Shown piece after piece: positions 1 through 64,000 of a DNA stretch of 64,000 bases. Where the stretch lies: the NCBI RefSeq assembly GCF_017358165.1, contig NZ_CP071446.1, positions 248,001 to 312,000 of the forward strand, written 5' to 3'. Under the pieces are notes generated by a model. The model was given only the letters and a program-made list of their open reading frames with translations, was not told the DNA's origin and did no database searches. The position numbers and the translations under genes were made by a program. Each line of letters opens with the position of its first letter. Position 1 is the first letter of the stretch. Source of the stretch: Thermosipho ferrireducens (GTDB taxonomy: Bacteria; Thermotogota; Thermotogae; Thermotogales; Fervidobacteriaceae).

Positions 1-128
1 AGAAATATTATTCCTATATGAATTATCAAAACATTTAATCTTTTTGATTTGCCTCTTGCTATCCAGCTATTCTGAAAAACGTAATCTCCTACAAGATGCC
101 CGAGAAAAAGGTGAATAAATTTGCTCAT
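1..128 (-). CDS. DUF3307 family membrane protein (N-terminal part, runs off window)
   Basis: Only the first 42 codons are inside the window. They read MSKFIHLFLGHLVGDYVFQN and continue with a WIARGKSKRL stretch and a hydrophobic LIIHIGIIF segment. The HLxGDYxxQ pattern followed by a K-rich loop and a second hydrophobic segment is what DUF3307 proteins look like at their N terminus; their function is not established. The ATG overlaps the TGA of the upstream degenerate HD-GYP gene (ATGA), so the two are probably translated together. In some bacteria DUF3307 genes sit beside regulatory genes, but nothing here fixes a role. Confidence 0.7.
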   Translation of the reverse strand, partial: MSKFIHLFLGHLVGDYVFQNSWIARGKSKRLNVLIIHIGIIF

Positions 129-1111
129 AACGATTTTTTCATCTCCTCTAATATGGTGTCAGAAAATTTTCCTTTTAATTTTTCGATTTCTTTTTTCAAA
201 TCTTTTTCAGGATAATTAGCCAATTCATCAACAAGTCCTACTATCTGGGCTATTAGCGGAACTTTTTTAACCTTTTTAGGTCCGCTTCCGTCTATTCGCT
301 CATGATGAAATAATACAGCATCTAAAATCTCACCAGGAATTCCTTCTATTTTGTTTAATATTTCATATCCAAAGTCTACATGTTTTTCAACAAGTTTTTG
401 TTCCTCTTCTGTTAGTGTTTGCTTTTTGAAAACTTTATCGGGTACTCCTATTTTACCTATATCGTATACCTGAGCACATAGTCTCATTAATTCTTTATCA
501 AAACCAAATTTTTCGCCTAATTTTATGATATTGTTTTCAATAAATTTTCTCTTTTCATTTTCAATTTCAACTCTTCTTCCAAGGGCTTCTGCAAGAGCAG
601 ACATAGTACTTTTTAAAAGTTCTGATATTCTATGCCTTATTATTAATCCTTCCAGAATAGAGACTATAGTATCAGAAATTGTTAGAAAATTTAAAACAAA
701 TTTTGTATTTAAATTACCATAAATTTTCAATTTTCCCAGTACTCCAGATGAACTACTTTTTATAGGAAAGTTCATGCAATTATCTTTTATTTCAAAGTTA
801 TCTTCCTTCTCTTCATATTCTACATTAAAAATGCCATATTTTTGCCAGCATTTTTGAGCATTGTGTAAAAACTCTTCAAGGTTTTCAACATTTACTATGG
901 TAGTAACACTTTCTAAAGCAAATTCTGGATCAAAAACTCCCAATTCTGAAGCAAGAAGGTTAACGACATAACCTGGCGGAATCTGATCATAAATTTTTAT
1001 ATGAAACTTTTCATCTTTTAGTTCTAAAATAAGAGAATTTCCAGCTTTTCCAGAACCATTTATGGTAATACTGTAACCCTGGTCAAATATATGATTTAGT
1101 ATCTTAAACAT
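125..1111 (-). CDS. degenerate HD-GYP domain protein
   Basis: The C-terminal half (about residues 165-310) follows the HD-GYP cyclic-di-GMP phosphodiesterase pattern: a YDIGKIGVPD block at 216-225, EKHVDFGYEIL at 242-252 and FHHERIDGSG at 268-277. Two hallmark motifs are altered: the metal-binding HD pair is YD (Y216-D217), and the GYP tripeptide is missing, with GSG followed by PKK. I infer that catalysis on c-di-GMP is lost or changed; the protein could be a binding or scaffold protein. The N-terminal 160 residues are not a domain I recognise. The gene overlaps the stop of the CHASE2 adenylate cyclase by 8 nt, so both are likely one operon, linking it to nucleotide signalling. Confidence 0.75.
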   Translation of the reverse strand: MFKILNHIFDQGYSITINGSGKAGNSLILELKDEKFHIKIYDQIPPGYVVNLLASELGVFDPEFALESVTTIVNVENLEEFLHNAQKCWQKYGIFNVEYEEKEDNFEIKDNCMNFPIKSSSSGVLGKLKIYGNLNTKFVLNFLTISDTIVSILEGLIIRHRISELLKSTMSALAEALGRRVEIENEKRKFIENNIIKLGEKFGFDKELMRLCAQVYDIGKIGVPDKVFKKQTLTEEEQKLVEKHVDFGYEILNKIEGIPGEILDAVLFHHERIDGSGPKKVKKVPLIAQIVGLVDELANYPEKDLKKEIEKLKGKFSDTILEEMKKSL

Positions 1112-3041
1112 TATTTTTTTTAACTCCTTTCAACTCATAAAGTTTTAAAGGTTTACTTTTTCCTTTAACGGAAAATTCACCAAGATATTTAAATTCAAAA
1201 TTTTTAGTGTTTTTTACTATAACATCTGAAACTATTATGTCAGCATCCAGCTCCCTTGTGAGATGTTCCATCCGGGAACAGGTATTTATTGTATCTCCTA
1301 TGGATGTATAGTCCATTCTAAACGGTGCTCCTATGTTTCCTACAACTGCTGGACCAAAATGTATTCCAATGCCACTATCAAGGTTGATTCCCATTTCTTC
1401 ATTGAAGCGGTTAAGTTCCTTTCTCATATCAAGAGCACATTTTAAGGCCCTTTCAATATCATTTTCATACGAAACAGGTGCACCGAATATAGCCATAATA
1501 GCATCACCTACAAACTTGTCGATAGTTCCGCCGTATTTATTTCTTATAACCTCACTCATACGTGTTAAGTATCCATTCAGGATTTTTACAACTTCTTCAG
1601 CAGACTTTTTTTCTGATAGGGATGTGAATCCCTTCACATCTGAAAACAGTACCACTATTTCTCGATTTTCTCCGCCAAGTTCTAATTTTCCTTTTTTCAC
1701 AAGATAATCTGCTACAGTGTCAGGTACATATCTGTACAAATATTCTTTCATTTTCTTTTTTTCTCTACTTTCGCGTAAAAGATTCATACTTAATCCTACA
1801 GTACTCAATGTTACAGAAGAAAAAATGGAATAAAAAACGTCCATATAATATTGATTCAAAAAAAGATAGTATCCCAGAAGTAAAATAGCAGGTACTATTA
1901 AAAAAGCCAGGATGTTCCATCTAATTTTCTTTTTCATGAGAAATATATCAACTAAAATTAACGAACCAATTAAAATTATTATTCTTATCCACATGGGAGC
2001 TCTTATGAGGGTATCTCCGCTGATCATGTTTTGAATAGCTGTGGCGTGTATATAGACTCCTGGTGTATTGTTTGAAAAGGGAGTTATTCTCAAATCGTAC
2101 AGACCTTTGGCAGTTGCAGTGTATCCAATCAAAACGATTTTATTTTTAAAGATTTCATTTGGGAAGTTTCCAGTCTCAACGTCGTAGAAAGGAATCTCTT
2201 TAAAAACTCTATCTCCATAATAAAATAATCTAAATAATCCATTTGAATCAAATCTAATTTTTCTTTTATCTAAATCAACCGTTTTAGTTTTGAAATCTAC
2301 AGTTAAACTTTCTAAATTTTTTCCAAAATATAAAGCGGCAGCCATTACATCCATATGGGGTAAAAATCCAGATGTTAGTCCAACTTCCTGAGCCCATACT
2401 TCTTTTATAAAAAGTGGCAGGCTTCTAACGACACCATCTATATCTATTTCACCTATTTCATATGTAGCAGAAGGAACAACTGCGGATAATTTGGATATCG
2501 GTGGTCTTACTTTATATATACTAATTGGTGTTATTAGCCGCAAATTTCTGAAATTTTTCATTTTGTATGTATAATTTAAATAAGAAGTATTGTTTAAGAG
2601 TTTCTCTTTAATTTTTTCGTTATACCTTTCATATGTTTCTTTGTCATTTATAAGATATGTTCCAAGTATAACATTTTTATATCTTAACAGAATACTTGCA
2701 AAATATGTGTCATACTTTGGATTTACTTCATCATTTTCGGTAAAGGAAACATCAAAGACAACAGCTTTTGCCCCTGCTTCAAATAGCTTTTTTACGACTT
2801 TTCCATAATGATATCTGGACCAGGGCCATACATCTCCTTCTGCTTCTAACGATGTTAGCGAGTACTCATCAATTCCAACTATTAAAACGTCAGCGTTAAT
2901 TTCGATATTTCCCCTCATTCTATACATTAAATCCATGATTTTTAATTCAAAAAACTCAATCCATGGAAGTTGTAAAAAATACACCAATATATACCCTGCT
3001 ATTAAGGCAATAGAGAGAATATAAATTATTTTCGATTTCAA
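1104..3041 (-). CDS. CHASE2-domain class III adenylate/guanylate cyclase
   Basis: A membrane-bound nucleotide cyclase of 645 residues. Order: an N-terminal membrane anchor (residues about 5-25), an extracytoplasmic CHASE2 sensor domain (about 45-340, with the typical VWPWSR and AVVFDVSF elements), three closely packed transmembrane helices (about 350-425), then a class III cyclase domain from residue 460. Metal-binding aspartates are D468 (FSDVKGF) and D513 (KFVGDAIM); K509 and D577 are the adenine-specifying pair and N586/R590 the transition-state pair, so ATP to cAMP is the likely reaction. The next gene downstream is a degenerate HD-GYP protein, overlapping by 8 nt. The CHASE2 ligand is unknown. 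Confidence 0.92.
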   Translation of the reverse strand: MKSKIIYILSIALIAGYILVYFLQLPWIEFFELKIMDLMYRMRGNIEINADVLIVGIDEYSLTSLEAEGDVWPWSRYHYGKVVKKLFEAGAKAVVFDVSFTENDEVNPKYDTYFASILLRYKNVILGTYLINDKETYERYNEKIKEKLLNNTSYLNYTYKMKNFRNLRLITPISIYKVRPPISKLSAVVPSATYEIGEIDIDGVVRSLPLFIKEVWAQEVGLTSGFLPHMDVMAAALYFGKNLESLTVDFKTKTVDLDKRKIRFDSNGLFRLFYYGDRVFKEIPFYDVETGNFPNEIFKNKIVLIGYTATAKGLYDLRITPFSNNTPGVYIHATAIQNMISGDTLIRAPMWIRIIILIGSLILVDIFLMKKKIRWNILAFLIVPAILLLGYYLFLNQYYMDVFYSIFSSVTLSTVGLSMNLLRESREKKKMKEYLYRYVPDTVADYLVKKGKLELGGENREIVVLFSDVKGFTSLSEKKSAEEVVKILNGYLTRMSEVIRNKYGGTIDKFVGDAIMAIFGAPVSYENDIERALKCALDMRKELNRFNEEMGINLDSGIGIHFGPAVVGNIGAPFRMDYTSIGDTINTCSRMEHLTRELDADIIVSDVIVKNTKNFEFKYLGEFSVKGKSKPLKLYELKGVKKNNV

Positions 3042-3096
3042 GGTTTTGCACCTTCTTAATAAATTTCTTTTATCAAATTATACCATATACTGCATT

Positions 3097-3747
3097 TCAC
3101 AGAAAAACAGGTTGGTCTATTTCAAGGTGTGCTCCCCCATTTTTTCTTCCCCGGATTAAGACGAGTTCTGCTTTCTTGCCATAAGCAATACACATTTGTT
3201 GAGGGATGAGTTTAAACTTTTGAAGTGTTTGAAAATAATCAGGCAAACGGTATGGAGCGATTATGGTGACAAATGTTCCTCTGTTTCTTAAAAGATAACT
3301 TGCCGTTTCCACAAAGTTTTTGAGAGTTTCTTTATTAGCTGTTCTGGCAGTTTTTCTTAAATAATTGTTGCTTGCTGGACCTAAATGATATGGGGGATTA
3401 AAAATCACCATATCAAATTGTTCTGGCAACATTCTTTTTTTAATATTTTTAACGTCTTCATTTAAAAAATTGATATTGTTTAGTCTGTTCATTTTTATTC
3501 CTGCATTTGCTGCTTCAACAAGTTCTTTTTCTTTTTCTATCCCTGTAACTTTTAAGTTGTACAATATTTTCAATCCAAATGTTACAAATCCTGTGCCACT
3601 TCCAAGTTCTACTACATTTTTTACATCACTTGTTGGTTTTGAATACCATAACAAAAGAACCGACGCATGTGTCGGTTTATGTCCAGGAAAGTCTATAACT
3701 TTTATATTGCGTCCTAAATTTTTATCAAAAGGTGGTAGCTTTATCAT
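3097..3747 (-). CDS. tRNA1(Val) adenine-N6 methyltransferase-like protein
   Basis: A 216-residue SAM-dependent methyltransferase. The SAM-binding motif VELGSGTGF lies at 46-54, and the NPPY motif typical of N6-adenine and N5-glutamine methyltransferases at 117-120. Length, motif spacing and the C-terminal VLIRGRKNGG tail fit the TrmN6/YfiC group, which methylates A37 of tRNA-Val; substrate assignment is inference because this fold is shared by other small-molecule and nucleic acid methyltransferases. Its ATG overlaps the flgL stop codon (ATGA), so it is the last gene of the flagellar operon here, probably by translational coupling rather than functional relation. Confidence 0.8.
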   Translation of the reverse strand: MIKLPPFDKNLGRNIKVIDFPGHKPTHASVLLLWYSKPTSDVKNVVELGSGTGFVTFGLKILYNLKVTGIEKEKELVEAANAGIKMNRLNNINFLNEDVKNIKKRMLPEQFDMVIFNPPYHLGPASNNYLRKTARTANKETLKNFVETASYLLRNRGTFVTIIAPYRLPDYFQTLQKFKLIPQQMCIAYGKKAELVLIRGRKNGGAHLEIDQPVFL

Positions 3748-4631
3748 CTAACAAAATCCACCAGCGTTTTTTGTAAAACCTGAGCAGCTGATTTCAAAGC
3801 AGCTTGAAGTACAGATTGTTCCATAGATAGATCAGTAAGAACCTTTGTCAAGTCCGCATCCTGTTCTTTTGAAAGGTATTCAGTTAAAAATGTATTAACA
3901 TCGGTGATTCTTTTATTAACTAATTCCAGGGTTCTCGATGTTGCACCTACTCGTGCAAAATGTTCCATTACTGAGTTTTCCAGAGTTATAACTTCCTTTA
4001 ACGTGATGTTTGACAGCTTTTGTTCGTTCCCTTCCCTTAAAGCTTTTATAGCATCATCTAATACAGTAAATGCACTTTTTCCTGTCTTTAATTTAAACAC
4101 ATCGTGTACTGTTAAACCATATTCTAATTTATATCCCATTACATTTACTTTTCTTTTTACATCTGCAGAAATTGGTGTTTGAATTTCACCTTCTTTTACA
4201 GGTTGCAAATCTGATCTTGCACCACCGAAAATGTACTCGTCACCAAGTTTTGTGTTTGCAATTTCTTCAAGATGTTCTTTTAATTTTTCAAGTTCTTGAG
4301 CAATACTTTCCCGCTCTGCCACATCATTTGTCCCGTTAGCACCTCTTACAATTAGTTCGCGAATTCTTTGATACACAGATGAAAGTTCCTGGAGTGTAGT
4401 ATCATATATATTTACAAAGCTTTGAACGTGTTCTACATTCCTTTTGTACTGTTTTAGTTCTCTCATTCTACTTGAGATGTTTGAGGCTCTTGTTGCAACA
4501 ACAGCATCATCGCTTGGATATTGAACCTCTTTTCCGGAAGACAACTTATCATGAAGCTTTCCTATTCTGTACAGACTATGCTGAATATTAAACAATGTAC
4601 GTTCATTTATCATTCCATTGGTGATTCTCAT
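3744..4631 (-). CDS. flgL: flagellar hook-associated protein 3 (FlgL)
   Basis: FlgL is the second hook-filament junction protein, secreted through the flagellar export apparatus and placed between FlgK and flagellin. The 295-residue length is normal. The N terminus (MRITNGMINERTLFNIQHS followed by a long coiled coil ending in RASNI) and the C-terminal helix (SMEQSVLQAALKSAAQVLQKT) have the flagellin-like D0/D1 pattern of FlgL, with an SDDAVVATR motif near residue 40. A strong GGGAGGT Shine-Dalgarno precedes the ATG. It lies 18 nt after flgK in the order flgM-flgN-flgK-flgL. Confidence 0.95.
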   Translation of the reverse strand: MRITNGMINERTLFNIQHSLYRIGKLHDKLSSGKEVQYPSDDAVVATRASNISSRMRELKQYKRNVEHVQSFVNIYDTTLQELSSVYQRIRELIVRGANGTNDVAERESIAQELEKLKEHLEEIANTKLGDEYIFGGARSDLQPVKEGEIQTPISADVKRKVNVMGYKLEYGLTVHDVFKLKTGKSAFTVLDDAIKALREGNEQKLSNITLKEVITLENSVMEHFARVGATSRTLELVNKRITDVNTFLTEYLSKEQDADLTKVLTDLSMEQSVLQAALKSAAQVLQKTLVDFVR

Positions 4632-4649
4632 AATCTATCTACCTCCCAA

Positions 4650-7193
4650 CTATCTTCCCACAACTCCTAGTCTATCAATAACTCTTCCTATCATTTCATC
4701 CACCGCAGTCATTACTCTTGCTGAGGCGTTGAACGCGTGCTGAAATTTAATCATATTAGCCATTTCTTCGTCAAGAGATACACCTTTAACTCTTTCGCGC
4801 TCACCGTTTATTTCTTTCATTAGAATATCTGTATTATCTTTCATTTTAGTCGCTGTTTCACCTTCAACGCCCATCTCGGCTACTATTCCTCCTAAAAATT
4901 CCGCAAAACTTTCTTTTCCACTTCCAAGAATTTTATCATTGCGCATTTGAGATAAAATTTCCATAATAGTTGTATTTGCCTGGCCTGTTGGAGAAAAGAC
5001 TTTAGCATCCCATGTGGTGTTTGGCTCTACCTTTCCAAAATCTACAGCAACTGTTTCAGGATTAGCTTTTACTGTTGAGTTCACAGAAAATTTTTCTACA
5101 AATCTATAAGGTTCATTAGGTAAAATTTCATCTACGAATAAGGTGTCAGCTTTTGCATATTTTTCTCTTTGTTCTTCAGGAGATTGGAAAGGGTCAAGAA
5201 ACACATATCCATCGTCCCAATCATTTGTTGGGTCGCTATCCGGATCAATGAACCCCATTGCTGCAAAGAACGCTTCAGGTCCCTTTATCACTTTGCCTAT
5301 TTTGAAATTCATTGATTCTGTTCCCCTGATTACAAGCTTGTTGTGTGGTGTTAAATCAAAGAGGATACCCGTTCCTACGTCGTTTAATTGTTTGACAAGA
5401 TCTTTCAATGTAAGTTGGGTGGGGTCTATTTCTATTTCAGTTGCACCTATGGTAATTTTAAATGTATCGGAACGTCCAAGAATATTTTCTAAAGTTTCTT
5501 TATTTGTATCCAGAGCTTTATATGTTTCTGTGTGTAAGTTTACCTGGGTAAATAATCCATCAGAATCTTGAAAAGAAATTTCTTTGTAATTAAAATTGTT
5601 TTTTGATGTGGGAATAATCAATAATTTTCCGCCATGAACAAAAGCATTTACATCAGAGCCAAAATTGGTGTTTATGTCATTTGCAAGGTCATTTATCGTG
5701 TAACTGTCTGTTACATTAACATTTATAGTGTTTCCATTTATACCAATAGTGTACGTTCCAGTTTGGGGATTAAAATCGTTAGCATTTATCACAAAAATGT
5801 CTACATCTTTTGTATCAAATCCCATTGTTTCAAACATGTTTCCGTTAAAGTCAAGTGCCAACGTATTTCTAAGGTTATCACTACTTGTCATTTTTAGAAG
5901 GTACTCCCCGTTTCCATGTGTCTCAATGCTATATGAAAACCACGCACCTGGATCTGCGGACACATAATTGATAAAGTCCTGCACGGTATCTCCAGCGTTA
6001 ACATTTATGGCTATAGTCTGACTGTTTCCATCAAAAAAGACTATGGAGCCTTCATCAATAAATGTTTTTGTTGAAATATCTGCTACTTTTGCTCTATTGC
6101 TCATTCCAACTATATTATTTATTGGTCCTGATTCTACACGTTTTGAGCCCGCTAATCTAAATAGAACAGCGTTGTTTATGTCATCTGCTTCTGGTTCTGT
6201 GAAAAATCTAAGGCCGGTAACACTTCCGTCTGAATTGAACCCATCACGGTGGATTAAATTAAACTTATCTGATAAATAAAGTGCAAATTCATCAAGACGG
6301 TTCATATACTTAACAATAGTTTTGTCTCTTAAGTCTAAGATGGCTCTTAGTCTTCCATTGTAAATATCTACTTTTGAATTTCCTACAAATATTTCTTTAA
6401 ATCCTTTTCCATAAGGTCTATCGAGGACCCTAAGTTTGTTTACATCGCTGCCAGTTAAAACTATCTGATCACCTATCCTTAAATTAATTTGCCCGGACGC
6501 ATCTTTTGTGTAAGAAATATCTGCAAGTTTCGAAATCTCATCAAGAATTCTGTCTCTTTCATCCAATAAGTCATTTGGGGTAGTCCTCAGTGCCACTGAC
6601 AACCTTACTTTTGAGTTTATATCAGATAATCTTTCCAGCATTGCATTTATTTGCTTAACTCTTTGCTCTATTTCATTGTCAAGGTCCTCTCTTAATTGTT
6701 CAAGTCGGTTGTACAAATCTTTTATGTTTTGAACAAATTCTTCTGCACGACTTACAAGTTCTCTTTTTGCTGCACTGTTGGTTGGATCTGTTATAATTTC
6801 TTCCATTCCAGACCACAAAGAATCAAAAAGATATCTCAACCCAGAATCTCCAGGTTCGGCAAAAAGTTGTTCAACGAAATGAAGATTTGAAGTTACTGCG
6901 TCCCAGTAATTATATTTATTGTTTACCTGTCGATATTGAATATCAAGAAATTCATCACGAATTCTTTTTATATCTTTAACCTGTGAGCCTGTTCCTATTT
7001 GAAGTGGAAGAGATGGTTGAGTAAGCGTTGACACTGGAATAGGAGGCATTGTCTTAATTATTGGAGCCTGGCGCGAAAAACCTGGAGTATTGGCATTAGC
7101 AATATTATGCGCCACTACGTTCATTGCAAGTTTACTTGTATATATACCTAATAATCCCGTGTTTAAAGCTCCATATAGATTAATATCTGGCAC
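4650..7193 (-). CDS. flgK: flagellar hook-associated protein 1 (FlgK), long form
   Basis: FlgK is the first hook-filament junction protein. The N terminus carries the axial-protein signature (LYGALNTGLLGIYTSKLAMN then VVAHNIANANTPGFSRQ), and the C terminus ends in the matching EEMANMIKFQHAFNASARVM helix. At 847 residues it is about 300 longer than enterobacterial FlgK; the extra length lies in the surface-exposed middle, roughly residues 330-740, which contains repeated stretches resembling flagellin/hook D2-D3 folds (FxINANDFNPQTGTYTIGING and similar). Translation starts at a GTG preceded by GAGGAAGTG. Co-transcribed with flgN-like and flgL genes. Confidence 0.95.
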   Translation of the reverse strand: MPDINLYGALNTGLLGIYTSKLAMNVVAHNIANANTPGFSRQAPIIKTMPPIPVSTLTQPSLPLQIGTGSQVKDIKRIRDEFLDIQYRQVNNKYNYWDAVTSNLHFVEQLFAEPGDSGLRYLFDSLWSGMEEIITDPTNSAAKRELVSRAEEFVQNIKDLYNRLEQLREDLDNEIEQRVKQINAMLERLSDINSKVRLSVALRTTPNDLLDERDRILDEISKLADISYTKDASGQINLRIGDQIVLTGSDVNKLRVLDRPYGKGFKEIFVGNSKVDIYNGRLRAILDLRDKTIVKYMNRLDEFALYLSDKFNLIHRDGFNSDGSVTGLRFFTEPEADDINNAVLFRLAGSKRVESGPINNIVGMSNRAKVADISTKTFIDEGSIVFFDGNSQTIAINVNAGDTVQDFINYVSADPGAWFSYSIETHGNGEYLLKMTSSDNLRNTLALDFNGNMFETMGFDTKDVDIFVINANDFNPQTGTYTIGINGNTINVNVTDSYTINDLANDINTNFGSDVNAFVHGGKLLIIPTSKNNFNYKEISFQDSDGLFTQVNLHTETYKALDTNKETLENILGRSDTFKITIGATEIEIDPTQLTLKDLVKQLNDVGTGILFDLTPHNKLVIRGTESMNFKIGKVIKGPEAFFAAMGFIDPDSDPTNDWDDGYVFLDPFQSPEEQREKYAKADTLFVDEILPNEPYRFVEKFSVNSTVKANPETVAVDFGKVEPNTTWDAKVFSPTGQANTTIMEILSQMRNDKILGSGKESFAEFLGGIVAEMGVEGETATKMKDNTDILMKEINGERERVKGVSLDEEMANMIKFQHAFNASARVMTAVDEMIGRVIDRLGVVGR

Positions 7194-7205
7194 ACTATCA
7201 CTTCC

Positions 7206-7649
7206 TCAGGTAGTTTTATTTAGAACAGAAGAATTTTTTGCAGAATAGCCACTTTTTGAATAGTTAGTTTTTGTGCCCTCCCATCCCCTGTACGCCATTT
7301 TTAGAAACTCGAAATAGCGATTTTCAAAATCAAGCATTTCCTTAAAACTTTCCATTGTAATAGTTAACGCGTTCAATTTTTCAATAAGGTGACTCAATTT
7401 TAAAAACGCTTCTTCGTCTTTTTCACTTTCAATAAATTCCTTTACAGAATTAAAACCATGTTTCTTAGCACGCTCTATAATTTCTTCTTCCAATTTTTCA
7501 AATTCCAGAGATGCTTCTTCTACCTTTACAACGTAGAAAGAAAGCTTATCAATTTCTCTTTCAATAAGCGCTCTCTGTGCTCCTTTAAAAGATTCGATGA
7601 TATTATCAACTGCCTTAACCTGTTTATCCAGAACCTCTCCTATTCCCAT
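7206..7649 (-). CDS. flgN: FlgN-like flagellar export chaperone
   Basis: A 147-residue, mostly helical, charged protein located exactly where flgN is found, between flgM and flgK. FlgN chaperones keep the C termini of FlgK and FlgL unfolded and deliver them to the export gate. The sequence shows long amphipathic helices (about 1-65 and 75-125) with the loosely conserved L..L...L pattern and a flexible Ser/Lys/Asn-rich tail from about 125. Sequence identity in this family is low, so the call rests on size, helical character and position. The ATG follows a GAGGGTG ribosome site; the stop is 12 nt before the flgK start. Confidence 0.8.
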   Translation of the reverse strand: MGIGEVLDKQVKAVDNIIESFKGAQRALIEREIDKLSFYVVKVEEASLEFEKLEEEIIERAKKHGFNSVKEFIESEKDEEAFLKLSHLIEKLNALTITMESFKEMLDFENRYFEFLKMAYRGWEGTKTNYSKSGYSAKNSSVLNKTT

Positions 7650-7687
7650 GTTTTCACCCTCTATATGTAATGTAAACTAAAATATTT

Positions 7688-7945
7688 TTATTTGTACTCC
7701 CTCACGATAGCCTCTGCTATTTTCTCTGGATTAATTTCAAAAGTACCACTTTCAATAGCCTCTTTTAACTTTTGTACCAACTCTGTTCTAATTTCAGGAA
7801 ATTCTTTTGCAGCCTTTAAAAGCTGAACAATTCTTTTAGATTCATTGAATTCTACAGAATCATTCTTTCCCTTTTTTATTTTTTCTGCATTAAGGCGTTT
7901 AATTCCTTGAATTTGTCCAAATCCATTTATACCTTTTATTTCCAT
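7688..7945 (-). CDS. flgM: anti-sigma-28 factor FlgM
   Basis: FlgM binds and holds the flagellar sigma factor FliA until the hook is complete, when it is exported. The 85-residue protein has the family pattern: a disordered charged N-terminal half and a C-terminal helical half with KRIVQLLKAAKEFPEIRTEL and a final GTFEINPEKIAEAIVREY motif, the sigma-28 binding segment. I take the ATG at 7945, placed 7 nt after a GGGAGGTGG site, rather than a GTG nine bases upstream that overlaps that site. It is the first gene of the flgM-flgN-flgK-flgL cluster. Confidence 0.92.
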   Translation of the reverse strand: MEIKGINGFGQIQGIKRLNAEKIKKGKNDSVEFNESKRIVQLLKAAKEFPEIRTELVQKLKEAIESGTFEINPEKIAEAIVREYK

Positions 7946-7966
7946 CAAAGCCACCTCCCATGTATA

Positions 7967-7993
7967 TTATCGGAAATAATAGATAACAAATTA
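7967..7993 (-). promoter_or_regulatory. possible sigma-28 (FliA) promoter of flgM operon
   Basis: Reading the minus strand, TCCGATAA (7974-7967) matches the sigma-28 -10 consensus GCCGATAA at seven of eight bases; TAATTTGT (7993-7986), 11 bases upstream, matches the -35 box TAAAGTTT only partly. It lies about 22 bases upstream of the flgM ATG. Placement upstream of a class 3 type gene supports it, but the weak -35 leaves room for chance. Confidence 0.4.
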
Positions 7994-8037
7994 GGAAATC
8001 TTTCGTAAATGCAAGAGCTGGTCTCTCTCTAATATCA

Positions 8038-8270
8038 TAGCGAGGTTGGCGAGAGTTGGCCTTCCACCCATGTCATTCCGAGGAGCGAGAAGGCGAGGAA
8101 TCTTATAACTGGCGAGGTTAGCGAGAGTTAGCGAGGTTGGTAAAAAGAATAAGATCCTTCGTCACTTCGTTCCTCAGGATGACATCCTCCTCGTTACTTT
8201 ATTCCTTGGGATAACATCCCCTTCATATATGATCGGAATGACACCCTTTCTTTATCATTTCGACAAAAAT
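8038..8270. repeat. mosaic intergenic repeat block R1
   Basis: Contains a type A arm (GTCATTCCGAGGAGCG from about 8089, running into a GCGAGGAATCTT end), tandem units of the form AGCGAGGTT/AGCGAGAGTT at 8039-8060 and 8113-8140, and a type B arm in inverted orientation (AAGATCCTTCGTCACTTCGT to about 8182, ending in CAGGATGACA). Degraded copies follow to about 8270. No gene is seen between flgM and the yhhQ-like gene apart from this block and the promoter at 8388. Confidence 0.85.
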
Positions 8271-8387
8271 AGAGAGGAGAAATCCTTCTGATATATTTAC
8301 TACATCAAGAATTACATCCGTTTCTGGTTAATCTGTTACAAACATGATGTTTAACATTTTATCATCAAAAAGTATACATAATTTTCC

Positions 8388-8415
8388 TTGAAAAAATGTT
8401 ACAAACCGCTATAAT
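8388..8415 (+). promoter_or_regulatory. sigma-70 type promoter of yhhQ-like gene
   Basis: TTGAAA (8388-8393) and TATAAT (8410-8415) are separated by 16 bases. The 5' untranslated region of about 30 bases holds a long GGAAGGAGGT ribosome site (8437-8446) in front of a TTG start codon. Confidence 0.75.
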
Positions 8416-8453
8416 TAATCTCTGGCGCAAAATAAAGGAAGGAGGTCAACCAG

Positions 8454-9086
8454 TTGAACAAGGCAAGTGAAAAACTCATAACCCTTTCAGGACTTTTTGT
8501 ATCAGTTATTGTTGTTTCTAATATTATCGCAGGAAAGCTAATAAACATAGGACCTTTTGTAATTACACTATCTGTTTTAATTTATCCATTAAGTTTTGCA
8601 CTTTCAACTATCATTTTTGAAATTTTTGGTGAAAGAATCGCAAAAAAAGTTATTTACACAGGATTTCTTGCTTCATTAATACTTGCTATCGTTTCTTATA
8701 TAACGATTTTATATCCTCCATCACCTATATTTGAAAATAATGATGCTTATTTAACTGTTTTCAACGCAACCCCACGTATTATCCTTGCAAGTTTTCTGGC
8801 ATATTATTTTGCCCAAATTGTAAATTTATGGGCATTTAGTTTCTCAAAAACAGTTTTCAGAACAGAAAACATTTATTTCAGAAACATAATCTCTATGTTC
8901 TTAACACAGTTCGTTGATTCACTTATTTTTGTACTGGTCTCTTTTTATGGGGTATATGAATGGAAAGAAGTAGTAAATATGATACTTTCACAATATATAA
9001 TAAAGCTAATCTTCTCAGCACTTAACAGCCCCATTATATCGTTAAGTGTAAAAAGGTTGAAAAGAGATTTAGTATTAGAACAATAA
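8454..9086 (+). CDS. YhhQ/VUT family queuosine precursor transporter
   Basis: A 210-residue integral membrane protein with six predicted hydrophobic segments. The pattern VSNIIAGK near residue 20, the PLSFALSTIIFEIFGE segment at about 45-61 and the FLTQFVDSLIFV segment at about 144-155 are typical of the YhhQ (vitamin uptake transporter) family that imports 7-deazaguanine precursors of the tRNA base queuosine. The start is a TTG with a very strong Shine-Dalgarno site 8 bases upstream. It stands alone with its own promoter between repeat blocks R1 and R2. I looked for a preQ1 riboswitch in the short leader and saw none. Confidence 0.88.
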   Translation: MNKASEKLITLSGLFVSVIVVSNIIAGKLINIGPFVITLSVLIYPLSFALSTIIFEIFGERIAKKVIYTGFLASLILAIVSYITILYPPSPIFENNDAYLTVFNATPRIILASFLAYYFAQIVNLWAFSFSKTVFRTENIYFRNIISMFLTQFVDSLIFVLVSFYGVYEWKEVVNMILSQYIIKLIFSALNSPIISLSVKRLKRDLVLEQ

Positions 9087-9197
9087 GGAACTAATTATTT
9101 CTTTTTACGCTATTTCCTGAATAAAATCCTTAGATACAAAAGAAACAGCATGGAACGCTCTTATGTCATTTGAAGAAAAATATCCATTTTTTCATTC

Positions 9198-9395
9198 TGT
9201 CGTTCTGAGGTGTGAAGCATGACAAATCGATTATTGTCATTCTGAGGAGCTGTGCGACGAAGAATCTTAAGATCTTTCGTCGCTAATGCACGTCAGGATG
9301 ACATTCTCTTTCTTATTTCAATCTTTAGGGTGACATATCTTTCACTTCACCCAGGATAACGTTTTTCTTTTTAGCATTCCGAGGAATAAAAGGTT
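9198..9395. repeat. mosaic intergenic repeat block R2 (degenerate)
   Basis: Degraded arms of the same family: GTCATTCTGAGGAGC near 9237, GCGACGAAGAATCTT near 9257, an inverted arm from about 9270 to 9304 ending in CAGGATGACA, and a final CATTCCGAGGAAT near 9376. The block abuts the IS element and supplies part of the reading frame that the interrupted gene would have used before insertion. Confidence 0.7.
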
Positions 9396-9413
9396 CTGTC
9401 AAGAAATTACTAG

Positions 9414-10467
9414 GGTCTGTTTCAAAAATCGTATAAGAATAAGAAAAATGAACTTGAAATATACAATTTTTTTATGAATTTCATGTGAATTTATGCGTTT
9501 TTTCTAATTTTACATGGAATTATATAAAATTTGTATATTTTTATATGAATTTCTATAAAATTTGTAATATCAATACATAGCTTTGTAAAAAGAAAAATAT
9601 ATGCCACATACAGGTTGTACAATAAAAACTTTATTAGTGCCTGTATCCTTGCCATGTCCTCTCTGTAGGCGTATACATATCCCCCAAGCTTTGTTTTTAT
9701 GTTTCCAAATAGTCCTTCTATTTCGTTCCTTTCTTTGTATTCTTCATAATCTACTTCTTTCCTGCCTATTGCTCTTTTTCTTATTTTTATTACCTCTTTT
9801 ATTCCTCTTTTTTTCAGATACTCCCTCAACCATTTAACATCGTACAACTTGTCTGCTATGAATTTCTTTCCCTTGAGTTCTATCTTTTTCAATAGTTTTT
9901 TTAGAAGTTTTATTTCACTTGAATAAGCTTTTCCCACTTCCACATACTGAAAAAGTTTGTATTTTCCTTTTGTTAACACTACTTCACATCTAACGTGGTT
10001 CTTTATCTGTCTTACATATGTGCCTCTCATCCAGTTCAAGGTAGTATGTTTCTTAAACCCTATTCCTGTACCGTCTACTATAATACTCTCTATCTCACAC
10101 TGGAGTGTGTCGTGTATGAAGTTTATAAGATGTTTTATAATCTCTTCTAATTGAAGAACCCTGTAATGAAAGTCCCTGAGTGATGGAACTTTGTTAAAGT
10201 ACATTGTACCTATTTCTAATGTCTCTCTGAATGAAAGTCCCAACAGTTCTTTAAGAACTGCTAATGAAAGTATTAATACATCTGAATATTTCCTAGGCCT
10301 CCCCCTATTGGTAGATTTTTGGGGAAGTTGTGGTAAAATATTTTTGTAGAATTTTTGGATAAGTTTGAATATCTTCTTTATGTTTCTTCTTCTCATAGCA
10401 AGGGAGATTATAACATCTCCCTTGCTTTTTTTCTATACCTTTTCCTTCCTATTTTTGAAACAGACCC
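9414..10467 (-). mobile_element. IS5-like insertion sequence with CTAG target duplication
   Basis: A 1054-bp element carrying one transposase gene on the minus strand. Terminal inverted repeats read GGTCTGTTTCAAAAAT at the left end (9414-9429) and its complement at the right end (10452-10467). The 4-bp CTAG is present on both sides (9410-9413 and 10468-10471), the direct repeat expected for IS5-group elements that target YTAR. Removing the element and one CTAG restores ATTACTAGTAAT, a 12-bp palindrome. The intact transposase frame and near-perfect ends suggest a fairly recent insertion. Confidence 0.93.
9491..10396 (-). CDS. DDE transposase of IS4/IS5 superfamily
   Basis: A 301-residue transposase. 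An N-terminal helical region (to about 60) has a GRPRKYSDVLIL segment; the RNase H-like catalytic core shows D108 in the VDGTG motif, a second Asp in ADKLYD (182/186), and the Y-(2)-R-(3)-E-(6)-K signature exactly as Y220, R223, E227 and K234. This signature is characteristic of IS4/IS5-type enzymes. The frame is complete and fills most of the element between the inverted repeats, so the copy is probably active. The C-terminal 45 residues are unusually rich in Ile, Tyr and Lys. Confidence 0.93.
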   Translation of the reverse strand: MRRRNIKKIFKLIQKFYKNILPQLPQKSTNRGRPRKYSDVLILSLAVLKELLGLSFRETLEIGTMYFNKVPSLRDFHYRVLQLEEIIKHLINFIHDTLQCEIESIIVDGTGIGFKKHTTLNWMRGTYVRQIKNHVRCEVVLTKGKYKLFQYVEVGKAYSSEIKLLKKLLKKIELKGKKFIADKLYDVKWLREYLKKRGIKEVIKIRKRAIGRKEVDYEEYKERNEIEGLFGNIKTKLGGYVYAYREDMARIQALIKFLLYNLYVAYIFLFTKLCIDITNFIEIHIKIYKFYIIPCKIRKNA

Positions 10468-10710
10468 TAGTAATACTTGCTGCTCCACTACCAACTCCCA
10501 CTATAAATTTACCTGCCAGTGTAGAAGGAGAACCTCCTGCTACGGCTATGATACCAGCTAGTCCAATTTGAAATAACGAACTTTGCACCACTTTCCTATC
10601 AGCCTGCCAGGATTTTGTATTAATCTCATCTATTTTTCCTGCAATTTCTTTGTTGTAATATCCATCGTGTATTCTCCCAGTTCCATCGTTCGCTGTTAGC
10701 GCATACGCTC

Positions 10711-11220
10711 TCACCATACCCTAACACCTCCATACGTATTTTTTATGATTTCAATACTTTCGGACCATACTTTTTCCCCACAACTATAGAGTTCCAGATA
10801 TTTCTCTCCTCTTATCCTCTCACCATCAAATTTCAAATAAAACACCATCTCTCCGCTTTTTTCAATCAAACCAAACACCCTTATCAATACCTCATCATCG
10901 TCTTTTCCTTTCAGCACCATAACAAAGGAGCGAAAAGTTTCTGGTACAAGTTTAATGTTAAATTTGATTTTTACTCCTACTTCTGTGTTCATTGACGAAA
11001 CATAAAAAGTTTTAAATATGTTTCTCTCCCCTTCATCCGTTATTTGGAAACTAAGGATCTTCACCTTCTGTTTTAACTTGGTGAACGGATCACATACGAA
11101 CTTTTCCCTGAGCTTTATAATTTTATGTTCTCCAAGTTGTACAGGTAAATATACGTTGTACTCAGGTAAGTCAACAACATAACATGATTTAAGCTCTGTG
11201 AAATCTGTACTTTCACACAT
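10711..11220 (-). CDS. hypothetical protein, first gene of an unknown two-gene unit
   Basis: A 169-residue protein I do not recognise. It has no signal peptide or membrane segment; alternating hydrophobic and charged residues suggest a beta-rich fold (for example KIKFNIKLVPETFRSFVMVL and EKSGEMVFYLKFDGERIRG). Three cysteines occur in the first 45 residues. Its TGA overlaps the start of the glycine-zipper-like gene, so the two are translationally coupled. The ATG has no strong Shine-Dalgarno site, and no clear promoter is visible in the AT-rich DNA upstream. Its position beside an IS-interrupted gene and a broken ABC exporter suggests an accessory locus in decay. Confidence 0.6.
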   Translation of the reverse strand: MCESTDFTELKSCYVVDLPEYNVYLPVQLGEHKIIKLREKFVCDPFTKLKQKVKILSFQITDEGERNIFKTFYVSSMNTEVGVKIKFNIKLVPETFRSFVMVLKGKDDDEVLIRVFGLIEKSGEMVFYLKFDGERIRGEKYLELYSCGEKVWSESIEIIKNTYGGVRVW

Positions 11221-12022
11221 AAATCTGAGGTTTTAATCCCAAAACAATACAGACACGTTTTTCAAAACATTATTCATAAATTTTTATCCTCACTTTCAGA
11301 GTTGTATTTGCAAAAAAACATCAAAAATGTTAAGAAATATTGTTATACAAAATATATTGTGTAATTCAAATAATATTGTATAATTCAATTATATGTTCGA
11401 GCAATTTTCAGAAACCGTCATTTCACCGTTTTTTTTCTTTTTTAATAGAAATTATTCAGAAAATTTTTTGTATTTCAAAAAAACAATTTTTTATTATATT
11501 TTCCAGAATTCATTAACATTTTTTATAACATTTTTTATATCAATAAAACTCACATACAAGCGACATCGCTAATATTCAAAACGATTAATAAAAGCAACAT
11601 CAAAATATCAGTCAGTTAATCCGATTCAAAAAGTATACTAACATCAAAAATAATGTTTATATAATAATGATGTTTTTAATTTATAATATTTCAAATATTA
11701 ATATCATTAAAATTTCGGTAGTGTAAAAAACACAAAAGAAAAAGCCTTGAATTCTGTAAAAATAAAAATAACAACAATTAAAAAAGAAAGACTTTAGAGG
11801 AGTAAAACTTGCAATTTTAGATTGGCATCTTGATATGACTATCTGTCTTCCAGAATTTTATGAAGATTACCTCTATTTTCCTCGCTATCTTTTGGATATA
11901 ATCTTTTTATAGTTAAAAAATTATTATAATATTTTTGTAAATTATATAAAACAAAAAGCAGTGCTATCTTAATATTAATATTTACTATATATGATTGTTA
12001 ATTAATATTTATATTTAAAAAT

Positions 12023-12069
12023 GCACGTTATAACCTTTATATAATTATTCACGGCAGCACATAACGTGC
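12023..12069. repeat. inverted repeat upstream of ABC exporter promoter
   Basis: GCACGTTAT at 12023-12031 and ATAACGTGC at 12061-12069 are perfect 9-bp inverted repeats 29 bases apart. They lie about 60 bases upstream of the -35 box of the ABC exporter pseudogene and could be an operator or a cruciform. Confidence 0.5.
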
Positions 12070-12072
12070 GCC

Positions 12073-12106
12073 AAGAAAGATAAAGAAAGATAAAGAAAGA
12101 TAAAGA
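12073..12106. repeat. 10-bp tandem repeat TAAAGAAAGA
   Basis: About 3.4 uninterrupted copies of a 10-bp purine-rich unit, TAAAGAAAGA. The helical-turn period of 10 and the A-tract content predict intrinsic DNA curvature directly upstream of the promoter at 12130. Confidence 0.75.
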
Positions 12107-12129
12107 CCAATAAACGTGATAGATTTTGT

Positions 12130-12158
12130 TTGACATCATATAAACATATTTTTATAAT
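12130..12158 (+). promoter_or_regulatory. strong sigma-70 type promoter of ABC exporter
   Basis: A consensus TTGACA (12130-12135) and consensus TATAAT (12153-12158) with the optimal 17-base spacer. The predicted leader is about 125 bases and contains GGCTGTA (12187-12193) and TACAGCC (12250-12256), which can pair and close a 56-base loop just before the ribosome site. Confidence 0.85.
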
Positions 12159-12289
12159 GATATTGTAATATATATTTCGCATAATTGGCTGTAAAAATAA
12201 AAGACATACAACCAAAAATAATTTTTTTAAAGTAATGCAAAATTTTTCATACAGCCGACTATGAAGATTAAAAAAAGGAGGCATTTTTT

Positions 12290-13789
12290 ATGAAATTATG
12301 CTGGGAACTTTTAAAAACAAAGAGATTTGAGTTTGTCTTACTCCTCATCTTTTCAAGTATTTTAAGTTTTTTTGAAGGATTAATTCAACCACTAATAGTA
12401 AAGTGGTTATTTGATGAGGCTGTATTGAAATTAAACTTTCAGAGATTTGTATTTTTAAGCATAGTTTACCTTGGACTCGGACTGATTTTTGTATTTTTGT
12501 TTTACATAAACAGCCTCTGAAAAAAAAGATACGAGAACAAAGTTGTGTTAAATCTTGAATCTGAACTTTTAAAAAAGACTTTTAATCACGACTTAAAAGA
12601 ATTTACCAGAAAAGGGGCAGGATATTTCATAAATTCTATTCACAAAGATGTTAATGAAAGTGTTGTCCCAATGATTAGAATGACGATAAACATAGTTTCA
12701 ATGATTGTATCAGAAGTAGCTTTATTGCTTGCTATGTTTTTTATTTCCTGGAGAGCTTCTTTAGTACTATTTATCATTATTCCACCTTTAATGTATTTTT
12801 CAAATATTATAAGTCAAAAGGTCAGAAAAAAAACCTCGCTTGAAAGAGAAAAAGAAGGAATTTATACAAGTTTTCTTACAAGTGCACTTAAAGCTTTCAA
12901 AGTTATGAGAACTTTCAATCGGATATTTGACCTTGCGATCTTAAAACATAGAAAAACTTTAGAAGAGTATTTAGACAGCAGCTTTGAAAGCTTCAAAGCT
13001 GTTAAATCCAGTCAAATGTTAGGTGATGTTATTCGAAATACAGCGGATACTCTTTCACTTATAGTATCTGGATATTTTGTTTTGATTGGAAAATTGAGCT
13101 TTGGTGGATTTGTAGCAATAATAAACACGTTCTGGAGAGCAGTTTCATCTCTTTTTGGAATTGTTCAGGCCATTCCAGAGCTTCACAGATATTCTCAGAT
13201 ACTTGAAAGAATAAAAGGTTTGTTAAACACCAAACAAAAAGAATATTTTACTCTGGATAATAAAGTTGCTTTAAAAGACGTTAAACTCTCTTTCAACGGA
13301 AACAAAGTAATTAATATAGATAATTTAGAAATAACCCCAAGAAGTAAAGTATTAATCTTCGGAGAAAATGGAACTGGAAAAACAACTCTTTTAAACATAT
13401 TATCTGGATATTTATCACCAGATAGTGGAAAAATATTAAGACCAAAAAATGTTGTATCAATAACCATGCCAATTGAACTTCCAGAAATCCCCATAAATGA
13501 ACTTATAAAAGATGAAGAATTAATTAAAAGACTTGGTTTAGAGAACTTAAAAGAAAAACTACCTTCCAGTCTTTCAGCGGGTGAAAAACAGAGAGTAGCC
13601 ATCGGTATTGCTCTTGAAAACAATGCAGATGTGTATATATTTGATGTACCACTTGCAAATATAGATGAACAAAGTAAAGAAAAGATAATAAAGTTGATAT
13701 TTGAAAAATTAACTTCTAAAACGTTAATAATGGTACTTCATGGGGAGAAAGAACTTCATAGTTTGTTTGACAAAAAAATTAAGTTGTAA
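12290..13789 (+). pseudogene. ABC exporter (fused TMD-NBD) split by an in-frame TGA
   Basis: One continuous frame of 499 codons encodes an ABC exporter half-transporter, but codon 77 (12518-12520) is TGA. Frame is kept on both sides (FYINSL, stop, KKRYENK), so a single TGG to TGA change is the simplest explanation. The membrane domain spans about residues 1-300. The ATPase domain shows Walker A GENGTGKT, signature LSAGEKQR and an H-loop histidine, but the catalytic glutamate after Walker B is Val (YIFDVPLAN), so hydrolysis would have been weak even before the nonsense change unless it paired with a partner. A GTG at 12545 could restart translation but has no good ribosome site. A clean ribosome site (AAAAAAGGAGG) precedes the first ATG. 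Confidence 0.88.
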
Positions 13790-13865
13790 AATGGAACAAA
13801 CTGATTTAAGAAAACGCTAAGAAAAAACTGGTAAAAATATTCTTCAGAAATTCATATATTTTTCA

Positions 13866-13898
13866 GGGGGAACTGTTTTTTACTATCCCCCTTTCTTT
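13866..13898 (+). terminator. rho-independent terminator after ABC exporter
   Basis: GGGGGA (13866-13871) pairs with TCCCCC (13886-13891), followed by TTTCTTTG. Confidence 0.7.
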
Positions 13899-13961
13899 GT
13901 TTTCTTTTTAATTGTAAATTCAAAAAGAAATAAAAGACACTACTGTTTGCATTGACAGGTT

Positions 13962-13975
13962 TGTAAGCGCTTTCA
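13962..13975 (+). promoter_or_regulatory. LacI-family operator 1
   Basis: TGTAAGCGCTTTCA fits the LacI/CcpA-type operator consensus TGWNANCGNTNWCA. It lies 213 bases upstream of the lacI-type start codon, far enough from operator 2 to allow looping by a tetrameric or two dimeric repressors. Confidence 0.75.
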
Positions 13976-14046
13976 TTATTCCTGTGGTTTTTAACAATCA
14001 ACCTGTTCTCTTAATAAATAAAATATTAAGCAAATTGAAAAATTTC

Positions 14047-14075
14047 TTGATTATTATTATTTAATTACGCATAAT
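14047..14075 (+). promoter_or_regulatory. putative promoter of the LacI-GH130 operon
   Basis: TTGATT (14047-14052) and CATAAT (14070-14075) with a 17-base spacer. It lies between the two operators, as expected for repression, but each box has mismatches and other AT-rich candidates exist. Confidence 0.4.
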
Positions 14076-14146
14076 TCTTCTTAGTCTTTTAAAATAATGT
14101 TTGGTTTTTGAAAATATTATATAGTAGCATTAATTTAAAAGAAATC

Positions 14147-14160
14147 TGTAAGCGTTTTCA
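14147..14160 (+). promoter_or_regulatory. LacI-family operator 2
   Basis: TGTAAGCGTTTTCA differs from operator 1 at one base. It ends immediately before the AAGGAG ribosome site of the regulator gene, so binding here would block elongation or initiation and gives autoregulation of the whole operon. Confidence 0.78.
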
Positions 14161-14174
14161 CAAGGAGTGGGATT

Positions 14175-15149
14175 GTGCCTACAATTGAAGATGTTGCAAA
14201 AGAAGCAAATGTTTCAATAGCTACTGTTTCACGTGTACTTAATAATTCTGGATACGTATCTGAACGAACAAAGATGAAAGTCTGGAGCGCAATTAAAAAA
14301 CTTAATTACAAGCCAAAATTGTCTGCGGCCTCTCTGGCAAGACATAAGCAGGTGTTCAGGGTGGGGATCTGTGAAAGTAAAAGACTGCAAAAAATGGAAA
14401 GAGAGAGCTTTACTCCTGAGTTTTACTCGGTAATTTTAACCGCTTTAATTGAGACCGGCACAACCTACGGCCTCTCCTTTTACAAAACAAATTTAGATGC
14501 ACCTGAAGAGCATGATGCGTACATATTACTCGGTGGAGATACTACAATAGAAACGATTAAGATGTACAAAGATATGAAAAAACCTTTTTTACTTCTTGAT
14601 CACTATATTCCTGGCCAAAAAGTTGACTGCATAGTAAGTAATGGATATGATGGAGCATATTACGCTGTTAATTATTTAATTGAAAAAGGGTTTAAAAAAA
14701 TTGTTCATGTTCACGGACCACTAAACTCTTATGGTTTTAGAAGTAGATACGAGGGATACACCATGGCAATGACCGAAGCAGGTCTGTTTCCAAGATATTT
14801 CGAATATGATGATGTGAACGACAATATGAACGACGTGATAGGAATTATTCTAAGAAACTATGGTGTACCAGATGCTATTTTTGCATCAAATGATATAACA
14901 GCTATGCGAGTCATACGAGAATTAAAAAAACGCGGATTAAACATTCCTCAAGATGTATCTGTTATTGGATTTGATGACATTATAAGTGCAGAAAAGTTTG
15001 ACCCTCCTTTAACCACAGTTAAAGTTTTTAAAGATGAAATGGGCTCACTTGCTGCAAAGCGGATATATGAGCTTATTGTTAAACAAGATCCCCACCCCAT
15101 TGTTATTTCTCTTTTCACCAAATTCGTTAAAAGGAAAAGTTCCATTTAA
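14175..15149 (+). CDS. LacI family transcriptional regulator
   Basis: A 324-residue sugar-responsive repressor. The helix-turn-helix (residues 3-25, TIEDVAKEANVSIATVSRVL) and hinge helix (SAASLARHK, about 50-58) are canonical; the periplasmic-binding-protein-like effector domain covers about 62-320 and includes the SVIGFDDI element. It starts with GTG after AAGGAG. It is the first gene of a five-gene unit (binding protein, two permeases, GH130 enzyme), and two operators of LacI type lie upstream, so it most likely represses its own operon until a mannoside-type sugar is present; the inducer is inferred from the GH130 gene only. Confidence 0.92.
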   Translation: MPTIEDVAKEANVSIATVSRVLNNSGYVSERTKMKVWSAIKKLNYKPKLSAASLARHKQVFRVGICESKRLQKMERESFTPEFYSVILTALIETGTTYGLSFYKTNLDAPEEHDAYILLGGDTTIETIKMYKDMKKPFLLLDHYIPGQKVDCIVSNGYDGAYYAVNYLIEKGFKKIVHVHGPLNSYGFRSRYEGYTMAMTEAGLFPRYFEYDDVNDNMNDVIGIILRNYGVPDAIFASNDITAMRVIRELKKRGLNIPQDVSVIGFDDIISAEKFDPPLTTVKVFKDEMGSLAAKRIYELIVKQDPHPIVISLFTKFVKRKSSI

Positions 15150-15170
15150 AACTATCGGGAGGTGTGTTAC

Positions 15171-16424
15171 ATGAAGAAACTATTAGTTATTTTTCTGTTA
15201 TCAGTACTGATTTTAAATGTATTCGCTGTAAAGAAATTGGTTTTCTGGACTGCTCCAAATCCTTTACAGGAAGAATTCTGGAAACCTATTGTTGAAGAAT
15301 GGAATGCAACTCATCCAGATATTCAAATTGAATGGAAAACTATTCCAGCAGCTGGAAGTTCAGAAGAGGCTATATTAACTTCTATAGCCGCTGGAAACGC
15401 TCCAGATATTTGTACAAACATATTCAGTGGATTTGCGGCACAACTTGCTGAACAAAACGCTATTTTGCCACTTGATGTGGCATTTGGCGGCGAATTTTTC
15501 GAACTGGCTGAAGCAAGAAAAATGAGAAATATCATAGAAGGCTGGAAATTCAACGGACATTATTACGTTATACCAATCTATTCTAATCCTATCTTAATGT
15601 GGTGGAGAGCTGATATTCTAAAATCACTTGGTTATGACAAACCTCCCAAAACATATTCTGAGATTTATGAACTTGCAAAAAAATATGCCAATCCACCAGA
15701 AAAATACGCCCTTGTAGTAACCAAAGGACGCAACTGGTGGGACAGATGGTTCGATTACATAACATATTACTACGCTGCAGGTAATGGTAAACCATACATT
15801 GAAGGAAGTAAAGCAACTTTCAACAATGAAGCTGGATTAGCTGTTGCTGATTTCATATATACTATGTTCAAAAACAAATGGACAACGATCGATTGGGGAA
15901 AAGTATTTGCTCTTGCTAATGGAAAAGCTATTGGAAGTCTCATGGGACCATGGTCTATCAACTGGGCTAAAAACACATATCCAGAAGTTTATAAAAACCT
16001 GTGGATTACTCCTCCTCCAGTTCCAGATAACTACAAAGGAAATGTAGTAAAAACTTTCGCCGATACAAAAGGTCTTGTAATTTTCAGAAGCACAAAATAC
16101 AAAAAAGAAGCGTTTGAATTTGTTAAATGGGTATTCTCAAATGTAAAAAATGATGTAAGATGGATAGAAATAACGAAGATGCCTCCAGCACGTGAAGACC
16201 TTGGAACTAATCCACTGTTCAAAAAATTCATAGATGAGGATCCATACTTTGCAGCCTATGCGAAAGAAGTGGGTAACGCCGTTCCACCCGCTTTAACAAC
16301 TATGACCATAGATGTTCAAGAAATTATGACAACATACCTTATTGAACCACTTTCTTATTTAAAATCAACACCAGAAAAAGCTGTTGAAAAAACTGTAAAA
16401 GAAATAAACAAAATTCTTTATTGA
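15171..16424 (+). CDS. sugar ABC transporter substrate-binding protein (CUT1)
   Basis: A 417-residue extracytoplasmic solute-binding protein of family 1. The signal peptide is MKKLLVIFLLSVLILNVFA, with no lipobox cysteine, so it is secreted or periplasmic. The mature part begins KKLVFWTAPNPLQEEFWKP and has the NPILMWWRADIL and GSLMGPWSINW segments typical of sugar binders. I place the start at 15171, preceded by GGGAGGTG; an upstream in-frame GTG overlaps that site. It is followed by a hairpin that separates it from the permeases and should give excess binding protein. The neighbouring GH130 gene suggests a beta-mannoside substrate. Confidence 0.9.
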   Translation: MKKLLVIFLLSVLILNVFAVKKLVFWTAPNPLQEEFWKPIVEEWNATHPDIQIEWKTIPAAGSSEEAILTSIAAGNAPDICTNIFSGFAAQLAEQNAILPLDVAFGGEFFELAEARKMRNIIEGWKFNGHYYVIPIYSNPILMWWRADILKSLGYDKPPKTYSEIYELAKKYANPPEKYALVVTKGRNWWDRWFDYITYYYAAGNGKPYIEGSKATFNNEAGLAVADFIYTMFKNKWTTIDWGKVFALANGKAIGSLMGPWSINWAKNTYPEVYKNLWITPPPVPDNYKGNVVKTFADTKGLVIFRSTKYKKEAFEFVKWVFSNVKNDVRWIEITKMPPAREDLGTNPLFKKFIDEDPYFAAYAKEVGNAVPPALTTMTIDVQEIMTTYLIEPLSYLKSTPEKAVEKTVKEINKILY

Positions 16425-16440
16425 TATTAAATAAATAAGT

Positions 16441-16467
16441 GGCCCCTATACCTTTGGGGCCTCTTTT
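16441..16467 (+). terminator. intra-operon terminator-like hairpin after binding protein
   Basis: GGCCCC (16441-16446) pairs with GGGGCC (16456-16461), followed by TCTTTTT. Located between binding protein and permease genes, it would end some transcripts and stabilise the 3' end of the binding protein mRNA. Confidence 0.8.
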
Positions 16468-16507
16468 TAATTCTTAAAAAATTTAAATAATAATGAGGTG
16501 TTATACA

Positions 16508-17386
16508 ATGGCTTCCAGGTTAAAAAAGCGAGAAGGAATAATCGGATGGGGATTTTCAGCAACATATTTAATATATGCCGCTATATTCTGGGGATACCCT
16601 TTTGTCTGGCTGGTTATTTTATCTTTTACGCGATGGAGATTTTTTGGTACACCGAAACCTGTTGGTTTTGGAAATTTTGTCAGGCTTTTTTCTGATCCCA
16701 TTTTCTGGAGAATATTCTTAAATACAGTAAATTTTATGATATATTTTATTCCCATGGTTTTAATATTTTCCTTTCTTTTTGCTCTGGCTTTGTCGAGAGT
16801 ACGACTGTTTAGAACCTTTTTCGCCTTAAGTTTCTTAATAGCCAATGTTTCTTCTGGTGTTGCATATTCAATACTCTTTTCGAATCTGTTTTCTGAAAGT
16901 GGTCCACTCAATAATTTTTTATACAAATGGATAGGAAAAACTATTCCCTGGTTCAGTGACCCACAACTTGCTTTATTATCAATTGCCATAATGGTTACCT
17001 GGAAATTTGTTGGATATTATGGATTAATATTATTTGCCGGCCTCAATGCTATTCCAAAATCACTTTACGAAGCTGCTGATCTTGATGGTGCTACAAACTG
17101 GACAAAATTCTGGAAAATAACGCTACCTCTTATTAATCCAGCTTTAACCACTGTTCTGGTATTTGCTGTGAATTTAACTTTTGGAATTTTTACCGAACCG
17201 TATATGATAACTGGTGGCGGACCAATGAGAAGAACACTGACATTTATGATGCATATTTATACGACAGCATTTCAAAGAATGAATCCATCTTATGCTGCAT
17301 CCTTAGCTGTTATAACAGGTCTGTTAAGTTACGGCTGTGTCATGTTAGTTAGATGGTTGGTGGAAAAAGAGGTGAATATAGTATGA
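16508..17386 (+). CDS. sugar ABC transporter permease, MalF type
   Basis: A 292-residue membrane protein with six hydrophobic segments. The EAA loop that docks the ATPase reads EAADLDGATNWTKFWKITLP (about 200-219). The ATG at 16508 is 6 bases after GAGGTG and is preferred over one 15 bases upstream. Its TGA overlaps the ATG of the MalG-type gene. With that gene it forms the heterodimeric channel of a CUT1 importer; no ATPase gene is present in the operon. Confidence 0.92.
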   Translation: MASRLKKREGIIGWGFSATYLIYAAIFWGYPFVWLVILSFTRWRFFGTPKPVGFGNFVRLFSDPIFWRIFLNTVNFMIYFIPMVLIFSFLFALALSRVRLFRTFFALSFLIANVSSGVAYSILFSNLFSESGPLNNFLYKWIGKTIPWFSDPQLALLSIAIMVTWKFVGYYGLILFAGLNAIPKSLYEAADLDGATNWTKFWKITLPLINPALTTVLVFAVNLTFGIFTEPYMITGGGPMRRTLTFMMHIYTTAFQRMNPSYAASLAVITGLLSYGCVMLVRWLVEKEVNIV

Positions 17387-18207
17387 AAAAGAAAAAAATA
17401 GGAGATTTTATTATATATTTTTTCCTGTTTTTAGGGGCTATTATCTGGATATATCCCTATTTCTGGCTTTTGTTTTCTTCTTTCAAGCCTTCAAGTGAAA
17501 TATATACACAATTCTGGCCTACCCGTTTTACTTTAGATCACTATAAATTTATATTTGTAATGGCCGGAAAAATGCAAAGACCGTTTTTAAGAGCCCTTGG
17601 AAATAGTATATACATTTCTTTTACCGTAACCTTTTCAGTGGTTCTGACTTCCGCGTTTTTTGGTTACGTATTAGCAAAATTAGACTATAAAGGAAGAAAA
17701 ACTATATTTAATTTCATACTGTTTCAGATGCTATTCCCTGGATTTATGTTTATAGTACCGTTGTTTGTATTAATTAGAAATCTCAGGCTTTTGAATACAT
17801 ATTCTGCTATTATTTTACCTGCAATAGTAAGCGCATGGGGTACATTTATGTTCACGCAGGCTTATAAATCGATACCATCTGATTATATAGAAGCCGCAAA
17901 AATAGATGGTGCCAATACATTCTGGATTGTAACAAGAGTAATGTTCCCGCTTGTACGATCAACGGCCTCCATAGTAGGGCTATTCACTTTTATAGGGACA
18001 TGGGACAACTTTATGTGGCCGTTGATAGTAATGAAAGATTATGAAAAAATGCCTCTTTCTGTACTCCTGGCAAGTTTCAACCATGAATACAGCAGTTATG
18101 TAGGTCCAATTCTTGCGGGTTCCGTCATTCAAACAATTCCCATGGTGTTGATATTCCTCATGTTCAGGAAATATTTCTTGCAGGGAATTTCTTTATCACT
18201 AAAGTAA
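17383..18207 (+). CDS. sugar ABC transporter permease, MalG type
   Basis: A 274-residue membrane protein with six hydrophobic segments and the EAA loop EAAKIDGANTFWIVTRVMFP (about 180-199). I start it at the ATG at 17383, which overlaps the stop codon of the MalF-type gene (ATGA) and follows AGAGGTG; an in-frame start 30 bases further upstream lacks a site. It ends 14 bases before the GH130 gene with AAAGGAGGT between. Partner of the preceding permease. Confidence 0.92.
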   Translation: MKKKKIGDFIIYFFLFLGAIIWIYPYFWLLFSSFKPSSEIYTQFWPTRFTLDHYKFIFVMAGKMQRPFLRALGNSIYISFTVTFSVVLTSAFFGYVLAKLDYKGRKTIFNFILFQMLFPGFMFIVPLFVLIRNLRLLNTYSAIILPAIVSAWGTFMFTQAYKSIPSDYIEAAKIDGANTFWIVTRVMFPLVRSTASIVGLFTFIGTWDNFMWPLIVMKDYEKMPLSVLLASFNHEYSSYVGPILAGSVIQTIPMVLIFLMFRKYFLQGISLSLK

Positions 18208-18221
18208 AGGAGGTATTTGAA

Positions 18222-19106
18222 ATGGAACTTAAATTACAACGCCACCCTAAAAATCCTTTATTTGGTCCTAACCCAAATCATTTATGGGAAAGCAGGTTTG
18301 TATTTAATCCTGCGGTTGCTTACGATGGAGAATTATTTCATATGCTTTACAGAGCTCAGGGCGAAGACATGGTTTCAAGATTAGGTTATGCTGTGAGTGT
18401 CGATGGAGTTAACTGGAATCGCTTTGAAAAACCTGTATTTACACCGTCAACGCAGGCAGAACTTTATGGAGTAGAGGATCCAAGAATCACGTATCTTGAA
18501 GGCTACTATTATATTAACTACACTGCATATTCACCAACAGGTATTAAAGTTGCAATGGCACGTACCAAAAATTTTATAACTTACGAAAGATTTGGCACCA
18601 TTTTACCAGAAAGTCCTAACAAAGACGCGGCATTGTTTCCAGAAAAGATAAATGGAAAATATGTTTTAATACACAGAATAGAACCCGATATATGGCTTGC
18701 TTTTTCAGATGATTTAATACATTGGGATAACTATGTCTCAATAGCAAAGCCTCGAAAAGACTCATGGGACAATTTAAAGATTGGCGCAGGAGCTCCGCCA
18801 ATAAAAACAGAACATGGATGGCTTTTGCTATACCACGGAGTAGAAAAGGCAGCACGTTCTATATACAGGCTTGGTTTTATACTTCTTGATTTAAATGATC
18901 CTACAAAGGTAATAAAACGTTCAGAAGAACCGATTCTGGAACCAGAAGAAGAATGGGAAATTTTTGGAGGGGTACCTAACGTTGTATTTTCAGATGCAAT
19001 GGTACGATACAAAGATAAATACTACGTTTATTATGGAGGAGCAGATAATTATATAGCTCTTGCTACAATAGATGTAGAGGAAGTAGAAAAGTGGGCTAAA
19101 AGTTAA
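18222..19106 (+). CDS. GH130 family beta-mannoside phosphorylase/hydrolase
   Basis: A 294-residue five-bladed beta-propeller enzyme of glycoside hydrolase family 130. The conserved GVEDPRI block with the proton-donor Asp (D86) is at 83-89, and the family segments FNPAVAYDGELFHMLYRAQG near the N terminus and HGVEKAARSIYRLGFILLDL near 205-225 are present. Family members reversibly phosphorolyse beta-1,4-mannosyl bonds (for example mannosyl-glucose, mannobiose or mannosyl-N-acetylglucosamine); which one cannot be decided by eye. No signal peptide, so it is cytoplasmic and acts on imported oligosaccharide. Last gene of the LacI-controlled operon. Confidence 0.92.
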   Translation: MELKLQRHPKNPLFGPNPNHLWESRFVFNPAVAYDGELFHMLYRAQGEDMVSRLGYAVSVDGVNWNRFEKPVFTPSTQAELYGVEDPRITYLEGYYYINYTAYSPTGIKVAMARTKNFITYERFGTILPESPNKDAALFPEKINGKYVLIHRIEPDIWLAFSDDLIHWDNYVSIAKPRKDSWDNLKIGAGAPPIKTEHGWLLLYHGVEKAARSIYRLGFILLDLNDPTKVIKRSEEPILEPEEEWEIFGGVPNVVFSDAMVRYKDKYYVYYGGADNYIALATIDVEEVEKWAKS

Positions 19107-19110
19107 TCGC

Positions 19111-19133
19111 AGAAGAGGCTTTACGCCTCTTCT
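19111..19133. terminator. hairpin between convergent sugar operons
   Basis: AGAAGAGGC (19111-19119) pairs with GCCTCTTCT (19125-19133) around a 5-base loop. It lies between the convergent GH130 and ROK genes. The T runs on both sides are poor, so termination may be partial. Confidence 0.65.
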
Positions 19134-19135
19134 GT

Positions 19136-20266
19136 TCAGGTTGTTATATGAAACAGATTTTTCTCAATTGCAAGAAGCAATGCCCCATATAAATACGGAT
19201 TACCTTTAAACGTAGAACGCACAATCTTTAAACTTTCTGTTGCTTCAAAAAGGGCTCGCTGTTTAACCTCTTTGGTAATGCGTTTAATTGTTTCATCGTC
19301 AAAATTTAGTGCTTCTCCTCCCAGAATAACAACTTCCGGATTTAAAATATTCACAATATTTGCTATTCCTACCGAAATATTTTTTATGTAATCATTTATA
19401 AGCTTTTTTGCTTCTGGTTTTTCAATAAGAGTATGAAATTTTTCCAGTATCGTATCCCCGGCAAGTTTATCAGGTCCAAATTTTCGCACAGGCCAATAAA
19501 TTGAAGCATAATTTTCCCAGCAGCCTCTGTTGCCGCATCTACACTTTTCACTCTCAGAAAATTCGATCGTGGTATGTCCCGCCTCTCCAGCGGTAAAGCT
19601 TGGTCCCCTGTAAACTTTTCCATTTAAATACAAGCCTGTTCCTACACCTTCTCTAATCACAACATAAACAGCAGATAAAGTGGTTTTCATATCCGAATTT
19701 GCATGTATTTCTCCAAATACTGCCAGATTAGCCTCGTTATCCATCAAAATAGGAGTATCTGTGCGGAGGAATTTTTTTATTGAAACTTTTCGCCAGTCTA
19801 AATACGGAACATAAGAAATTTCAAACGTGTTCATATTTACCATCCCTGGAAAAGACATGGAGATAGCATCAATTTCTGGAAGTGTTTCCAAAATTTTATG
19901 AACTTTTTTAAAAAATAAATCAGGAGTATCTGGCGTTTTGAATCTACTTAAAATTTTTATAGATTTATCAAATTTACCAATAGCGTAAGTGGTAAATGTA
20001 ACACCCACATCAAAAAGTAAAACTTTATAGGCTTTGCTATTTGGCGCCAAAAGAATCCTGCTTCGACCTAAAGAAGAAGCCTCTTTTTTACTCTCAACCA
20101 CAAAACCTCTTTCCATCAGCTCTTTCACCATACGTGAAACAGTAGTAGGAGACAGATTTGTTATCTGTGAAATCTCTGTTCTTGAAACTTCACCCGCTTC
20201 AAAAATAGTTTTCAAAACTAACAATCTGTTGTTTTCTCTTAAGCTTCCATGATGCAATCTTTTCAT
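19136..20266 (-). CDS. ROK family transcriptional repressor
   Basis: A 376-residue regulator: an N-terminal winged helix (about 10-75, with SRTEISQITNLSPTTVSRMV) joined to a ROK sugar-kinase-like domain. The ROK zinc motif CRCGNRGCWE and the sugar-binding GEAGH motif are present. It is the last gene of the minus-strand operon, 6 bases after the second permease, so it probably senses the sugar this transporter imports. In Thermotogota ROK repressors commonly control sugar import genes; the effector here, perhaps glucose by analogy with the binding protein, is an inference. Confidence 0.9.
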   Translation of the reverse strand: MKRLHHGSLRENNRLLVLKTIFEAGEVSRTEISQITNLSPTTVSRMVKELMERGFVVESKKEASSLGRSRILLAPNSKAYKVLLFDVGVTFTTYAIGKFDKSIKILSRFKTPDTPDLFFKKVHKILETLPEIDAISMSFPGMVNMNTFEISYVPYLDWRKVSIKKFLRTDTPILMDNEANLAVFGEIHANSDMKTTLSAVYVVIREGVGTGLYLNGKVYRGPSFTAGEAGHTTIEFSESEKCRCGNRGCWENYASIYWPVRKFGPDKLAGDTILEKFHTLIEKPEAKKLINDYIKNISVGIANIVNILNPEVVILGGEALNFDDETIKRITKEVKQRALFEATESLKIVRSTFKGNPYLYGALLLAIEKNLFHITT

Positions 20267-20272
20267 ATTCTT

Positions 20273-21088
20273 TCATCCTTTCACCGAACCTGCTAACAGG
20301 CCTCTTATAAAGTATTTTCCAAGTAACACATAAACAACGAGAGTAGGCAGTGCAGTAATCAACGCTCCAGCCATTTGAACATTCCACTCTACCACCTGAC
20401 TTCCAGCAAGATTTACTAAAGCTACTGTCACTGGCTGCTTGTCAGGACTACTTGTTACTGTAACTGCGAATAAAAACTCATTCCAGATATTTGTAAACTG
20501 CCATATTATCACAACAACAAATGCGGGAATGGAAATTGGAAACAATACTTTAGAGTAAGTCTTAAAAAAGCCTGCACCATCCATGTACGCAGCCTCCACA
20601 AGTTCATCTGGTACCTCACTATAATAATTTCTAAATATAAGTGTAGTTATTGGTATCCCATAAACTACATGGACGAGTATCAAACCAGGAATCGTTCCGT
20701 AAAGTTTTATACTTTGAAGAAACCTGATAAGTGGAAAAAGGACACTCTGATAAGGTATAAACATACCGAATAATATCAATGTAAAAATTAAATTAGCATA
20801 TTTAAATCTCACTTTTGAAAAAACATACCCATTTATTGAACCAAGAAAAGCTGATATTATTGTCGCTGGAATAGTTAAATAAAAACTATTCTTTAAATTT
20901 GGGCCGAGTTTCTGAAAAGCCTTTATAAAACCACTAAAGGACCAATTAGCAGGTAGCTTCCACATGTCAGAAATTCCTATTTCCTCTAAAGGCTTAAACG
21001 TAGTAGCAAGCAGAACATAAATTGGTATCAGTATAAAAAGTGCAATTACAGCCAGGAGAAAGTAAGTAAAAAATTCTCTAATTTTCAT
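20273..21088 (-). CDS. sugar ABC transporter permease, MalG type (second system)
   Basis: A 271-residue six-segment membrane protein with EAA loop EAAYMDGAGFFKTYSKVLFP (about 162-181). Its ATG shares a base with the stop codon of the MalF-type gene (TAATG). It forms the permease pair of the ROK-linked importer. As in the convergent operon, no ATPase gene is linked. Confidence 0.92.
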   Translation of the reverse strand: MKIREFFTYFLLAVIALFILIPIYVLLATTFKPLEEIGISDMWKLPANWSFSGFIKAFQKLGPNLKNSFYLTIPATIISAFLGSINGYVFSKVRFKYANLIFTLILFGMFIPYQSVLFPLIRFLQSIKLYGTIPGLILVHVVYGIPITTLIFRNYYSEVPDELVEAAYMDGAGFFKTYSKVLFPISIPAFVVVIIWQFTNIWNEFLFAVTVTSSPDKQPVTVALVNLAGSQVVEWNVQMAGALITALPTLVVYVLLGKYFIRGLLAGSVKG

Positions 21089-22005
21089 TATTTCTCACCT
21101 CTCATGCTTGAAACCAGATAAGGAATAATAACAATAGCTACAAACAAAAGCATTATTATCGCAATTGCAGAACCCATAGCGTATCTGTTACTTCTAAATG
21201 TTAATTCAAACATGTATATGGCCGGAACATCTGTTACAAAGTTCGGTCCACTTCCTGTCATGGCAAATACAAGATCAAATATCTTCAGAGAAATGTGACC
21301 TAATATTATAAGCGCGCTTAAAGTAATAGGTTTCAATAAAGGCATTTTAATCTTCCAGAATATCTTCCATTCGCTTGCTCCATCAACTTTAGCAGCTTCT
21401 ATTATGTCATTTGGAATTCCTCGTAACCCTGCAAGATACATTGCCATAGTATAACCTGCAAGCTGCCAAACTGCAGCAATTATAACAGCGATAAGCGCAA
21501 CGTTAAACTTTCCCAGAGAATAAGTGCTTGTATACCAGCCCCACATAAAGTTATCGAGTCCTAATTTTTGAAAAAGTAAATTTAATCCCTGTGGATTTGC
21601 TGGTAACGTACCAGGGGCAAAAATCCAGCTCCAAACTGTACCTGTAACAACAAAAGAAATAGCCATGGGAAATAAAAAGATATTTTGAAAAAACTTTGAA
21701 CCTTTAAGACCTTTGTCAATAAGAATAGCCATCAAAATCCCTAAACTAATAGCACCAAATAAAAAGAAAATTGTAAAAAATAAAGTATTCCACAGATCAG
21801 TTTGAAATCTGGTGTCTTGAAATAACCGCTCGTAATTTCTGAAGCCGACAAATTTATACACACCTCTTAGCAACTTCGAAAAACTATTCCAATTTGAAAA
21901 AGAAACTCTAACTGTCCACGAAATAAACCCATATACAAAAATTGCTATTGCTATTATAGAAGGTAAAATCACAAAAATGCCAATTATAACGTTTTTCTTT
22001 TTCAA
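21088..22005 (-). CDS. sugar ABC transporter permease, MalF type (second system)
   Basis: A 305-residue membrane protein with six hydrophobic segments and EAA loop EAAKVDGASEWKIFWKIKMP (about 203-222). Translation starts after GGAGGGAAAAAG. It follows the binding protein gene with a terminator-like hairpin in the 54-base gap and overlaps the next permease. Partner of the MalG-type protein in a CUT1 importer. Confidence 0.92.
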   Translation of the reverse strand: MKKKNVIIGIFVILPSIIAIAIFVYGFISWTVRVSFSNWNSFSKLLRGVYKFVGFRNYERLFQDTRFQTDLWNTLFFTIFFLFGAISLGILMAILIDKGLKGSKFFQNIFLFPMAISFVVTGTVWSWIFAPGTLPANPQGLNLLFQKLGLDNFMWGWYTSTYSLGKFNVALIAVIIAAVWQLAGYTMAMYLAGLRGIPNDIIEAAKVDGASEWKIFWKIKMPLLKPITLSALIILGHISLKIFDLVFAMTGSGPNFVTDVPAIYMFELTFRSNRYAMGSAIAIIMLLFVAIVIIPYLVSSMRGEK

Positions 22006-22026
22006 GCTTTTTCCCTCCTTACAAAA

Positions 22027-22044
22027 GGGGCGGAAATCCGCCCC
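22027..22044 (-). terminator. intra-operon terminator-like hairpin after binding protein (second system)
   Basis: On the minus strand GGGGCGG and CCGCCCC form a 7-bp GC-rich stem with a 4-base loop followed by TTTTGT. It lies between the binding protein and permease genes, mirroring the arrangement at 16441. Confidence 0.78.
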
Positions 22045-22059
22045 TCTTTACCCAGGATT

Positions 22060-23310
22060 TTAGTCTATAAGATAATCATTATCCTCTGCTATCCAGAGAA
22101 TTTCCTTAAATGTTTTATTAACATCTTGCTCGGTAACAAACTTGTTTATTGCATCCATTAATGCTGTAGCAAAGGCTTCAGGAGCAGCTGAACCATGGAT
22201 TATGGAAGGAGAAATCGCCTTTGTTGAGAAATCTTTCATAGACCATTGGAGGTAAACATCATATTTGCTTTTGTCAGCATCAACTCTTGCAGGAATTGAA
22301 CCTTTAATAGGATTAAATGTATCCTGAGCTTCAACTGTAGCGAGGAATTTTAACCATTTAATAGCATTTTCTCTGTGAGGAGCATTTTTCGGAAGACCAA
22401 ATGTATCGGAAACAAGCATAAATGCATTTTGTGTTCCTGGAAGTGCAAACCATCCGAACTCTTTTCCAGGTTTCCAGCCAAGTGTTTTAAGATATCCTTC
22501 AGCCCAATCACCCATCATATTGGAAAATGCTTTACCTTCAAAAACCATTCTCGTTGCATCCTGCCATGTCAAAGCAGAATGATCCGCGTTTACATATTTC
22601 AAAATATCTTTCATAATAGATAACGCACGTTTTATAGCTGGATCGTTAAATGAAGCTTCACCTTTCCAGAGCTTGTTGTATTTTTCAGGACCTAATTCTG
22701 CAAGCATTATGCTTTCAAACAGATGAAGTGATGTCCATTTATTTTTATCTCCCAAGGCTATTCCTACATATCCCATCTTTTGAGCCTTATCAAGGTACAT
22801 CAAAAATTCAGTCCATGTTGTTGGCTCTTTTGTCATGCCTATTTTCTTAGCTATTTCTTTGTTGTAAAACACAACATTTGCCCTGTGAACATTTACTGGA
22901 ACAGAATACACTTCACCTTTGTAGCTTACGATATCAATGAGGGCCTTTGGAAACTTATCGTAAGCACCTACTTCTTTTAACAAATCTGTGATTGGCTCCA
23001 TTAATCCTGGAATAACATAAGTATCTGTTAGTTCCATACCCGCGTGAACCTGGAATGAATCAGGAGGATTTCCCCCTAGCATTCTTGTTTTAAGCACTGC
23101 TTTTGCGTTTGTTCCAGCTCCACCTGCAACTGCCGCATTAATAATCTTTACATCTGGATAATACTGGTTGAAGAGTTTAAACAATGCCATCAAACCTTCT
23201 TCTTCACCACCGCCTGTCCACCAGCTAAATATCTCAAGAGCATTTTCTGCAGCAAAGACCATTCCAAAGGCAATAAACATAATACCCAGAACAATGATAA
23301 ACCGTTTCAT
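22060..23310 (-). CDS. sugar ABC transporter substrate-binding protein, glucose/mannose-type
   Basis: A 416-residue family 1 binding protein with signal peptide MKRFIIVLGIMFIAFGMVFA and no lipobox. The mature start ENALEIFSWWTGGGEEEGL is the pattern of glucose/galactose/mannose binders of the Thermus type, and SVPVNVHRANVVFYNKEI and MVFEGKAFSNMMGDWAEGY match that subgroup. First gene of SBP-permease-permease-ROK. The glucose-type assignment rests on motif similarity only. I could not place a convincing promoter in the AT-rich leader upstream. Confidence 0.88.
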   Translation of the reverse strand: MKRFIIVLGIMFIAFGMVFAAENALEIFSWWTGGGEEEGLMALFKLFNQYYPDVKIINAAVAGGAGTNAKAVLKTRMLGGNPPDSFQVHAGMELTDTYVIPGLMEPITDLLKEVGAYDKFPKALIDIVSYKGEVYSVPVNVHRANVVFYNKEIAKKIGMTKEPTTWTEFLMYLDKAQKMGYVGIALGDKNKWTSLHLFESIMLAELGPEKYNKLWKGEASFNDPAIKRALSIMKDILKYVNADHSALTWQDATRMVFEGKAFSNMMGDWAEGYLKTLGWKPGKEFGWFALPGTQNAFMLVSDTFGLPKNAPHRENAIKWLKFLATVEAQDTFNPIKGSIPARVDADKSKYDVYLQWSMKDFSTKAISPSIIHGSAAPEAFATALMDAINKFVTEQDVNKTFKEILWIAEDNDYLID

Positions 23311-23510
23311 ACTTACACCTCCCTATTTAAAATATGGAACGACAGTTATTTTTTTTCAGAAAGAAAATAACATAAATAGATATAAAAAACCAAAGACAAT
23401 TAGAAAGCAATATCAATAAAAATAATGCAAAAAATTAAAAAATCTTCCATGTTCGCCTCATTTCTGAGGTTGTAAATTGTAAAAATTATTTTTTGTTTCC
23501 ACTAACACTT

Positions 23511-23860
23511 GCAAGATCCTTCGCACTTCGTGCTCAAGGCAGGTCTTGCCAACCACACTAACCTCGCTAACTCTCGCTAACTCTCGCTAACCTCGCCATT
23601 TATAAGATCCCTCGTCGCTGCGCTCCTCGGAATGACATTTTCTTTTTTTGTCATCCTGAGCGTGGCGAAGGATCTTGTTTTTTACCAACCTCGCTAACCT
23701 CGCCAATCTTGCCAACTCTCGCTAAATACAAGATTCCTCACCCTTTGGGTTCGGAATGACAACCTCTTTCCCTGTCATCCCGAGGAACGAAGTGACGAGG
23801 GGAATGTCATCCTGAGGAGCGAAGCGACGAAGGATCTTGTCTTTTACAGAATGACAAAAA
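23511..23860. repeat. mosaic intergenic repeat block R3
   Basis: Begins with an arm GCAAGATCCTTCGCACTTCG to CAAGGCAGGTCTTGCC, then a run of CTCGCTAAC-type units at about 23565-23600, a type A arm to GGAATGACA near 23635, a type B arm GTCATCCTGAGCGTGGCGAA, a second run of units near 23687-23725, a copy with the ACCCTTTGGGTTCGGAATGACA variant, and two more B arms at about 23788-23845. It bounds the first MNT/HEPN pair on its 5' side. The remaining 0.4 kb of this 0.75-kb gap has no gene. Confidence 0.88.
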
Positions 23861-23925
23861 GGAGGAGACCAACTCTTGCTTCTTTATTATCTCTCTTACC
23901 AAAACTCTCCATATTTTGCCAAAAA

Positions 23926-23934
23926 TGTTATAAT
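23926..23934 (+). promoter_or_regulatory. extended -10 promoter of MNT/HEPN pair 1
   Basis: TGTTATAAT contains the TG-N extension and a consensus TATAAT; no good -35 box is found 17 bases upstream. It would give a leader of about 125 bases. Confidence 0.45.
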
Positions 23935-24066
23935 AACACTGCAAATTGTTAAAAGCTAAATGTTACAACAATCAACATCTTGGAATTACTATGATAATGA
24001 TTGACATGCTAAAAGAATGTATCATTGCATATAAAAAAGATATAGACACATAAAGGAGGTTTTTTA

Positions 24067-24357
24067 ATGAAAAACCTTAAAGAAATCAAAGATGTTCTTG
24101 AAAAGCACAGAGAAGATATAAGAGAAAAATACGGAGTGATTATCCTTGGTATCTTCGGCTCTTTTGTAAGAGGCGAGCAGAGTGAAGAGAGTGATATAGA
24201 TATACTGATTGAAATCGAAAAACCTATAGGCTTGAAATTTTTCGAGCTCTGGGATGAACTTGAAAAACTTCTCGGATGTAAAGTTGACCTTGTAAGAAAA
24301 AAACTTTTAAGAAAAGAAATCAGGAACGATATTTTGAAGGAGGTCATTGAAATATGA
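24067..24357 (+). CDS. mntA: MNT-type nucleotidyltransferase antitoxin (pair 1)
   Basis: A 96-residue minimal nucleotidyltransferase. The catalytic pattern GSFVRGEQSEESDIDILIEI (about 37-56) holds the GSxxRGE and DxD motifs. Proteins of this type are antitoxins of HepT toxins and inactivate them by adenylylating a Tyr in the toxin. Preceded by AAAGGAGG; its TGA overlaps the hepT ATG (ATGA). Antitoxin-first order. The pair lies between repeat blocks R3 and R4. Confidence 0.9.
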   Translation: MKNLKEIKDVLEKHREDIREKYGVIILGIFGSFVRGEQSEESDIDILIEIEKPIGLKFFELWDELEKLLGCKVDLVRKKLLRKEIRNDILKEVIEI

Positions 24358-24713
24358 AAAGAAAAGCCTCACTTTACATAAAAGATATAATAGATTCCAT
24401 AACAAAAATTGAAGAATTCGTAGGCAACATGAATTTTAAAGATTTTACAACAGACGATAAGACTTCAAGTGCGGTAATTAGAAAACTTGAAATAATCGGT
24501 GAGGCGACAAAGCAATTACCTGAGTCAATTAGAAATAGATTCAAAGAAATTCCCTGGCCAGCTATGGCAAAAACCAGAGATAAAATAATACATTTTTATC
24601 ATGGCGTAGATTACGAAATTATATGGGAAATAATAAAAAAAGACCTTCCTCTTTTAAAATCAAAACTCGCTAAAATATACGATTTATTACTAAAAGAAGA
24701 ACATTCAAAATGA
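24354..24713 (+). CDS. hepT: HepT-like HEPN ribonuclease toxin (pair 1)
   Basis: A 119-residue all-helical HEPN protein. The R-x4-H active-site motif is RDKIIHFYHG (about 76-85); the Tyr two residues after His is the residue adenylylated by MNT partners in studied systems. The KLEIIGEATKQLPESIR helix is typical of HepT. Translationally coupled to its antitoxin. It is expected to cleave RNA when freed. It differs clearly from the HepT proteins at 40.5 and 43.3 kb. Confidence 0.9.
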   Translation: MKRKASLYIKDIIDSITKIEEFVGNMNFKDFTTDDKTSSAVIRKLEIIGEATKQLPESIRNRFKEIPWPAMAKTRDKIIHFYHGVDYEIIWEIIKKDLPLLKSKLAKIYDLLLKEEHSK

Positions 24714-24734
24714 CAAAAAACTTATTCTTTTACT

Positions 24735-24903
24735 AACTCTTGCAAGATCCCCCGCACTCTGTGCTCAGGACAGGTCTTGCCAACCACACTAACCTCGCTA
24801 ACACTCGCCAACCTCGCCAGTTATAAGATTCCTCGTCGCTGCGCTCCTCGGAATGACATAGGGAAGAGCCAATCTCGCTAATCTTGCTAACTCTTGCCAA
24901 TTA
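24735..24903. repeat. mosaic intergenic repeat block R4
   Basis: Arm GCAAGATCCCCCGCACTCTG to GACAGGTCTTGCC, CTCGCTAAC-type units at about 24776-24822, a type A arm AAGATTCCTCGTCGCTGCGC to GGAATGACA, then a second unit run (about 24869-24902). It closes the first MNT/HEPN cassette on its 3' side and ends just before the terminator of the housekeeping operon. The first 80 bases closely match the start of R3. Confidence 0.88.
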
Positions 24904-24939
24904 TAAAAAAACGCTCCCGATGGTTAAACACGGGAGCGT
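24904..24939 (-). terminator. rho-independent terminator of the metG-ftcD housekeeping operon
   Basis: On the minus strand ACGCTCCCG and CGGGAGCGT form a 9-bp stem followed by TTTTTTTATAA. Confidence 0.92.
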
Positions 24940-24980
24940 AACTTAATCTGTAATCTATTTTAAACTTTCATTTACAATAA

Positions 24981-25880
24981 TCAGAAAGTATCCAGGATTT
25001 TCTTTTCAATAACTCTGTCTTCTTTAAAATCGTCAAGTTGTAAATACCATGCCATTGTTTGAACAATAGCTTTCAAAGGTACCATTCCCACTATCTCGGA
25101 ATTTAACACAGGAACACCATATCTTTGGGCTTCCCTTTTAATAACTTCAAAAACTCTAAATATAGGACTCTTTTTGTAGTTTGTAAGGTTCATAGTTACC
25201 TGAACAATTCCTTTATCTTTTAACTCTATGCCCAGCGCTTTAACATACCTAAATCCACCGCTTATATGTCTCACTGCTCTGGCTATTTTTTCGGCGACTT
25301 CCAGTCTATCTGTCCCAAGGTTTACATTAAATGCTATTAAGTATTCTCTGGCACCTACCGCTGTCACACCAGCTGTGGGATGAACTTCTGCTGGTCCAAA
25401 ATCCGGCACCCAATCTGGATTTTTTATTTTTTCAAAAAAGCCTTCAAATTGACCTTTTCTTATGTTTGAAAGATTTTCCCTCTCAGGCTTTGTCGCAGAT
25501 TTTTCGTAAAGATACACTGGAATTTTGAGTTCTTCAGCTATACGTTTTCCCAATATTTTTGATAATTCCACACACTCATCCATCTTTGTATTCATAACAG
25601 GAATAAGAGGGATCACATCAGTTGCACCCATCCTTGGATGTTCACCATTATGGTCACGTAAATCTATTAATTCAGAGGCTTTTTTCGTCATATCAAACAA
25701 AGCATTAATTAACGGTTCTGGTTCTCCAACAAGTGTAACCACAGATCTATTGTGGTCATAATCCATTGACCAATCAAGCACTTTTATATTACTGTATTTT
25801 GATGCTTCATCCACTATCTCCCTTACAACTTCTTCTCTGCGACCTTCACTGAAATTAGGAACACTTTCTATAAGCTTCAT
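24981..25880 (-). CDS. ftcD: glutamate formimidoyltransferase
   Basis: A 299-residue stand-alone formiminotransferase that moves the formimino group from N-formimino-L-glutamate to tetrahydrofolate in histidine breakdown. The family segments VPNFSEGRR (8-16), DHNRSVVTLVGEP, EHPRMGATDVIPL and the FGPAEVHPTAGVTAVGARE block are all present. The cyclodeaminase domain of the bifunctional animal enzyme is absent, as in most bacteria. It is the last gene of the long minus-strand run; no other histidine-degradation gene is adjacent, so its link to the rest of the operon is unclear. Confidence 0.93.
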   Translation of the reverse strand: MKLIESVPNFSEGRREEVVREIVDEASKYSNIKVLDWSMDYDHNRSVVTLVGEPEPLINALFDMTKKASELIDLRDHNGEHPRMGATDVIPLIPVMNTKMDECVELSKILGKRIAEELKIPVYLYEKSATKPERENLSNIRKGQFEGFFEKIKNPDWVPDFGPAEVHPTAGVTAVGAREYLIAFNVNLGTDRLEVAEKIARAVRHISGGFRYVKALGIELKDKGIVQVTMNLTNYKKSPIFRVFEVIKREAQRYGVPVLNSEIVGMVPLKAIVQTMAWYLQLDDFKEDRVIEKKILDTF

Positions 25881-25900
25881 AATCTCTCCCTCCTTTTTCT

Positions 25901-26653
25901 TTAAAGATTTTTCACGATCTTTAAAACATCATCAAGAATACCAGGATTTGTAAACACAAAGTCACCTCTTTCGAGTATATTAGGTGTTTCACCATCAAAA
26001 TTAACAACTTCTCCCCCTGCTTCTTTTACTATAAGTGTAGCTGCGGCAATATCCCACGGATTTGTTTTTCGTGCAATGAAAAAATCAAATTTCCCGGCGC
26101 CCACATAGGATGCTGATATTGCAGCGCTTCCCAGTATTCTTATTCGCCTGACCTTGTTTTCAAATTTAGAAATAAGTCTCCCGGTAAATTCCGGAGAATA
26201 CCCGCTGCTTCCAACAGTCTGGCTTAAAGATTTTTTTGGTAATATTTTTAACTTTATATTATTTAAATAGGCCCCTTCATTTTTAATAGCAATAAATGTC
26301 TCAGAAAACACAGGAAGATGAACTACCCCAAATAATGGCTCTTCATTTTCAAGATATGCAACTGAAATGGCGAAAAAAGGTAGTCCATGAATAAAATTTA
26401 TTGTTCCATCTATTGGATCTATAATCCACAGCCTTTTTCCATACTCATTAATTCCTTCCTCCGCTATTATTGAATCACTTTCATACCTGTCCTTTATAGC
26501 TTTTATCATCATGTCTTGTGCCTTTTTATCATGCTCTGTCACAAGATCATAAAAGCTTGTCTTTTCATCAACTGATAAAACATTACCCCAGAACTGCATT
26601 AAATAATATCCGATTTTTCGCACGGTTTTTATTGTTATTTCAAGTCTATCCAT
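25901..26653 (-). CDS. inositol monophosphatase family protein
   Basis: A 250-residue Mg-dependent phosphatase. The metal-binding EE pair (65-66, SIIAEEG), the DPIDGT motif (79-84) and the NPWDIAAA motif near residue 205 are intact. Members hydrolyse myo-inositol 1-phosphate, fructose 1,6-bisphosphate or NADP; in thermophiles a dual inositol/fructose bisphosphatase role is common, but the specific substrate cannot be read here. It lies 28 bases after the PBP2 gene in the housekeeping run. Confidence 0.92.
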   Translation of the reverse strand: MDRLEITIKTVRKIGYYLMQFWGNVLSVDEKTSFYDLVTEHDKKAQDMMIKAIKDRYESDSIIAEEGINEYGKRLWIIDPIDGTINFIHGLPFFAISVAYLENEEPLFGVVHLPVFSETFIAIKNEGAYLNNIKLKILPKKSLSQTVGSSGYSPEFTGRLISKFENKVRRIRILGSAAISASYVGAGKFDFFIARKTNPWDIAAATLIVKEAGGEVVNFDGETPNILERGDFVFTNPGILDDVLKIVKNL

Positions 26654-26681
26654 TTTTTCTCAACTCCTTTATTAACAGTTT

Positions 26682-28280
26682 TTACTTTTGAAGGAGCAAG
26701 TAATCAAATATTTTTCTTGCAAACGGCGCAGCTTTTTCCGAACCACTTCCACCATTTTCAAAAAGTACAATAACCGCATACTCTGGATTGTCAACGGGAG
26801 CAAATCCTACAAACCAGGAATGTGGTGGCTTCCCACCACCAACCTCAGCCGTTCCAGTTTTTCCTGCTATTGGTATGGGAAAATCTTTAAAACTTTCATA
26901 CGCAGTCCCGCGTTCAGACAATGGCCCTCCAACACTTGTTACCTCAATTAATCCTTCCTTGATAGTTTTCCATATTCTCTGAGGCAAATTTATAGTCTTA
27001 TAGTCTGGCTTTGATCCTTTTATTAAATGTGGACGTGGCATAATTCCGTTGTTTGCTATTGACACATAAAAATTCAGAAGTTCCAAAGGTGTTAATAGAA
27101 TATATCCCTGCCCTATCCCGGTAATTATCGTATCCCCGGGATACCATGGTTGATTGTACTTCTTCATTTTCCAGGCAGGATCAGGAAATATTCCCTGTTT
27201 TTCGTTTATTTCTATACCAGTCTTTCCAGCTATGTTGAAAATTTTAGCCACACTTTCAATTTTATTTATCCCAAGTTTCAACGCCGTATTGTAAAAATAT
27301 ACGTTACACGAAACTCTTATAGCTTTTATCAGATCTGTTTCGCCGTGACCGGACAGGAGCCAATCTTTATATGTTCCAAGGACTTTGCCGGAAGATCCTA
27401 CGTAATTAAAAGTTCCCGTACAATTTAAAGTTGCAGGTGTACTTTCTTCAAGCAAATATGTTATAGCTATAAGTGGCTTTATGGCAGACCCGGGAGAGTA
27501 CAGTCCAGCTACAGCTCTATTTAACAAAGGATACCTGCTATCATATATTATCTTCTTCCACTCGTACAAATCCATATTAGTTGGATACTCTTTAATTGAG
27601 GGATAGGACGCCATTGCCAGAATTTCACCAGTTTTCACATTTTCAACAATAACTGCCCCAGGATTATTAACGATTTCCAGATTTTTTTCTATATATCTTT
27701 GAAGCTTTGCATCTATAGTTAAAGTTATACTCTCGCCATTTTCAGGAGGAACCTTTAAAATTCTCTGACGTATTTTTCCAGAAGGTGTGGTTAATATTAA
27801 CTCTGTACCATATTTTCCTTTCAATTTTTCTTCATATATCTTTTCAATACCTGAAAGTCCTTTTACATCAATCGACGTATATCCCACCACATGAAATGCT
27901 ATTCCACTATAATAACGTTCTTCCTGATAAGAAATTTCATATCCAAGTTTCTCCAATTCAAAAACTTCCTGTGGCTCTAAAGCAACCTTCCCGCTGGTTA
28001 CTAAATTTCTAAATTTTTCCTGTCCCAAAACCTTTTTTATTTCATCAAAGGAAAAATTTTCTCTGTAATATAAGTAAGGTATGTACTTACTCCATGCCAG
28101 TTTTTCTCCATTTCTATCGTAAATGGTTCCCCTAAGTCCAGTAATTATTTTAGTATGCTGTTGAAGTGAATCAATAAAAGCCCTGTGTTTATCATAATTT
28201 AAAACCTGAATTTTAAACAAAACAGCAACAAGGGCTAAAAACATTGAAGCAAATATTACAATAATAATCTTTATCCTCAT
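26682..28280 (-). CDS. mrdA: penicillin-binding protein 2 (peptidoglycan transpeptidase)
   Basis: A 532-residue class B penicillin-binding protein. One N-terminal membrane anchor (about 3-22), a pedestal domain with LRGTIYDRNG (49-58), and a transpeptidase domain with SAIK (catalytic S265, K268), SCN (324-326) and KTGT (474-477). This is the elongation-specific enzyme that cross-links side-wall peptidoglycan. The pedestal is short compared with enterobacterial MrdA. It starts 3 bases after the gltX stop. Confidence 0.92.
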   Translation of the reverse strand: MRIKIIIVIFASMFLALVAVLFKIQVLNYDKHRAFIDSLQQHTKIITGLRGTIYDRNGEKLAWSKYIPYLYYRENFSFDEIKKVLGQEKFRNLVTSGKVALEPQEVFELEKLGYEISYQEERYYSGIAFHVVGYTSIDVKGLSGIEKIYEEKLKGKYGTELILTTPSGKIRQRILKVPPENGESITLTIDAKLQRYIEKNLEIVNNPGAVIVENVKTGEILAMASYPSIKEYPTNMDLYEWKKIIYDSRYPLLNRAVAGLYSPGSAIKPLIAITYLLEESTPATLNCTGTFNYVGSSGKVLGTYKDWLLSGHGETDLIKAIRVSCNVYFYNTALKLGINKIESVAKIFNIAGKTGIEINEKQGIFPDPAWKMKKYNQPWYPGDTIITGIGQGYILLTPLELLNFYVSIANNGIMPRPHLIKGSKPDYKTINLPQRIWKTIKEGLIEVTSVGGPLSERGTAYESFKDFPIPIAGKTGTAEVGGGKPPHSWFVGFAPVDNPEYAVIVLFENGGSGSEKAAPFARKIFDYLLLQK

Positions 28281-28283
28281 TTA

Positions 28284-29687
<1,404 letters not shown>

Positions 29688-29720
29688 TTATCCTCCTTTC
29701 AACGATTGACTTCGTTTTAA

Positions 29721-29729
29721 ATTATAACA
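29721..29729 (-). promoter_or_regulatory. possible internal extended -10 promoter for gltX
   Basis: On the minus strand TGTTATAAT lies 34 bases upstream of the gltX GTG, in one of the few real gaps of this operon. No clear -35 box. Confidence 0.4.
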
Positions 29730-29735
29730 TGCTGC

Positions 29736-30284
29736 TTAACGTAAATTGTGAACTTCGTAAATAATATTAAAATCCAGACTGACACGTGCCAAAAAAGGAG
29801 TATTAACAGTTTTTTTTAGAATAAATCCTGAAAAATCTCTGGTTATAGGAATTGGTGCAGTAACAGTTAACAAACCCTTATCGTAAGATATTCCATAATA
29901 AGGAAACAACTGTGAAATTTGCCATGCCATGTAAGGTTCATTTGTAAAAAGTATTTTTACACTCTTTTGTTTTTTGCGAAGTTGTCTTACATCGAGCTTA
30001 TCCACAATAGAAAAGTTTTGAGAAATAAAAATTGGTGTTTTGTCTATAAATATGACCACATCATCTAAAGTTTTTCGTAACTTTTTTCTTATTTTCTTTA
30101 TTCTATGATAATCTGGAAAATTCGTCTTTGATAAAAAAATAACCGCACCATTAACTTTTTCCCTTTTAAACACGGAAATAATAGTATCTTCCAGTTTTTC
30201 CATAGGGTTTGTCACTATTAATATTCCCAAAATATACCTCTCGCTCTTTTTTTTAGGTTTTCTGAACCAGCTAAAAAAATTCAT
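29736..30284 (-). CDS. hypothetical protein in housekeeping operon
   Basis: A 182-residue protein I do not recognise. It is basic at the N terminus (FSWFRKPKKKSER), has no signal peptide and alternates beta-like hydrophobic stretches (ILGILIVTNP, GAVIFLSKTNF, DVVIFIDKTPIFIS) with charged helices, suggesting a Rossmann-like or alpha/beta fold. It lies 13 bases after the eIF-2B-like gene. A role with its neighbours cannot be inferred. Confidence 0.7.
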   Translation of the reverse strand: MNFFSWFRKPKKKSERYILGILIVTNPMEKLEDTIISVFKREKVNGAVIFLSKTNFPDYHRIKKIRKKLRKTLDDVVIFIDKTPIFISQNFSIVDKLDVRQLRKKQKSVKILFTNEPYMAWQISQLFPYYGISYDKGLLTVTAPIPITRDFSGFILKKTVNTPFLARVSLDFNIIYEVHNLR

Positions 30285-30297
30285 GTTATCTCCTCTA

Positions 30298-30981
30298 TTA
30301 AGAAGTTATTATACCTGTTATTAAACCGTTTGGAACTATTTCAAATATGCTATTTTTTGGCTTAGCTTCAAAAAATTTTGTTCTATCGGCAAGTACAAAA
30401 AACGGCTTTTTATAATAGTTAGCAACAATAGCTAATAATTTTGAACCTACTTTATTAATAATATTTCCATTTTCAAGAACACTATCTGCACCTATCAATA
30501 TATAATCGCTTTTTTCCACTACTATATGCATTTCACTATCATTTACTAACATAACTTCGTGTAAAGTACTTGCTCTTATCTTTTCAGCAAAGACAACCCC
30601 TTCACCACCTGGTTCAGATTTGAGTATATATATTCTCAGCTTTTTTTCTATGTTTTTAAAAAACTCAAATAGTGTATAACTATTACTTATTGTGGTAATA
30701 GTAGCTTCAAAATTTAATATCTCAAGGGCGTTTTTTATGGTGTTTTTCAATGAAGCTTCCAGTTCTTTTTTTATATGCGTTATATCAACTTCTTTTTCTA
30801 ACAGAGAATATATCCAGCTAATAATTCCCATTTCTGGCTTGAGATGCTGCAGATCTTTTACAATTTCTTTTGCTTTTTCAAAGGAACAATTTTCTATTTT
30901 GTTTAAAATCCATTGTGCTATATCAAATGAACCTTCCTGGTTAAGCCGGGAAAATTCAGCAAACACCTGAAACTTGTTCAT
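30298..30981 (-). CDS. eIF-2B alpha/beta/delta-like protein
   Basis: A 227-residue protein of the translation initiation factor 2B alpha/beta/delta superfamily, which also includes methylthioribose-1-phosphate isomerase and ribose-1,5-bisphosphate isomerase. The diagnostic C-terminal block DYILIGADSVLENGNIINKV (about 167-186) followed by GSKLLAIVANYYKKPFFVLA is intact, as is the helical N-terminal domain. It is shorter than MtnA (about 340), so a sugar-phosphate isomerase role is possible but not assigned. The stop overlaps the radical SAM gene region by four bases at the upstream side. Confidence 0.8.
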   Translation of the reverse strand: MNKFQVFAEFSRLNQEGSFDIAQWILNKIENCSFEKAKEIVKDLQHLKPEMGIISWIYSLLEKEVDITHIKKELEASLKNTIKNALEILNFEATITTISNSYTLFEFFKNIEKKLRIYILKSEPGGEGVVFAEKIRASTLHEVMLVNDSEMHIVVEKSDYILIGADSVLENGNIINKVGSKLLAIVANYYKKPFFVLADRTKFFEAKPKNSIFEIVPNGLITGIITS

Positions 30982-31934
30982 ATTTTTTCAACTCCCTTTT
31001 CAAGAGCGAGCTTAGCAGCTTCTTCAAACGACAGATTTTCAAAAAAAATGCCTCTGGATATTATTTTACGACTTTTAAGTGGCAGTTGTTTGTTCCCATA
31101 CGAATTAAACCAGCTCTCGTACCTTTTTTCGAAAAATACATTTTTAATATTTAATCGTGTTATTATTTTTTTTATTGCATCTGCTTTTACCATATCTCCA
31201 AAAGATGGATGATATGGACCGGCAATTATCGACTTCTTCTGAGACTCTGGAACATAATATCCCAATCTAATTATTTTTACCTTTTCAGAAACTGAAAGTA
31301 AAAACATTTCAGAAGTTGTATAAAGTGCTTCTTCTAACGAAAGTGGCTCATAATTTCCATCGATGAACATCTTTTCCAATTCTGTGTTTTTAAAAACCAG
31401 AGTCGGATGTATTCTAAAAATCTTAACACCGTTTTTTATAAGTAAAAGCATTGACATGTATGATTTGTAAAAACTATCTTCAGGAAGTCCTATCATTAAA
31501 TGTGCTGATACCTGAATATTTGATTCCAGAAGCTGTTTAATTGCTCTTATATTATCTTCTACAGTATGGCCTCTTCCTGATGCACTTAAAACATCGTCGT
31601 ACATACTTTGTATTCCAAGCTCAACAACATTTACCTTATAATTTTTTAATATACGAACAATTTCTTCTGATATTTCATCTGGTCTTGTAGAAATCCTCAG
31701 CAAGGCATCCGGAAAAAAATCTTTAACAGTTTGAAAAAACTTTTCCTGTAACCTAAAAGGGAGACCCGTGAAGGTCCCCCCATAAAAAGCAACTTCAGAA
31801 ACATTATTATTACTTTTTAATAGCGCCTCTATTTTTTTTAAGTCTGGCATCTTTTCGCCTGTCATTGTAAATTGATCGCAAAAAATACATTTATGCTTAC
31901 AACCAGCATTTGGAAGAAATATTGGTAATATCAC
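30978..31934 (-). CDS. Elp3-like radical SAM protein
   Basis: A 318-residue radical SAM enzyme. The cluster-binding motif is C-x3-C-x2-C (CKHKCIFC, residues 12-19), followed by EVAFYGGTFTGLP (about 47-59), RISTRPDEI and VVELGIQSM, the pattern of the Elp3/HemN-like group. It lacks the C-terminal acetyltransferase domain of true Elp3, so tRNA wobble modification is only one option. Overlaps both neighbours by four bases. Confidence 0.85.
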   Translation of the reverse strand: MILPIFLPNAGCKHKCIFCDQFTMTGEKMPDLKKIEALLKSNNNVSEVAFYGGTFTGLPFRLQEKFFQTVKDFFPDALLRISTRPDEISEEIVRILKNYKVNVVELGIQSMYDDVLSASGRGHTVEDNIRAIKQLLESNIQVSAHLMIGLPEDSFYKSYMSMLLLIKNGVKIFRIHPTLVFKNTELEKMFIDGNYEPLSLEEALYTTSEMFLLSVSEKVKIIRLGYYVPESQKKSIIAGPYHPSFGDMVKADAIKKIITRLNIKNVFFEKRYESWFNSYGNKQLPLKSRKIISRGIFFENLSFEEAAKLALEKGVEKI

Positions 31935-32368
31935 GAAAGAAGCTCCTTTACTATTTTACTTACAACGGAACCTTCGGCTTTTCCTTTTAACGCTTTCATT
32001 GTTTCTTTCATCACTTTACCAAAATCTTTCTGAGTAGCCTGCAGCTTTTCTATAACTTGTTTTACAAAGTTTCTTATTTCCTCTTCAGTCATCATTTTAG
32101 GCGCATATTCTTGCAATATCTTTAACTCATTTTCTTCTTCCATGGCTAAATCATCTCTTCCTGCTTTTTTGTATGCCTGTATTGATTCCTGGCGCTTTTT
32201 TATTTCTTTCAATACTAACTGACTTATGTCTTCATCACCTGCTTCTTTCATTTTTTCAACCTCAAAGTTTTTTATAGCAGTATTTAGAAGTCTTAAAACT
32301 CTTACTTTTATTTCATCTCGCTTTTTCATAGCATCTTTTAAATCACTCATAATTTTTTCTTTTAACAT
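31931..32368 (-). CDS. yqeY: GatB/YqeY domain protein
   Basis: A 145-residue helical protein with the YqeY pattern: MKKRDEIKVRVLRLLNTAIK near the N terminus, an EELxILQxYAPKMMTEEEI middle and a DFGKVMKETMKALKGKAEGS C-terminal segment. The domain is the tRNA-binding tail of GatB in amidotransferases; stand-alone YqeY proteins are linked to tRNA-dependent processes in Gram-positives, function not proven. Preceded by AAGGAGGTAA. Confidence 0.9.
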   Translation of the reverse strand: MLKEKIMSDLKDAMKKRDEIKVRVLRLLNTAIKNFEVEKMKEAGDEDISQLVLKEIKKRQESIQAYKKAGRDDLAMEEENELKILQEYAPKMMTEEEIRNFVKQVIEKLQATQKDFGKVMKETMKALKGKAEGSVVSKIVKELLS

Positions 32369-32382
32369 GTTTTTTTACCTCC

Positions 32383-33333
32383 TTAAAATTTGTAAAAAAG
32401 CTCTTTTGCAGCTCTATAATTTGAATCAGGATTATATCCACCTTCCTGTATAAAAAGTATAGGAATATTCAAACTTTTAAGCATATTCCCCATTTTTCTG
32501 TAACTACCGTCATCTAAATTAAAATCTCCCACAGGATCTTCTTTGTGAGTATCAAATCCAAGAGATACTATAAGGAACTCTATATTATTTAAAGTTATTA
32601 TTTCTAAAGCGTGTTCAAAACATTCTTTGTACTCATTCCACTCGACTTTTCCCGGTAGCGGGAAATTATAATTGCTTCCCTTTCCTTTCCCATTTCCTAC
32701 CTCATTTTTAAACCCGGAAACCCATGGAAAGTAATACTCAGGATCACCGTGAATGGATATATACAACACGTCAGGATTTTCATAAAATATTTCCTGCGTC
32801 CCATTTCCGTGGTGAAAATCTATATCAAAGATACAAATCTTTGTTTTTGAAAGATTTAGAAGGTATTGAGCAGCTATAGCCGCGTTATTAAAATAACAAT
32901 AACCACACGCAAAATCTACTGTCGCATGATGGCCAGGAGGTCTTGTTAAAACATACACATATTTTTCACCATTTATCAAAGCATTTGCTCCAGTCAGAGA
33001 TGCGTTCACAGCTTCAAGAGCAGCAAAGTAAGTGTTGTTTTTTATTGGAGTTCCAGAATCTAATATTCTATCTTTAAGAAAAAATTCCGGAATGTATTCA
33101 TTATCTCTCACTTTTTCAGAAAGTTTTTTTATGTGTTTCACATACCATTCAGGATGAACTTGATAAACATAAAACTCTGGAAATTTTTTAAACGTAAGTT
33201 TTTCAAAATTTTGGTCTACAAAACTTTCTATTAGTTCCAGTCTCTCTGGAACTTCAGGGTTATCAACAATTTTTCCATTATCTATTTCAAGGGTTGGTCT
33301 ATAACTCTTATTCAAAACACTAATTACTTTCAT
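32383..33333 (-). CDS. histone deacetylase-like / acetylpolyamine amidohydrolase family protein
   Basis: A 316-residue zinc-dependent deacetylase of the arginase/deacetylase fold. RPPGHHATVDFACGYCYFNN (about 131-150) carries the tandem His pair; DIDFHHGNG (about 167-175) and GFDTHKEDP supply the zinc ligands Asp, His and Asp. Length and the missing capping loops fit bacterial AcuC or acetylpolyamine amidohydrolase members; the substrate (acetyl-polyamine, acetyl-lysine or acetoin-related) is not determined. It lies between rpiB and yqeY. Confidence 0.9.
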   Translation of the reverse strand: MKVISVLNKSYRPTLEIDNGKIVDNPEVPERLELIESFVDQNFEKLTFKKFPEFYVYQVHPEWYVKHIKKLSEKVRDNEYIPEFFLKDRILDSGTPIKNNTYFAALEAVNASLTGANALINGEKYVYVLTRPPGHHATVDFACGYCYFNNAAIAAQYLLNLSKTKICIFDIDFHHGNGTQEIFYENPDVLYISIHGDPEYYFPWVSGFKNEVGNGKGKGSNYNFPLPGKVEWNEYKECFEHALEIITLNNIEFLIVSLGFDTHKEDPVGDFNLDDGSYRKMGNMLKSLNIPILFIQEGGYNPDSNYRAAKELFYKF

Positions 33334-33340
33334 AATACGG

Positions 33341-33781
33341 CTATTTCTCCTCTAACATTTTTATTTTGTTTACACGCCGCTCATGACGTCCACCTTCAAA
33401 GGAAGTGTTCAAAAACTCACTAACAATCCACGTTGCCAATTCATAACCTATTAATCTACCAGGCAAAACCAAAACATTGGCATTATTATGCTTTCTTGCA
33501 AGAGAACCCATTTCAGGTATAACACATAATGCTGCGCGTATTCCAGAAACCTTATTTGCCGCAATTGACATTCCTATCCCGGTTCCACATATTAAAATTC
33601 CATAATCTACCTCGCCTTTTTTAACAAGTTCAGCAACTTTTAAAGCAAAATCAGGATAATCTACACTTTCTGTGCTATATGGCCCCACATCTTCAATTTC
33701 TATATTCTTTTGAGTTAAATATTCTTTTAGCTTTTCTTTAAGCTCGTATCCCGCGTGATCAGAACCTATTGCTAATTTCAT
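33341..33781 (-). CDS. rpiB: ribose-5-phosphate isomerase B
   Basis: A 146-residue RpiB/LacAB family enzyme that interconverts ribose 5-phosphate and ribulose 5-phosphate in the pentose phosphate pathway. IGSDHAGYELKEKLKEYL (4-21), the DVGPYSTESVDYPDFA loop and the CGTGIGMSIAANKV active-site block (about 65-78) are canonical. Its start overlaps the stop of the STAS gene by four bases. Confidence 0.95.
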   Translation of the reverse strand: MKLAIGSDHAGYELKEKLKEYLTQKNIEIEDVGPYSTESVDYPDFALKVAELVKKGEVDYGILICGTGIGMSIAANKVSGIRAALCVIPEMGSLARKHNNANVLVLPGRLIGYELATWIVSEFLNTSFEGGRHERRVNKIKMLEEK

Positions 33782-34107
33782 TCTTTAAACACCTCCAGAG
33801 CCTTGCTTAGAGTAGGATATATCTTTATAATTCTATCCAGTGAAGTCAGCGAAATTATCCTCAATACCATATCATTTACTCCAAAAATGGCTATATTTCC
33901 ATCTGTGTTTTTGTAAATACTTAAAAAAATGCCAAGAGCAAAACTATCCACTCTTGAAACTCCTGTAAAGTCGAAAATAATTTTTGTCTTGCCTTTTGAA
34001 ATAAGAGCATCGTTGACCCACGCCCTTAATGAACTTGCATTACTAAATGAAAGTTCCCCTTTTAATTTTATTATGGAAACTCCATCGATTTCACTTAAAG
34101 TATACAT
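33778..34107 (-). CDS. STAS domain protein (anti-sigma factor antagonist-like), second of pair
   Basis: A 109-residue single STAS domain. The phosphorylation loop is SRVDSFALGIFLSIY with the candidate Ser at about residue 54. STAS proteins bind a serine kinase/anti-sigma partner when unphosphorylated. The following hydrophobic region is less like SpoIIAA than its upstream neighbour. No RsbW-type kinase gene is linked; a partner must lie elsewhere. Confidence 0.88.
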   Translation of the reverse strand: MYTLSEIDGVSIIKLKGELSFSNASSLRAWVNDALISKGKTKIIFDFTGVSRVDSFALGIFLSIYKNTDGNIAIFGVNDMVLRIISLTSLDRIIKIYPTLSKALEVFKE

Positions 34108-34116
34108 AAAATCACC

Positions 34117-34455
34117 TCAGCTGTTTAAAAACTTAATAGCCTCTGACACTGAATTTTTAATATTCAGAACCCTATCAAGATTTGTCATCCTTAACAAATG
34201 CAATATATTAGAATTCAAATTCGCAAGTACGACCTCTCCTCCATTTATCTTAAAAGTTTTGAGTAGCCCAACCAATATCCCAAGTCCTGAACTGTCAATA
34301 TATTCCATATCTGTCAAATCAAGGACGCAATTTTTATATCCTTTTTTAATGGTATTTTCGTGAATGTAAGCTTTCATTTGAGGTGCATTTGAAACGTCAA
34401 TTTCTCCTTTGATTTTTACTACGGGAACATCGTTTACTAATTTAATATCAAACAT
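34117..34455 (-). CDS. STAS domain protein (anti-sigma factor antagonist), first of pair
   Basis: A 112-residue STAS protein with the canonical SpoIIAA/RsbV pattern: VPVVKIKGEIDVSNAPQMKA then DLTDMEYIDSSGLGILVGLL with phospho-acceptor Ser near 58. It lies 9 bases after lexA and 9 bases before the second STAS gene. Two adjacent STAS paralogues suggest that they serve different partners. Confidence 0.92.
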   Translation of the reverse strand: MFDIKLVNDVPVVKIKGEIDVSNAPQMKAYIHENTIKKGYKNCVLDLTDMEYIDSSGLGILVGLLKTFKINGGEVVLANLNSNILHLLRMTNLDRVLNIKNSVSEAIKFLNS

Positions 34456-34464
34456 TTCATCACC

Positions 34465-35064
34465 TCACTTATAAAATCTTATGATTCCTACAAGTTTTCC
34501 AATAATTTTCACTTCTCCTGGAGAACAGATAATAGTCCCCATATTTTCGTTTTCCGGCACAAGCTCTACTCTGTCCTCTTTTAAATAAAATCTCTTTAAA
34601 GTCACTTTATCTCCAATAACCGCTGCTGCAATCTGCCCATTTGCCACTTTATACTGTCTTTTTATAATAACATAATCACCATCTATTATATGAGCATCAA
34701 CCATGCTGTCTCCTGTTACTTTCAGCGCAAAATAATCTCCATATCCCTGAAGCATTCTAATGGGAATTTCTATCTCCTCATCAACTATCTCAAACATTTC
34801 TATTCCCTGGCCTGCCGATATCTGCCCTTTTACAGGGACACTAATACTTTCAGGCCTCTTTACAAGCGATATTGTTCGCGATTTATTACCGTTTCTTGTA
34901 ATATAACCTTTCTTTTCCAGGGCTATAAGATGCAGTTGAGCACCCCTTGGCGTTATTTTAAAATGCCTTGCTATATCTCTTATAGAAGGTGAATATCCCC
35001 TTTGTTGAATATAATTTGTAATAAAATCAAGCACCTTTTTTTGACGCTCAGTCAACTCCCTCAT
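34465..35064 (-). CDS. lexA: LexA repressor
   Basis: A 199-residue SOS repressor with an N-terminal winged helix (about 1-68) and a C-terminal S24 protease-like domain. Self-cleavage would occur at A84-G85 (ISAGQG); catalytic S120 (TGDSM) and K157 (TLKRF) are in place. It starts with ATG inside the overlap with the archease stop and lies in an operon with gyrA. I saw no clear inverted operator immediately upstream, and the gene shares the operon promoter. Confidence 0.95.
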   Translation of the reverse strand: MRELTERQKKVLDFITNYIQQRGYSPSIRDIARHFKITPRGAQLHLIALEKKGYITRNGNKSRTISLVKRPESISVPVKGQISAGQGIEMFEIVDEEIEIPIRMLQGYGDYFALKVTGDSMVDAHIIDGDYVIIKRQYKVANGQIAAAVIGDKVTLKRFYLKEDRVELVPENENMGTIICSPGEVKIIGKLVGIIRFYK

Positions 35065-35444
35065 ACATCAAACACCACCTTTGTTCTGTACATGCTTTGA
35101 TCTTTTTCAAGTCTCAATGAATGATACGTTAGAGCCTTGAACTTTTCACCAAGTAACCCCGTATATGAGCAAAACAAAGTGACATAATTCCCATTCTCAA
35201 AATCTACTTCTTTAGGAAAGTATCCTAAATCTATAGCCGCGATCCAGTCATTAACTATATCAAATATTCCATCTTCATCTTCAGAAATTTCATAGATCTG
35301 CCTTTTATAATATGAGCAATTCAAATATTCAGGCTTATAAAAATCAACAATAATATCCAGAATGTCTTTCAACACTCCAAGGAATGATTCATTCATAATT
35401 TCAAAAGCAACATCTGCGGTATGTTCTATTTCTTTATACATCAC
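35061..35444 (-). CDS. archease family protein
   Basis: A 127-residue protein with the archease signature [19 protein letters not shown] (3-21), the acidic segment [20 protein letters not shown] and the C-terminal [15 protein letters not shown] block that closes the metal site. Archease activates the RNA ligase RtcB in archaea and eukaryotes and occurs in some thermophilic bacteria. No rtcB gene is linked; here it is locked between gyrA and lexA with overlaps of four bases on both sides. Confidence 0.88.
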
Positions 35445-37855
35445 TCTTCCCCTCTTATTATAGCAAAATCTGCTATTTCATCTTCTTTTGAAAGGTTAAC
35501 CAGTTTTACACCTTTTGTCACACGTCCTAAAACACTTATACTATTAATATTTATCTTTATACTCATGCCATGTTTTGTAAAAATCATCATTTCTTCCTTT
35601 CCACTTACACAGGATACTCCCACCACATTTCCTGCTTTTTCCGGACTTGAAATATTCCTTATCCCGGTACCTGCTCGCTTTTGCACACGATAATGAGAAA
35701 TCTCTGTCATTTTTCCATATCCCCGGTTTGTCACAGTCAATATGTACTTATTTTCATCTGTTAACAAAGTAGAACTCACAACTTCATCATCCTTTGAAAG
35801 GCGAATCCCTATGACTCCTATCGCACTTCTTCCCATTGTCCTAACTTCTGAAATACTGAATCTTATACACATTCCATTTTTCGTGGCAATAAATACTGTT
35901 TGATTATTGTTTTCTATTCTTAACACTGAAACTAAAGAATCACCGTCTTCAAAATTGATTGCTCTCATTCCACGAGAGTTTATATTCTTAAACTCTGCAA
36001 GCTTTGTTCTTTTAACTTTACCAAGCTTTGTTACAAAGAATAATTCACCGTCAAAATTGTCAACTGAAAGCATTGTAAGAATCTTTTCATTTGCATCTAT
36101 ATTCAAATACCTTGCAACCTGTTTCCCCTTACTTGTACGAGAGTTTTGTTCAATTTCGTAATTGTTCAACACAAAAACTTTTCCAGAAGACGTAAAGAAT
36201 AAAGTTTTCCCGTGCAAATGCGTGTATATAACTTCCATTATTGCATCATCCTGCATCAAAGAAGAACCTGTTATACCTTTTCCTCCACGTCGTTGAGTCC
36301 TGAATTCTTTTAAATCCATCATTTTCAGGTATCCTTTTTTGGTTAAAGAAATCACCACTTCTTTATCTGGAAGAAGTTGCAATATATCAAATTCTGTGGA
36401 CACTTCTTCTTTTGAGAGAATAATGCTCTTCCTTCCATCACCATATTTTTCTTTTATATCTGTTAATTCATCGATTATTTTTTCATAAACTTTAGTATCA
36501 CTTTCTATTAATTCCTTTTCTATTTGCATCTTCTTTATCATGTCTTCATACTCTTTAATAAGGTTTGAAAGTTCAAGTTTTGTCAACTTACCTAAACGCA
36601 AATCAACAACAGCTTTTGCCTGCTCTTTGGTAAAATCAAACATATCGATAAGCTCAGAAATAGCTGTATTCTGGTCTGCACTATTTCTTATAACAGAAAT
36701 AATAGTATCAATCGAGCGAGAAGCCTTTATCAATCCTTCAAGAATGTGAGCTCTTTTTGAGTATTGTTTATAGAAGAACTGGGCTCTTCTCCTTACAATT
36801 TCAAATCTGTGCTGCACAAAAGCCCACATTATTTCTTTTAGATTCATTAAAATGGGTCTTTTATCTTTGTCAATGACAAGCAATTGCGCATGGAACTGTG
36901 TTTGAAGCTGCGTATGTTTGTAAAGATTGTTAATTATAATTTCCTCGTTCACATTTGGAGCAACCTCTATAACAATTCGTAACCCTTCTTTATCTGATTC
37001 ATCTCTTATATCTTTTATTGGAAGATTAGACCTTTCGGCATATTCCACAATTTTTTTGATTAAATCAGATTTACTCACAGAGTATGGTATCTCAGTTATT
37101 ACTATGCTCTTTTTCTTTTTAGATTCTTCTATACTAACTTTACCCCTTAAGGTGAAACTTCCTTTCCCTGTTAAATACATTTCTCTTATTCCAGCTTTTC
37201 CTATAATTTCTCCACCGGTTGGAAAATCAGGCCCTGGAACGTGATTCATTAATTCCTCCACACTCATTTCAGGATTTTTAATCAAAGCAATAAATCCACT
37301 AACCAACTCACTTATATTATGTGGAGGAATATTAGTTGTCATTCCAACAGCGATACCCGATGCACCGTTTGCTAAAAGGTTTGGAAACTTAGAAGGCAAA
37401 ACTTCAGGTTCTTTTAACGAACCATCAAAATTATCGAGCATGTTAACTGTTTCTTTGTCTATATCTTCGAGCATTTCTTCAGCTATTCTATCAAGCCTGG
37501 CTTCTGTATACCTCATCGCAGCAGGAGGATCTCTATCAACTGATCCAAAATTTCCCTGTCCTTCAACAAGTTTGTATCTCATTGACCAATCCTGAGCAAG
37601 TCTTACGAGAGTATCGTATATAGCGGCATCTCCATGTGGGTGATACTTACCCATTACTTCTCCCACAATACGAGCCGATTTCTTAAAAGGTTTATTATGA
37701 GTAACACCCAGTTCGTACATACTATAGAGAATTCGCCTTTGCACCGGTTTAAGTCCGTCGCGTACGTCTGGTATAGCCCTTCCTATAATAACGCTCATTG
37801 AATAACTAAGATACGACTCTTTCAACTCTTCTTCTATAGATCTATAAATTTCCAT
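35441..37855 (-). CDS. gyrA: DNA gyrase subunit A
   Basis: An 804-residue type IIA topoisomerase subunit. The catalytic Tyr is Y116 in [10 protein letters not shown]. The quinolone-determining stretch reads [10 protein letters not shown], so the position equal to E. coli Ser83 is Ala (A77) while Asp87 is kept (D81). The C-terminal beta-pinwheel starts with the GyrA box QRRGGKG, which separates it from ParC and indicates DNA wrapping and negative supercoiling. It lies between metG and the archease gene. Confidence 0.96.
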
Positions 37856-37880
37856 TTATTTCCCTCCAATTATGAAATAA

Positions 37881-39806
37881 TCACGAAATTTTGGCGCCAG
37901 GTTCTATATCCTGATCCACAGTTAAAAGAACTAATTTGTTTTCACGTTTTGCAGCAAGCAACATACCATTTGATTCAACTCCCATAAGTTTTGCAGGTTT
38001 AAGATTTGCAACGACAATAATCTTTTTCCCTACAAGCTGATCTGGTGCATAAAACTTTGCTATCCCTGCAACTATCTGTCTTTTGCCAAGTTCTCCTAAA
38101 TCAATTATTAATCTAAGAAGTTTCTCAGACTTTTGAATTTTTTCCGCTTCCAATACCTGAGCAACTCGAAGTTCCACTTTTGCAAAATCATTTATACTTA
38201 TCAAATCAACAACATTTTCGCTCTCTAATTTCTTTTCCATCTTTTTCACCCCATCAGCTATTTTTTTGAAAGCCCTCATATCTATTTTGGTAAACAACGG
38301 TTTCCCGTGAATCACAGAAGAACCAGCTGAAAGAAATCCCCATTTTTCAGAAAAAACTTCATCAAAAGAAGCAGTTACATTTAACCTTCTGAGCACTTCA
38401 CTGGAAGAATCAGGCATAAATGGCGACAGAAGAACTGCTATTTTTAGCACAGCTTCTAAAGTATTGTAAAGAACAGTGGCAAGACGCTTTTTATTTCCTT
38501 CCTTTGCAAGTACCCATGGCTTATTTTCATCAAAATAGCGATTTGTTTCCGCAATAAACTTCCAGATCTCTTCCAGAGCAGTTGTAAGCTTATAATTATC
38601 CATGGAGTTTATATAACTTTCATACAATTCTGAATAATATGTTCTTAACCTTACATCCGAATCAGTTTCATCCTCAGGATCTGGTATCTTTGAATCAAAA
38701 TGTTTCTTTACCATAGCAATAGTTCTGTGCAATAAATTTCCATAATCATCTGCAAGATCAGAATTTAACCTTTGTACAAGATTCTCTTCGGAAAAATCTC
38801 CATCTTTTCCAAATACTATGTCCCGAGCAAGATAATACCTTACAACATCGTTACCATATTTTTTTACAAATTCCCTGGGATCAATAGCATTTCCAAGCGA
38901 TTTACTGATCTTCTGGCCATTCACTGTCAACCAACCATGAGCAAAAATCTTCTTTGGAAGAGGCAACCCAACAGACATTAGCATCGCAGGCCAGATTAAA
39001 CTATGAAACCTATTAATTTCCTTTCCAATCAAATGAACATCCGCAGGCCACCACTTTTTAAACTTTTCCTCATTTTCACCGTATCCAATAGCAGAAATAT
39101 AATTTATCAAAGCATCAACCCAGACATATATAACATGTTCGGGGTCATCGGGCATTTGAACTCCCCATTTAAAAGTCGTTCTTGTGATTGAGAGATCCTT
39201 TAATCCACCCTCCAGAATTTTTAACATTTCGTTTTTTCTAAATTCAGGCTCAACAAAGTCTGGATTCTCTTTAAAATGCTTTAAAAGCGGTTCTGTGTAT
39301 TTTGACAGTTTAAAGAAATAATTTTCCTCTTCAACAAAATTTAAAGGCCTTCCACAGGATGGACATAAATGCTTTCCTTCCTCAGACTTTTCAATTTCAT
39401 CTTCGTTCCAGTAAGTTTCACACGGAATACAATACCATCCTTTATAAGCTCCTTTATAAATATCTCCATTTTCCTTCATTTTTTTCACAAAAAGTTGAAC
39501 AGTTTTCATATGCTTTTCATCAGTGGTTCTTATAAAAAAATCATTTGTTATTTTTAAATCCTTCCAGAGCTGTTTAAACTTTCCAGAAAGCTCATCACAC
39601 AATTCCTGTGGTGTCTTACCACTTGACCGGGCTGCCTGAAGAATCTTTTGCCCATGCTCATCAGTACCAGTTAAATAAAAAACTTCGTAACCCAGTAATC
39701 TTTTGTAACGCGCAATTATATCCCCTATTATTGTTGTATAAGCGCTTCCAATGTGAGGTTCAGAATTTACATAATAAATAGGAGTAGTGATATAAAATTT
39801 TTTCAC
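37881..39806 (-). CDS. metG: methionyl-tRNA synthetase with C-terminal tRNA-binding domain
   Basis: A 641-residue class I synthetase. HIGS (18-21) and the KISKS loop (near 300) are the catalytic motifs; a knuckle CIPC...CPSCG (about 127-149) binds zinc. A C-terminal OB-fold tRNA-binding module (about 535-641, starting FAKVELRVAQVLEAEKIQKS) dimerises and binds tRNA. First gene of the long minus-strand housekeeping run, preceded by GGAGGTGATG and an extended -10 promoter. Confidence 0.96.
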   Translation of the reverse strand: MKKFYITTPIYYVNSEPHIGSAYTTIIGDIIARYKRLLGYEVFYLTGTDEHGQKILQAARSSGKTPQELCDELSGKFKQLWKDLKITNDFFIRTTDEKHMKTVQLFVKKMKENGDIYKGAYKGWYCIPCETYWNEDEIEKSEEGKHLCPSCGRPLNFVEEENYFFKLSKYTEPLLKHFKENPDFVEPEFRKNEMLKILEGGLKDLSITRTTFKWGVQMPDDPEHVIYVWVDALINYISAIGYGENEEKFKKWWPADVHLIGKEINRFHSLIWPAMLMSVGLPLPKKIFAHGWLTVNGQKISKSLGNAIDPREFVKKYGNDVVRYYLARDIVFGKDGDFSEENLVQRLNSDLADDYGNLLHRTIAMVKKHFDSKIPDPEDETDSDVRLRTYYSELYESYINSMDNYKLTTALEEIWKFIAETNRYFDENKPWVLAKEGNKKRLATVLYNTLEAVLKIAVLLSPFMPDSSSEVLRRLNVTASFDEVFSEKWGFLSAGSSVIHGKPLFTKIDMRAFKKIADGVKKMEKKLESENVVDLISINDFAKVELRVAQVLEAEKIQKSEKLLRLIIDLGELGKRQIVAGIAKFYAPDQLVGKKIIVVANLKPAKLMGVESNGMLLAAKRENKLVLLTVDQDIEPGAKIS

Positions 39807-39845
39807 TTCATCACCTCCAGATAATTTTTATTTATTTCTTTTTTA

Positions 39846-39854
39846 ATTATATCA
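39846..39854 (-). promoter_or_regulatory. extended -10 promoter of the metG operon
   Basis: On the minus strand TGATATAAT (TG-N-TATAAT) lies about 40 bases upstream of the metG ATG. A TTGATA box exists but with a spacer of 23 bases, so promoter strength probably relies on the extended -10. Confidence 0.55.
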
Positions 39855-39934
39855 CAATACCTCTCCATATTCTTTATCAAATATGCATGATTACGTTAAA
39901 ATCGTAAGAACAACACAAAAAGAAATAAAATGAA

Positions 39935-40440
39935 AGGAATGTCATCTCGAGCAAAGCGAGAGGGATGTCATCCTGAGGAATGTAATGACGAGGGATCTTA
40001 TCCTTTTGTCATTCCGAACGCACGTGAGGAATCTTATCTTTTCCCAACCCTTGCTAAAATCAAGATTCCTCGTCGCATACGCTCCTCGGAATGACAGGAA
40101 ACGGGGGATTCCTTGACACATGTGCTCCTCGGAATGACAGAGAGGGGAATTCATCGCATTCCCGCTCTCAGGAACGACTTTCTCCTTTTTTGTCATCCTG
40201 AGAAACGAAGTGACGAAGGGGATGTCATCCCGAGGAACGAAGTGACGAAGGATCTTATTCTTTTTACCAACCTCGCTAACTCTCGCTAATCTCGCCAATC
40301 TCGCCAACCTCGCTAAATAAAAGATTCCTCACCCTTCGGGTTCGGAATGACAGGGGTGGGGGATTCCTCTCTTCTACGCTCCTCGGAATGACAAAAAGGA
40401 AAGGTGTCATCCTGAGCGTAGCGAAGGATCTTATACAAAG
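39935..40440. repeat. mosaic intergenic repeat block R5
   Basis: The longest block. It has several A and B arms in both orientations, a five-unit CTCGCTAAC-type run at about 40269-40315, the ACCCTTCGGGTTCGG hairpin variant near 40328-40345, and a terminal A/B inverted pair (A ending near 40393, B from about 40407 to 40437). A 94-bp segment at about 40107-40200, including GAATTCATCGCATTCCCGCT, recurs in R7 and R8. It bounds MNT/HEPN pair 2 at the toxin side. Open frames across the block are repeat artefacts. Confidence 0.9.
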
Positions 40441-40502
40441 AGCCCATCTTTTTACCTTCCTAATTGGTATACCACACAACATTTATCATGTATCAGGAAT
40501 TA

Positions 40503-40856
40503 TTAGAACTGGTCATTATAACCCAGTTTTTCTAATATTTTATTTATTTGAATTTTAAGGTTCGAAATATCTTTTTTTACTGTTTTCCAGACAATTTCAT
40601 AATTTACGCCAAAATACTCATGAATTAGTTTATCTCTCATACCCGCTATTTCTCTCCAGGGAATATATGGATATTTTTCTTTAAAACTTTGCGGTAAGTT
40701 CTTTACAGCTTCTCCTATAATCTCCAGACTTCTGATAAAAGCCCGAATCATAACAGGGTTACTGATAAAATCAGCATACTCAAGTCCATTAGAATTTTCT
40801 ATTAAAAACTCGCATTCCTGTAATATATGTTCAAGATACGGCTTTGCTTTTTTCAT
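40503..40856 (-). CDS. hepT: HepT-like HEPN ribonuclease toxin (pair 2)
   Basis: A 117-residue helical HEPN protein. RDKLIHEYFG (about 77-86) gives the R-x4-H motif with Tyr two residues on. The SLEIIGEAVKNLPQSFKEKYPYIPW segment is typical. Its ATG overlaps the antitoxin stop (TAATG). Expected RNase toxin under control of the adjacent MNT protein. Confidence 0.9.
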   Translation of the reverse strand: MKKAKPYLEHILQECEFLIENSNGLEYADFISNPVMIRAFIRSLEIIGEAVKNLPQSFKEKYPYIPWREIAGMRDKLIHEYFGVNYEIVWKTVKKDISNLKIQINKILEKLGYNDQF

Positions 40857-41158
40857 TATATAACCTCGACCTCTTTTATATAAGGTTTTATAAAAGGACT
40901 TATACTTTTTTCTGTAAGAAGGTCCACTTTCACGCCCAGTATCTTACTTAGTTCTTCCTCAATTCTCACAAATTCAATAAGTGTTGGCACTTCATAAAAA
41001 TCTACAATTAAATCTATATCACTTTTTTCTGTTTGCTTTCCTTCTGCATATGAACCAAAGATTTTCAAGCTTTTTATTCTATACTTTTCCTCAAGATATT
41101 CTCTGTGCTGGATAAGAATCTGTATAATTTCTTCTAAAGACTTTACATTCTCCTTCAT
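40856..41158 (-). CDS. mntA: MNT-type nucleotidyltransferase antitoxin (pair 2)
   Basis: A 100-residue minimal nucleotidyltransferase with GSYAEGKQTEKSDIDLIVDF (GSx and DxD motifs). I use the ATG at 41158, spaced correctly from GGGTGAG; a GTG nine bases upstream overlaps that ribosome site. Antitoxin-first order, coupled to hepT. The upstream 100 bases match the flank of pair 3, though the two antitoxins differ widely in sequence. Confidence 0.9.
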   Translation of the reverse strand: MKENVKSLEEIIQILIQHREYLEEKYRIKSLKIFGSYAEGKQTEKSDIDLIVDFYEVPTLIEFVRIEEELSKILGVKVDLLTEKSISPFIKPYIKEVEVI

Positions 41159-41213
41159 TATTCTCACCCTTTATTATTTTAACCCATTCATAGGACATTA
41201 TTTCAAACTTTTC

Positions 41214-41670
41214 TTTTATAAAGAGTATATCAAATACATCGCTCTTTTTTCAAATTCTCTTTTGCCATTCCAAACGCATTTAAGGAATTCTATTTCTCTT
41301 CGAAAGGTATTAAGATTCCTCGCCTTCTACGCTCCTCGGAATGACAAAAGAGAAAGGTGTCATCCTGAGGAGCGCCAGCGACGAAGGATCTTATTTTTTT
41401 CCCCAACCTCGCCAACTCTCGCAAGATCCTTCGCACTCCGTGCTCAGGACAGGCCTTGCTAACCTCGCTAAATATAAGATTCCTCACCCTTCGGGTTCGG
41501 AATGACAGGAGCGGTAGATTCCTCGTCGCTACGCTCCTCGGAATGACAGGAGGCGGGGGATTCCTTGTCACTGCGCTCTTATTGGAATGACAGGGGTGGA
41601 GGATTCTTCGTCGATACACTCTTTGGAACGACAAAGAATAAGGAAATCGTTGAAACGACAAAAAAAGAGT
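41214..41670. repeat. mosaic intergenic repeat block R6 with shared TA flank
   Basis: 41214-41311 is a flank segment (AAGAGTATATCAAATACATC, later TTTTGCCATTCC) that recurs at 44093. Then comes the clearest inverted pair of the window: A arm 41312-41346 and B arm 41358-41393, about 35 bases each with an 11-base loop. It continues with CTCGCCAACTCTCG units, a GCAAGATCC/GGCCTTGC arm, the ACCCTTCGGGTTCGG variant and three more A copies to about 41635. Confidence 0.9.
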
Positions 41671-41691
41671 ATTAAAACTCGATGTTTTTGA

Positions 41692-41697
41692 TATAAT
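41692..41697 (+). promoter_or_regulatory. -10 box for a leaderless ClC transcript
   Basis: TATAAT at 41692-41697 lies 7 bases before the ATG at 41705, so transcription would start at or next to the start codon. No Shine-Dalgarno sequence precedes this ATG (ATTTTTTGT). No good -35 box was found at 17 bases. Confidence 0.5.
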
Positions 41698-41704
41698 TTT
41701 TTGT

Positions 41705-42805
41705 ATGAGAGAAGTTGTATTTACAATAATAGCTGGTATAGCATCTGGGATTATATCTCCATTTATAGAAGGCTCGATGGTGAGTCTTATTCGTTTTATA
41801 AACAATTTTCTGGGAGAGTTTATAATCTTTACTCCTGTACTTGGTTTTTGTATAGTTGGATTATTGGCAAAAAAGTCTCCTATCATTCTTGGTACAGGAG
41901 TTAACGCGTATGCCAATGAAAACACACGAATTTCTTTAACAGATACTATCCTTAAATACGTTTCCACAATTGTTACTTTAGGTTTTGGAGGAAGTGGAGG
42001 ACTTGTATCTCCTACTCTTTATTTAGGAAGAGGTATTTCAGAAAGCGTATATATGAAAAGAGAACGAATTCTTTCAATAGCTTTTGCATCTGGAATGCTT
42101 ACATATTATCTGGGTACACCGCTTACAGCGGCTCTTCTTTCTGTGGAATATCTTAGAAAGGACGAGGTTTCGTATGAAGATCTAATGCCCGCTGTGCTGG
42201 CTTCAGCCATAAGCTATTACAATTACAAAGCCTTAGGATATAAACCCATCTTTTTAAGCATTGTAAATATAAATGATCTTCCTTCCATTAACACAAAATA
42301 TGTTATTATATCTTTCTTGATAGCCATAATCTTTGGAGGAATAGCTACAGGCATATACTTTTTAAAATGGATTTATAGAAAATACACAGAAAATTTGACT
42401 ATGTACAAAAAGACTTTCTTTTCTGGCCTTTTAGTTTCGACTGTTGGAATTATATTTGGTGCGAAAGTTTTAGGACTTCGTGTTATCCTTGGAGAAAATC
42501 CTATAAATTTTATTTTTGGCAAAATTTTAGCCACAGTGTTCACAATAGAATCCATGGGAAGTAGTGGATATTTTACACCTTTAACAACGGTGGGAATAAA
42601 CCTTGGACATATAGCCTCAAATTTTGGTCTTCCACATCAAATTGGCGCTGTTCTTGGTATATCTTCTATGCTTTCTTCCATGTTAAACATCCCAATTGCC
42701 GCTGTTATTTTCCCGATTGAACTCTGTGGATATAAAGCTTTGATTCCGGCAGTTATAGGGTCTTCTGTATCCTATATGATTTATAAAAGATTCAGACTTG
42801 AATAG
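41705..42805 (+). CDS. ClC family chloride channel/transporter
   Basis: A 366-residue membrane protein of the ClC family with about ten hydrophobic helices. The anion-binding motifs of the two inverted halves are visible: GFGGSGGLVSPTLYLG (about 98-113) and ESMGSSGYFTPLTTVG (about 280-295), and ISSMLSSMLNIPIAAVIF near 325 matches the late selectivity region. The position that often holds the gating Glu (G[K/R]EGP) reads GGSGG, so proton coupling is doubtful and it may be a channel or a ClC-like relative. It is somewhat shorter than E. coli ClcA. Translation appears leaderless. It sits alone between repeat blocks R6 and R7. Confidence 0.85.
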   Translation: MREVVFTIIAGIASGIISPFIEGSMVSLIRFINNFLGEFIIFTPVLGFCIVGLLAKKSPIILGTGVNAYANENTRISLTDTILKYVSTIVTLGFGGSGGLVSPTLYLGRGISESVYMKRERILSIAFASGMLTYYLGTPLTAALLSVEYLRKDEVSYEDLMPAVLASAISYYNYKALGYKPIFLSIVNINDLPSINTKYVIISFLIAIIFGGIATGIYFLKWIYRKYTENLTMYKKTFFSGLLVSTVGIIFGAKVLGLRVILGENPINFIFGKILATVFTIESMGSSGYFTPLTTVGINLGHIASNFGLPHQIGAVLGISSMLSSMLNIPIAAVIFPIELCGYKALIPAVIGSSVSYMIYKRFRLE

Positions 42806-42848
42806 CAACTATAGCTTACTTTGAAAAACTTTTGAATTTTCTTATAAA

Positions 42849-43058
42849 GATTCCTCGTCGCGTGTGCTCCTCGGAATGACAGGAGCGGGGGATTCCTCGT
42901 CGCGTGTGCTCCTCGGAATGACAGGAGCGGGGGATTCCTCGTCGCGTGTGCTCCTCGGAATGACAGGAGCAGGGGATTCCTCGTCACTACGCTCCTTGGA
43001 ACGACAGGGGGCGGGGGATTCCTTGACATATGTGCTTCTCGGAATGACAGAGAGAGGG
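42849..43058. repeat. five-copy 42-bp tandem array (part of block R7)
   Basis: Five head-to-tail copies starting at 42849, 42891, 42933, 42975 and 43017. Each begins GATTCCT and contains CTCCTCGGAATGACAGG plus a GC-rich linker (AGCGGGG). Copies 1-3 are almost identical, copies 4-5 diverged. The unit is the repeat-family A arm plus linker. Because 42 is a multiple of 3, open frames cross it on both strands with a 14-residue period; they are not genes. Confidence 0.93.
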
Positions 43059-43225
43059 AATTCATCACCTTCCCGCTCTCAGGAACGACTTTCTCCTTTT
43101 TTGTCATCCTGAGGAGCGCCAGCGACGAAGGATCTTATTTTACCAACCTCGCAAGATCCTTCGCACTCCGTGCTCAGGACAAGCCTTGCTAACTCTCGCC
43201 AAATAAAAGATTCCTCAGGAATAGC
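43059..43225. repeat. mosaic intergenic repeat block R7 (right part)
   Basis: Contains the segment shared with R5 and R8 (GAATTCATC to GTCATCCTGAG), a B arm (GAGGAGCGCCAGCGACGAAG), a short unit run, the GCAAGATCC to AAGCCTTGC arm and a final AAGATTCCTCA. From the B arm to the end it matches R6 for more than 100 bases. It borders MNT/HEPN pair 3 on the toxin side. Confidence 0.88.
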
Positions 43226-43278
43226 AAAAAAGGTAACCTAAAAATTTAAAATAAGTTCAGACAACATACTGGCTACTG

Positions 43279-43644
43279 CTAATATTCAATCTGGTCTTTC
43301 CAGCCTTCTTTTTCAATAATGTTTTTCAGTTTTTCGAAAAGTTCAAAAATATCTTTTTTAATAATCTTCCATAAAATATACGTATCTATACCAAAATAAA
43401 AATGAATCATTTTATCTCTTGCTTTTGCTATCATGCTCCAACCTATATATGGATATTTATTCCTAAATTCCTTTGATATATTTTTAACTGCTTCGCCTAA
43501 TATTTCAATATTTCTTACCACAGCATCAATAGTTTTACTATCTTTCTTAAAATCTTCAAAAGATAAATCCTTTGTATACTGAAAAATCTTTTGACATGAT
43601 AAAAACATATCCAACACAAATTCCCTGTCTCCTCTTTTATACAT
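43279..43644 (-). CDS. hepT: HepT-like HEPN ribonuclease toxin (pair 3)
   Basis: A 121-residue HEPN protein. RDKMIHFYFG gives the R-x4-H motif and the Tyr target of adenylylation. RNIEILGEAVKNISKEF is the usual HepT helix. I start it at the ATG at 43644, which follows GAGGTGGAG; a GTG 12 bases upstream has no better site. It overlaps the antitoxin end by 8 bases. Expected toxin of the third MNT/HEPN module. Confidence 0.9.
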   Translation of the reverse strand: MYKRGDREFVLDMFLSCQKIFQYTKDLSFEDFKKDSKTIDAVVRNIEILGEAVKNISKEFRNKYPYIGWSMIAKARDKMIHFYFGIDTYILWKIIKKDIFELFEKLKNIIEKEGWKDQIEY

Positions 43645-43939
43645 ACTCCACCTCACGCTTTATTCTTTCCTTTACAGGTTTAATTCTTATGTCTTCAATA
43701 CCTGAAGGTGTTATGACGTCTATCTCTCTATCAAATAGATTTTCAAGATACTCTATAAGACCTATAAAATCTTTCATTCCTCCTCTATCTTTTTCAAACT
43801 CAACTACAAAATCTATATCACTTTTCTCATTAGCTTCATTTCTCACAACAGATCCAAAAATCCCTATTCTCTTTACTCCAAACTTCCTGATCTCATCCAT
43901 ATTTTCCTTTATTAATTTTATAACCATTTCTTTTTTCAT
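43637..43939 (-). CDS. mntA: MNT-type nucleotidyltransferase antitoxin (pair 3)
   Basis: A 100-residue minimal nucleotidyltransferase with GSVVRNEANEKSDIDFVVEF. The RGE-type Glu-containing turn reads RNEANE. C-terminal half (REIDVITPSGIEDIRIKP) is the standard MNT ending. Antitoxin-first, overlapping the toxin. Preceded by AAGGAGGCAG. Lies between R7 and R8. Confidence 0.9.
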   Translation of the reverse strand: MKKEMVIKLIKENMDEIRKFGVKRIGIFGSVVRNEANEKSDIDFVVEFEKDRGGMKDFIGLIEYLENLFDREIDVITPSGIEDIRIKPVKERIKREVEYV

Positions 43940-44092
43940 ATTTCTGCCTCCTTAACACTGGGGACTAAACAACGGACTCATATATTTTTTATTTTTTAAT
44001 CCAAACCATCTCAATAATCTTTAATTTGCATTTAGTAACCCAGGTTTTTACATCATTTATACTAAATATGCCAAAAAATCTGGCTTTTTAAG

Positions 44093-44410
44093 CTTCTTTA
44101 TATAAAGAGTATATCAAATGTATTGCATTTTTTTCAAATTTTCTTTTGCCATTCCAAAGCATGTAATGAATCTTATTCTCTTTTCAAAAGGTATTAAAAT
44201 TCCTCGTCGCTACGCTCCTCGGAACGACAGGGAGCGGGGGATTTCTTGACACATGTGCTTCTCGGAATGACAGAGAGGGGGGAATTCATCGCCTTCCCGC
44301 TCTCAGAAACGACTTTCTCCTTTTTTGTCATCCTGAGGAGCGCCAGCGACGAAGGATCTTTTTTTACTAACCTCGCCAACTTTCGCCAACCTTACCAATC
44401 TTGCTAAAAC
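44093..44410. repeat. mosaic intergenic repeat block R8 with shared TA flank
   Basis: 44093-44200 repeats the flank seen at 41214 (AAGAGTATATCAAATGTATT, then TTTTGCCATTCCAAAG and AAAAGGTATTAAAATTCCTC). It is followed by an A arm, the segment shared with R5 and R7 (about 44240-44340), a B arm (GAGCGCCAGCGACGAAGGATC) and a degraded unit run at about 44366-44404. The stretch 43940-44092, the antitoxin leader, shows nothing else. Confidence 0.88.
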
Positions 44411-44420
44411 TTAAAAGCAC

Positions 44421-44449
44421 TTGATATACAATCTATTAGTCTGTATAAT
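44421..44449 (+). promoter_or_regulatory. sigma-70 type promoter of fmdB-like gene
   Basis: TTGATA (44421-44426) and TATAAT (44444-44449), 17-base spacer; about 40 bases upstream of the ATG and its GGGAGGTG site. Confidence 0.8.
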
Positions 44450-44495
44450 ATTCATGAAGTATTGTTAAAAATAACCTGGACCGGGAGGTGAAAGC

Positions 44496-44774
44496 ATGCC
44501 AATGTACAGATATATCTGTGAAAATTGCGGCCTGGAAAAAAGAGAACTTCATAGCATGAATGAAACACCTGAAATTATTTGTGATGAATGTGGAAGTAAA
44601 ATGACAAAAGCTATAGGACGTGTAGGTATCGTTTTTAAAGGCAGTGGATTTTACATAACAGATAGTAAAAATACAGGTATAGGTAACGGTGGAAAAAATT
44701 CATCAAGTAATAATAGCAGTAGCAAAGATTCTTCTAAAGAAAGTAAATCTTCCGTTACAGCAAACTCTAAATAA
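44496..44774 (+). CDS. FmdB family zinc-ribbon protein
   Basis: A 92-residue protein with an N-terminal FmdB/CxxC zinc ribbon: MPMYRYICENCGLEKRELHS then CDECGSKMTKAIGRV, that is two CxxC pairs at about 9-12 and 35-38. The C-terminal 30 residues are low-complexity Ser/Asn/Lys. FmdB was named as a putative regulator of formamide use; the cellular role of this family is not known. A single-gene transcript with its own promoter and terminator. Confidence 0.88.
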   Translation: MPMYRYICENCGLEKRELHSMNETPEIICDECGSKMTKAIGRVGIVFKGSGFYITDSKNTGIGNGGKNSSSNNSSSKDSSKESKSSVTANSK

Positions 44775-44780
44775 TATAAA

Positions 44781-44802
44781 AGCCCCCCTTTTTAGGGGGG
44801 CT
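44781..44802. terminator. bidirectional terminator between fmdB-like and csp genes
   Basis: AGCCCCCC (44781-44788) pairs with GGGGGGCT (44795-44802). Flanked by AATAATATAAA on one side and TAATTATTT on the other, usable by both convergent genes. Confidence 0.85.
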
Positions 44803-44822
44803 TAATTATTTCCTGGTTTGAA

Positions 44823-45020
44823 TTAGAGAGGTTTTACATTTGCTGCTTGTGGACCTTTTTGGCCTTCCTGGACATCAAACTCTACCTCTTGACCTTCTTT
44901 TAATGTTTTAAAACCATCAGTCTGAATAGCACTCCAGTGAACAAATATGTCTTCTCCGTCCTCCTTGGTAATAAAACCATAACCTTTCTTTGCATCAAAC
45001 CACTTAACTGTACCTTTCAT
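44823..45020 (-). CDS. cold shock domain protein
   Basis: A 65-residue single cold-shock domain. RNP1 (KGYGFIT) and RNP2 (DIFVHWS) RNA-binding motifs are intact, and the C terminus ([12 protein letters not shown]) is standard. Acts as a nucleic acid chaperone that melts RNA secondary structure. Preceded by a strong promoter and a leader of about 45 bases with a small CCCCGCATTGGGG hairpin. Confidence 0.96.
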
Positions 45021-45073
45021 GTAAAAACGCCTCCTCGTAAATCAATTTCCATCCCCAATGCGGGGTTACATTC

Positions 45074-45102
45074 AGTATACACCCATACCGAATTTTTGTC
45101 AA
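45074..45102 (-). promoter_or_regulatory. strong promoter of cold shock gene
   Basis: On the minus strand TTGACA (45102-45097) and TATACT (45079-45074) with a 17-base spacer. Confidence 0.88.
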
Positions 45103-45137
45103 ATATTTATTTAAATTGATCTCTAAACTTTTTTGAA

Positions 45138-45405
45138 ACGGCGAGGTTATCAAGGTTGGTCCCCACATTTATGTCATTCCGAGGAGCGCAGAAGGCAAGG
45201 AATCCACCGCCCATGTCATTCCGAACCTGAAGGGTGAGGAATCTTGTATTTAGCAAGATTAGCGAGAGTTAGCGAGAGTTGGCGAGGTTGGGAAAAAATA
45301 AGATCCTTCGTCGCTGACGCTTCTCAGGATGACATCTCCCTCACGTTCGTTCGGAATGACAAAAGGGAAAGATCCTTCGTCATTTCGTTCCTCTGAAAGA
45401 CAAAA
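45138..45405. repeat. mosaic intergenic repeat block R9
   Basis: GCGAGGTTATCAAGGTTGG units at the left, an A arm from GTCATTCCGAGGAGCGCAGA to AGGAATCC, the GAACCTGAAGGGTGAGGAATC hairpin variant, a four- to five-unit AGCGAGAGTT run (about 45253-45290), then inverted B arms near 45298-45335 and 45370-45400. Orientation of units is opposite to that of R5-R8. Confidence 0.86.
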
Positions 45406-45493
45406 GACTTTGTAGTCATTTAAAAATTCTAAGCAAACTCTAAGTTAATCTCCATATAATCTATGTGTAAATCAAAAACAGGGAGGTGAAACC

Positions 45494-46045
45494 ATGAAGA
45501 AAGCATCTTTGATTTTTGTATTTTTACTCACTTTTTTCACAGGAATCATTTTCGCAGATGGTCAGATGATGGGAAGTTATACTCCTCAAACTCCTCAAAA
45601 ATTTCAAAATATTCCTCTAAAAAATATTAAAATAAGTGATGAAGCAACAGTTGTTGGCACTATAAAAAATATCTTAATAGAACCAGGAACTTTAAGAAGA
45701 GTAACGCTAACTGTTGAAACCAAAGAAGGAGATGTTGAAGTTATAGTAAGACCTATATGGAAATTTTTCGACTTTAAACCGGGATTATCAGTAGAACTGA
45801 ACATAAGAGAAATAACTATAAATGACGAAACTATCAAAGTCGCATTTGGAGCAACAATAGACAATATAACTGTCAGAATACCCATAAAAGTCATTCGAGG
45901 TTTTGTAAGAGAATGGATGGAAAGATTTTACTATTACAAAAACTATAATAACAATTTATACGATTTCCCACCATGTCACCCTGAACCATATGGACCGTAC
46001 TTTATGTATAACCATCCTCCATTTATGATGCATAGAGGTTGGTAG
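45494..46045 (+). CDS. secreted protein with metal-ligand-rich tail, unknown function
   Basis: A 183-residue protein that I do not recognise. It has a signal peptide (MKKASLIFVFLLTFFTGIIF then ADG). The central part (about 45-135) is beta-rich with an OB-like look: EATVVGTIKNILIEPGTLRR, VTLTVETKEGDVEVIVRP. The tail from about 148 is dense in Tyr, Pro, His, Met and Cys (YDFPPCHPEPYGPYF, then MYNHPPFMMHRGW), which could bind copper or other metals. Preceded by GGGAGGTG and a TATAAT at 45455; followed by a strong terminator, so it is a single-gene unit. Confidence 0.75.
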   Translation: MKKASLIFVFLLTFFTGIIFADGQMMGSYTPQTPQKFQNIPLKNIKISDEATVVGTIKNILIEPGTLRRVTLTVETKEGDVEVIVRPIWKFFDFKPGLSVELNIREITINDETIKVAFGATIDNITVRIPIKVIRGFVREWMERFYYYKNYNNNLYDFPPCHPEPYGPYFMYNHPPFMMHRGW

Positions 46046-46076
46046 TCTTAAGATCTAATTTATTAATTATTTTGCA

Positions 46077-46104
46077 AAGCCCGGTTTTTTAAACCGGGCT
46101 TTTT
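46077..46104 (+). terminator. terminator after secreted protein gene
   Basis: AAGCCCGGTTT and AAACCGGGCTT form an 11-bp stem followed by TTT; the AT-rich other side may also serve the convergent nadC gene. Confidence 0.9.
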
Positions 46105-46123
46105 ATAAAACTTGCCAGTGTTT

Positions 46124-46945
46124 TTATTTTATTTCAAGGGAAAAATCTATATAACTGATTTCTGTTGTCAATTTCCCCATAGAAATTACATCGATATTAT
46201 CATCTACATACTCAAGATAATTATTCTCATTAATCCCACCTGAAACCTCTATAATTAAGTCCGAAAAACTTTGTTTTAATTTCCATGCTAAAGATTTCGC
46301 CTTTTCAGGAGAAAAATTATCAAGCATCACAATGTCTGCTCCATATTTTGCTGCAATAAACGCATCTTCTTCTTTTTCAATTTCTACCTCTATTTTTTTT
46401 GTGAATGACCCGTATTTCTTAACTTCGTCTATAGCTTCTTTAACACCGCCGTATAGTTTTATATGATTGTCTTTTATCATTATACAATCTGAAAGAGAAA
46501 ACCTATGAGTGTCTCCTCCTCCATGCATTACAGCCAACTTTTCCAGATTACCTATTCCTGGAAAAACTTTTCTTGTAGCCGCAAGCTTTGTTGTCCCACG
46601 AATTCTACTAACTAAATTGTATGTCTTTGTTGCTATGGCAGTCATTAAAGAGAATATATTAAGCATAGTTCTTTCTACAATCAATATATTGTAAGCATTA
46701 CCTGAAATTATTCCTATAGTATTCTTATTTACAAGTTCTCCATCATGAACAAAAAATTCATACTCTATCTGATACTCATCCAACAACGTTTTTATAAATT
46801 CTATTCCGGAAATTATTACATTGCTTTGTTTTAAAATTATCTCACCAGAAGCTTTTCTATCTTTTAATCCGTACGATGCTATATCAAAAAATGAACTATC
46901 CTTTTCAATCCAGTTTTTTACAAGGCGTATTTCATATTCAAACAC
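46124..46945 (-). CDS. nadC: nicotinate-nucleotide pyrophosphorylase (quinolinate phosphoribosyltransferase)
   Basis: A 273-residue enzyme that makes nicotinate mononucleotide from quinolinate and PRPP. TRKVFPGIGNLEKLAVMHGGGDTHRFSL (about 131-158) is the substrate and PRPP region, split by the TTKLAATRK element; IEVEIEKEEDA and IVMLDNFSPEKAK (about 200-225) are the metal and phosphate-binding segments. Third gene of nadX-nadA-nadC. Confidence 0.95.
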   Translation of the reverse strand: MFEYEIRLVKNWIEKDSSFFDIASYGLKDRKASGEIILKQSNVIISGIEFIKTLLDEYQIEYEFFVHDGELVNKNTIGIISGNAYNILIVERTMLNIFSLMTAIATKTYNLVSRIRGTTKLAATRKVFPGIGNLEKLAVMHGGGDTHRFSLSDCIMIKDNHIKLYGGVKEAIDEVKKYGSFTKKIEVEIEKEEDAFIAAKYGADIVMLDNFSPEKAKSLAWKLKQSFSDLIIEVSGGINENNYLEYVDDNIDVISMGKLTTEISYIDFSLEIK

Positions 46946-46948
46946 ATT

Positions 46949-47884
46949 TTATACCTCCATTAGCTTAAACATATTTAGTATTGGAATTTTTGCTTTTTCT
47001 ATAAGCCAATCTGGAAGTGTTATTTTATGTTCCTCGTTTAACAACGAAAAGTAAACGTTTTTCAAATAATTTTTCTTCATATTGTTGCATATAGCATCTT
47101 CTTTTAGTGGATAAAACTTTTTATCTTTAAAAGTTTTTGAAAGTTTATGAATCATTCCAATCTCAGTACCAACCACATATTCATCTGCTTCTTCAAATTC
47201 TGGAAATTTCATCATTTGACCTGTACTTCCCGTATAGTCACACAATGAGCGAATCTCTTCAGGTGCCTCTGGATGAATCATTATCTTCGCATCTGGGTAT
47301 TTCTCTCTTGCTTTTTTTACATCTTCTACTGAAAATCTGTTGTGTACATAACAATAACCTGTCTCTCCTGGTATAACCACTACCTTTTTTCCTGTTTTTT
47401 CAGCTACAAACCTACCCAGATTTTTGTCAGGCCCAAATAATATGGTATCAGAATCAATTTTATTAACTATTTCAACGGCGTTTGAGGAAGTGCATGTATA
47501 ATCTGCTAACGCTTTGCATTCGGCTGTACTATTAACGTACAATACCACGGGAGCATCTGGATATTTATCTTTATATTCTTTGATTATTTCTGGTGTTAAT
47601 GAATTTGCCATTGGACAGGTTGAATTTTTCGTCGGTACTATTATATTTTTTTCGGGATTTAAGATTTTTAAAGTTTCAGCCATAAAATCCACTCCCAAAA
47701 ACAGGATATTATCGTTGTTTATTTTCGTGGCCCACTTAGCAATCTGTAAAGAATCCCCTGTAAAATCCGAGATATCCTGTAATTCTGGTATTATATAATT
47801 ATGAGCTAAAATCATGTAGTTTTTATCATTTTTTAAGGTTAAAATCTCTTCTATTAAACGTTTATAGTTGTCTGGTTGTCTCAT
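46949..47884 (-). CDS. nadA: quinolinate synthase
   Basis: A 311-residue 4Fe-4S enzyme condensing iminoaspartate with dihydroxyacetone phosphate. The three cluster cysteines are visible in [18 protein letters not shown] and [10 protein letters not shown]. The pseudo-threefold repeats with SLQIAKWA and [11 protein letters not shown] are typical. It is placed between nadX and nadC with gaps of 3 bases on both sides. Confidence 0.96.
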
Positions 47885-47887
47885 TTT

Positions 47888-48652
47888 TTAACCCCCTATT
47901 TTAAATTTAATGTTTTGTCTTTTTATAATTCGAACAATAGATAAAGGAGCTAAATAGCTTGTTTTTGGATTTTCCGATGGATAGTTTTCAAATTCGAGTT
48001 TGTAATTACCAACTTTTGATTCTATTTTGATTATATGTTTGTTTCTTTCTATCAATGGATCTGCCACTATTTTCACTTGCACTTTATTAAAATCTCTTAC
48101 CGCTAATGATAACGTAACAGCAACATTAACGTTTCTGGGGAAAACTTTAATAGCTTCTGTGGAGCTTCCATCAAATACTACTGTTTCATCCTTTACATTC
48201 AACCCTAAACTTTCAGGTCTTTTTTTTGTTATCAACGTAATGTTATATACCTTATCATATATAGCCTCAATTAAATCAAGCCCTCCTATAGCTCCAGTGG
48301 CTATGTAAACTTTACTATTTGAACTTTTCAATTCATTCATGAAAGAAATTCTGAAATTTTCATCTGCAAAAGCTCCTGTACTCAACACTATTAAGTTTTT
48401 ATCCGATTTTAAGATTTCTATACCATATTCACATAACGCCTCTATTGAGGCAACTTCTACAACATAATCAACATTGAGTTGTCTTAATTCTTCTATCTCT
48501 TTGTATTCAATATAAACAGCGTCAAATCTTTCCTGCAGTTTTTTAATCTGGTTAAGATTTTTATCATAAAAATATGCCTTCTCTATTATTCCACGAAGTT
48601 CTTCTAAAATGATACTCGCAGAATTTCCCGCTCCCAGAAAAAATATTCGCAT
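47888..48652 (-). CDS. nadX: L-aspartate dehydrogenase
   Basis: A 254-residue NAD(P)-dependent enzyme that oxidises aspartate to iminoaspartate, replacing NadB, as known from Thermotoga maritima. The Rossmann motif is FLGAGNSASIILEEL (4-18); the SSKVYIATGAIGGLDLIEAI segment (about 105-125) and the VNVAVTLSLAVRDF segment match the family. I start at the ATG at 48652, which has GGAGGGAGATT in front; an upstream 32-codon in-frame extension covers the promoter and is rejected. Confidence 0.93.
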   Translation of the reverse strand: MRIFFLGAGNSASIILEELRGIIEKAYFYDKNLNQIKKLQERFDAVYIEYKEIEELRQLNVDYVVEVASIEALCEYGIEILKSDKNLIVLSTGAFADENFRISFMNELKSSNSKVYIATGAIGGLDLIEAIYDKVYNITLITKKRPESLGLNVKDETVVFDGSSTEAIKVFPRNVNVAVTLSLAVRDFNKVQVKIVADPLIERNKHIIKIESKVGNYKLEFENYPSENPKTSYLAPLSIVRIIKRQNIKFKIGG

Positions 48653-48682
48653 AATCTCCCTCCGCTTTTTAATCTTTACACT

Positions 48683-48711
48683 ATTATACAGCAAATGTAA
48701 AATACAGTCAA
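48683..48711 (-). promoter_or_regulatory. promoter of nadX-nadA-nadC operon
   Basis: On the minus strand TTGACT (48711-48706) and TATAAT (48688-48683) with a 17-base spacer, about 30 bases upstream of the nadX ATG. No clear NAD-repressor palindrome recognised. Confidence 0.88.
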
Positions 48712-48786
48712 TCGAACAGGACAAGGCGCGGAATAAATTAAGTAACAAAAAATTAACTATTTCTTAATTATCTGTGTGCGTTGCCA

Positions 48787-48795
48787 TGTTATAAT
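48787..48795 (+). promoter_or_regulatory. extended -10 promoter of the leader-ABC operon
   Basis: TGTTATAAT, that is TG-N-TATAAT, with TATAAT at 48790-48795. Divergent from the nad promoter. It would start transcription near 48802, placing the leader ORF about 40 bases from the 5' end. Confidence 0.65.
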
Positions 48796-48833
48796 GATTT
48801 CCAAGAATTTCCGAAAAATTTTTTTGAAAAGGA

Positions 48834-48986
48834 GGCGAGGCAGATGTTTAGATTTGGGTTTAGAACACAGGTAAGTGGAATATCTTTACGCTATTGCTCT
48901 GCTTCGCCGGAGGTTAGGTTTGCGAACAATCTGTGATTTAATCGTAAAAAATGCAAGCCGTGGCGAAGCGCCACGGCTTTTTTTTT
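48834..48986 (+). promoter_or_regulatory. transcription attenuator with mutually exclusive 1:2, 2:3 and 3:4 pairings
   Basis: Segment 1, GGCGAGGCAGA (48834-48844), can pair along its full 11 bases (one G-U) with segment 2, TCTGCTTCGCC (48898-48908). Segment 2 (GCTTCGCC part) can instead pair perfectly with segment 3, GGCGAAGC (48962-48969). Segment 3 lies in the terminator hairpin GCCGTGGCG/CGCCACGGC (48957-48965 and 48969-48977), followed by nine T. Segment 1 overlaps the leader ORF ribosome site and segment 2 lies in codons 19-22 of that ORF. A ribosome stalled early in the leader would favour 2:3 (antiterminator, ABC genes on); a free run to the stop codon or no translation favours the terminator. 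Confidence 0.8.
48844..48936 (+). CDS. 30-residue leader peptide of ABC exporter operon
   Basis: An ORF of 30 codons that begins MFRFGFRTQVSGISLRYC and ends FANNL before TGA at 48934-48936. It has a near-perfect AAGGAGG ribosome site 8 bases ahead. The start is Phe- and Arg-rich (F2, R3, F4, F6, R7). Its position inside the four-segment attenuator shows it is read as a sensor. Early Arg-x-Arg-like elements are known to promote drug-dependent ribosome stalling in some resistance leaders, while repeated Phe codons are typical of amino acid sensing; the sequence does not decide between them. Confidence 0.75.
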   Translation: MFRFGFRTQVSGISLRYCSASPEVRFANNL

Positions 48987-49024
48987 AGCCAGAATGAAAC
49001 TTTGAGAACAGAGGGGGTATTAAC

Positions 49025-49813
49025 ATGAAAGCATTAGAAGTTTACAAAGTCAGTAAATATTTTAATAAGGGAAAGAAAAGAAAAGAACTCATTAGAGCAG
49101 TTGACAGCATTAGTTTCGAAGTTTACGAAAAAGAGATATTTGGAATATTAGGTCCAAACGGTTCTGGAAAATCCACGCTTATTAGAATGATTTCAACATT
49201 ATTAATTCCGGATGAGGGAACTATAAAAGTATTTGGATACGATGTAATTAAAGATGCCTTTAAAATTAGAAATATAATAAATCGCGTATCAGTAGAAGCA
49301 AGTTTTTTTAAAAAGCTCTCTGCAAAAGAAAATCTTTTATTTGCAGCTGGATTATATGGGTTAAGTAGAAAAAGGGCATTTAAAAAAGTATTAGAACTAA
49401 GCCAAAAAGTAAATCTACCTCATAATAGATTAAATGAACCTCTGGAAGACTTTTCCAGGGGAATGCAGCAGAAAGTGGCAATTGCCAGGGCGTTTTTAAC
49501 ATCTCCAAAATTGTTGCTTTTGGATGAGCCTACAACAGGTCTGGATCCAAGAGCAAAAAAAGAAGTTCAAGAACTTATAGTAAACGCAAGAAAAGAAGGA
49601 ACTACTATTCTTTTAACAACACATGATATGTTAGAAGCTGAAAAACTCTGTGATAGAGTTGCAATTATCCACAAGGGAAAAATAATTGTTATAGGAACTC
49701 CTGAAGAGTTAAAACGTTCTGTAAACCCACATTCTAAAAACGTTACACTTGAAGATGTTTTCATGTTTTACACCGGTGAGACTTTTGAAGAGGAATTTCA
49801 GGAGGTGAGCTAA
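49025..49813 (+). CDS. ABC-2 type exporter ATP-binding protein
   Basis: A 262-residue ATPase with Walker A GPNGSGKST (about 44-52), signature FSRGMQQKV (about 144-152), Walker B LLLLDEPTTGLD and switch His in TTHDM. The GTPEELKRS ending is typical of DrrA/CcmA-like exporters of drugs, polyketides or lipids. It lies 38 bases beyond the attenuator terminator and is preceded by AGAGGGGG. Its stop codon is one base before the permease gene; the two form one exporter. Confidence 0.93.
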   Translation: MKALEVYKVSKYFNKGKKRKELIRAVDSISFEVYEKEIFGILGPNGSGKSTLIRMISTLLIPDEGTIKVFGYDVIKDAFKIRNIINRVSVEASFFKKLSAKENLLFAAGLYGLSRKRAFKKVLELSQKVNLPHNRLNEPLEDFSRGMQQKVAIARAFLTSPKLLLLDEPTTGLDPRAKKEVQELIVNARKEGTTILLTTHDMLEAEKLCDRVAIIHKGKIIVIGTPEELKRSVNPHSKNVTLEDVFMFYTGETFEEEFQEVS

Positions 49814-49814
49814 T

Positions 49815-50639
49815 ATGGAACTTGTCATAAAAGAACTAAGAGCTTGCTGGGCTTTTATAGAAAGAAATTTCAACCTTATAAAAAGATATTGGAAATGGGA
49901 ACTTGTCTTTTTTGTATATACAATAGCTAACTCAGTGACCATGGGATTTATTGGTAAAGGCATTGAAAGTTTCGGCGGACAAAAAGTAAATATTGATTAT
50001 CTAATATTATACATGCTTTTAGGTTCTATTCTGTGGGGGTATCTTTCCATAATCTTCGCAATAGTAGCGGAAACAGTCGCGTGGGAAAGATGGGAAGAAA
50101 CAATTGAATATACATTTATGGCCCCGGTTTCACGGGTTACTCATCTTTTAAGTGTGTGTATATTTAGTATCTTGTATGGAATTTTGAGAAGCGGGTTAAT
50201 ATTATTTGTAGTTTCATGGTTCTTTGACCTTGATCTGTCAAATGCAAACATCGCATCAGCTGGTATAGTTCTTGTAACCGCGAGCCTTTCTTTCATAGGA
50301 CTTGGAATCGTGGCAGCTGTATTACCGTTGATTTCACCTGAGAAAGGCGTTCATGTGGTGCACATTTTCCAATCTTTACTTCTTATGTTTTCAGGAGTGT
50401 ATTATGAGATAGATGTTCTGCCGACCTGGATGCAGAAAATCGGGCGTTTTTCCCCTGCAACTTATGCTTTAAAGGGAATGAGACAGGCAATTTTAAAAGG
50501 CCAAGAAGTCAAAGAGTTATTACCTCAGCTTTCAGCGCTTGCATGGATGGGATTGATTCTTTTACCATTGGGTATCTTAATTTTTTCAAAGGTTGAAGCA
50601 TACGCTAAAAGAAAAGGACTTTTAAAAAGAAACGGATAA
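49815..50639 (+). CDS. ABC-2 type exporter permease
   Basis: A 274-residue membrane protein with six hydrophobic segments. The ABC-2 signature GVYYEIDVLPTWMQKIGRFSP then ATYALKGMRQAIL (about 190-225) is clear, preceded by a conserved EKGVHVVHIFQSLL helix. Substrate unknown; drug or lipid export is most frequent. The control by a translated leader suggests that an inhibitor of translation or an amino acid signal governs it. Preceded by TCAGGAGGTGAGC. Confidence 0.9.
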   Translation: MELVIKELRACWAFIERNFNLIKRYWKWELVFFVYTIANSVTMGFIGKGIESFGGQKVNIDYLILYMLLGSILWGYLSIIFAIVAETVAWERWEETIEYTFMAPVSRVTHLLSVCIFSILYGILRSGLILFVVSWFFDLDLSNANIASAGIVLVTASLSFIGLGIVAAVLPLISPEKGVHVVHIFQSLLLMFSGVYYEIDVLPTWMQKIGRFSPATYALKGMRQAILKGQEVKELLPQLSALAWMGLILLPLGILIFSKVEAYAKRKGLLKRNG

Positions 50640-50644
50640 TTCAG

Positions 50645-50680
50645 AAAAAAGGTAGCCGCATGGATCTGGCTGCCTTTTTT
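50645..50680 (+). terminator. terminator after ABC-2 exporter
   Basis: AAAAAAGGTAGCC pairs with GGCTGCCTTTTTT (one wobble), a 13-bp stem ending in the T run. Confidence 0.9.
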
Positions 50681-50761
50681 ATTTAACACACATAACCCTA
50701 ATAACGTAATTTCAAGCAATTTCATTCATCTTGTGATATAAAAATAAATTTGAAGTTTAAT

Positions 50762-50791
50762 TTGTTTATCCCATATAAAAAGTGCTATAAT
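50762..50791 (+). promoter_or_regulatory. promoter of CsgG-like/LPP20 operon
   Basis: TTGTTT (50762-50767) and TATAAT (50786-50791), 18-base spacer; 25 bases from -10 to ATG with AAGGAGGTGA between. Confidence 0.65.
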
Positions 50792-50815
50792 ACTTTCATC
50801 AAGGAGGTGACACTT

Positions 50816-52030
50816 ATGAAAAGATTATTTCTTCTTTTAATATTGTTGTTAAGCCTTACAACAATTTTTAGTGCTGGAAGGGGTATATCAATTTCAGAAA
50901 AAATTGGAATAGTGATACTGCCGGCTAAAGTAAGTGGCGGGTGGAATATAAGTGATGCAGACCATCTTATCTCAATTCTTGAAGAAAAAGCTCTTGAGCT
51001 TCAACGCTTTAAAGTGTTTTCGAGAAATGACATTGAAACGATAATCAAAGAAAGAAATTTAGGTGATCTTGGCATAACAGAAAATGCATTACAAGCCAGT
51101 AAATTAGCTGGAGCAAGATACGCCATTCTCCTTACACTTACAAGTTTATCAGCACAGTACAGCGAAAGCAGTTACGGTTATCTTGGAAGCGCAAGATTAT
51201 CACTTAAACTATACGATTTAAAGAATGGGGAATTGTTAGCCGCGAAAAGTTTTGAAAAAAGTACCTTCTTTGGAGAAGAAACTTACGAACAGGCCATAAA
51301 CGCCGTCATAACCATATTGGCTGATGATATATGGTTAACTTTGAGAGAATTTTTCAAACTTGAAGCTTATGTAATTAAAGTAGAAAATGGAAAGGTGTAT
51401 CTTGGAGGTATTGATCCAAAAATTATTAAAAAAGGATTTATATTCAAAGTAGAAACTGAAGATGGGAACGTTGGTTTTATAGAAATACTCGGATATAACA
51501 AAAGGACCAACGCAGTAATGGGAAAATTCATGTATGGAGCGATGCCACAGGAGTATGATCCTGCGACAGAATACCCAGTTTCACCTTATATAGCAAGTAT
51601 AGGAATAGGCCTATACTCTGGAAAAGTTTCATTAAATATGGTTGGTTGGAGCACTTCACAAAAAATTTACTTGAACACAGGAATAATAATGGCCAATTTC
51701 ACAAACTATATACCAATGCAAATTACTGCTGGTATCAAGCAAAGTCTTTTAAAATTGGGAAGAATCGAAACAAGCGTTGTGGGAGGCGTTCATCTGCTCT
51801 CCTTATATGATATGAGTGAAACATCGACAGAACCTTTCCTTCCAACTTTCGGACTTGCAGGTGGTGTTCATATTTCATACGACTTTGAACCAAAGAGTAA
51901 ACTTTTTGCTGAAGTCTTATATACTATGACGTTTCCTGATTCATTTACTCAATATATTCTAACCTATATTTTTGGAATAGATCAAACAAGTTTTATGCAA
52001 ATAACAGCTGGATATGCTTTTTCTTTTTAA
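50816..52030 (+). CDS. CsgG-like domain protein with predicted outer-membrane beta-barrel
   Basis: A 404-residue protein. Signal peptide MKRLFLLLILLLSLTTIFS with no lipobox. Residues about 25-185 resemble CsgG/FlgT-M (EKIGIVILPAKVSGGWNISD, then ALELQRFKVFSRNDIETIIK and AGARYAILLTL). About 187-240 is a small FlgT-C-like barrel (VENGKVYLGGIDPKIIKKGF). From about 255 to the end, alternating amphipathic strands close with ITAGYAFSF, an aromatic C terminus as in outer-membrane barrels. I infer an envelope-anchored assembly or secretion factor. The start is the ATG at 50816, after AAGGAGGTGA. Co-transcribed with the LPP20 lipoprotein. Confidence 0.8.
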   Translation: MKRLFLLLILLLSLTTIFSAGRGISISEKIGIVILPAKVSGGWNISDADHLISILEEKALELQRFKVFSRNDIETIIKERNLGDLGITENALQASKLAGARYAILLTLTSLSAQYSESSYGYLGSARLSLKLYDLKNGELLAAKSFEKSTFFGEETYEQAINAVITILADDIWLTLREFFKLEAYVIKVENGKVYLGGIDPKIIKKGFIFKVETEDGNVGFIEILGYNKRTNAVMGKFMYGAMPQEYDPATEYPVSPYIASIGIGLYSGKVSLNMVGWSTSQKIYLNTGIIMANFTNYIPMQITAGIKQSLLKLGRIETSVVGGVHLLSLYDMSETSTEPFLPTFGLAGGVHISYDFEPKSKLFAEVLYTMTFPDSFTQYILTYIFGIDQTSFMQITAGYAFSF

Positions 52031-52050
52031 AAGGATAGGGGTGAGTGGTT

Positions 52051-54141
52051 ATGAAAAAAGTTCTTTTTATAATTTCAATCTTTATACTAATAATGTTGCT
52101 TTTTTCATGTGACGTGTTTTTCCAATCATCATCAGATTCTAAAAAAGCAACGCAAATTACTATACCTCCTGGATATTTAGGAGCAATTGGTGAAGGAGTT
52201 TCTGAAAATGAAGGCAAAGCAGAAAATATTGCGCAAAAAGTTGCTCTTCAAAGGCTGTCTGAGCAAATATATGTCGAACTTCAGGCTGAATCCACACTAA
52301 AAGAAGAGTTAACTCAGGTGATTAGTAATGAAAAGTTAAAAGAAACTGCTATAACTAATTATGAAAATATTGTAAAAACAAAAGTAAATATCGAACTTCT
52401 AAACGTAGATTTTAACCTTATAGAAAAGCGCTTTGAAAAAAATAATTACTATGTAAAAGTTCTTGCCCTGTTAGACAAAGATATCGCGCTCAATATTTTT
52501 AACACATATCTTGCCATAAAAACTGGCGAAGCACTGCTTAGAACAAAAATGATTTATTCAGCTTATAACATAATAAATCGCTATGAGAAACTTTTAAGCG
52601 ATAATAAAAATATTCTTCCACCAAAAATGTTCTCTGAACTTACATACATAGTTGCAAAAATTAAAAATGAATGGAACATCATACAACAGGAACTTAAAAA
52701 TTTAGATAAGCTGAATATTGTAGATGAGAAAAGTAGTTTAAAAGCCCTTGAAATACTTGATCGTATTCATGAAACGTCTATTGATATACCAGACGAGATT
52801 ATTAAAAAATACAGGGAAAAGGCAAGAAAATATGTAAAAAATTATAGCCTTAACATTTCCGGCCCTTCAAAAGTAAGTTTAGGCCAGAGAATTGTTCTGG
52901 AAGCTTCGTTAAATCCTCGTATATCAGGAAACTTCAATTTTGTTGTAAAAGCAAATGGGGCAAAATTCCCGGAGTTAGTAACCTTCACAAATGGAAAGAG
53001 TATAATCAGTGGCCTTGTAAATGATACAAACGTAAAAGTTACTATTAGTCTTGGTGGAGTTATACAGGCCACATGGGCACCAGGAACACGTGAAGGACCT
53101 GGAATTTCTGCTGAAGTTTCAAAAGACATTATAAGAATTTCTTCTCAGGGTGTAGCTACCATTGAAAATGAAGACCTGGCCTCTGCGAGGGAAAACGCTA
53201 TAAAATCTGCAATAGTTCAGGCTATTAAAAAAGGAGCGGGAATAGTTTTTTCTGGAAATGAAAATATGTTGTTAAATATTCCGGTAGATGAAACAATAAT
53301 AAACGCATTAATGGGAGTAATAAATTATGAAATAGTCAGTGAAAAGAGAAAAGAAACACTTTACTACATAATATTAAATGTGAATTTCAATAAATCTCTT
53401 TTTTCCTCGGCAATTAATAAAGTAATCGAGAATCAACCCCCAGGATATGCTTTGCTAATGGTAACAGGTGACAACTATGAATATATAAGTTCTTCTATGG
53501 AGAACATTCTTATTGAGAATAACATAAAACTTGTTTCGAAAGAATATTCCAGAAAGATATTAGAACAACAAAAGTCTGAAAACTATGATCCAGAAACTCT
53601 GGCAAAATTAGCACTTCTTACAGCTGCAAAATATATTATAAACGTGAAAGTTCATTACGGTGAAACTTACGTGGAAAGTTATCAATTGTGGTCCATGCGT
53701 TTGTTTACAAACGTTCAGATAATCGACACACGAACTGGAGAAATAATAAAAAGTGAAAATTTCGAAGAAGTTAATTCTGGTGCGACCAAAGAATCTGCTA
53801 TTTCAAAGATAATAAATAGCCAAAAATACATAGATTTTATCAAATCAATAGCTCAACTCCTTAAAACTTCTCCCTCTTCTGAAAAAGCATCTTTTATAAA
53901 GGAATATACCCTGATATTTTACGTAGAACGCCCTGTGTATATACTGGTGCTAAAAGATTATCTTTCCAGACATTTTGATAAAGTCCAGCTTATGTTAAAA
54001 GAAACTGAAAAAGGGACATTCAAAATTGAAACATCCATCAGTTTAAATGAAATAGTATCTATTATAAAAAGTTTCCCTAATTTAAAAATAACATTAAAAG
54101 CTCATAAGGAACAACAATTAATATTCGAGGTAACAAAATAA
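52051..54141 (+). CDS. LPP20/FlgT-like lipoprotein
   Basis: A 696-residue lipoprotein. The signal ends in a lipobox LLFSC with Cys20. Residues about 45-150 are an LPP20 domain (GEGVSENEGKAENIAQKVAL). The middle (about 270-345) looks like a beta-sandwich. About 350-450 repeats the LPP20/FlgT-N theme (ISSQGVATIENEDLASAREN), and 465-610 a FlgT-M/CsgG-like module (LALLTAAKYIINVKVHYGET). FlgT stabilises the flagellar basal body in Vibrio; LPP20 is an outer-membrane lipoprotein in Helicobacter. Here the pair is not in a flagellar cluster. The ATG at 52051 is chosen after GGGGTGAG over an upstream GTG. Confidence 0.78.
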   Translation: MKKVLFIISIFILIMLLFSCDVFFQSSSDSKKATQITIPPGYLGAIGEGVSENEGKAENIAQKVALQRLSEQIYVELQAESTLKEELTQVISNEKLKETAITNYENIVKTKVNIELLNVDFNLIEKRFEKNNYYVKVLALLDKDIALNIFNTYLAIKTGEALLRTKMIYSAYNIINRYEKLLSDNKNILPPKMFSELTYIVAKIKNEWNIIQQELKNLDKLNIVDEKSSLKALEILDRIHETSIDIPDEIIKKYREKARKYVKNYSLNISGPSKVSLGQRIVLEASLNPRISGNFNFVVKANGAKFPELVTFTNGKSIISGLVNDTNVKVTISLGGVIQATWAPGTREGPGISAEVSKDIIRISSQGVATIENEDLASARENAIKSAIVQAIKKGAGIVFSGNENMLLNIPVDETIINALMGVINYEIVSEKRKETLYYIILNVNFNKSLFSSAINKVIENQPPGYALLMVTGDNYEYISSSMENILIENNIKLVSKEYSRKILEQQKSENYDPETLAKLALLTAAKYIINVKVHYGETYVESYQLWSMRLFTNVQIIDTRTGEIIKSENFEEVNSGATKESAISKIINSQKYIDFIKSIAQLLKTSPSSEKASFIKEYTLIFYVERPVYILVLKDYLSRHFDKVQLMLKETEKGTFKIETSISLNEIVSIIKSFPNLKITLKAHKEQQLIFEVTK

Positions 54142-54142
54142 A

Positions 54143-54168
54143 AAAGGGAAGGTAAGCACCTTCCCTTT
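54143..54168 (+). terminator. terminator after LPP20-like gene
   Basis: AAAGGGAAGGT (54143-54153) pairs with ACCTTCCCTTT (54158-54168) around AAGC, followed by TCTAAT. Confidence 0.88.
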
Positions 54169-54186
54169 TCTAATATCCTGTATTCC

Positions 54187-54274
54187 TGGCGGAGGCGGTG
54201 GGACTCGAACCCACAAGGGCCAGAGGCCCACCGGTTTTCGAGACCGGCTCCTTAGCCAATTCGGACACGCCTCC
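54187..54274 (-). tRNA. tRNA-Ser (CGA)
   Basis: 88 nt including an encoded CCA. Acceptor stem GGAGGCG/CGCCTCC, discriminator G, D-arm around GAATTGGCTAAGGA, anticodon stem CCGGT/ACCGG with loop CTCGAAA (anticodon CGA, codon UCG), a long type II variable arm GGGCCTCTGGCCC and the T-arm GTGGGTTCGAGTCCCAC. The long variable arm fixes it as serine rather than a class I tRNA. Confidence 0.97.
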
Positions 54275-54329
54275 CTTTAGTTTAATAATAGCATAACTTA
54301 AAATTTAATTCAATATCTGAATTTTTAAT

Positions 54330-54650
54330 TTGGCGATATTAGCGAGGTTGGCAAGAGTTAGAAAAGAATAAGATCCCCCTCACATTCGTTCGGAATGACA
54401 CTCTATTTTCAGGTCATTCCGAGGAGCACATGCGACGAGGATTCCCCCCGCTCCTGTCATTCCGAACCCGAAGGGTGAGGAATCTTGTAATTAGCGAGGT
54501 TGGCGAGATTAGCAAGATTAGCGAGAGTTAGCGAGGCTTGTCCTGACCACAAAGCGCGAAAGATCTTGCGAGATTAGCGAGAGTTGGTCTCTTCCTTTTT
54601 GTCATTCTGAGCGTGTAGTACAAAGAATGTTAATTTAACGAAGTTTGCGA
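54330..54650. repeat. mosaic intergenic repeat block R10
   Basis: A unit run of GCGAGGTTGGCAAGAGTTAG type at 54331-54361, an A arm from CATTCCGAGGAGCACATGCG to GGATTCC, the GAACCCGAAGGGTGAGGAATC variant, a six-unit run (about 54493-54535), a CCTGACCACAAAGCGCGAAA arm and degraded copies to about 54650. It separates tRNA-Ser from the liv operon terminator. No gene in it. Confidence 0.86.
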
Positions 54651-54663
54651 GATTTTATGCTGT

Positions 54664-54688
54664 TAAAAAAAGAGGGCATTTGCCCTCT
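54664..54688 (-). terminator. terminator of liv operon
   Basis: On the minus strand AGAGGGC and GCCCTCT form the stem (within 54671-54688), directly after the livF stop codon, followed by TTTTTTAACA. Confidence 0.9.
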
Positions 54689-55414
54689 TTAGATTCCAAG
54701 ATATGCCTTCTTTACATCTTCATTTTCCAGCAATTCTTTTCCTGTTCCTTCAAGAACAATGTTGCCTGTTTCAAGTACATAACCAAAATCGGATATGGAA
54801 AGAGCCCCCACGGCATTTTGTTCAACTAAAAGCACCGTAGTACCTTCAGCATTAATTTTCTTTATAACATCAAAAACTTCCTCCACCAGCACAGGAGCAA
54901 GTCCAAGAGATGGCTCATCCATCATAATAAGTTCTGGACGTGACATCAAAGCCCTGCTAATAGCAAGCATCTGTTGCTCTCCACCTGATAATGTTCCCCC
55001 AAGCTGATTTGTCCGCTCCTTTAACCTTGGAAAAAGCGAAAAAATCCACTCTAAATCTTCTTTTATTCCTTCTTTATCTTTTCTTTTATAAGCTCCCATC
55101 ATCAGGTTTTCATAAACAGTAAGGTTTGGAAAAATTCTCCTCCCTTCTGGCACCAGAGCTATTTTTTGCATATTTATAACATGTGGGGAAAGATTTGTAA
55201 TATCCTTACCTTTGTAAATCACGTGCCCTCTTTTTGACTTTACAAGACCAGCGACGCAGGAAAGTGTTGTAGTTTTCCCTGCACCATTTGCTCCTACAAG
55301 GGTTATTATTTTCCCTTTAGGTACTTTTACATTTATCCCTTTTACCGCATGAATCGCTCCATAATACACGTGAAGATCCTTTATTTCTAACATAAGATTA
55401 TTTTCATTCCGCAT
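54689..55414 (-). CDS. livF: branched-chain amino acid ABC transporter ATP-binding protein LivF
   Basis: A 241-residue ATPase: Walker A GANGAGKTT, signature LSGGEQQML, Walker B LIMMDEPSLGLAP and the LVEQNAVGALSISDF switch region, a pattern specific to LivF. I start at the ATG at 55414, 7 bases after AAGGAGT; a TTG 18 bases upstream overlaps that site. It overlaps the end of livG by 11 bases. Last gene of a five-gene high-affinity importer. Confidence 0.94.
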   Translation of the reverse strand: MRNENNLMLEIKDLHVYYGAIHAVKGINVKVPKGKIITLVGANGAGKTTTLSCVAGLVKSKRGHVIYKGKDITNLSPHVINMQKIALVPEGRRIFPNLTVYENLMMGAYKRKDKEGIKEDLEWIFSLFPRLKERTNQLGGTLSGGEQQMLAISRALMSRPELIMMDEPSLGLAPVLVEEVFDVIKKINAEGTTVLLVEQNAVGALSISDFGYVLETGNIVLEGTGKELLENEDVKKAYLGI

Positions 55415-56261
55415 ATTCCCACTCCTTACCAAGGTAGGCTTCTATGACTTTTTTATTGTGTCTAATCTCCATAGGATTACCCTCTGCTATTATCTTTCCA
55501 TAATCCATAACTATTATTCTCTCACAAATCCCCATAACCACTTTCATATCGTGCTCTATTAGTAAAATTGTTAAATTAAACTTATCCCTGATATACCTTA
55601 TAAATTCCATAAGTTCTTCAGATTCTTTTGGATTCATCCCCGCAGCTGGCTCATCAAGAAGCAATAATTTTGGTTCAGTAGCAAGGGCACGAGCTATTTC
55701 AAGCCTTCTTTGCTGTCCATATGGAAGAGCGCTCGCTTTCTCTTCAGCGAGGTCAATTAATCCCACCTTTTCCAGCAAGGAATACGCCCTTTCTCTCATT
55801 TCATTCTCTTTCTTAAAATAACCTACTTTTGTTACTGAACGCCAGAACCAGAGTCTCCCTTTTATTCTTGGCTTTTTGTTATGTTTTTTTAATACTTTGT
55901 CTACATCATAATTGTCAAGAGTATGATGTTGAGCTATTAAAACATTGTCCAGAACACTGAGGTCAGAAAATAACCGAATATTTTGAAATGTTCTTGCAAT
56001 GCCAATATGCGTGATTTGATAAGGTTTTAGAAGGGTAATATCAATTCCATCAAAAATTATACGTCCTTTTGTCGGATAATATATACCTGTAATAACATTA
56101 AAAACTGTAGTTTTCCCCGCACCGTTTGGTCCTATTAATCCTACAAGCTCCCCGGGAAATAATCTATTGTCAAAATCGTTAACCGCTATGAGTCCACCAA
56201 ATGCCATAGTGACATGATCAATATTTAAAATAGGTAATTTTTTTTCAGACACTGTTGTCAT
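55404..56261 (-). CDS. livG: branched-chain amino acid ABC transporter ATP-binding protein LivG
   Basis: A 285-residue ATPase with Walker A GPNGAGKTT, signature LPYGQQRRLEIARA and Walker B LLLLDEPAAGMNP, the LivG pattern. A helical insertion at about 110-155 (HHTLDNYDVDKVLKKHNKKP) is normal for this group. Its ATG overlaps the livM stop (ATGA). Forms the heterodimeric motor with LivF. Confidence 0.94.
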   Translation of the reverse strand: MTTVSEKKLPILNIDHVTMAFGGLIAVNDFDNRLFPGELVGLIGPNGAGKTTVFNVITGIYYPTKGRIIFDGIDITLLKPYQITHIGIARTFQNIRLFSDLSVLDNVLIAQHHTLDNYDVDKVLKKHNKKPRIKGRLWFWRSVTKVGYFKKENEMRERAYSLLEKVGLIDLAEEKASALPYGQQRRLEIARALATEPKLLLLDEPAAGMNPKESEELMEFIRYIRDKFNLTILLIEHDMKVVMGICERIIVMDYGKIIAEGNPMEIRHNKKVIEAYLGKEWEYAE

Positions 56262-57328
56262 TTCTTACCACCTCGCTTTTTGAAAAAGCTGTAAATACCA
56301 TTCCATGTAAGTTCGCTTCTACCAAAAATTCCCCTGTTCCAGAAAATCATTGTGGAAATGAATATTGCAGAAATAACGAGCAACCGCATTCCCTTTATTC
56401 CATTTGGAAAATCAAAACCGAATATGGAGAATGGATCTTCAAGATTTCTCAGCCATTCCATAAGAAGGGCAAACAATATTCCTCCAACAACGGAACCTGA
56501 AATACTTCCAAGCCCTCCAAGAACTATCATTATTAAGATATAAAATGTTAGAATTGGTCCAAGAGTGGTAATTCTTGGATCTATGGTTGTAAGCCAGTGA
56601 GCATATAAGGCTCCTGCTATTCCTGCAAAAAAAGCACCTATAACGAAACTCATTAATTCATGTTTAAAAACATTTATACCCATAGACTCTGCAGCTATTC
56701 TATCCTCTCTTATTGCAAGCAGCGCACGACCATACGAGCTTTTAACAAGACTCACCATAAAAATCACTGTTACCAGGAGCCATCCCCATGCCCACCATGT
56801 GTTTGTATAAGCTGGAATACCTTTCAATCCAAGCGCACCATTTGTCACACTTTGCGCATTCAAAGCTACAATTCTTATAACTTCAGCAAATCCAAGCGAT
56901 GCAATCGCAAGATAATCACCTGATAATCTAAGAACAGGCCATCCTATTATAAAAGCAGCAACCGCAGCCAGAATCCCTCCCGCAATAGTTGCAACAAAAA
57001 AGTTTGCATGAAGGTTCTGAATAAAAGGATTTACCGGCTGAATTATAAAAGAACTCACTTTTTGAGCAGGGGTTAGAGTTAAAAGAGATGATGTATATGC
57101 CCCAATAAGTATAAATCCTGCGTGCCCGAGCGATAAAATTCCTGTAATTCCATTTATTAAATTTAAACTAACAGCCATAATCGCATAAATTGCCATGAGA
57201 TCTAAAACCCTAAGTCTATAAGTATCAAGAGTTTCCCGAGCCACCCAGAGTAATATTGCCATACCTATAATGGAAAATACTGTCAGTATTGTAACAGTTT
57301 TATTTGAAAGCCTGTTTGTTCTATCCAT
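56258..57328 (-). CDS. livM: branched-chain amino acid ABC transporter permease LivM
   Basis: A 356-residue membrane protein with about ten hydrophobic segments. SLNLINGITGILSLGHAGF near residue 55, SGDYLAIASLGFAEVIRI and the ILIMIVLGGLGSISGSVVGG block are LivM hallmarks. The ATG at 57328 follows AAGGTGGTG and is preferred to GTG codons inside that site. It starts 13 bases after livH. Confidence 0.93.
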   Translation of the reverse strand: MDRTNRLSNKTVTILTVFSIIGMAILLWVARETLDTYRLRVLDLMAIYAIMAVSLNLINGITGILSLGHAGFILIGAYTSSLLTLTPAQKVSSFIIQPVNPFIQNLHANFFVATIAGGILAAVAAFIIGWPVLRLSGDYLAIASLGFAEVIRIVALNAQSVTNGALGLKGIPAYTNTWWAWGWLLVTVIFMVSLVKSSYGRALLAIREDRIAAESMGINVFKHELMSFVIGAFFAGIAGALYAHWLTTIDPRITTLGPILTFYILIMIVLGGLGSISGSVVGGILFALLMEWLRNLEDPFSIFGFDFPNGIKGMRLLVISAIFISTMIFWNRGIFGRSELTWNGIYSFFKKRGGKK

Positions 57329-57341
57329 TGCAATCACCACC

Positions 57342-58256
57342 TTATACCTTTTCTATCGACTTTTTACCCAAAAGTCCAGAAGGTTTTATAAGCAAAATTA
57401 TAATAAGAATCAAAAATGCAAATGCGTCTCTATATTGCATTAACGATGGGAAAAATGTAATAAGCATAACTTCAATTATTCCAAGCAAGAAACCTCCTAA
57501 AACAGCCCCCTGTAAAGAACCTATACCGCCAAACACAGCGGCAATAAAAGCTTTAAGTCCTGGCATAAACCCTGTGTATGGATAGAAATTTGGATATCTC
57601 ATAGCCCACATTATACCCGCTATAGCTGCAAATGCTGAACCCAAGGCAAAAGTAAAACCTATAACAAGATCAACATTTATTCCCATCAAAGAAGTTGTAG
57701 GTATATCTGCAGATATGGCCCTCATAGCCATACCAATTTTTGTCCTGTAAACTATATAAAACAAAATTAGCAAGGCAACAATTGTAATTCCTATAACAAC
57801 AAAAGTTATTTGAGGAATAATTACACCGCCTAATTTGAATGTTTTAAAAACAAAAGCTTTATTCTTGCCAAGAACCTGCAAAAATGATTTATAATTTGCA
57901 CCAAAAACCACTACTGCAAAGCTTTCCAGAAAAAAAGACATCCCTATAGCCGTTATCAGTGCTGAAATTCGTGGAGCATTTCTCAACGGTTTATAAGCAA
58001 CTCTATCAACTACAAAACCCAGCAATGCTGTAGCCAATATCGCAAAAACAATCCCTAAAATAGTAGGCATTCTCATCAATATAACACCATAAAATGCAAA
58101 ATAAATTCCCATCATCATAATATCGCCGTGAGCAAAATTTATTAATCTCAATATTCCATACACCATCGTATATCCAACGGCAATAAGTGCGTATAATCCG
58201 CCAACCATAATCCCGTTAAACACATTTTGAGTAACAAGAATAGCATTTAATTGCAT
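57342..58256 (-). CDS. livH: branched-chain amino acid ABC transporter permease LivH
   Basis: A 304-residue membrane protein of the LivH type: GGLYALIAVGYTMVYGILRL then INFAHGDIMMMG (about 20-55) and the GLKAFIAAVFGGIGSLQGAV motif. I place the start at 58256, immediately after GGAGGTGAGCTG; an in-frame start 42 bases upstream would run over the hairpin and the ribosome site. Pairs with LivM. Confidence 0.93.
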   Translation of the reverse strand: MQLNAILVTQNVFNGIMVGGLYALIAVGYTMVYGILRLINFAHGDIMMMGIYFAFYGVILMRMPTILGIVFAILATALLGFVVDRVAYKPLRNAPRISALITAIGMSFFLESFAVVVFGANYKSFLQVLGKNKAFVFKTFKLGGVIIPQITFVVIGITIVALLILFYIVYRTKIGMAMRAISADIPTTSLMGINVDLVIGFTFALGSAFAAIAGIMWAMRYPNFYPYTGFMPGLKAFIAAVFGGIGSLQGAVLGGFLLGIIEVMLITFFPSLMQYRDAFAFLILIIILLIKPSGLLGKKSIEKV

Positions 58257-58281
58257 CAGCTCACCTCCAGAATCAGAAATT

Positions 58282-58301
58282 CCCGTGGCTTTCGCCACGG
58301 G
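58282..58301 (-). terminator. hairpin between livJ-type and livH genes
   Basis: CCCGTGGC and GCCACGGG form an 8-bp GC-rich stem with a GAAA tetraloop, followed only by AATTTC. As in the two sugar operons, it lies just after the binding-protein gene and probably protects its mRNA or trims downstream transcription. Confidence 0.65.
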
Positions 58302-58320
58302 AAAACATTACACAACAACA

Positions 58321-59439
58321 TTATTTTCCAAGAATTTGATCAGGTTGAATAACAGTCTGGAATGCAAATTCACCATTTTTTACAACATCAACAATAACAG
58401 ATTTTAACGCATTACCATTCTCATCGATTGTAATAATACCAGTAGCACCTTCAAAATTCTTTATGCTTCTTACAGCCTCAGCGATAAGCTTTGGATCAGC
58501 TTTTCCTACCCTGCTTATAGCCTCCATTAAGATCATGTAAGCATCGTATCCAAGTGCAGCAAGTGCAGATGGTTTCTTTTTATATTTTCTTACAAACTCA
58601 TTTACAAACCGTTTGGATCTTTCAGTAACGTTTGCATCTGGATGGAAATGTGTGGTAAAGAACAATCCTTCAACGGCTTCTCCGCCAATTTGCACAAGTT
58701 CTGGCGCATCAGCACCATCGCCTGCAAGGAAATATCCTGTAAATCCAAGCATTTTTGCCTGTTGTGCTACAAGGGCAATTTCTGGATAATATCCTGTCAC
58801 GAGAATTGCATCTGCGCCAAAAGCCAGCGCTTGCGTGATTTGCGCACTAAATTCCTGATCTCCAGTTTTGTAATATATTTTCTTAACCTGTCCACCAGAT
58901 TTTTTAAATCTGTCTATAAAGAAGTTCGTAAGGCCTACACTATAATCCTGTTCAATATCAACAAAAACTGCCACCTTTTTTACTCCAAGAAGATCAGAAG
59001 CAAAAACAGCGAGGGCTCCTCCCTGGAATGGATCTATAAAACAGACCCTTGAAACAAATTTTTTGCCCTGGGTAACAAGTGGATTGGTAGAAGATGGCGA
59101 AAGCATTGGTACACCTTTCGTTTCCGCTATTTGTCCACCAGCAAGAGAATGGGAACTTGCAACCTGTCCAATTATTGCTACAACCCCTTCTTTATCAATA
59201 GCCCTTGAAACTGCATTGGCAGCTTCTATTTTTTCACTTCTGTTATCAACCAGAACAAGTGTTACATCCTCTCCGAGCACCTTGGGCATTTCTTCGTGAG
59301 CTAATTGAACACCTTCCCATACAAGTTCCCCAAACGCTGATATACCACCAGTCATAGGAAGCACAACACCTATCTTAATAACCCCAAAAGTCAGTAAAGA
59401 AATAATTAACACGAGCAGCGCCACAACAACCTTTTTCAT
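58321..59439 (-). CDS. branched-chain amino acid binding protein (LivJ type)
   Basis: A 372-residue periplasmic binding protein. Signal peptide MKKVVVALLVLIISLLTFG without a lipobox; mature start VIKIGVVLPMTGGISAFGE. The PBP1 fold with VAIIGQVASSHSLAGGQIAE and the SPSSTNPLVTQ ligand segment is clear. Translation starts at 59439 after GGAGGGG; an upstream 11-codon extension is rejected. Ligand could be a branched-chain amino acid, an amide or a related compound. First gene of the operon. Confidence 0.93.
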   Translation of the reverse strand: MKKVVVALLVLIISLLTFGVIKIGVVLPMTGGISAFGELVWEGVQLAHEEMPKVLGEDVTLVLVDNRSEKIEAANAVSRAIDKEGVVAIIGQVASSHSLAGGQIAETKGVPMLSPSSTNPLVTQGKKFVSRVCFIDPFQGGALAVFASDLLGVKKVAVFVDIEQDYSVGLTNFFIDRFKKSGGQVKKIYYKTGDQEFSAQITQALAFGADAILVTGYYPEIALVAQQAKMLGFTGYFLAGDGADAPELVQIGGEAVEGLFFTTHFHPDANVTERSKRFVNEFVRKYKKKPSALAALGYDAYMILMEAISRVGKADPKLIAEAVRSIKNFEGATGIITIDENGNALKSVIVDVVKNGEFAFQTVIQPDQILGK

Positions 59440-59472
59440 ATTACCCCTCCTTCCCGAATAGTAGTTACACAT

Positions 59473-59502
59473 ATTTTACAACATTGAAACCTATCATGTC
59501 AA
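59473..59502 (-). promoter_or_regulatory. promoter of liv operon
   Basis: On the minus strand TTGACA (59502-59497) and TAAAAT (59478-59473) with an 18-base spacer, about 34 bases upstream of the ATG. The 59503-59730 stretch further upstream is AT-rich and shows no gene. Confidence 0.7.
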
Positions 59503-59730
59503 GCAGTTTTTAAAAGAAAAATAATAATTACCATTGCTAATCATTAATAATCACAATTAAATACTATAAAAATAATTTCTATTCTGATACATATAGTAAC
59601 TATTCAATGAAATTTTTAACCTTGAGTAATTATTTGTTAATATTAAGTTTCTTGTTTTAATTATTCGTTGCACAATACCATGCTGACACAAAAATCTCAT
59701 AAAATCAGTCAAAATCTTCTCCACAAAAAA

Positions 59731-59756
59731 AACGGCCACTTGATCAAGTGGCCGTT
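59731..59756 (-). terminator. terminator of orphan binding protein gene
   Basis: AACGGCCACTTGA and TCAAGTGGCCGTT form a perfect 13-bp inverted repeat; on the minus strand it is followed by TTTTTTTTGTGG. Confidence 0.92.
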
Positions 59757-59791
59757 TGAAGTATTTAGATTATTTACTTGTTTAATACCTA

Positions 59792-61051
59792 TTACTTCCC
59801 ATATTCCTCTTCAAGATACCTTTTTATTTGATCATCAGCTGTTTTAATTGCTGTTTCCATATCAACTTTTCCGTTTACAAAGTCTGAGAACATATTTCCA
59901 ACTGTTGTTCTAATCTCATACCAGACTCCAATTTGTGGGTCAAATACTGCATTATCAATTTGTTGCAATGGAATTTCGGCAAGGGGATCTGACTTTACAT
60001 TTTCTTTCCATATGTTTGTTTCAAGGGCACTCTTTCTGACAGGTATGTAACCTGTATTAATGGACCAGAAAGCTGTAACCTCAGGTGAGATAAGGTATTT
60101 CATGAATTCCCATGCGGCTTTCTTTTCCTCTTCTGTAGCTGACTTGAACATTATTATATCTGTCCCAGCAAATGGAACTTTTCGTGTTTTCCAGACAGGT
60201 ACTGGTGCCCAGGACCAATTAAATTTACCTTTTACAGAAGATGCAACATATGGTCTTCCTGCGATAGTTCCAATATACATTGCTATTTTTTGCATACCAA
60301 AAGGATTGTTTAAATATCCTCCCTGATAGTACATTATGCCATCATCTATCATCTTTTTAACAAAGGAAAGTACTTCTCTTGTTTCCTTGCTGTCTATATT
60401 AGAAACCCATCTTCCATCAACTTTTTTCAGTATAGAACCGCCTCTCAAAGATAGAAGAATCTGGAAAAAGTCAACAGTTGTTCTAATACCAAAACCATAT
60501 TGATCTACCTTTCCATCCCCGTCTATATCTTCTGTGAGCATTTTAGCTGCATAATAAAGCTCGTTAATAGACTTTGGTACATCCACTCCATAAAGTGTTA
60601 ACAGGTCACTGTTGTAGTAAAGCATGTAAAGACTCTTGTTAAATGGTATAGCATATACAGTGTCTCCCCACATACCATTTTCTCGAAGTGGTTTAAAGAT
60701 ATCTTCCCATTCCTCTTTTGTAAGACCTATCTTGGGATCATTCAAAAATTCATTAAGAGATTGAACGACACCACTTTGAATCAATTTGGCAGTCCAGTTT
60801 GAATACGCCTGAGAAATTGTTGGAAGTTCTCCAGCCTGTGCGCCTGCAAGAAGCTTCTGGCTGAGAGCACCATAGTTCCCCACATAAATTGCTTCCACAT
60901 AAATATCAGGATGTGTTTCGTTAAATGAATTTACTATCTGTTCAAGAGTTTTACCATGCCTTCCACCCATAGCATGCCAGAAAATAACTTTTGTCTGAGC
61001 AAATGAAAGAATAACACCTAAAAGCATCAAAATCACAAGAAGTTTTTTCAT
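59792..61051 (-). CDS. orphan sugar ABC transporter binding protein (UgpB-like)
   Basis: A 419-residue family 1 binding protein: signal peptide MKKLLVILMLLGVILSFA, mature start QTKVIFWHAMGGRHGKTLEQ, with YAIPFNKSLYMLYYNSDLL and PFAGTDIIMFKSATEEEK segments close to glycerol-3-phosphate or glycerophosphodiester binders. A GDGKVDQYGFG loop resembles a calcium-binding DxDGDG loop. No permease or ATPase is adjacent and a strong terminator follows, so it must work with components encoded elsewhere. The leader has two TATGATACA copies 13 bases apart near 61101-61122, a possible regulatory site. Confidence 0.88.
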   Translation of the reverse strand: MKKLLVILMLLGVILSFAQTKVIFWHAMGGRHGKTLEQIVNSFNETHPDIYVEAIYVGNYGALSQKLLAGAQAGELPTISQAYSNWTAKLIQSGVVQSLNEFLNDPKIGLTKEEWEDIFKPLRENGMWGDTVYAIPFNKSLYMLYYNSDLLTLYGVDVPKSINELYYAAKMLTEDIDGDGKVDQYGFGIRTTVDFFQILLSLRGGSILKKVDGRWVSNIDSKETREVLSFVKKMIDDGIMYYQGGYLNNPFGMQKIAMYIGTIAGRPYVASSVKGKFNWSWAPVPVWKTRKVPFAGTDIIMFKSATEEEKKAAWEFMKYLISPEVTAFWSINTGYIPVRKSALETNIWKENVKSDPLAEIPLQQIDNAVFDPQIGVWYEIRTTVGNMFSDFVNGKVDMETAIKTADDQIKRYLEEEYGK

Positions 61052-61151
61052 AGCTTGACCCTCCTTTAAATTTAATGGAATAAAGACACAATTTTTACTG
61101 TATCATATTATTGTATCATAATCCCTGCCAATTTTTACATACATTAATACC

Positions 61152-61493
61152 TTAATATGTCCTGTTATTGTATATTATTTCCACTTGAAACTCTTTATCG
61201 AGATATTTCAAAGTGATTTTCATTACATTTCTTTCATAAGCTGTTATCACACCATTTTCTGAAATGTAAAATGTCTTGGTAGAATCTTTTACATCAATTA
61301 TAGTCATGCTTTCAGGAAGGTTTATCGCATTCCCATATAATTTATTCCAGAAAATGTCTTCCGAGTACAGCTGTACAAGTTCTTTTACCTTTTCCTGTTG
61401 ATATAATTTTGACTGTATATAAATAGTAGGATAAACAGTTGAAATTGCTATTGCCAGCACTACCATTGCTACTATTGCACTTGAATAATTCAA
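61152..61493 (-). CDS. small protein with pilin-like N-terminal helix
   Basis: A 113-residue protein I do not recognise. It begins [20 protein letters not shown], a hydrophobic helix of about 20 residues, followed by a charged segment and a beta-rich C-terminal part ([20 protein letters not shown]). The layout resembles minor pseudopilins or single-anchor assembly proteins, but there is no clear prepilin peptidase site (G/A followed by FT-type). Its start overlaps the ispG stop by four bases, so it is co-transcribed. Confidence 0.65.
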
Positions 61494-62524
61494 CTCTCAT
61501 CCTCCAGATTTAGTAATAGTTTCTTTATTTCTCCTATAATATTCTCGATTTTTACTTGCTTGAATATTTTCCCATGATAAAATATCACAGCGCCATCTTT
61601 TATTCCAGCAACACCTATATCAGCGTCTTTCCCCTCACCTATTCCATTAACAACACAACCAAGTACAGCTATCTTCAAATTCCTCTCCATATTTATCCCT
61701 TTCTCAATTTCTTTAGCAACAAATTCCACATCAAATTCACTCCGAGAGCAGGTAGGGCAAGCTATAACCTGTATTCCTTCCTTTAAACCAAGCGAAATCA
61801 AAATTCTTTTTGCTATAATAACCTCTTCGATAGGATCTCCGGCAACAGAAACTCTTATAGTGTCACCTATCCCCTTCATCAATAAATACCCCAAAACAAT
61901 GGACGACTTTACAACGGCCCAATCATAAGTTCCAGCTTCTGTAACCCCAACATGTAATGGATACTGAATAAGTTTGAATATGCGTTCATACGCCTCAATA
62001 GTTTCATATACATCAGAACTTTTAACAGATACAACAATATTCTCAAAACCGTGCTTTTCAAGAAGCCTTACTTCTCTCAAAGCTGCCTCACACAACGCCT
62101 CAACTTTTGGAAGGTTGTGAAGATCTTTTGGTATAGAACCTGAATTTGCTCCAACACGGATAGGAACTCCGTAATCTTTAGCAGCTTTTATTACTTCAAC
62201 TACCTTTTCTTCACCACCTATATTTCCAGGGTTTATTCGAATTTTATTCGCTCCATTTTTTATACTTTCTATTGCTATTTTGTAATCAAAATGAATATCT
62301 GCAACTATTGGAACTCTTACATTTCTTACTATACTTTTCAATGATTTGGCCGCATTAATAGTTGGTACAGAAACCCTTACAATTTCACAGCCAGCATTTG
62401 TTAATTCATTTATCTGTTTTAATGTCGCAGATATATTCTCTGTATTAGTATTTGTCATAGATTGAATAACTACAGGATTATTTCCTCCTATTTTAATGCT
62501 ACCTATTTTTATCTCTTTTCTCAT
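61490..62524 (-). CDS. ispG: 4-hydroxy-3-methylbut-2-enyl diphosphate synthase
   Basis: A 344-residue enzyme of the MEP isoprenoid pathway (short, two-domain GcpE). The TIM-barrel half holds [20 protein letters not shown] and the RINPGNIGG motif; the C-terminal half binds a 4Fe-4S cluster through [11 protein letters not shown] and [17 protein letters not shown], with three Cys and the supporting Glu. It reduces MEcPP to HMBPP. Located 9 bases after the rseP-type gene. Confidence 0.96.
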
Positions 62525-62533
62525 TGTACCTCC

Positions 62534-64000
62534 TTAAAAGAATCTTGAAACATCAAGTACTATAAAATAAAACGCTATCCCTATGAGCACAAAAAATCCA
62601 ATTGTATGGATAAGTGCCTCAAGTTTTCTGTTTACTTTTTTCCTGGTTATTATTTCTATCAAGGAAAAAATTATTCTGCCACCGTCAAGCGCAGGGAGTG
62701 GAAAGAGATTGAAAATTCCCAGATTTAAAGTTATAAGAGCTACAACTGTTAAAATAACCTCCCAGCCAGCTTTTGCAGCTTCACCAACAAGTACTGCTAT
62801 CCCAATAGGTCCGGCAACTTCTTTAGTGTTTTTCCCGAAAAATATCCCGGGTAATGTTTTCCATATATATAAAGCTGCAGAATTACATCTTTGAACAGCA
62901 AGAATTACAGATTCTACTATATTTTTAGGTTTTAAAACATAATTCTCTGTCTTGAAAAAGCCTGGTGTAGAAATTTTTTGAGCAAACACTTCTTTTTTCA
63001 TACTAAGATTAATCTCTCTACCATTTCGTAAAATGGTTATTTCCAGTGTGTCGGAAAGAGGTTTAACCACATTTTTTATTTTTTTTCCCCACATATGTAT
63101 TTCAAACTGGTTATCTTTCAGGTTAAGAGCACTTACCAGATTTATAAGTGACAGATAATCTTTCACTAAAATATTATCAACTTTTACAAGAATATCTCCT
63201 TTTTGAAAAGGTTCCACGTCTTTTGCTATTTCCGGTGACAACCCGGCATAATAAAAGCCGACTGTATATCTTTCAGGAGTATACTGGAAAGCCTTCACCA
63301 CACCAGATAACTTATTGCCAGAAATATCTTTCATAGTAATATATTCGCCTATTTCAAAATTGTATTTATCAATATCAAAGTTATTAACTTTTACAATTTC
63401 TTTCTCTACTTTTCCTCTAACATCATCGACAACTATGAAGTATTCTGGAGGAGTTAATTGCGGTGTAATTGTTAGTTTCAATTTTTCATCGTTTCTCAAG
63501 ATCGTAAATACTACAGTCTCCCCTTTAGAAATAACATTACTCACTTCAACTGTATCAAATACTTTTTTTCCATTAATCTCAAGAATGACATCGCCTCTCT
63601 TAAGTCCCGCTCTTTCTGCCGGGGAATCTTCAACAATTTTATCTATAGTTACCGCAGGAACTCCCCAATTTATTACTATTGGTATAAATAAAACATACGC
63701 AGTTAATATGGAAAAAAGCGGCCCCGCAAATGCTATCAACAACCTTTGCCATGCGGGTTTACTATACAGAGAATCTTCTCCCTCTTCTGTAATATCTTCT
63801 CCCTTAAGCCTCACATAACCTCCAAAAGGTACTATATTTATTCTTAAAAGCGTTCCTTTTATTTTTTTCTTCCAGATAGCACTTCCAAACCCTATCGCAA
63901 ATTCAAGAACTTTTACAGAAAAAAGCTTTGCAAAAATAAAGTGTCCCAACTCATGCACTATTACAACTACCATGAAAACTATTATAAAAGCTACAAAATT
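62534..64000 (-). CDS. rseP: RseP-type M50 site-2 protease (start lies beyond window)
   Basis: A membrane zinc metalloprotease that cleaves within the membrane, releasing regulators such as anti-sigma factors. HELGH is near the N terminus, and a C-terminal NLGIFNLFPLPALDGGRI holds the third ligand Asp. Two PDZ-like regions lie between (about SPAERAGLKRGDVILEINGK and VEPFQKGDILVKVDNI). The frame is open to the window edge (NFVAFIIVF before the first internal ATG), so the true start is outside. Upstream of ispG in the same operon; rseP next to isoprenoid genes is common. Confidence 0.94.
   Translation of the reverse strand, partial: NFVAFIIVFMVVVIVHELGHFIFAKLFSVKVLEFAIGFGSAIWKKKIKGTLLRINIVPFGGYVRLKGEDITEEGEDSLYSKPAWQRLLIAFAGPLFSILTAYVLFIPIVINWGVPAVTIDKIVEDSPAERAGLKRGDVILEINGKKVFDTVEVSNVISKGETVVFTILRNDEKLKLTITPQLTPPEYFIVVDDVRGKVEKEIVKVNNFDIDKYNFEIGEYITMKDISGNKLSGVVKAFQYTPERYTVGFYYAGLSPEIAKDVEPFQKGDILVKVDNILVKDYLSLINLVSALNLKDNQFEIHMWGKKIKNVVKPLSDTLEITILRNGREINLSMKKEVFAQKISTPGFFKTENYVLKPKNIVESVILAVQRCNSAALYIWKTLPGIFFGKNTKEVAGPIGIAVLVGEAAKAGWEVILTVVALITLNLGIFNLFPLPALDGGRIIFSLIEIITRKKVNRKLEALIHTIGFFVLIGIAFYFIVLDVSRFF

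Follow-up and report, generated by a model that had tools for sequence, protein, structure and literature searches.

The DNA analysed here (the window) is a stretch of 64,000 nucleotides, positions 248001-312000 of the single-contig genome of Thermosipho ferrireducens (1,982,543 bases). Its plus strand encodes an exporter made of a DrrA-like ABC transporter ATPase (49025..49813; 264.8 bits with TIGR01188, below the cut-off of 312.45) and an ABC-2 membrane protein, the permease (49815..50639; PF01061). In the family search the pair is closest to DrrA-type models, below the cut-offs of TIGR01188 and TIGR01247. A CsgG-like protein (426 aa) and then a 698-aa protein with a weak FlgT_N match are encoded 3' of the exporter (50750-54141). 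The aspartate dehydrogenase NadX is encoded on the minus strand (47888-48748). The true start probably lies downstream of the listed one, TTG 48748: the NadX family matches cover the protein only from residue 33 on, close to an ATG at about 48652 that has a GGAGG, and the minus strand carries a promoter-like TTGACT-17-TATAAT at 48711-48683.

No close ortholog of the exporter (49025-50639) was found in the 19 genomes of the same family that were searched, and orthologs are present in other families of the Thermotogota. The nearest ATPase by identity (68%) belongs to a genome of another family, G047, in which the leader described below likewise starts with MFRxxFR. The exporter and its putative switch may therefore have been transferred together.

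Leader anatomy and predicted folding

An extended -10 promoter element (TGTTATAAT, 48787..48795) with a poor -35 precedes a ribosome-binding site (AAAAGGAGG, 48827..48835), which ends 8 nt 5' of the ATG of a leader ORF of 30 codons (MFRFGFRTQVSGISLRYCSASPEVRFANNL, ATG 48844 to TGA 48936). Segment 1 (GGCGAGGCAGA, 48834..48844) overlaps the leader Shine-Dalgarno sequence (SD) and start; it is the 5' arm of an anti-antiterminator and pairs with segment 2 (TCTGCTTCGCC, 48898..48908) in a helix of 11 bp, including one G.U. The alternative partner of segment 2 is segment 3 (GGCGAAGC, 48962..48969), which is the 3' part of an antiterminator: nucleotides 48901-48908 (GCTTCGCC) form 8 perfect base pairs with it, or 10 with G.U ends. 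Segment 3 lies within the 5' arm and loop of an intrinsic terminator hairpin, 3:4 (48955..48979), which starts 18 nt past the leader stop, between the leader ORF and the exporter genes. This hairpin has 11 bp (arms 48955-48965 and 48969-48979), a loop AAG (48966-48968) and a tail of nine T (48978..48986), and is predicted to be strong. All these features are on the plus strand, and direct reading of the sequence confirmed the places that the sequence-only reading had given for the leader ORF, the segments and the terminator. All the anatomical features of a ribosome-mediated transcription attenuator are present; in Mesotoga the two helices adjoin (see below). Most leaders, that of the window (48909-48930) included, also carry an AGGTAT/AGGTTT-like element about 8-15 nt past segment 2, which may act as a pause site for the polymerase or code for Arg-Tyr/Phe.

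When segment 1 and the terminator were held fixed and the intervening stretch was shuffled with its dinucleotides kept, only 2 of 20,000 shuffles reached the score of the exclusive 1:2/2:3 pairing, which is thus unlikely to arise by chance. The fold of the entire region is 2.45 sd better than that of shuffles. Run over the two strands of the window, a scanner for the full architecture matched this site alone; in related loci (139 kb, both strands = 278 kb) all its matches were attenuators of this exporter. The search of the genome with an RNA model gave a single match, this locus. Known Rfam cis-regulatory families (riboswitch, T-box and others) gave no match at the gathering score and nothing convincing at a loose E-value on the locus; Leu_leader (RF00512) scored 23.7, compared to a gathering score of 50. 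A tblastn search of plasmids with the leader peptide returned chance hits only.

Folding with forced states, which the sequence-only reading had proposed, gave the states that it predicted and is consistent with a switch. In the free RNA of the window leader at 65 C, the probability of 1:2 is 0.97 and that of 3:4 is 0.89. If the leader start is covered, the probability of 2:3 at 65 C is 0.99 up to a polymerase position of about 48974-48976. With all of segment 4 transcribed, 3:4 outweighs 2:3 at equilibrium, so that antitermination must be kinetic. A ribosome placed over segment 2 or over the stop leaves the terminator in place (3:4 at 0.90 with segment 2 covered), which corresponds to the OFF state. 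Of 19 leaders folded in this way, most show the same trend.

Leaders of orthologous and other pumps

The search for orthologs of the permease in a phylum set of 103 genomes gave 25 genomes, in 23 of which the upstream DNA is readable. A leader ORF and a terminator stand upstream of the exporter in 21 of these 23, the present one included (20 were measured by the pairing script or by inspection; the leader of G068 was assigned by RNA-model match and inspection). The leader is absent upstream of the exporter ortholog in two genomes, G028 and G030, which we take to be Pseudothermotoga-like; the label Mesotoga used below is likewise our assumption. The 20 measured leaders all have an open frame and a strong SD (AGGAGG or AGGGGG) at similar spacing. 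The leader ORFs are 23-35 codons long and stand at a homologous position. By a strict pattern, most orthologous leaders have a TATAAT-like element, mostly TGnTATAAT, 39-54 nt 5' of their start codon.

As segments 1-3 are divergent, a MAFFT alignment over all leaders is poor, and the script therefore compared the helices within one lineage at a time. Overlapping 1:2 and 2:3 helices are found in the 11 non-Mesotoga leaders, from six families, each with p 0.001-0.024 against shuffles. The letters of the three segments are unrelated between lineages and complementary inside each lineage: they read TGCAAGGTG/CACCTTGCA/TGCAAGGT in G024 and GGTGAATACG/CGTGTTCACC/GTGAACATG in G046, and the pairings in G047 are GTGGACAGAGTG/TGCTCTGTCCAC with TGTCCACGGCC/GGCCGTGGATA. 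By inspection, compensatory changes in 2:3 are seen between G024 and G022 (C-G to U-A, A-U to G-C) and between G046 and G067 (C-G to U-A). The layout is kept in these 11 leaders: relative to the leader start, segment 1 occupies about -12..+4; segment 2 begins 42-63 nt past the start codon, the leader stop comes about 20-35 nt past segment 2, and the terminator begins 13-26 nt past the stop. The sequence-only reading had hinged on homologous exporters having the leader ORF and compensatory changes in segments 1-3, and it thus stands after this comparison.

The eight Mesotoga leaders have both helices, but 1:2 and 2:3 mostly adjoin and do not overlap (by inspection, segments 2 and 3, TGCCACG/CGTGGCG, adjoin the 1:2 helix GCCTTCTTCC/GGAAGGAGGC), and the gapless-overlap test on them is not significant (p 0.14-0.30). 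In a MAG of the Caldiserica (L040), a leader with a short 2:3 can be recognised by eye, but the script detected no 1:2.

In the Kosmotogaceae the attenuator stands up to 440 nt 5' of the exporter, because short ORFs stand in between. Such trains of short ORFs lie between the leader terminator and the ATPase gene in L071, L063, L068, L070, L066, L058 and L076, and are also seen at L124 1740-2072 and in L122 (minus strand, about 260-800). They consist of two to four ORFs of 30-45 aa, mostly basic, each with a ribosome-binding site, and occur in two families, before two unrelated pump types; there is none in the window. The short basic ORFs have no Pfam match above the cut-off.

A covariance model built from the Kosmotogaceae leaders was used to find further leaders. 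With it, leaders of this layout were identified upstream of an MFS pump (several Mesotoga) and of BmrCD-like ABC pumps (another family). The second Mesotoga leader, ML[DE]xIQA[YH]RR[AVT]IL, precedes an MFS transporter (PF07690); such leaders are at L111 (about 1526-1672), L115, L117, L118, L119, L123 (minus strand) and L125. In G093 the leader precedes BmrCD-like ABC_membrane pumps, and in G101 it precedes, by inspection, an apparently broken BmrCD-like pump. The pairing is significant only in G101 (p 0.006); the MFS leaders give p 0.065 or worse, and that of G093 is not significant. Two loci of this kind are L124 1374-5591, from a Thermotogota genome, in which a leader resembling an attenuator is followed by three short ORFs and by a pair of ABC exporters (576 + 594 aa) like BmrC and BmrD, and L122, minus strand 1-1000, with a well-paired attenuator (p 0.006), short ORFs and an apparently broken ABC exporter gene. 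Many weak matches of the model (e.g., L099, L101, L106) resemble plain terminators and were rejected.

Since these leaders precede pumps of multidrug type, they point to drugs as the signal, as leads and not as proof. It is possible, and we suggest it tentatively, that stall attenuators with leaders of free sequence control several unrelated drug pumps (ABC-2, MFS, BmrCD-like) throughout the Thermotogota, many of them separated from the pump by a train of short basic ORFs.

The signal probably sensed by the leader ribosome

We consider it highly probable that the locus is a ribosome-mediated transcription attenuator in which early arrest of the ribosome, most likely caused by a drug, switches on the exporter. 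During normal growth the leader would be translated and released fast, or its start would be free of ribosomes; segment 1 would then pair with segment 2, segment 3 would be left free, the hairpin 3:4 would form, and RNA polymerase would stop at 48978-48986. A ribosome held in about the first four or five codons would cover segment 1, leaving segment 2 free as segment 3 is transcribed, so that 2:3 would form while segment 4 is still incomplete, and transcription would go on into the exporter. We infer this position from the known sizes of ribosome footprints: the ribosome should cover segment 1 and leave segment 2 accessible. The natural cause of the arrest would most likely be a ribosome-targeting antibiotic, and the exporter would most likely remove such compounds.

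The leader peptides bear on what is sensed. Among the Mesotoga leaders the differences at codon positions 1, 2 and 3 (240/183/235) are about equal; this test by codon position therefore shows no purifying selection on the peptide and no third-position bias. What is conserved in the leaders is the SD, the start, the open frame, the stop and the RNA pairing. No conserved codon run for one amino acid was found in the orthologous leaders, and their N-termini vary (MKEIIYLSQ, MTIRTRVPA, MLRSFGTSR, MKTTMNIRL). An Arg/Lys-x-Arg/Lys motif, which resembles motifs of macrolide arrest, occurs in the first nine residues of 11 of 21 leaders, compared to 5.3 expected; as the leaders are not independent of one another and that of the window has no such motif, the enrichment is only suggestive. 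As judged from the sequences, these data speak against both an amino-acid sensor and a single strict arrest sequence. They agree best with a general sensor that responds when a ribosome is arrested within its first few codons, a drug being the simplest cause, and it is probably in this way that these bacteria notice ribosome-blocking drugs.

Instead of a drug, the same switch could sense that initiation or elongation is slowed in general (in the cold, in the stringent response or by a defect of ribosome assembly), the pump exporting another stress metabolite or a lipid. The substrates of ABC-2 pumps are diverse, and a sensor with a free peptide sequence does not have to be specific for drugs. 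Moreover, vmlR of Bacillus subtilis is induced by ribosome assembly defects too (PMC9226507). The leaders of the same layout before MFS and BmrCD-like pumps speak against this explanation, although their statistics are weak, and we regard it as unlikely but worth keeping in mind.

An amino-acid attenuator, in which scarcity of charged tRNA (Arg or Phe) would stall the leader ribosome and open transcription, is very unlikely. The window leader starts with MFRFGFR, and Arg or Lys is present in the first six codons of most orthologous leaders. However, the codons are free and show no run for a single amino acid, the target is an exporter, neither a biosynthesis nor an uptake gene, and the Leu_leader score is below the gathering score. 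The Phe/Arg-rich start noted by the sequence-only reading is thus real in the window but not conserved in the orthologs, which makes stalling at Phe or Arg codons as such improbable; of the two effectors that this reading left open, the data therefore favour a ribosome-targeting drug over an amino acid.

Even less probable is an arrest by the nascent peptide near the C-terminus of the leader, at Arg-Tyr/Phe shortly before the stop. In most leaders AGG, AGA or GGG followed by TAT or TTT does occur at the distance from segment 2 given above, but a ribosome there would cover segment 2, which is the OFF state in the folding; the element has no codon-level conservation, and it may be a pause site of the polymerase. 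Finally, a fixed, unregulated terminator or readthrough dampener would agree with the strength of the hairpin, but the leader pairings would then be incidental, which the shuffle test and the co-variation of segments 1, 2 and 3 between lineages at constant geometry make the least credible reading of all.

Related systems and biological meaning

The drug-responsive attenuator proposed here resembles the bmrB leader of bmrCD in Bacillus subtilis, for which leader-dependent attenuation was shown experimentally: a leader ORF, three alternative stem-loops and an intrinsic terminator precede an ABC drug-pump operon, the system is induced by 50S inhibitors, and translation of the leader is required (PMC4191407). 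bmrB has 53 codons and its terminator is inside the ORF, whereas the window leader has 30 codons and its terminator is past the stop; BmrCD is an ABC_membrane-type heterodimer and the target in the window is an ABC-2 pump. The two leaders belong to different phyla and no sequence relation is seen between them.

The leader of vmlR from the same organism also combines an anti-antiterminator around the uORF, an antiterminator and a terminator. Experiments proved that arrest at the first codons opens transcription, as we propose for the window leader, and the uORF tolerates different peptides (PMC9226507); the free leader sequence observed here thus fits a sensor of a very early halt. vmlR differs by a uORF of 3 codons, a proven NusG pause, an ABC-F target and an extra hairpin that hides the SD. 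Several Thermotogota leaders have a basic-x-basic motif near codons 3-6, like the R-x-R leaders of tlrB/hflX type (RYR motif, PMC9226507; uORFC-6-1 motif, PMC8632094); the window leader does not, and the targets differ. The attenuators of amino-acid operons (Leu_leader, RF00512) rely on the same ribosome-mediated choice between 1:2/3:4 and 2:3, but the window leader has no regulatory codon run and scores below the Rfam gathering threshold.

The mechanism is thus already known from bmrB and vmlR, while the Thermotogota setting, the ABC-2 target and the conservation throughout the phylum appear to be undescribed: no case in Thermotogota was found in open-access papers, the search having covered neither subscription papers nor preprints.

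If the proposed reading is true, the Firmicutes are not alone in controlling inducible drug efflux through ribosome-stall attenuation. Such control would be ancient and general in a phylum whose members are mostly thermophilic anaerobes, from habitats where exposure to drugs is little studied. It would also mean that the RNA logic can persist with a leader peptide that is almost unconstrained in sequence. The conserved switch would provide ready-made reporters for finding ribosome inhibitors in such habitats.
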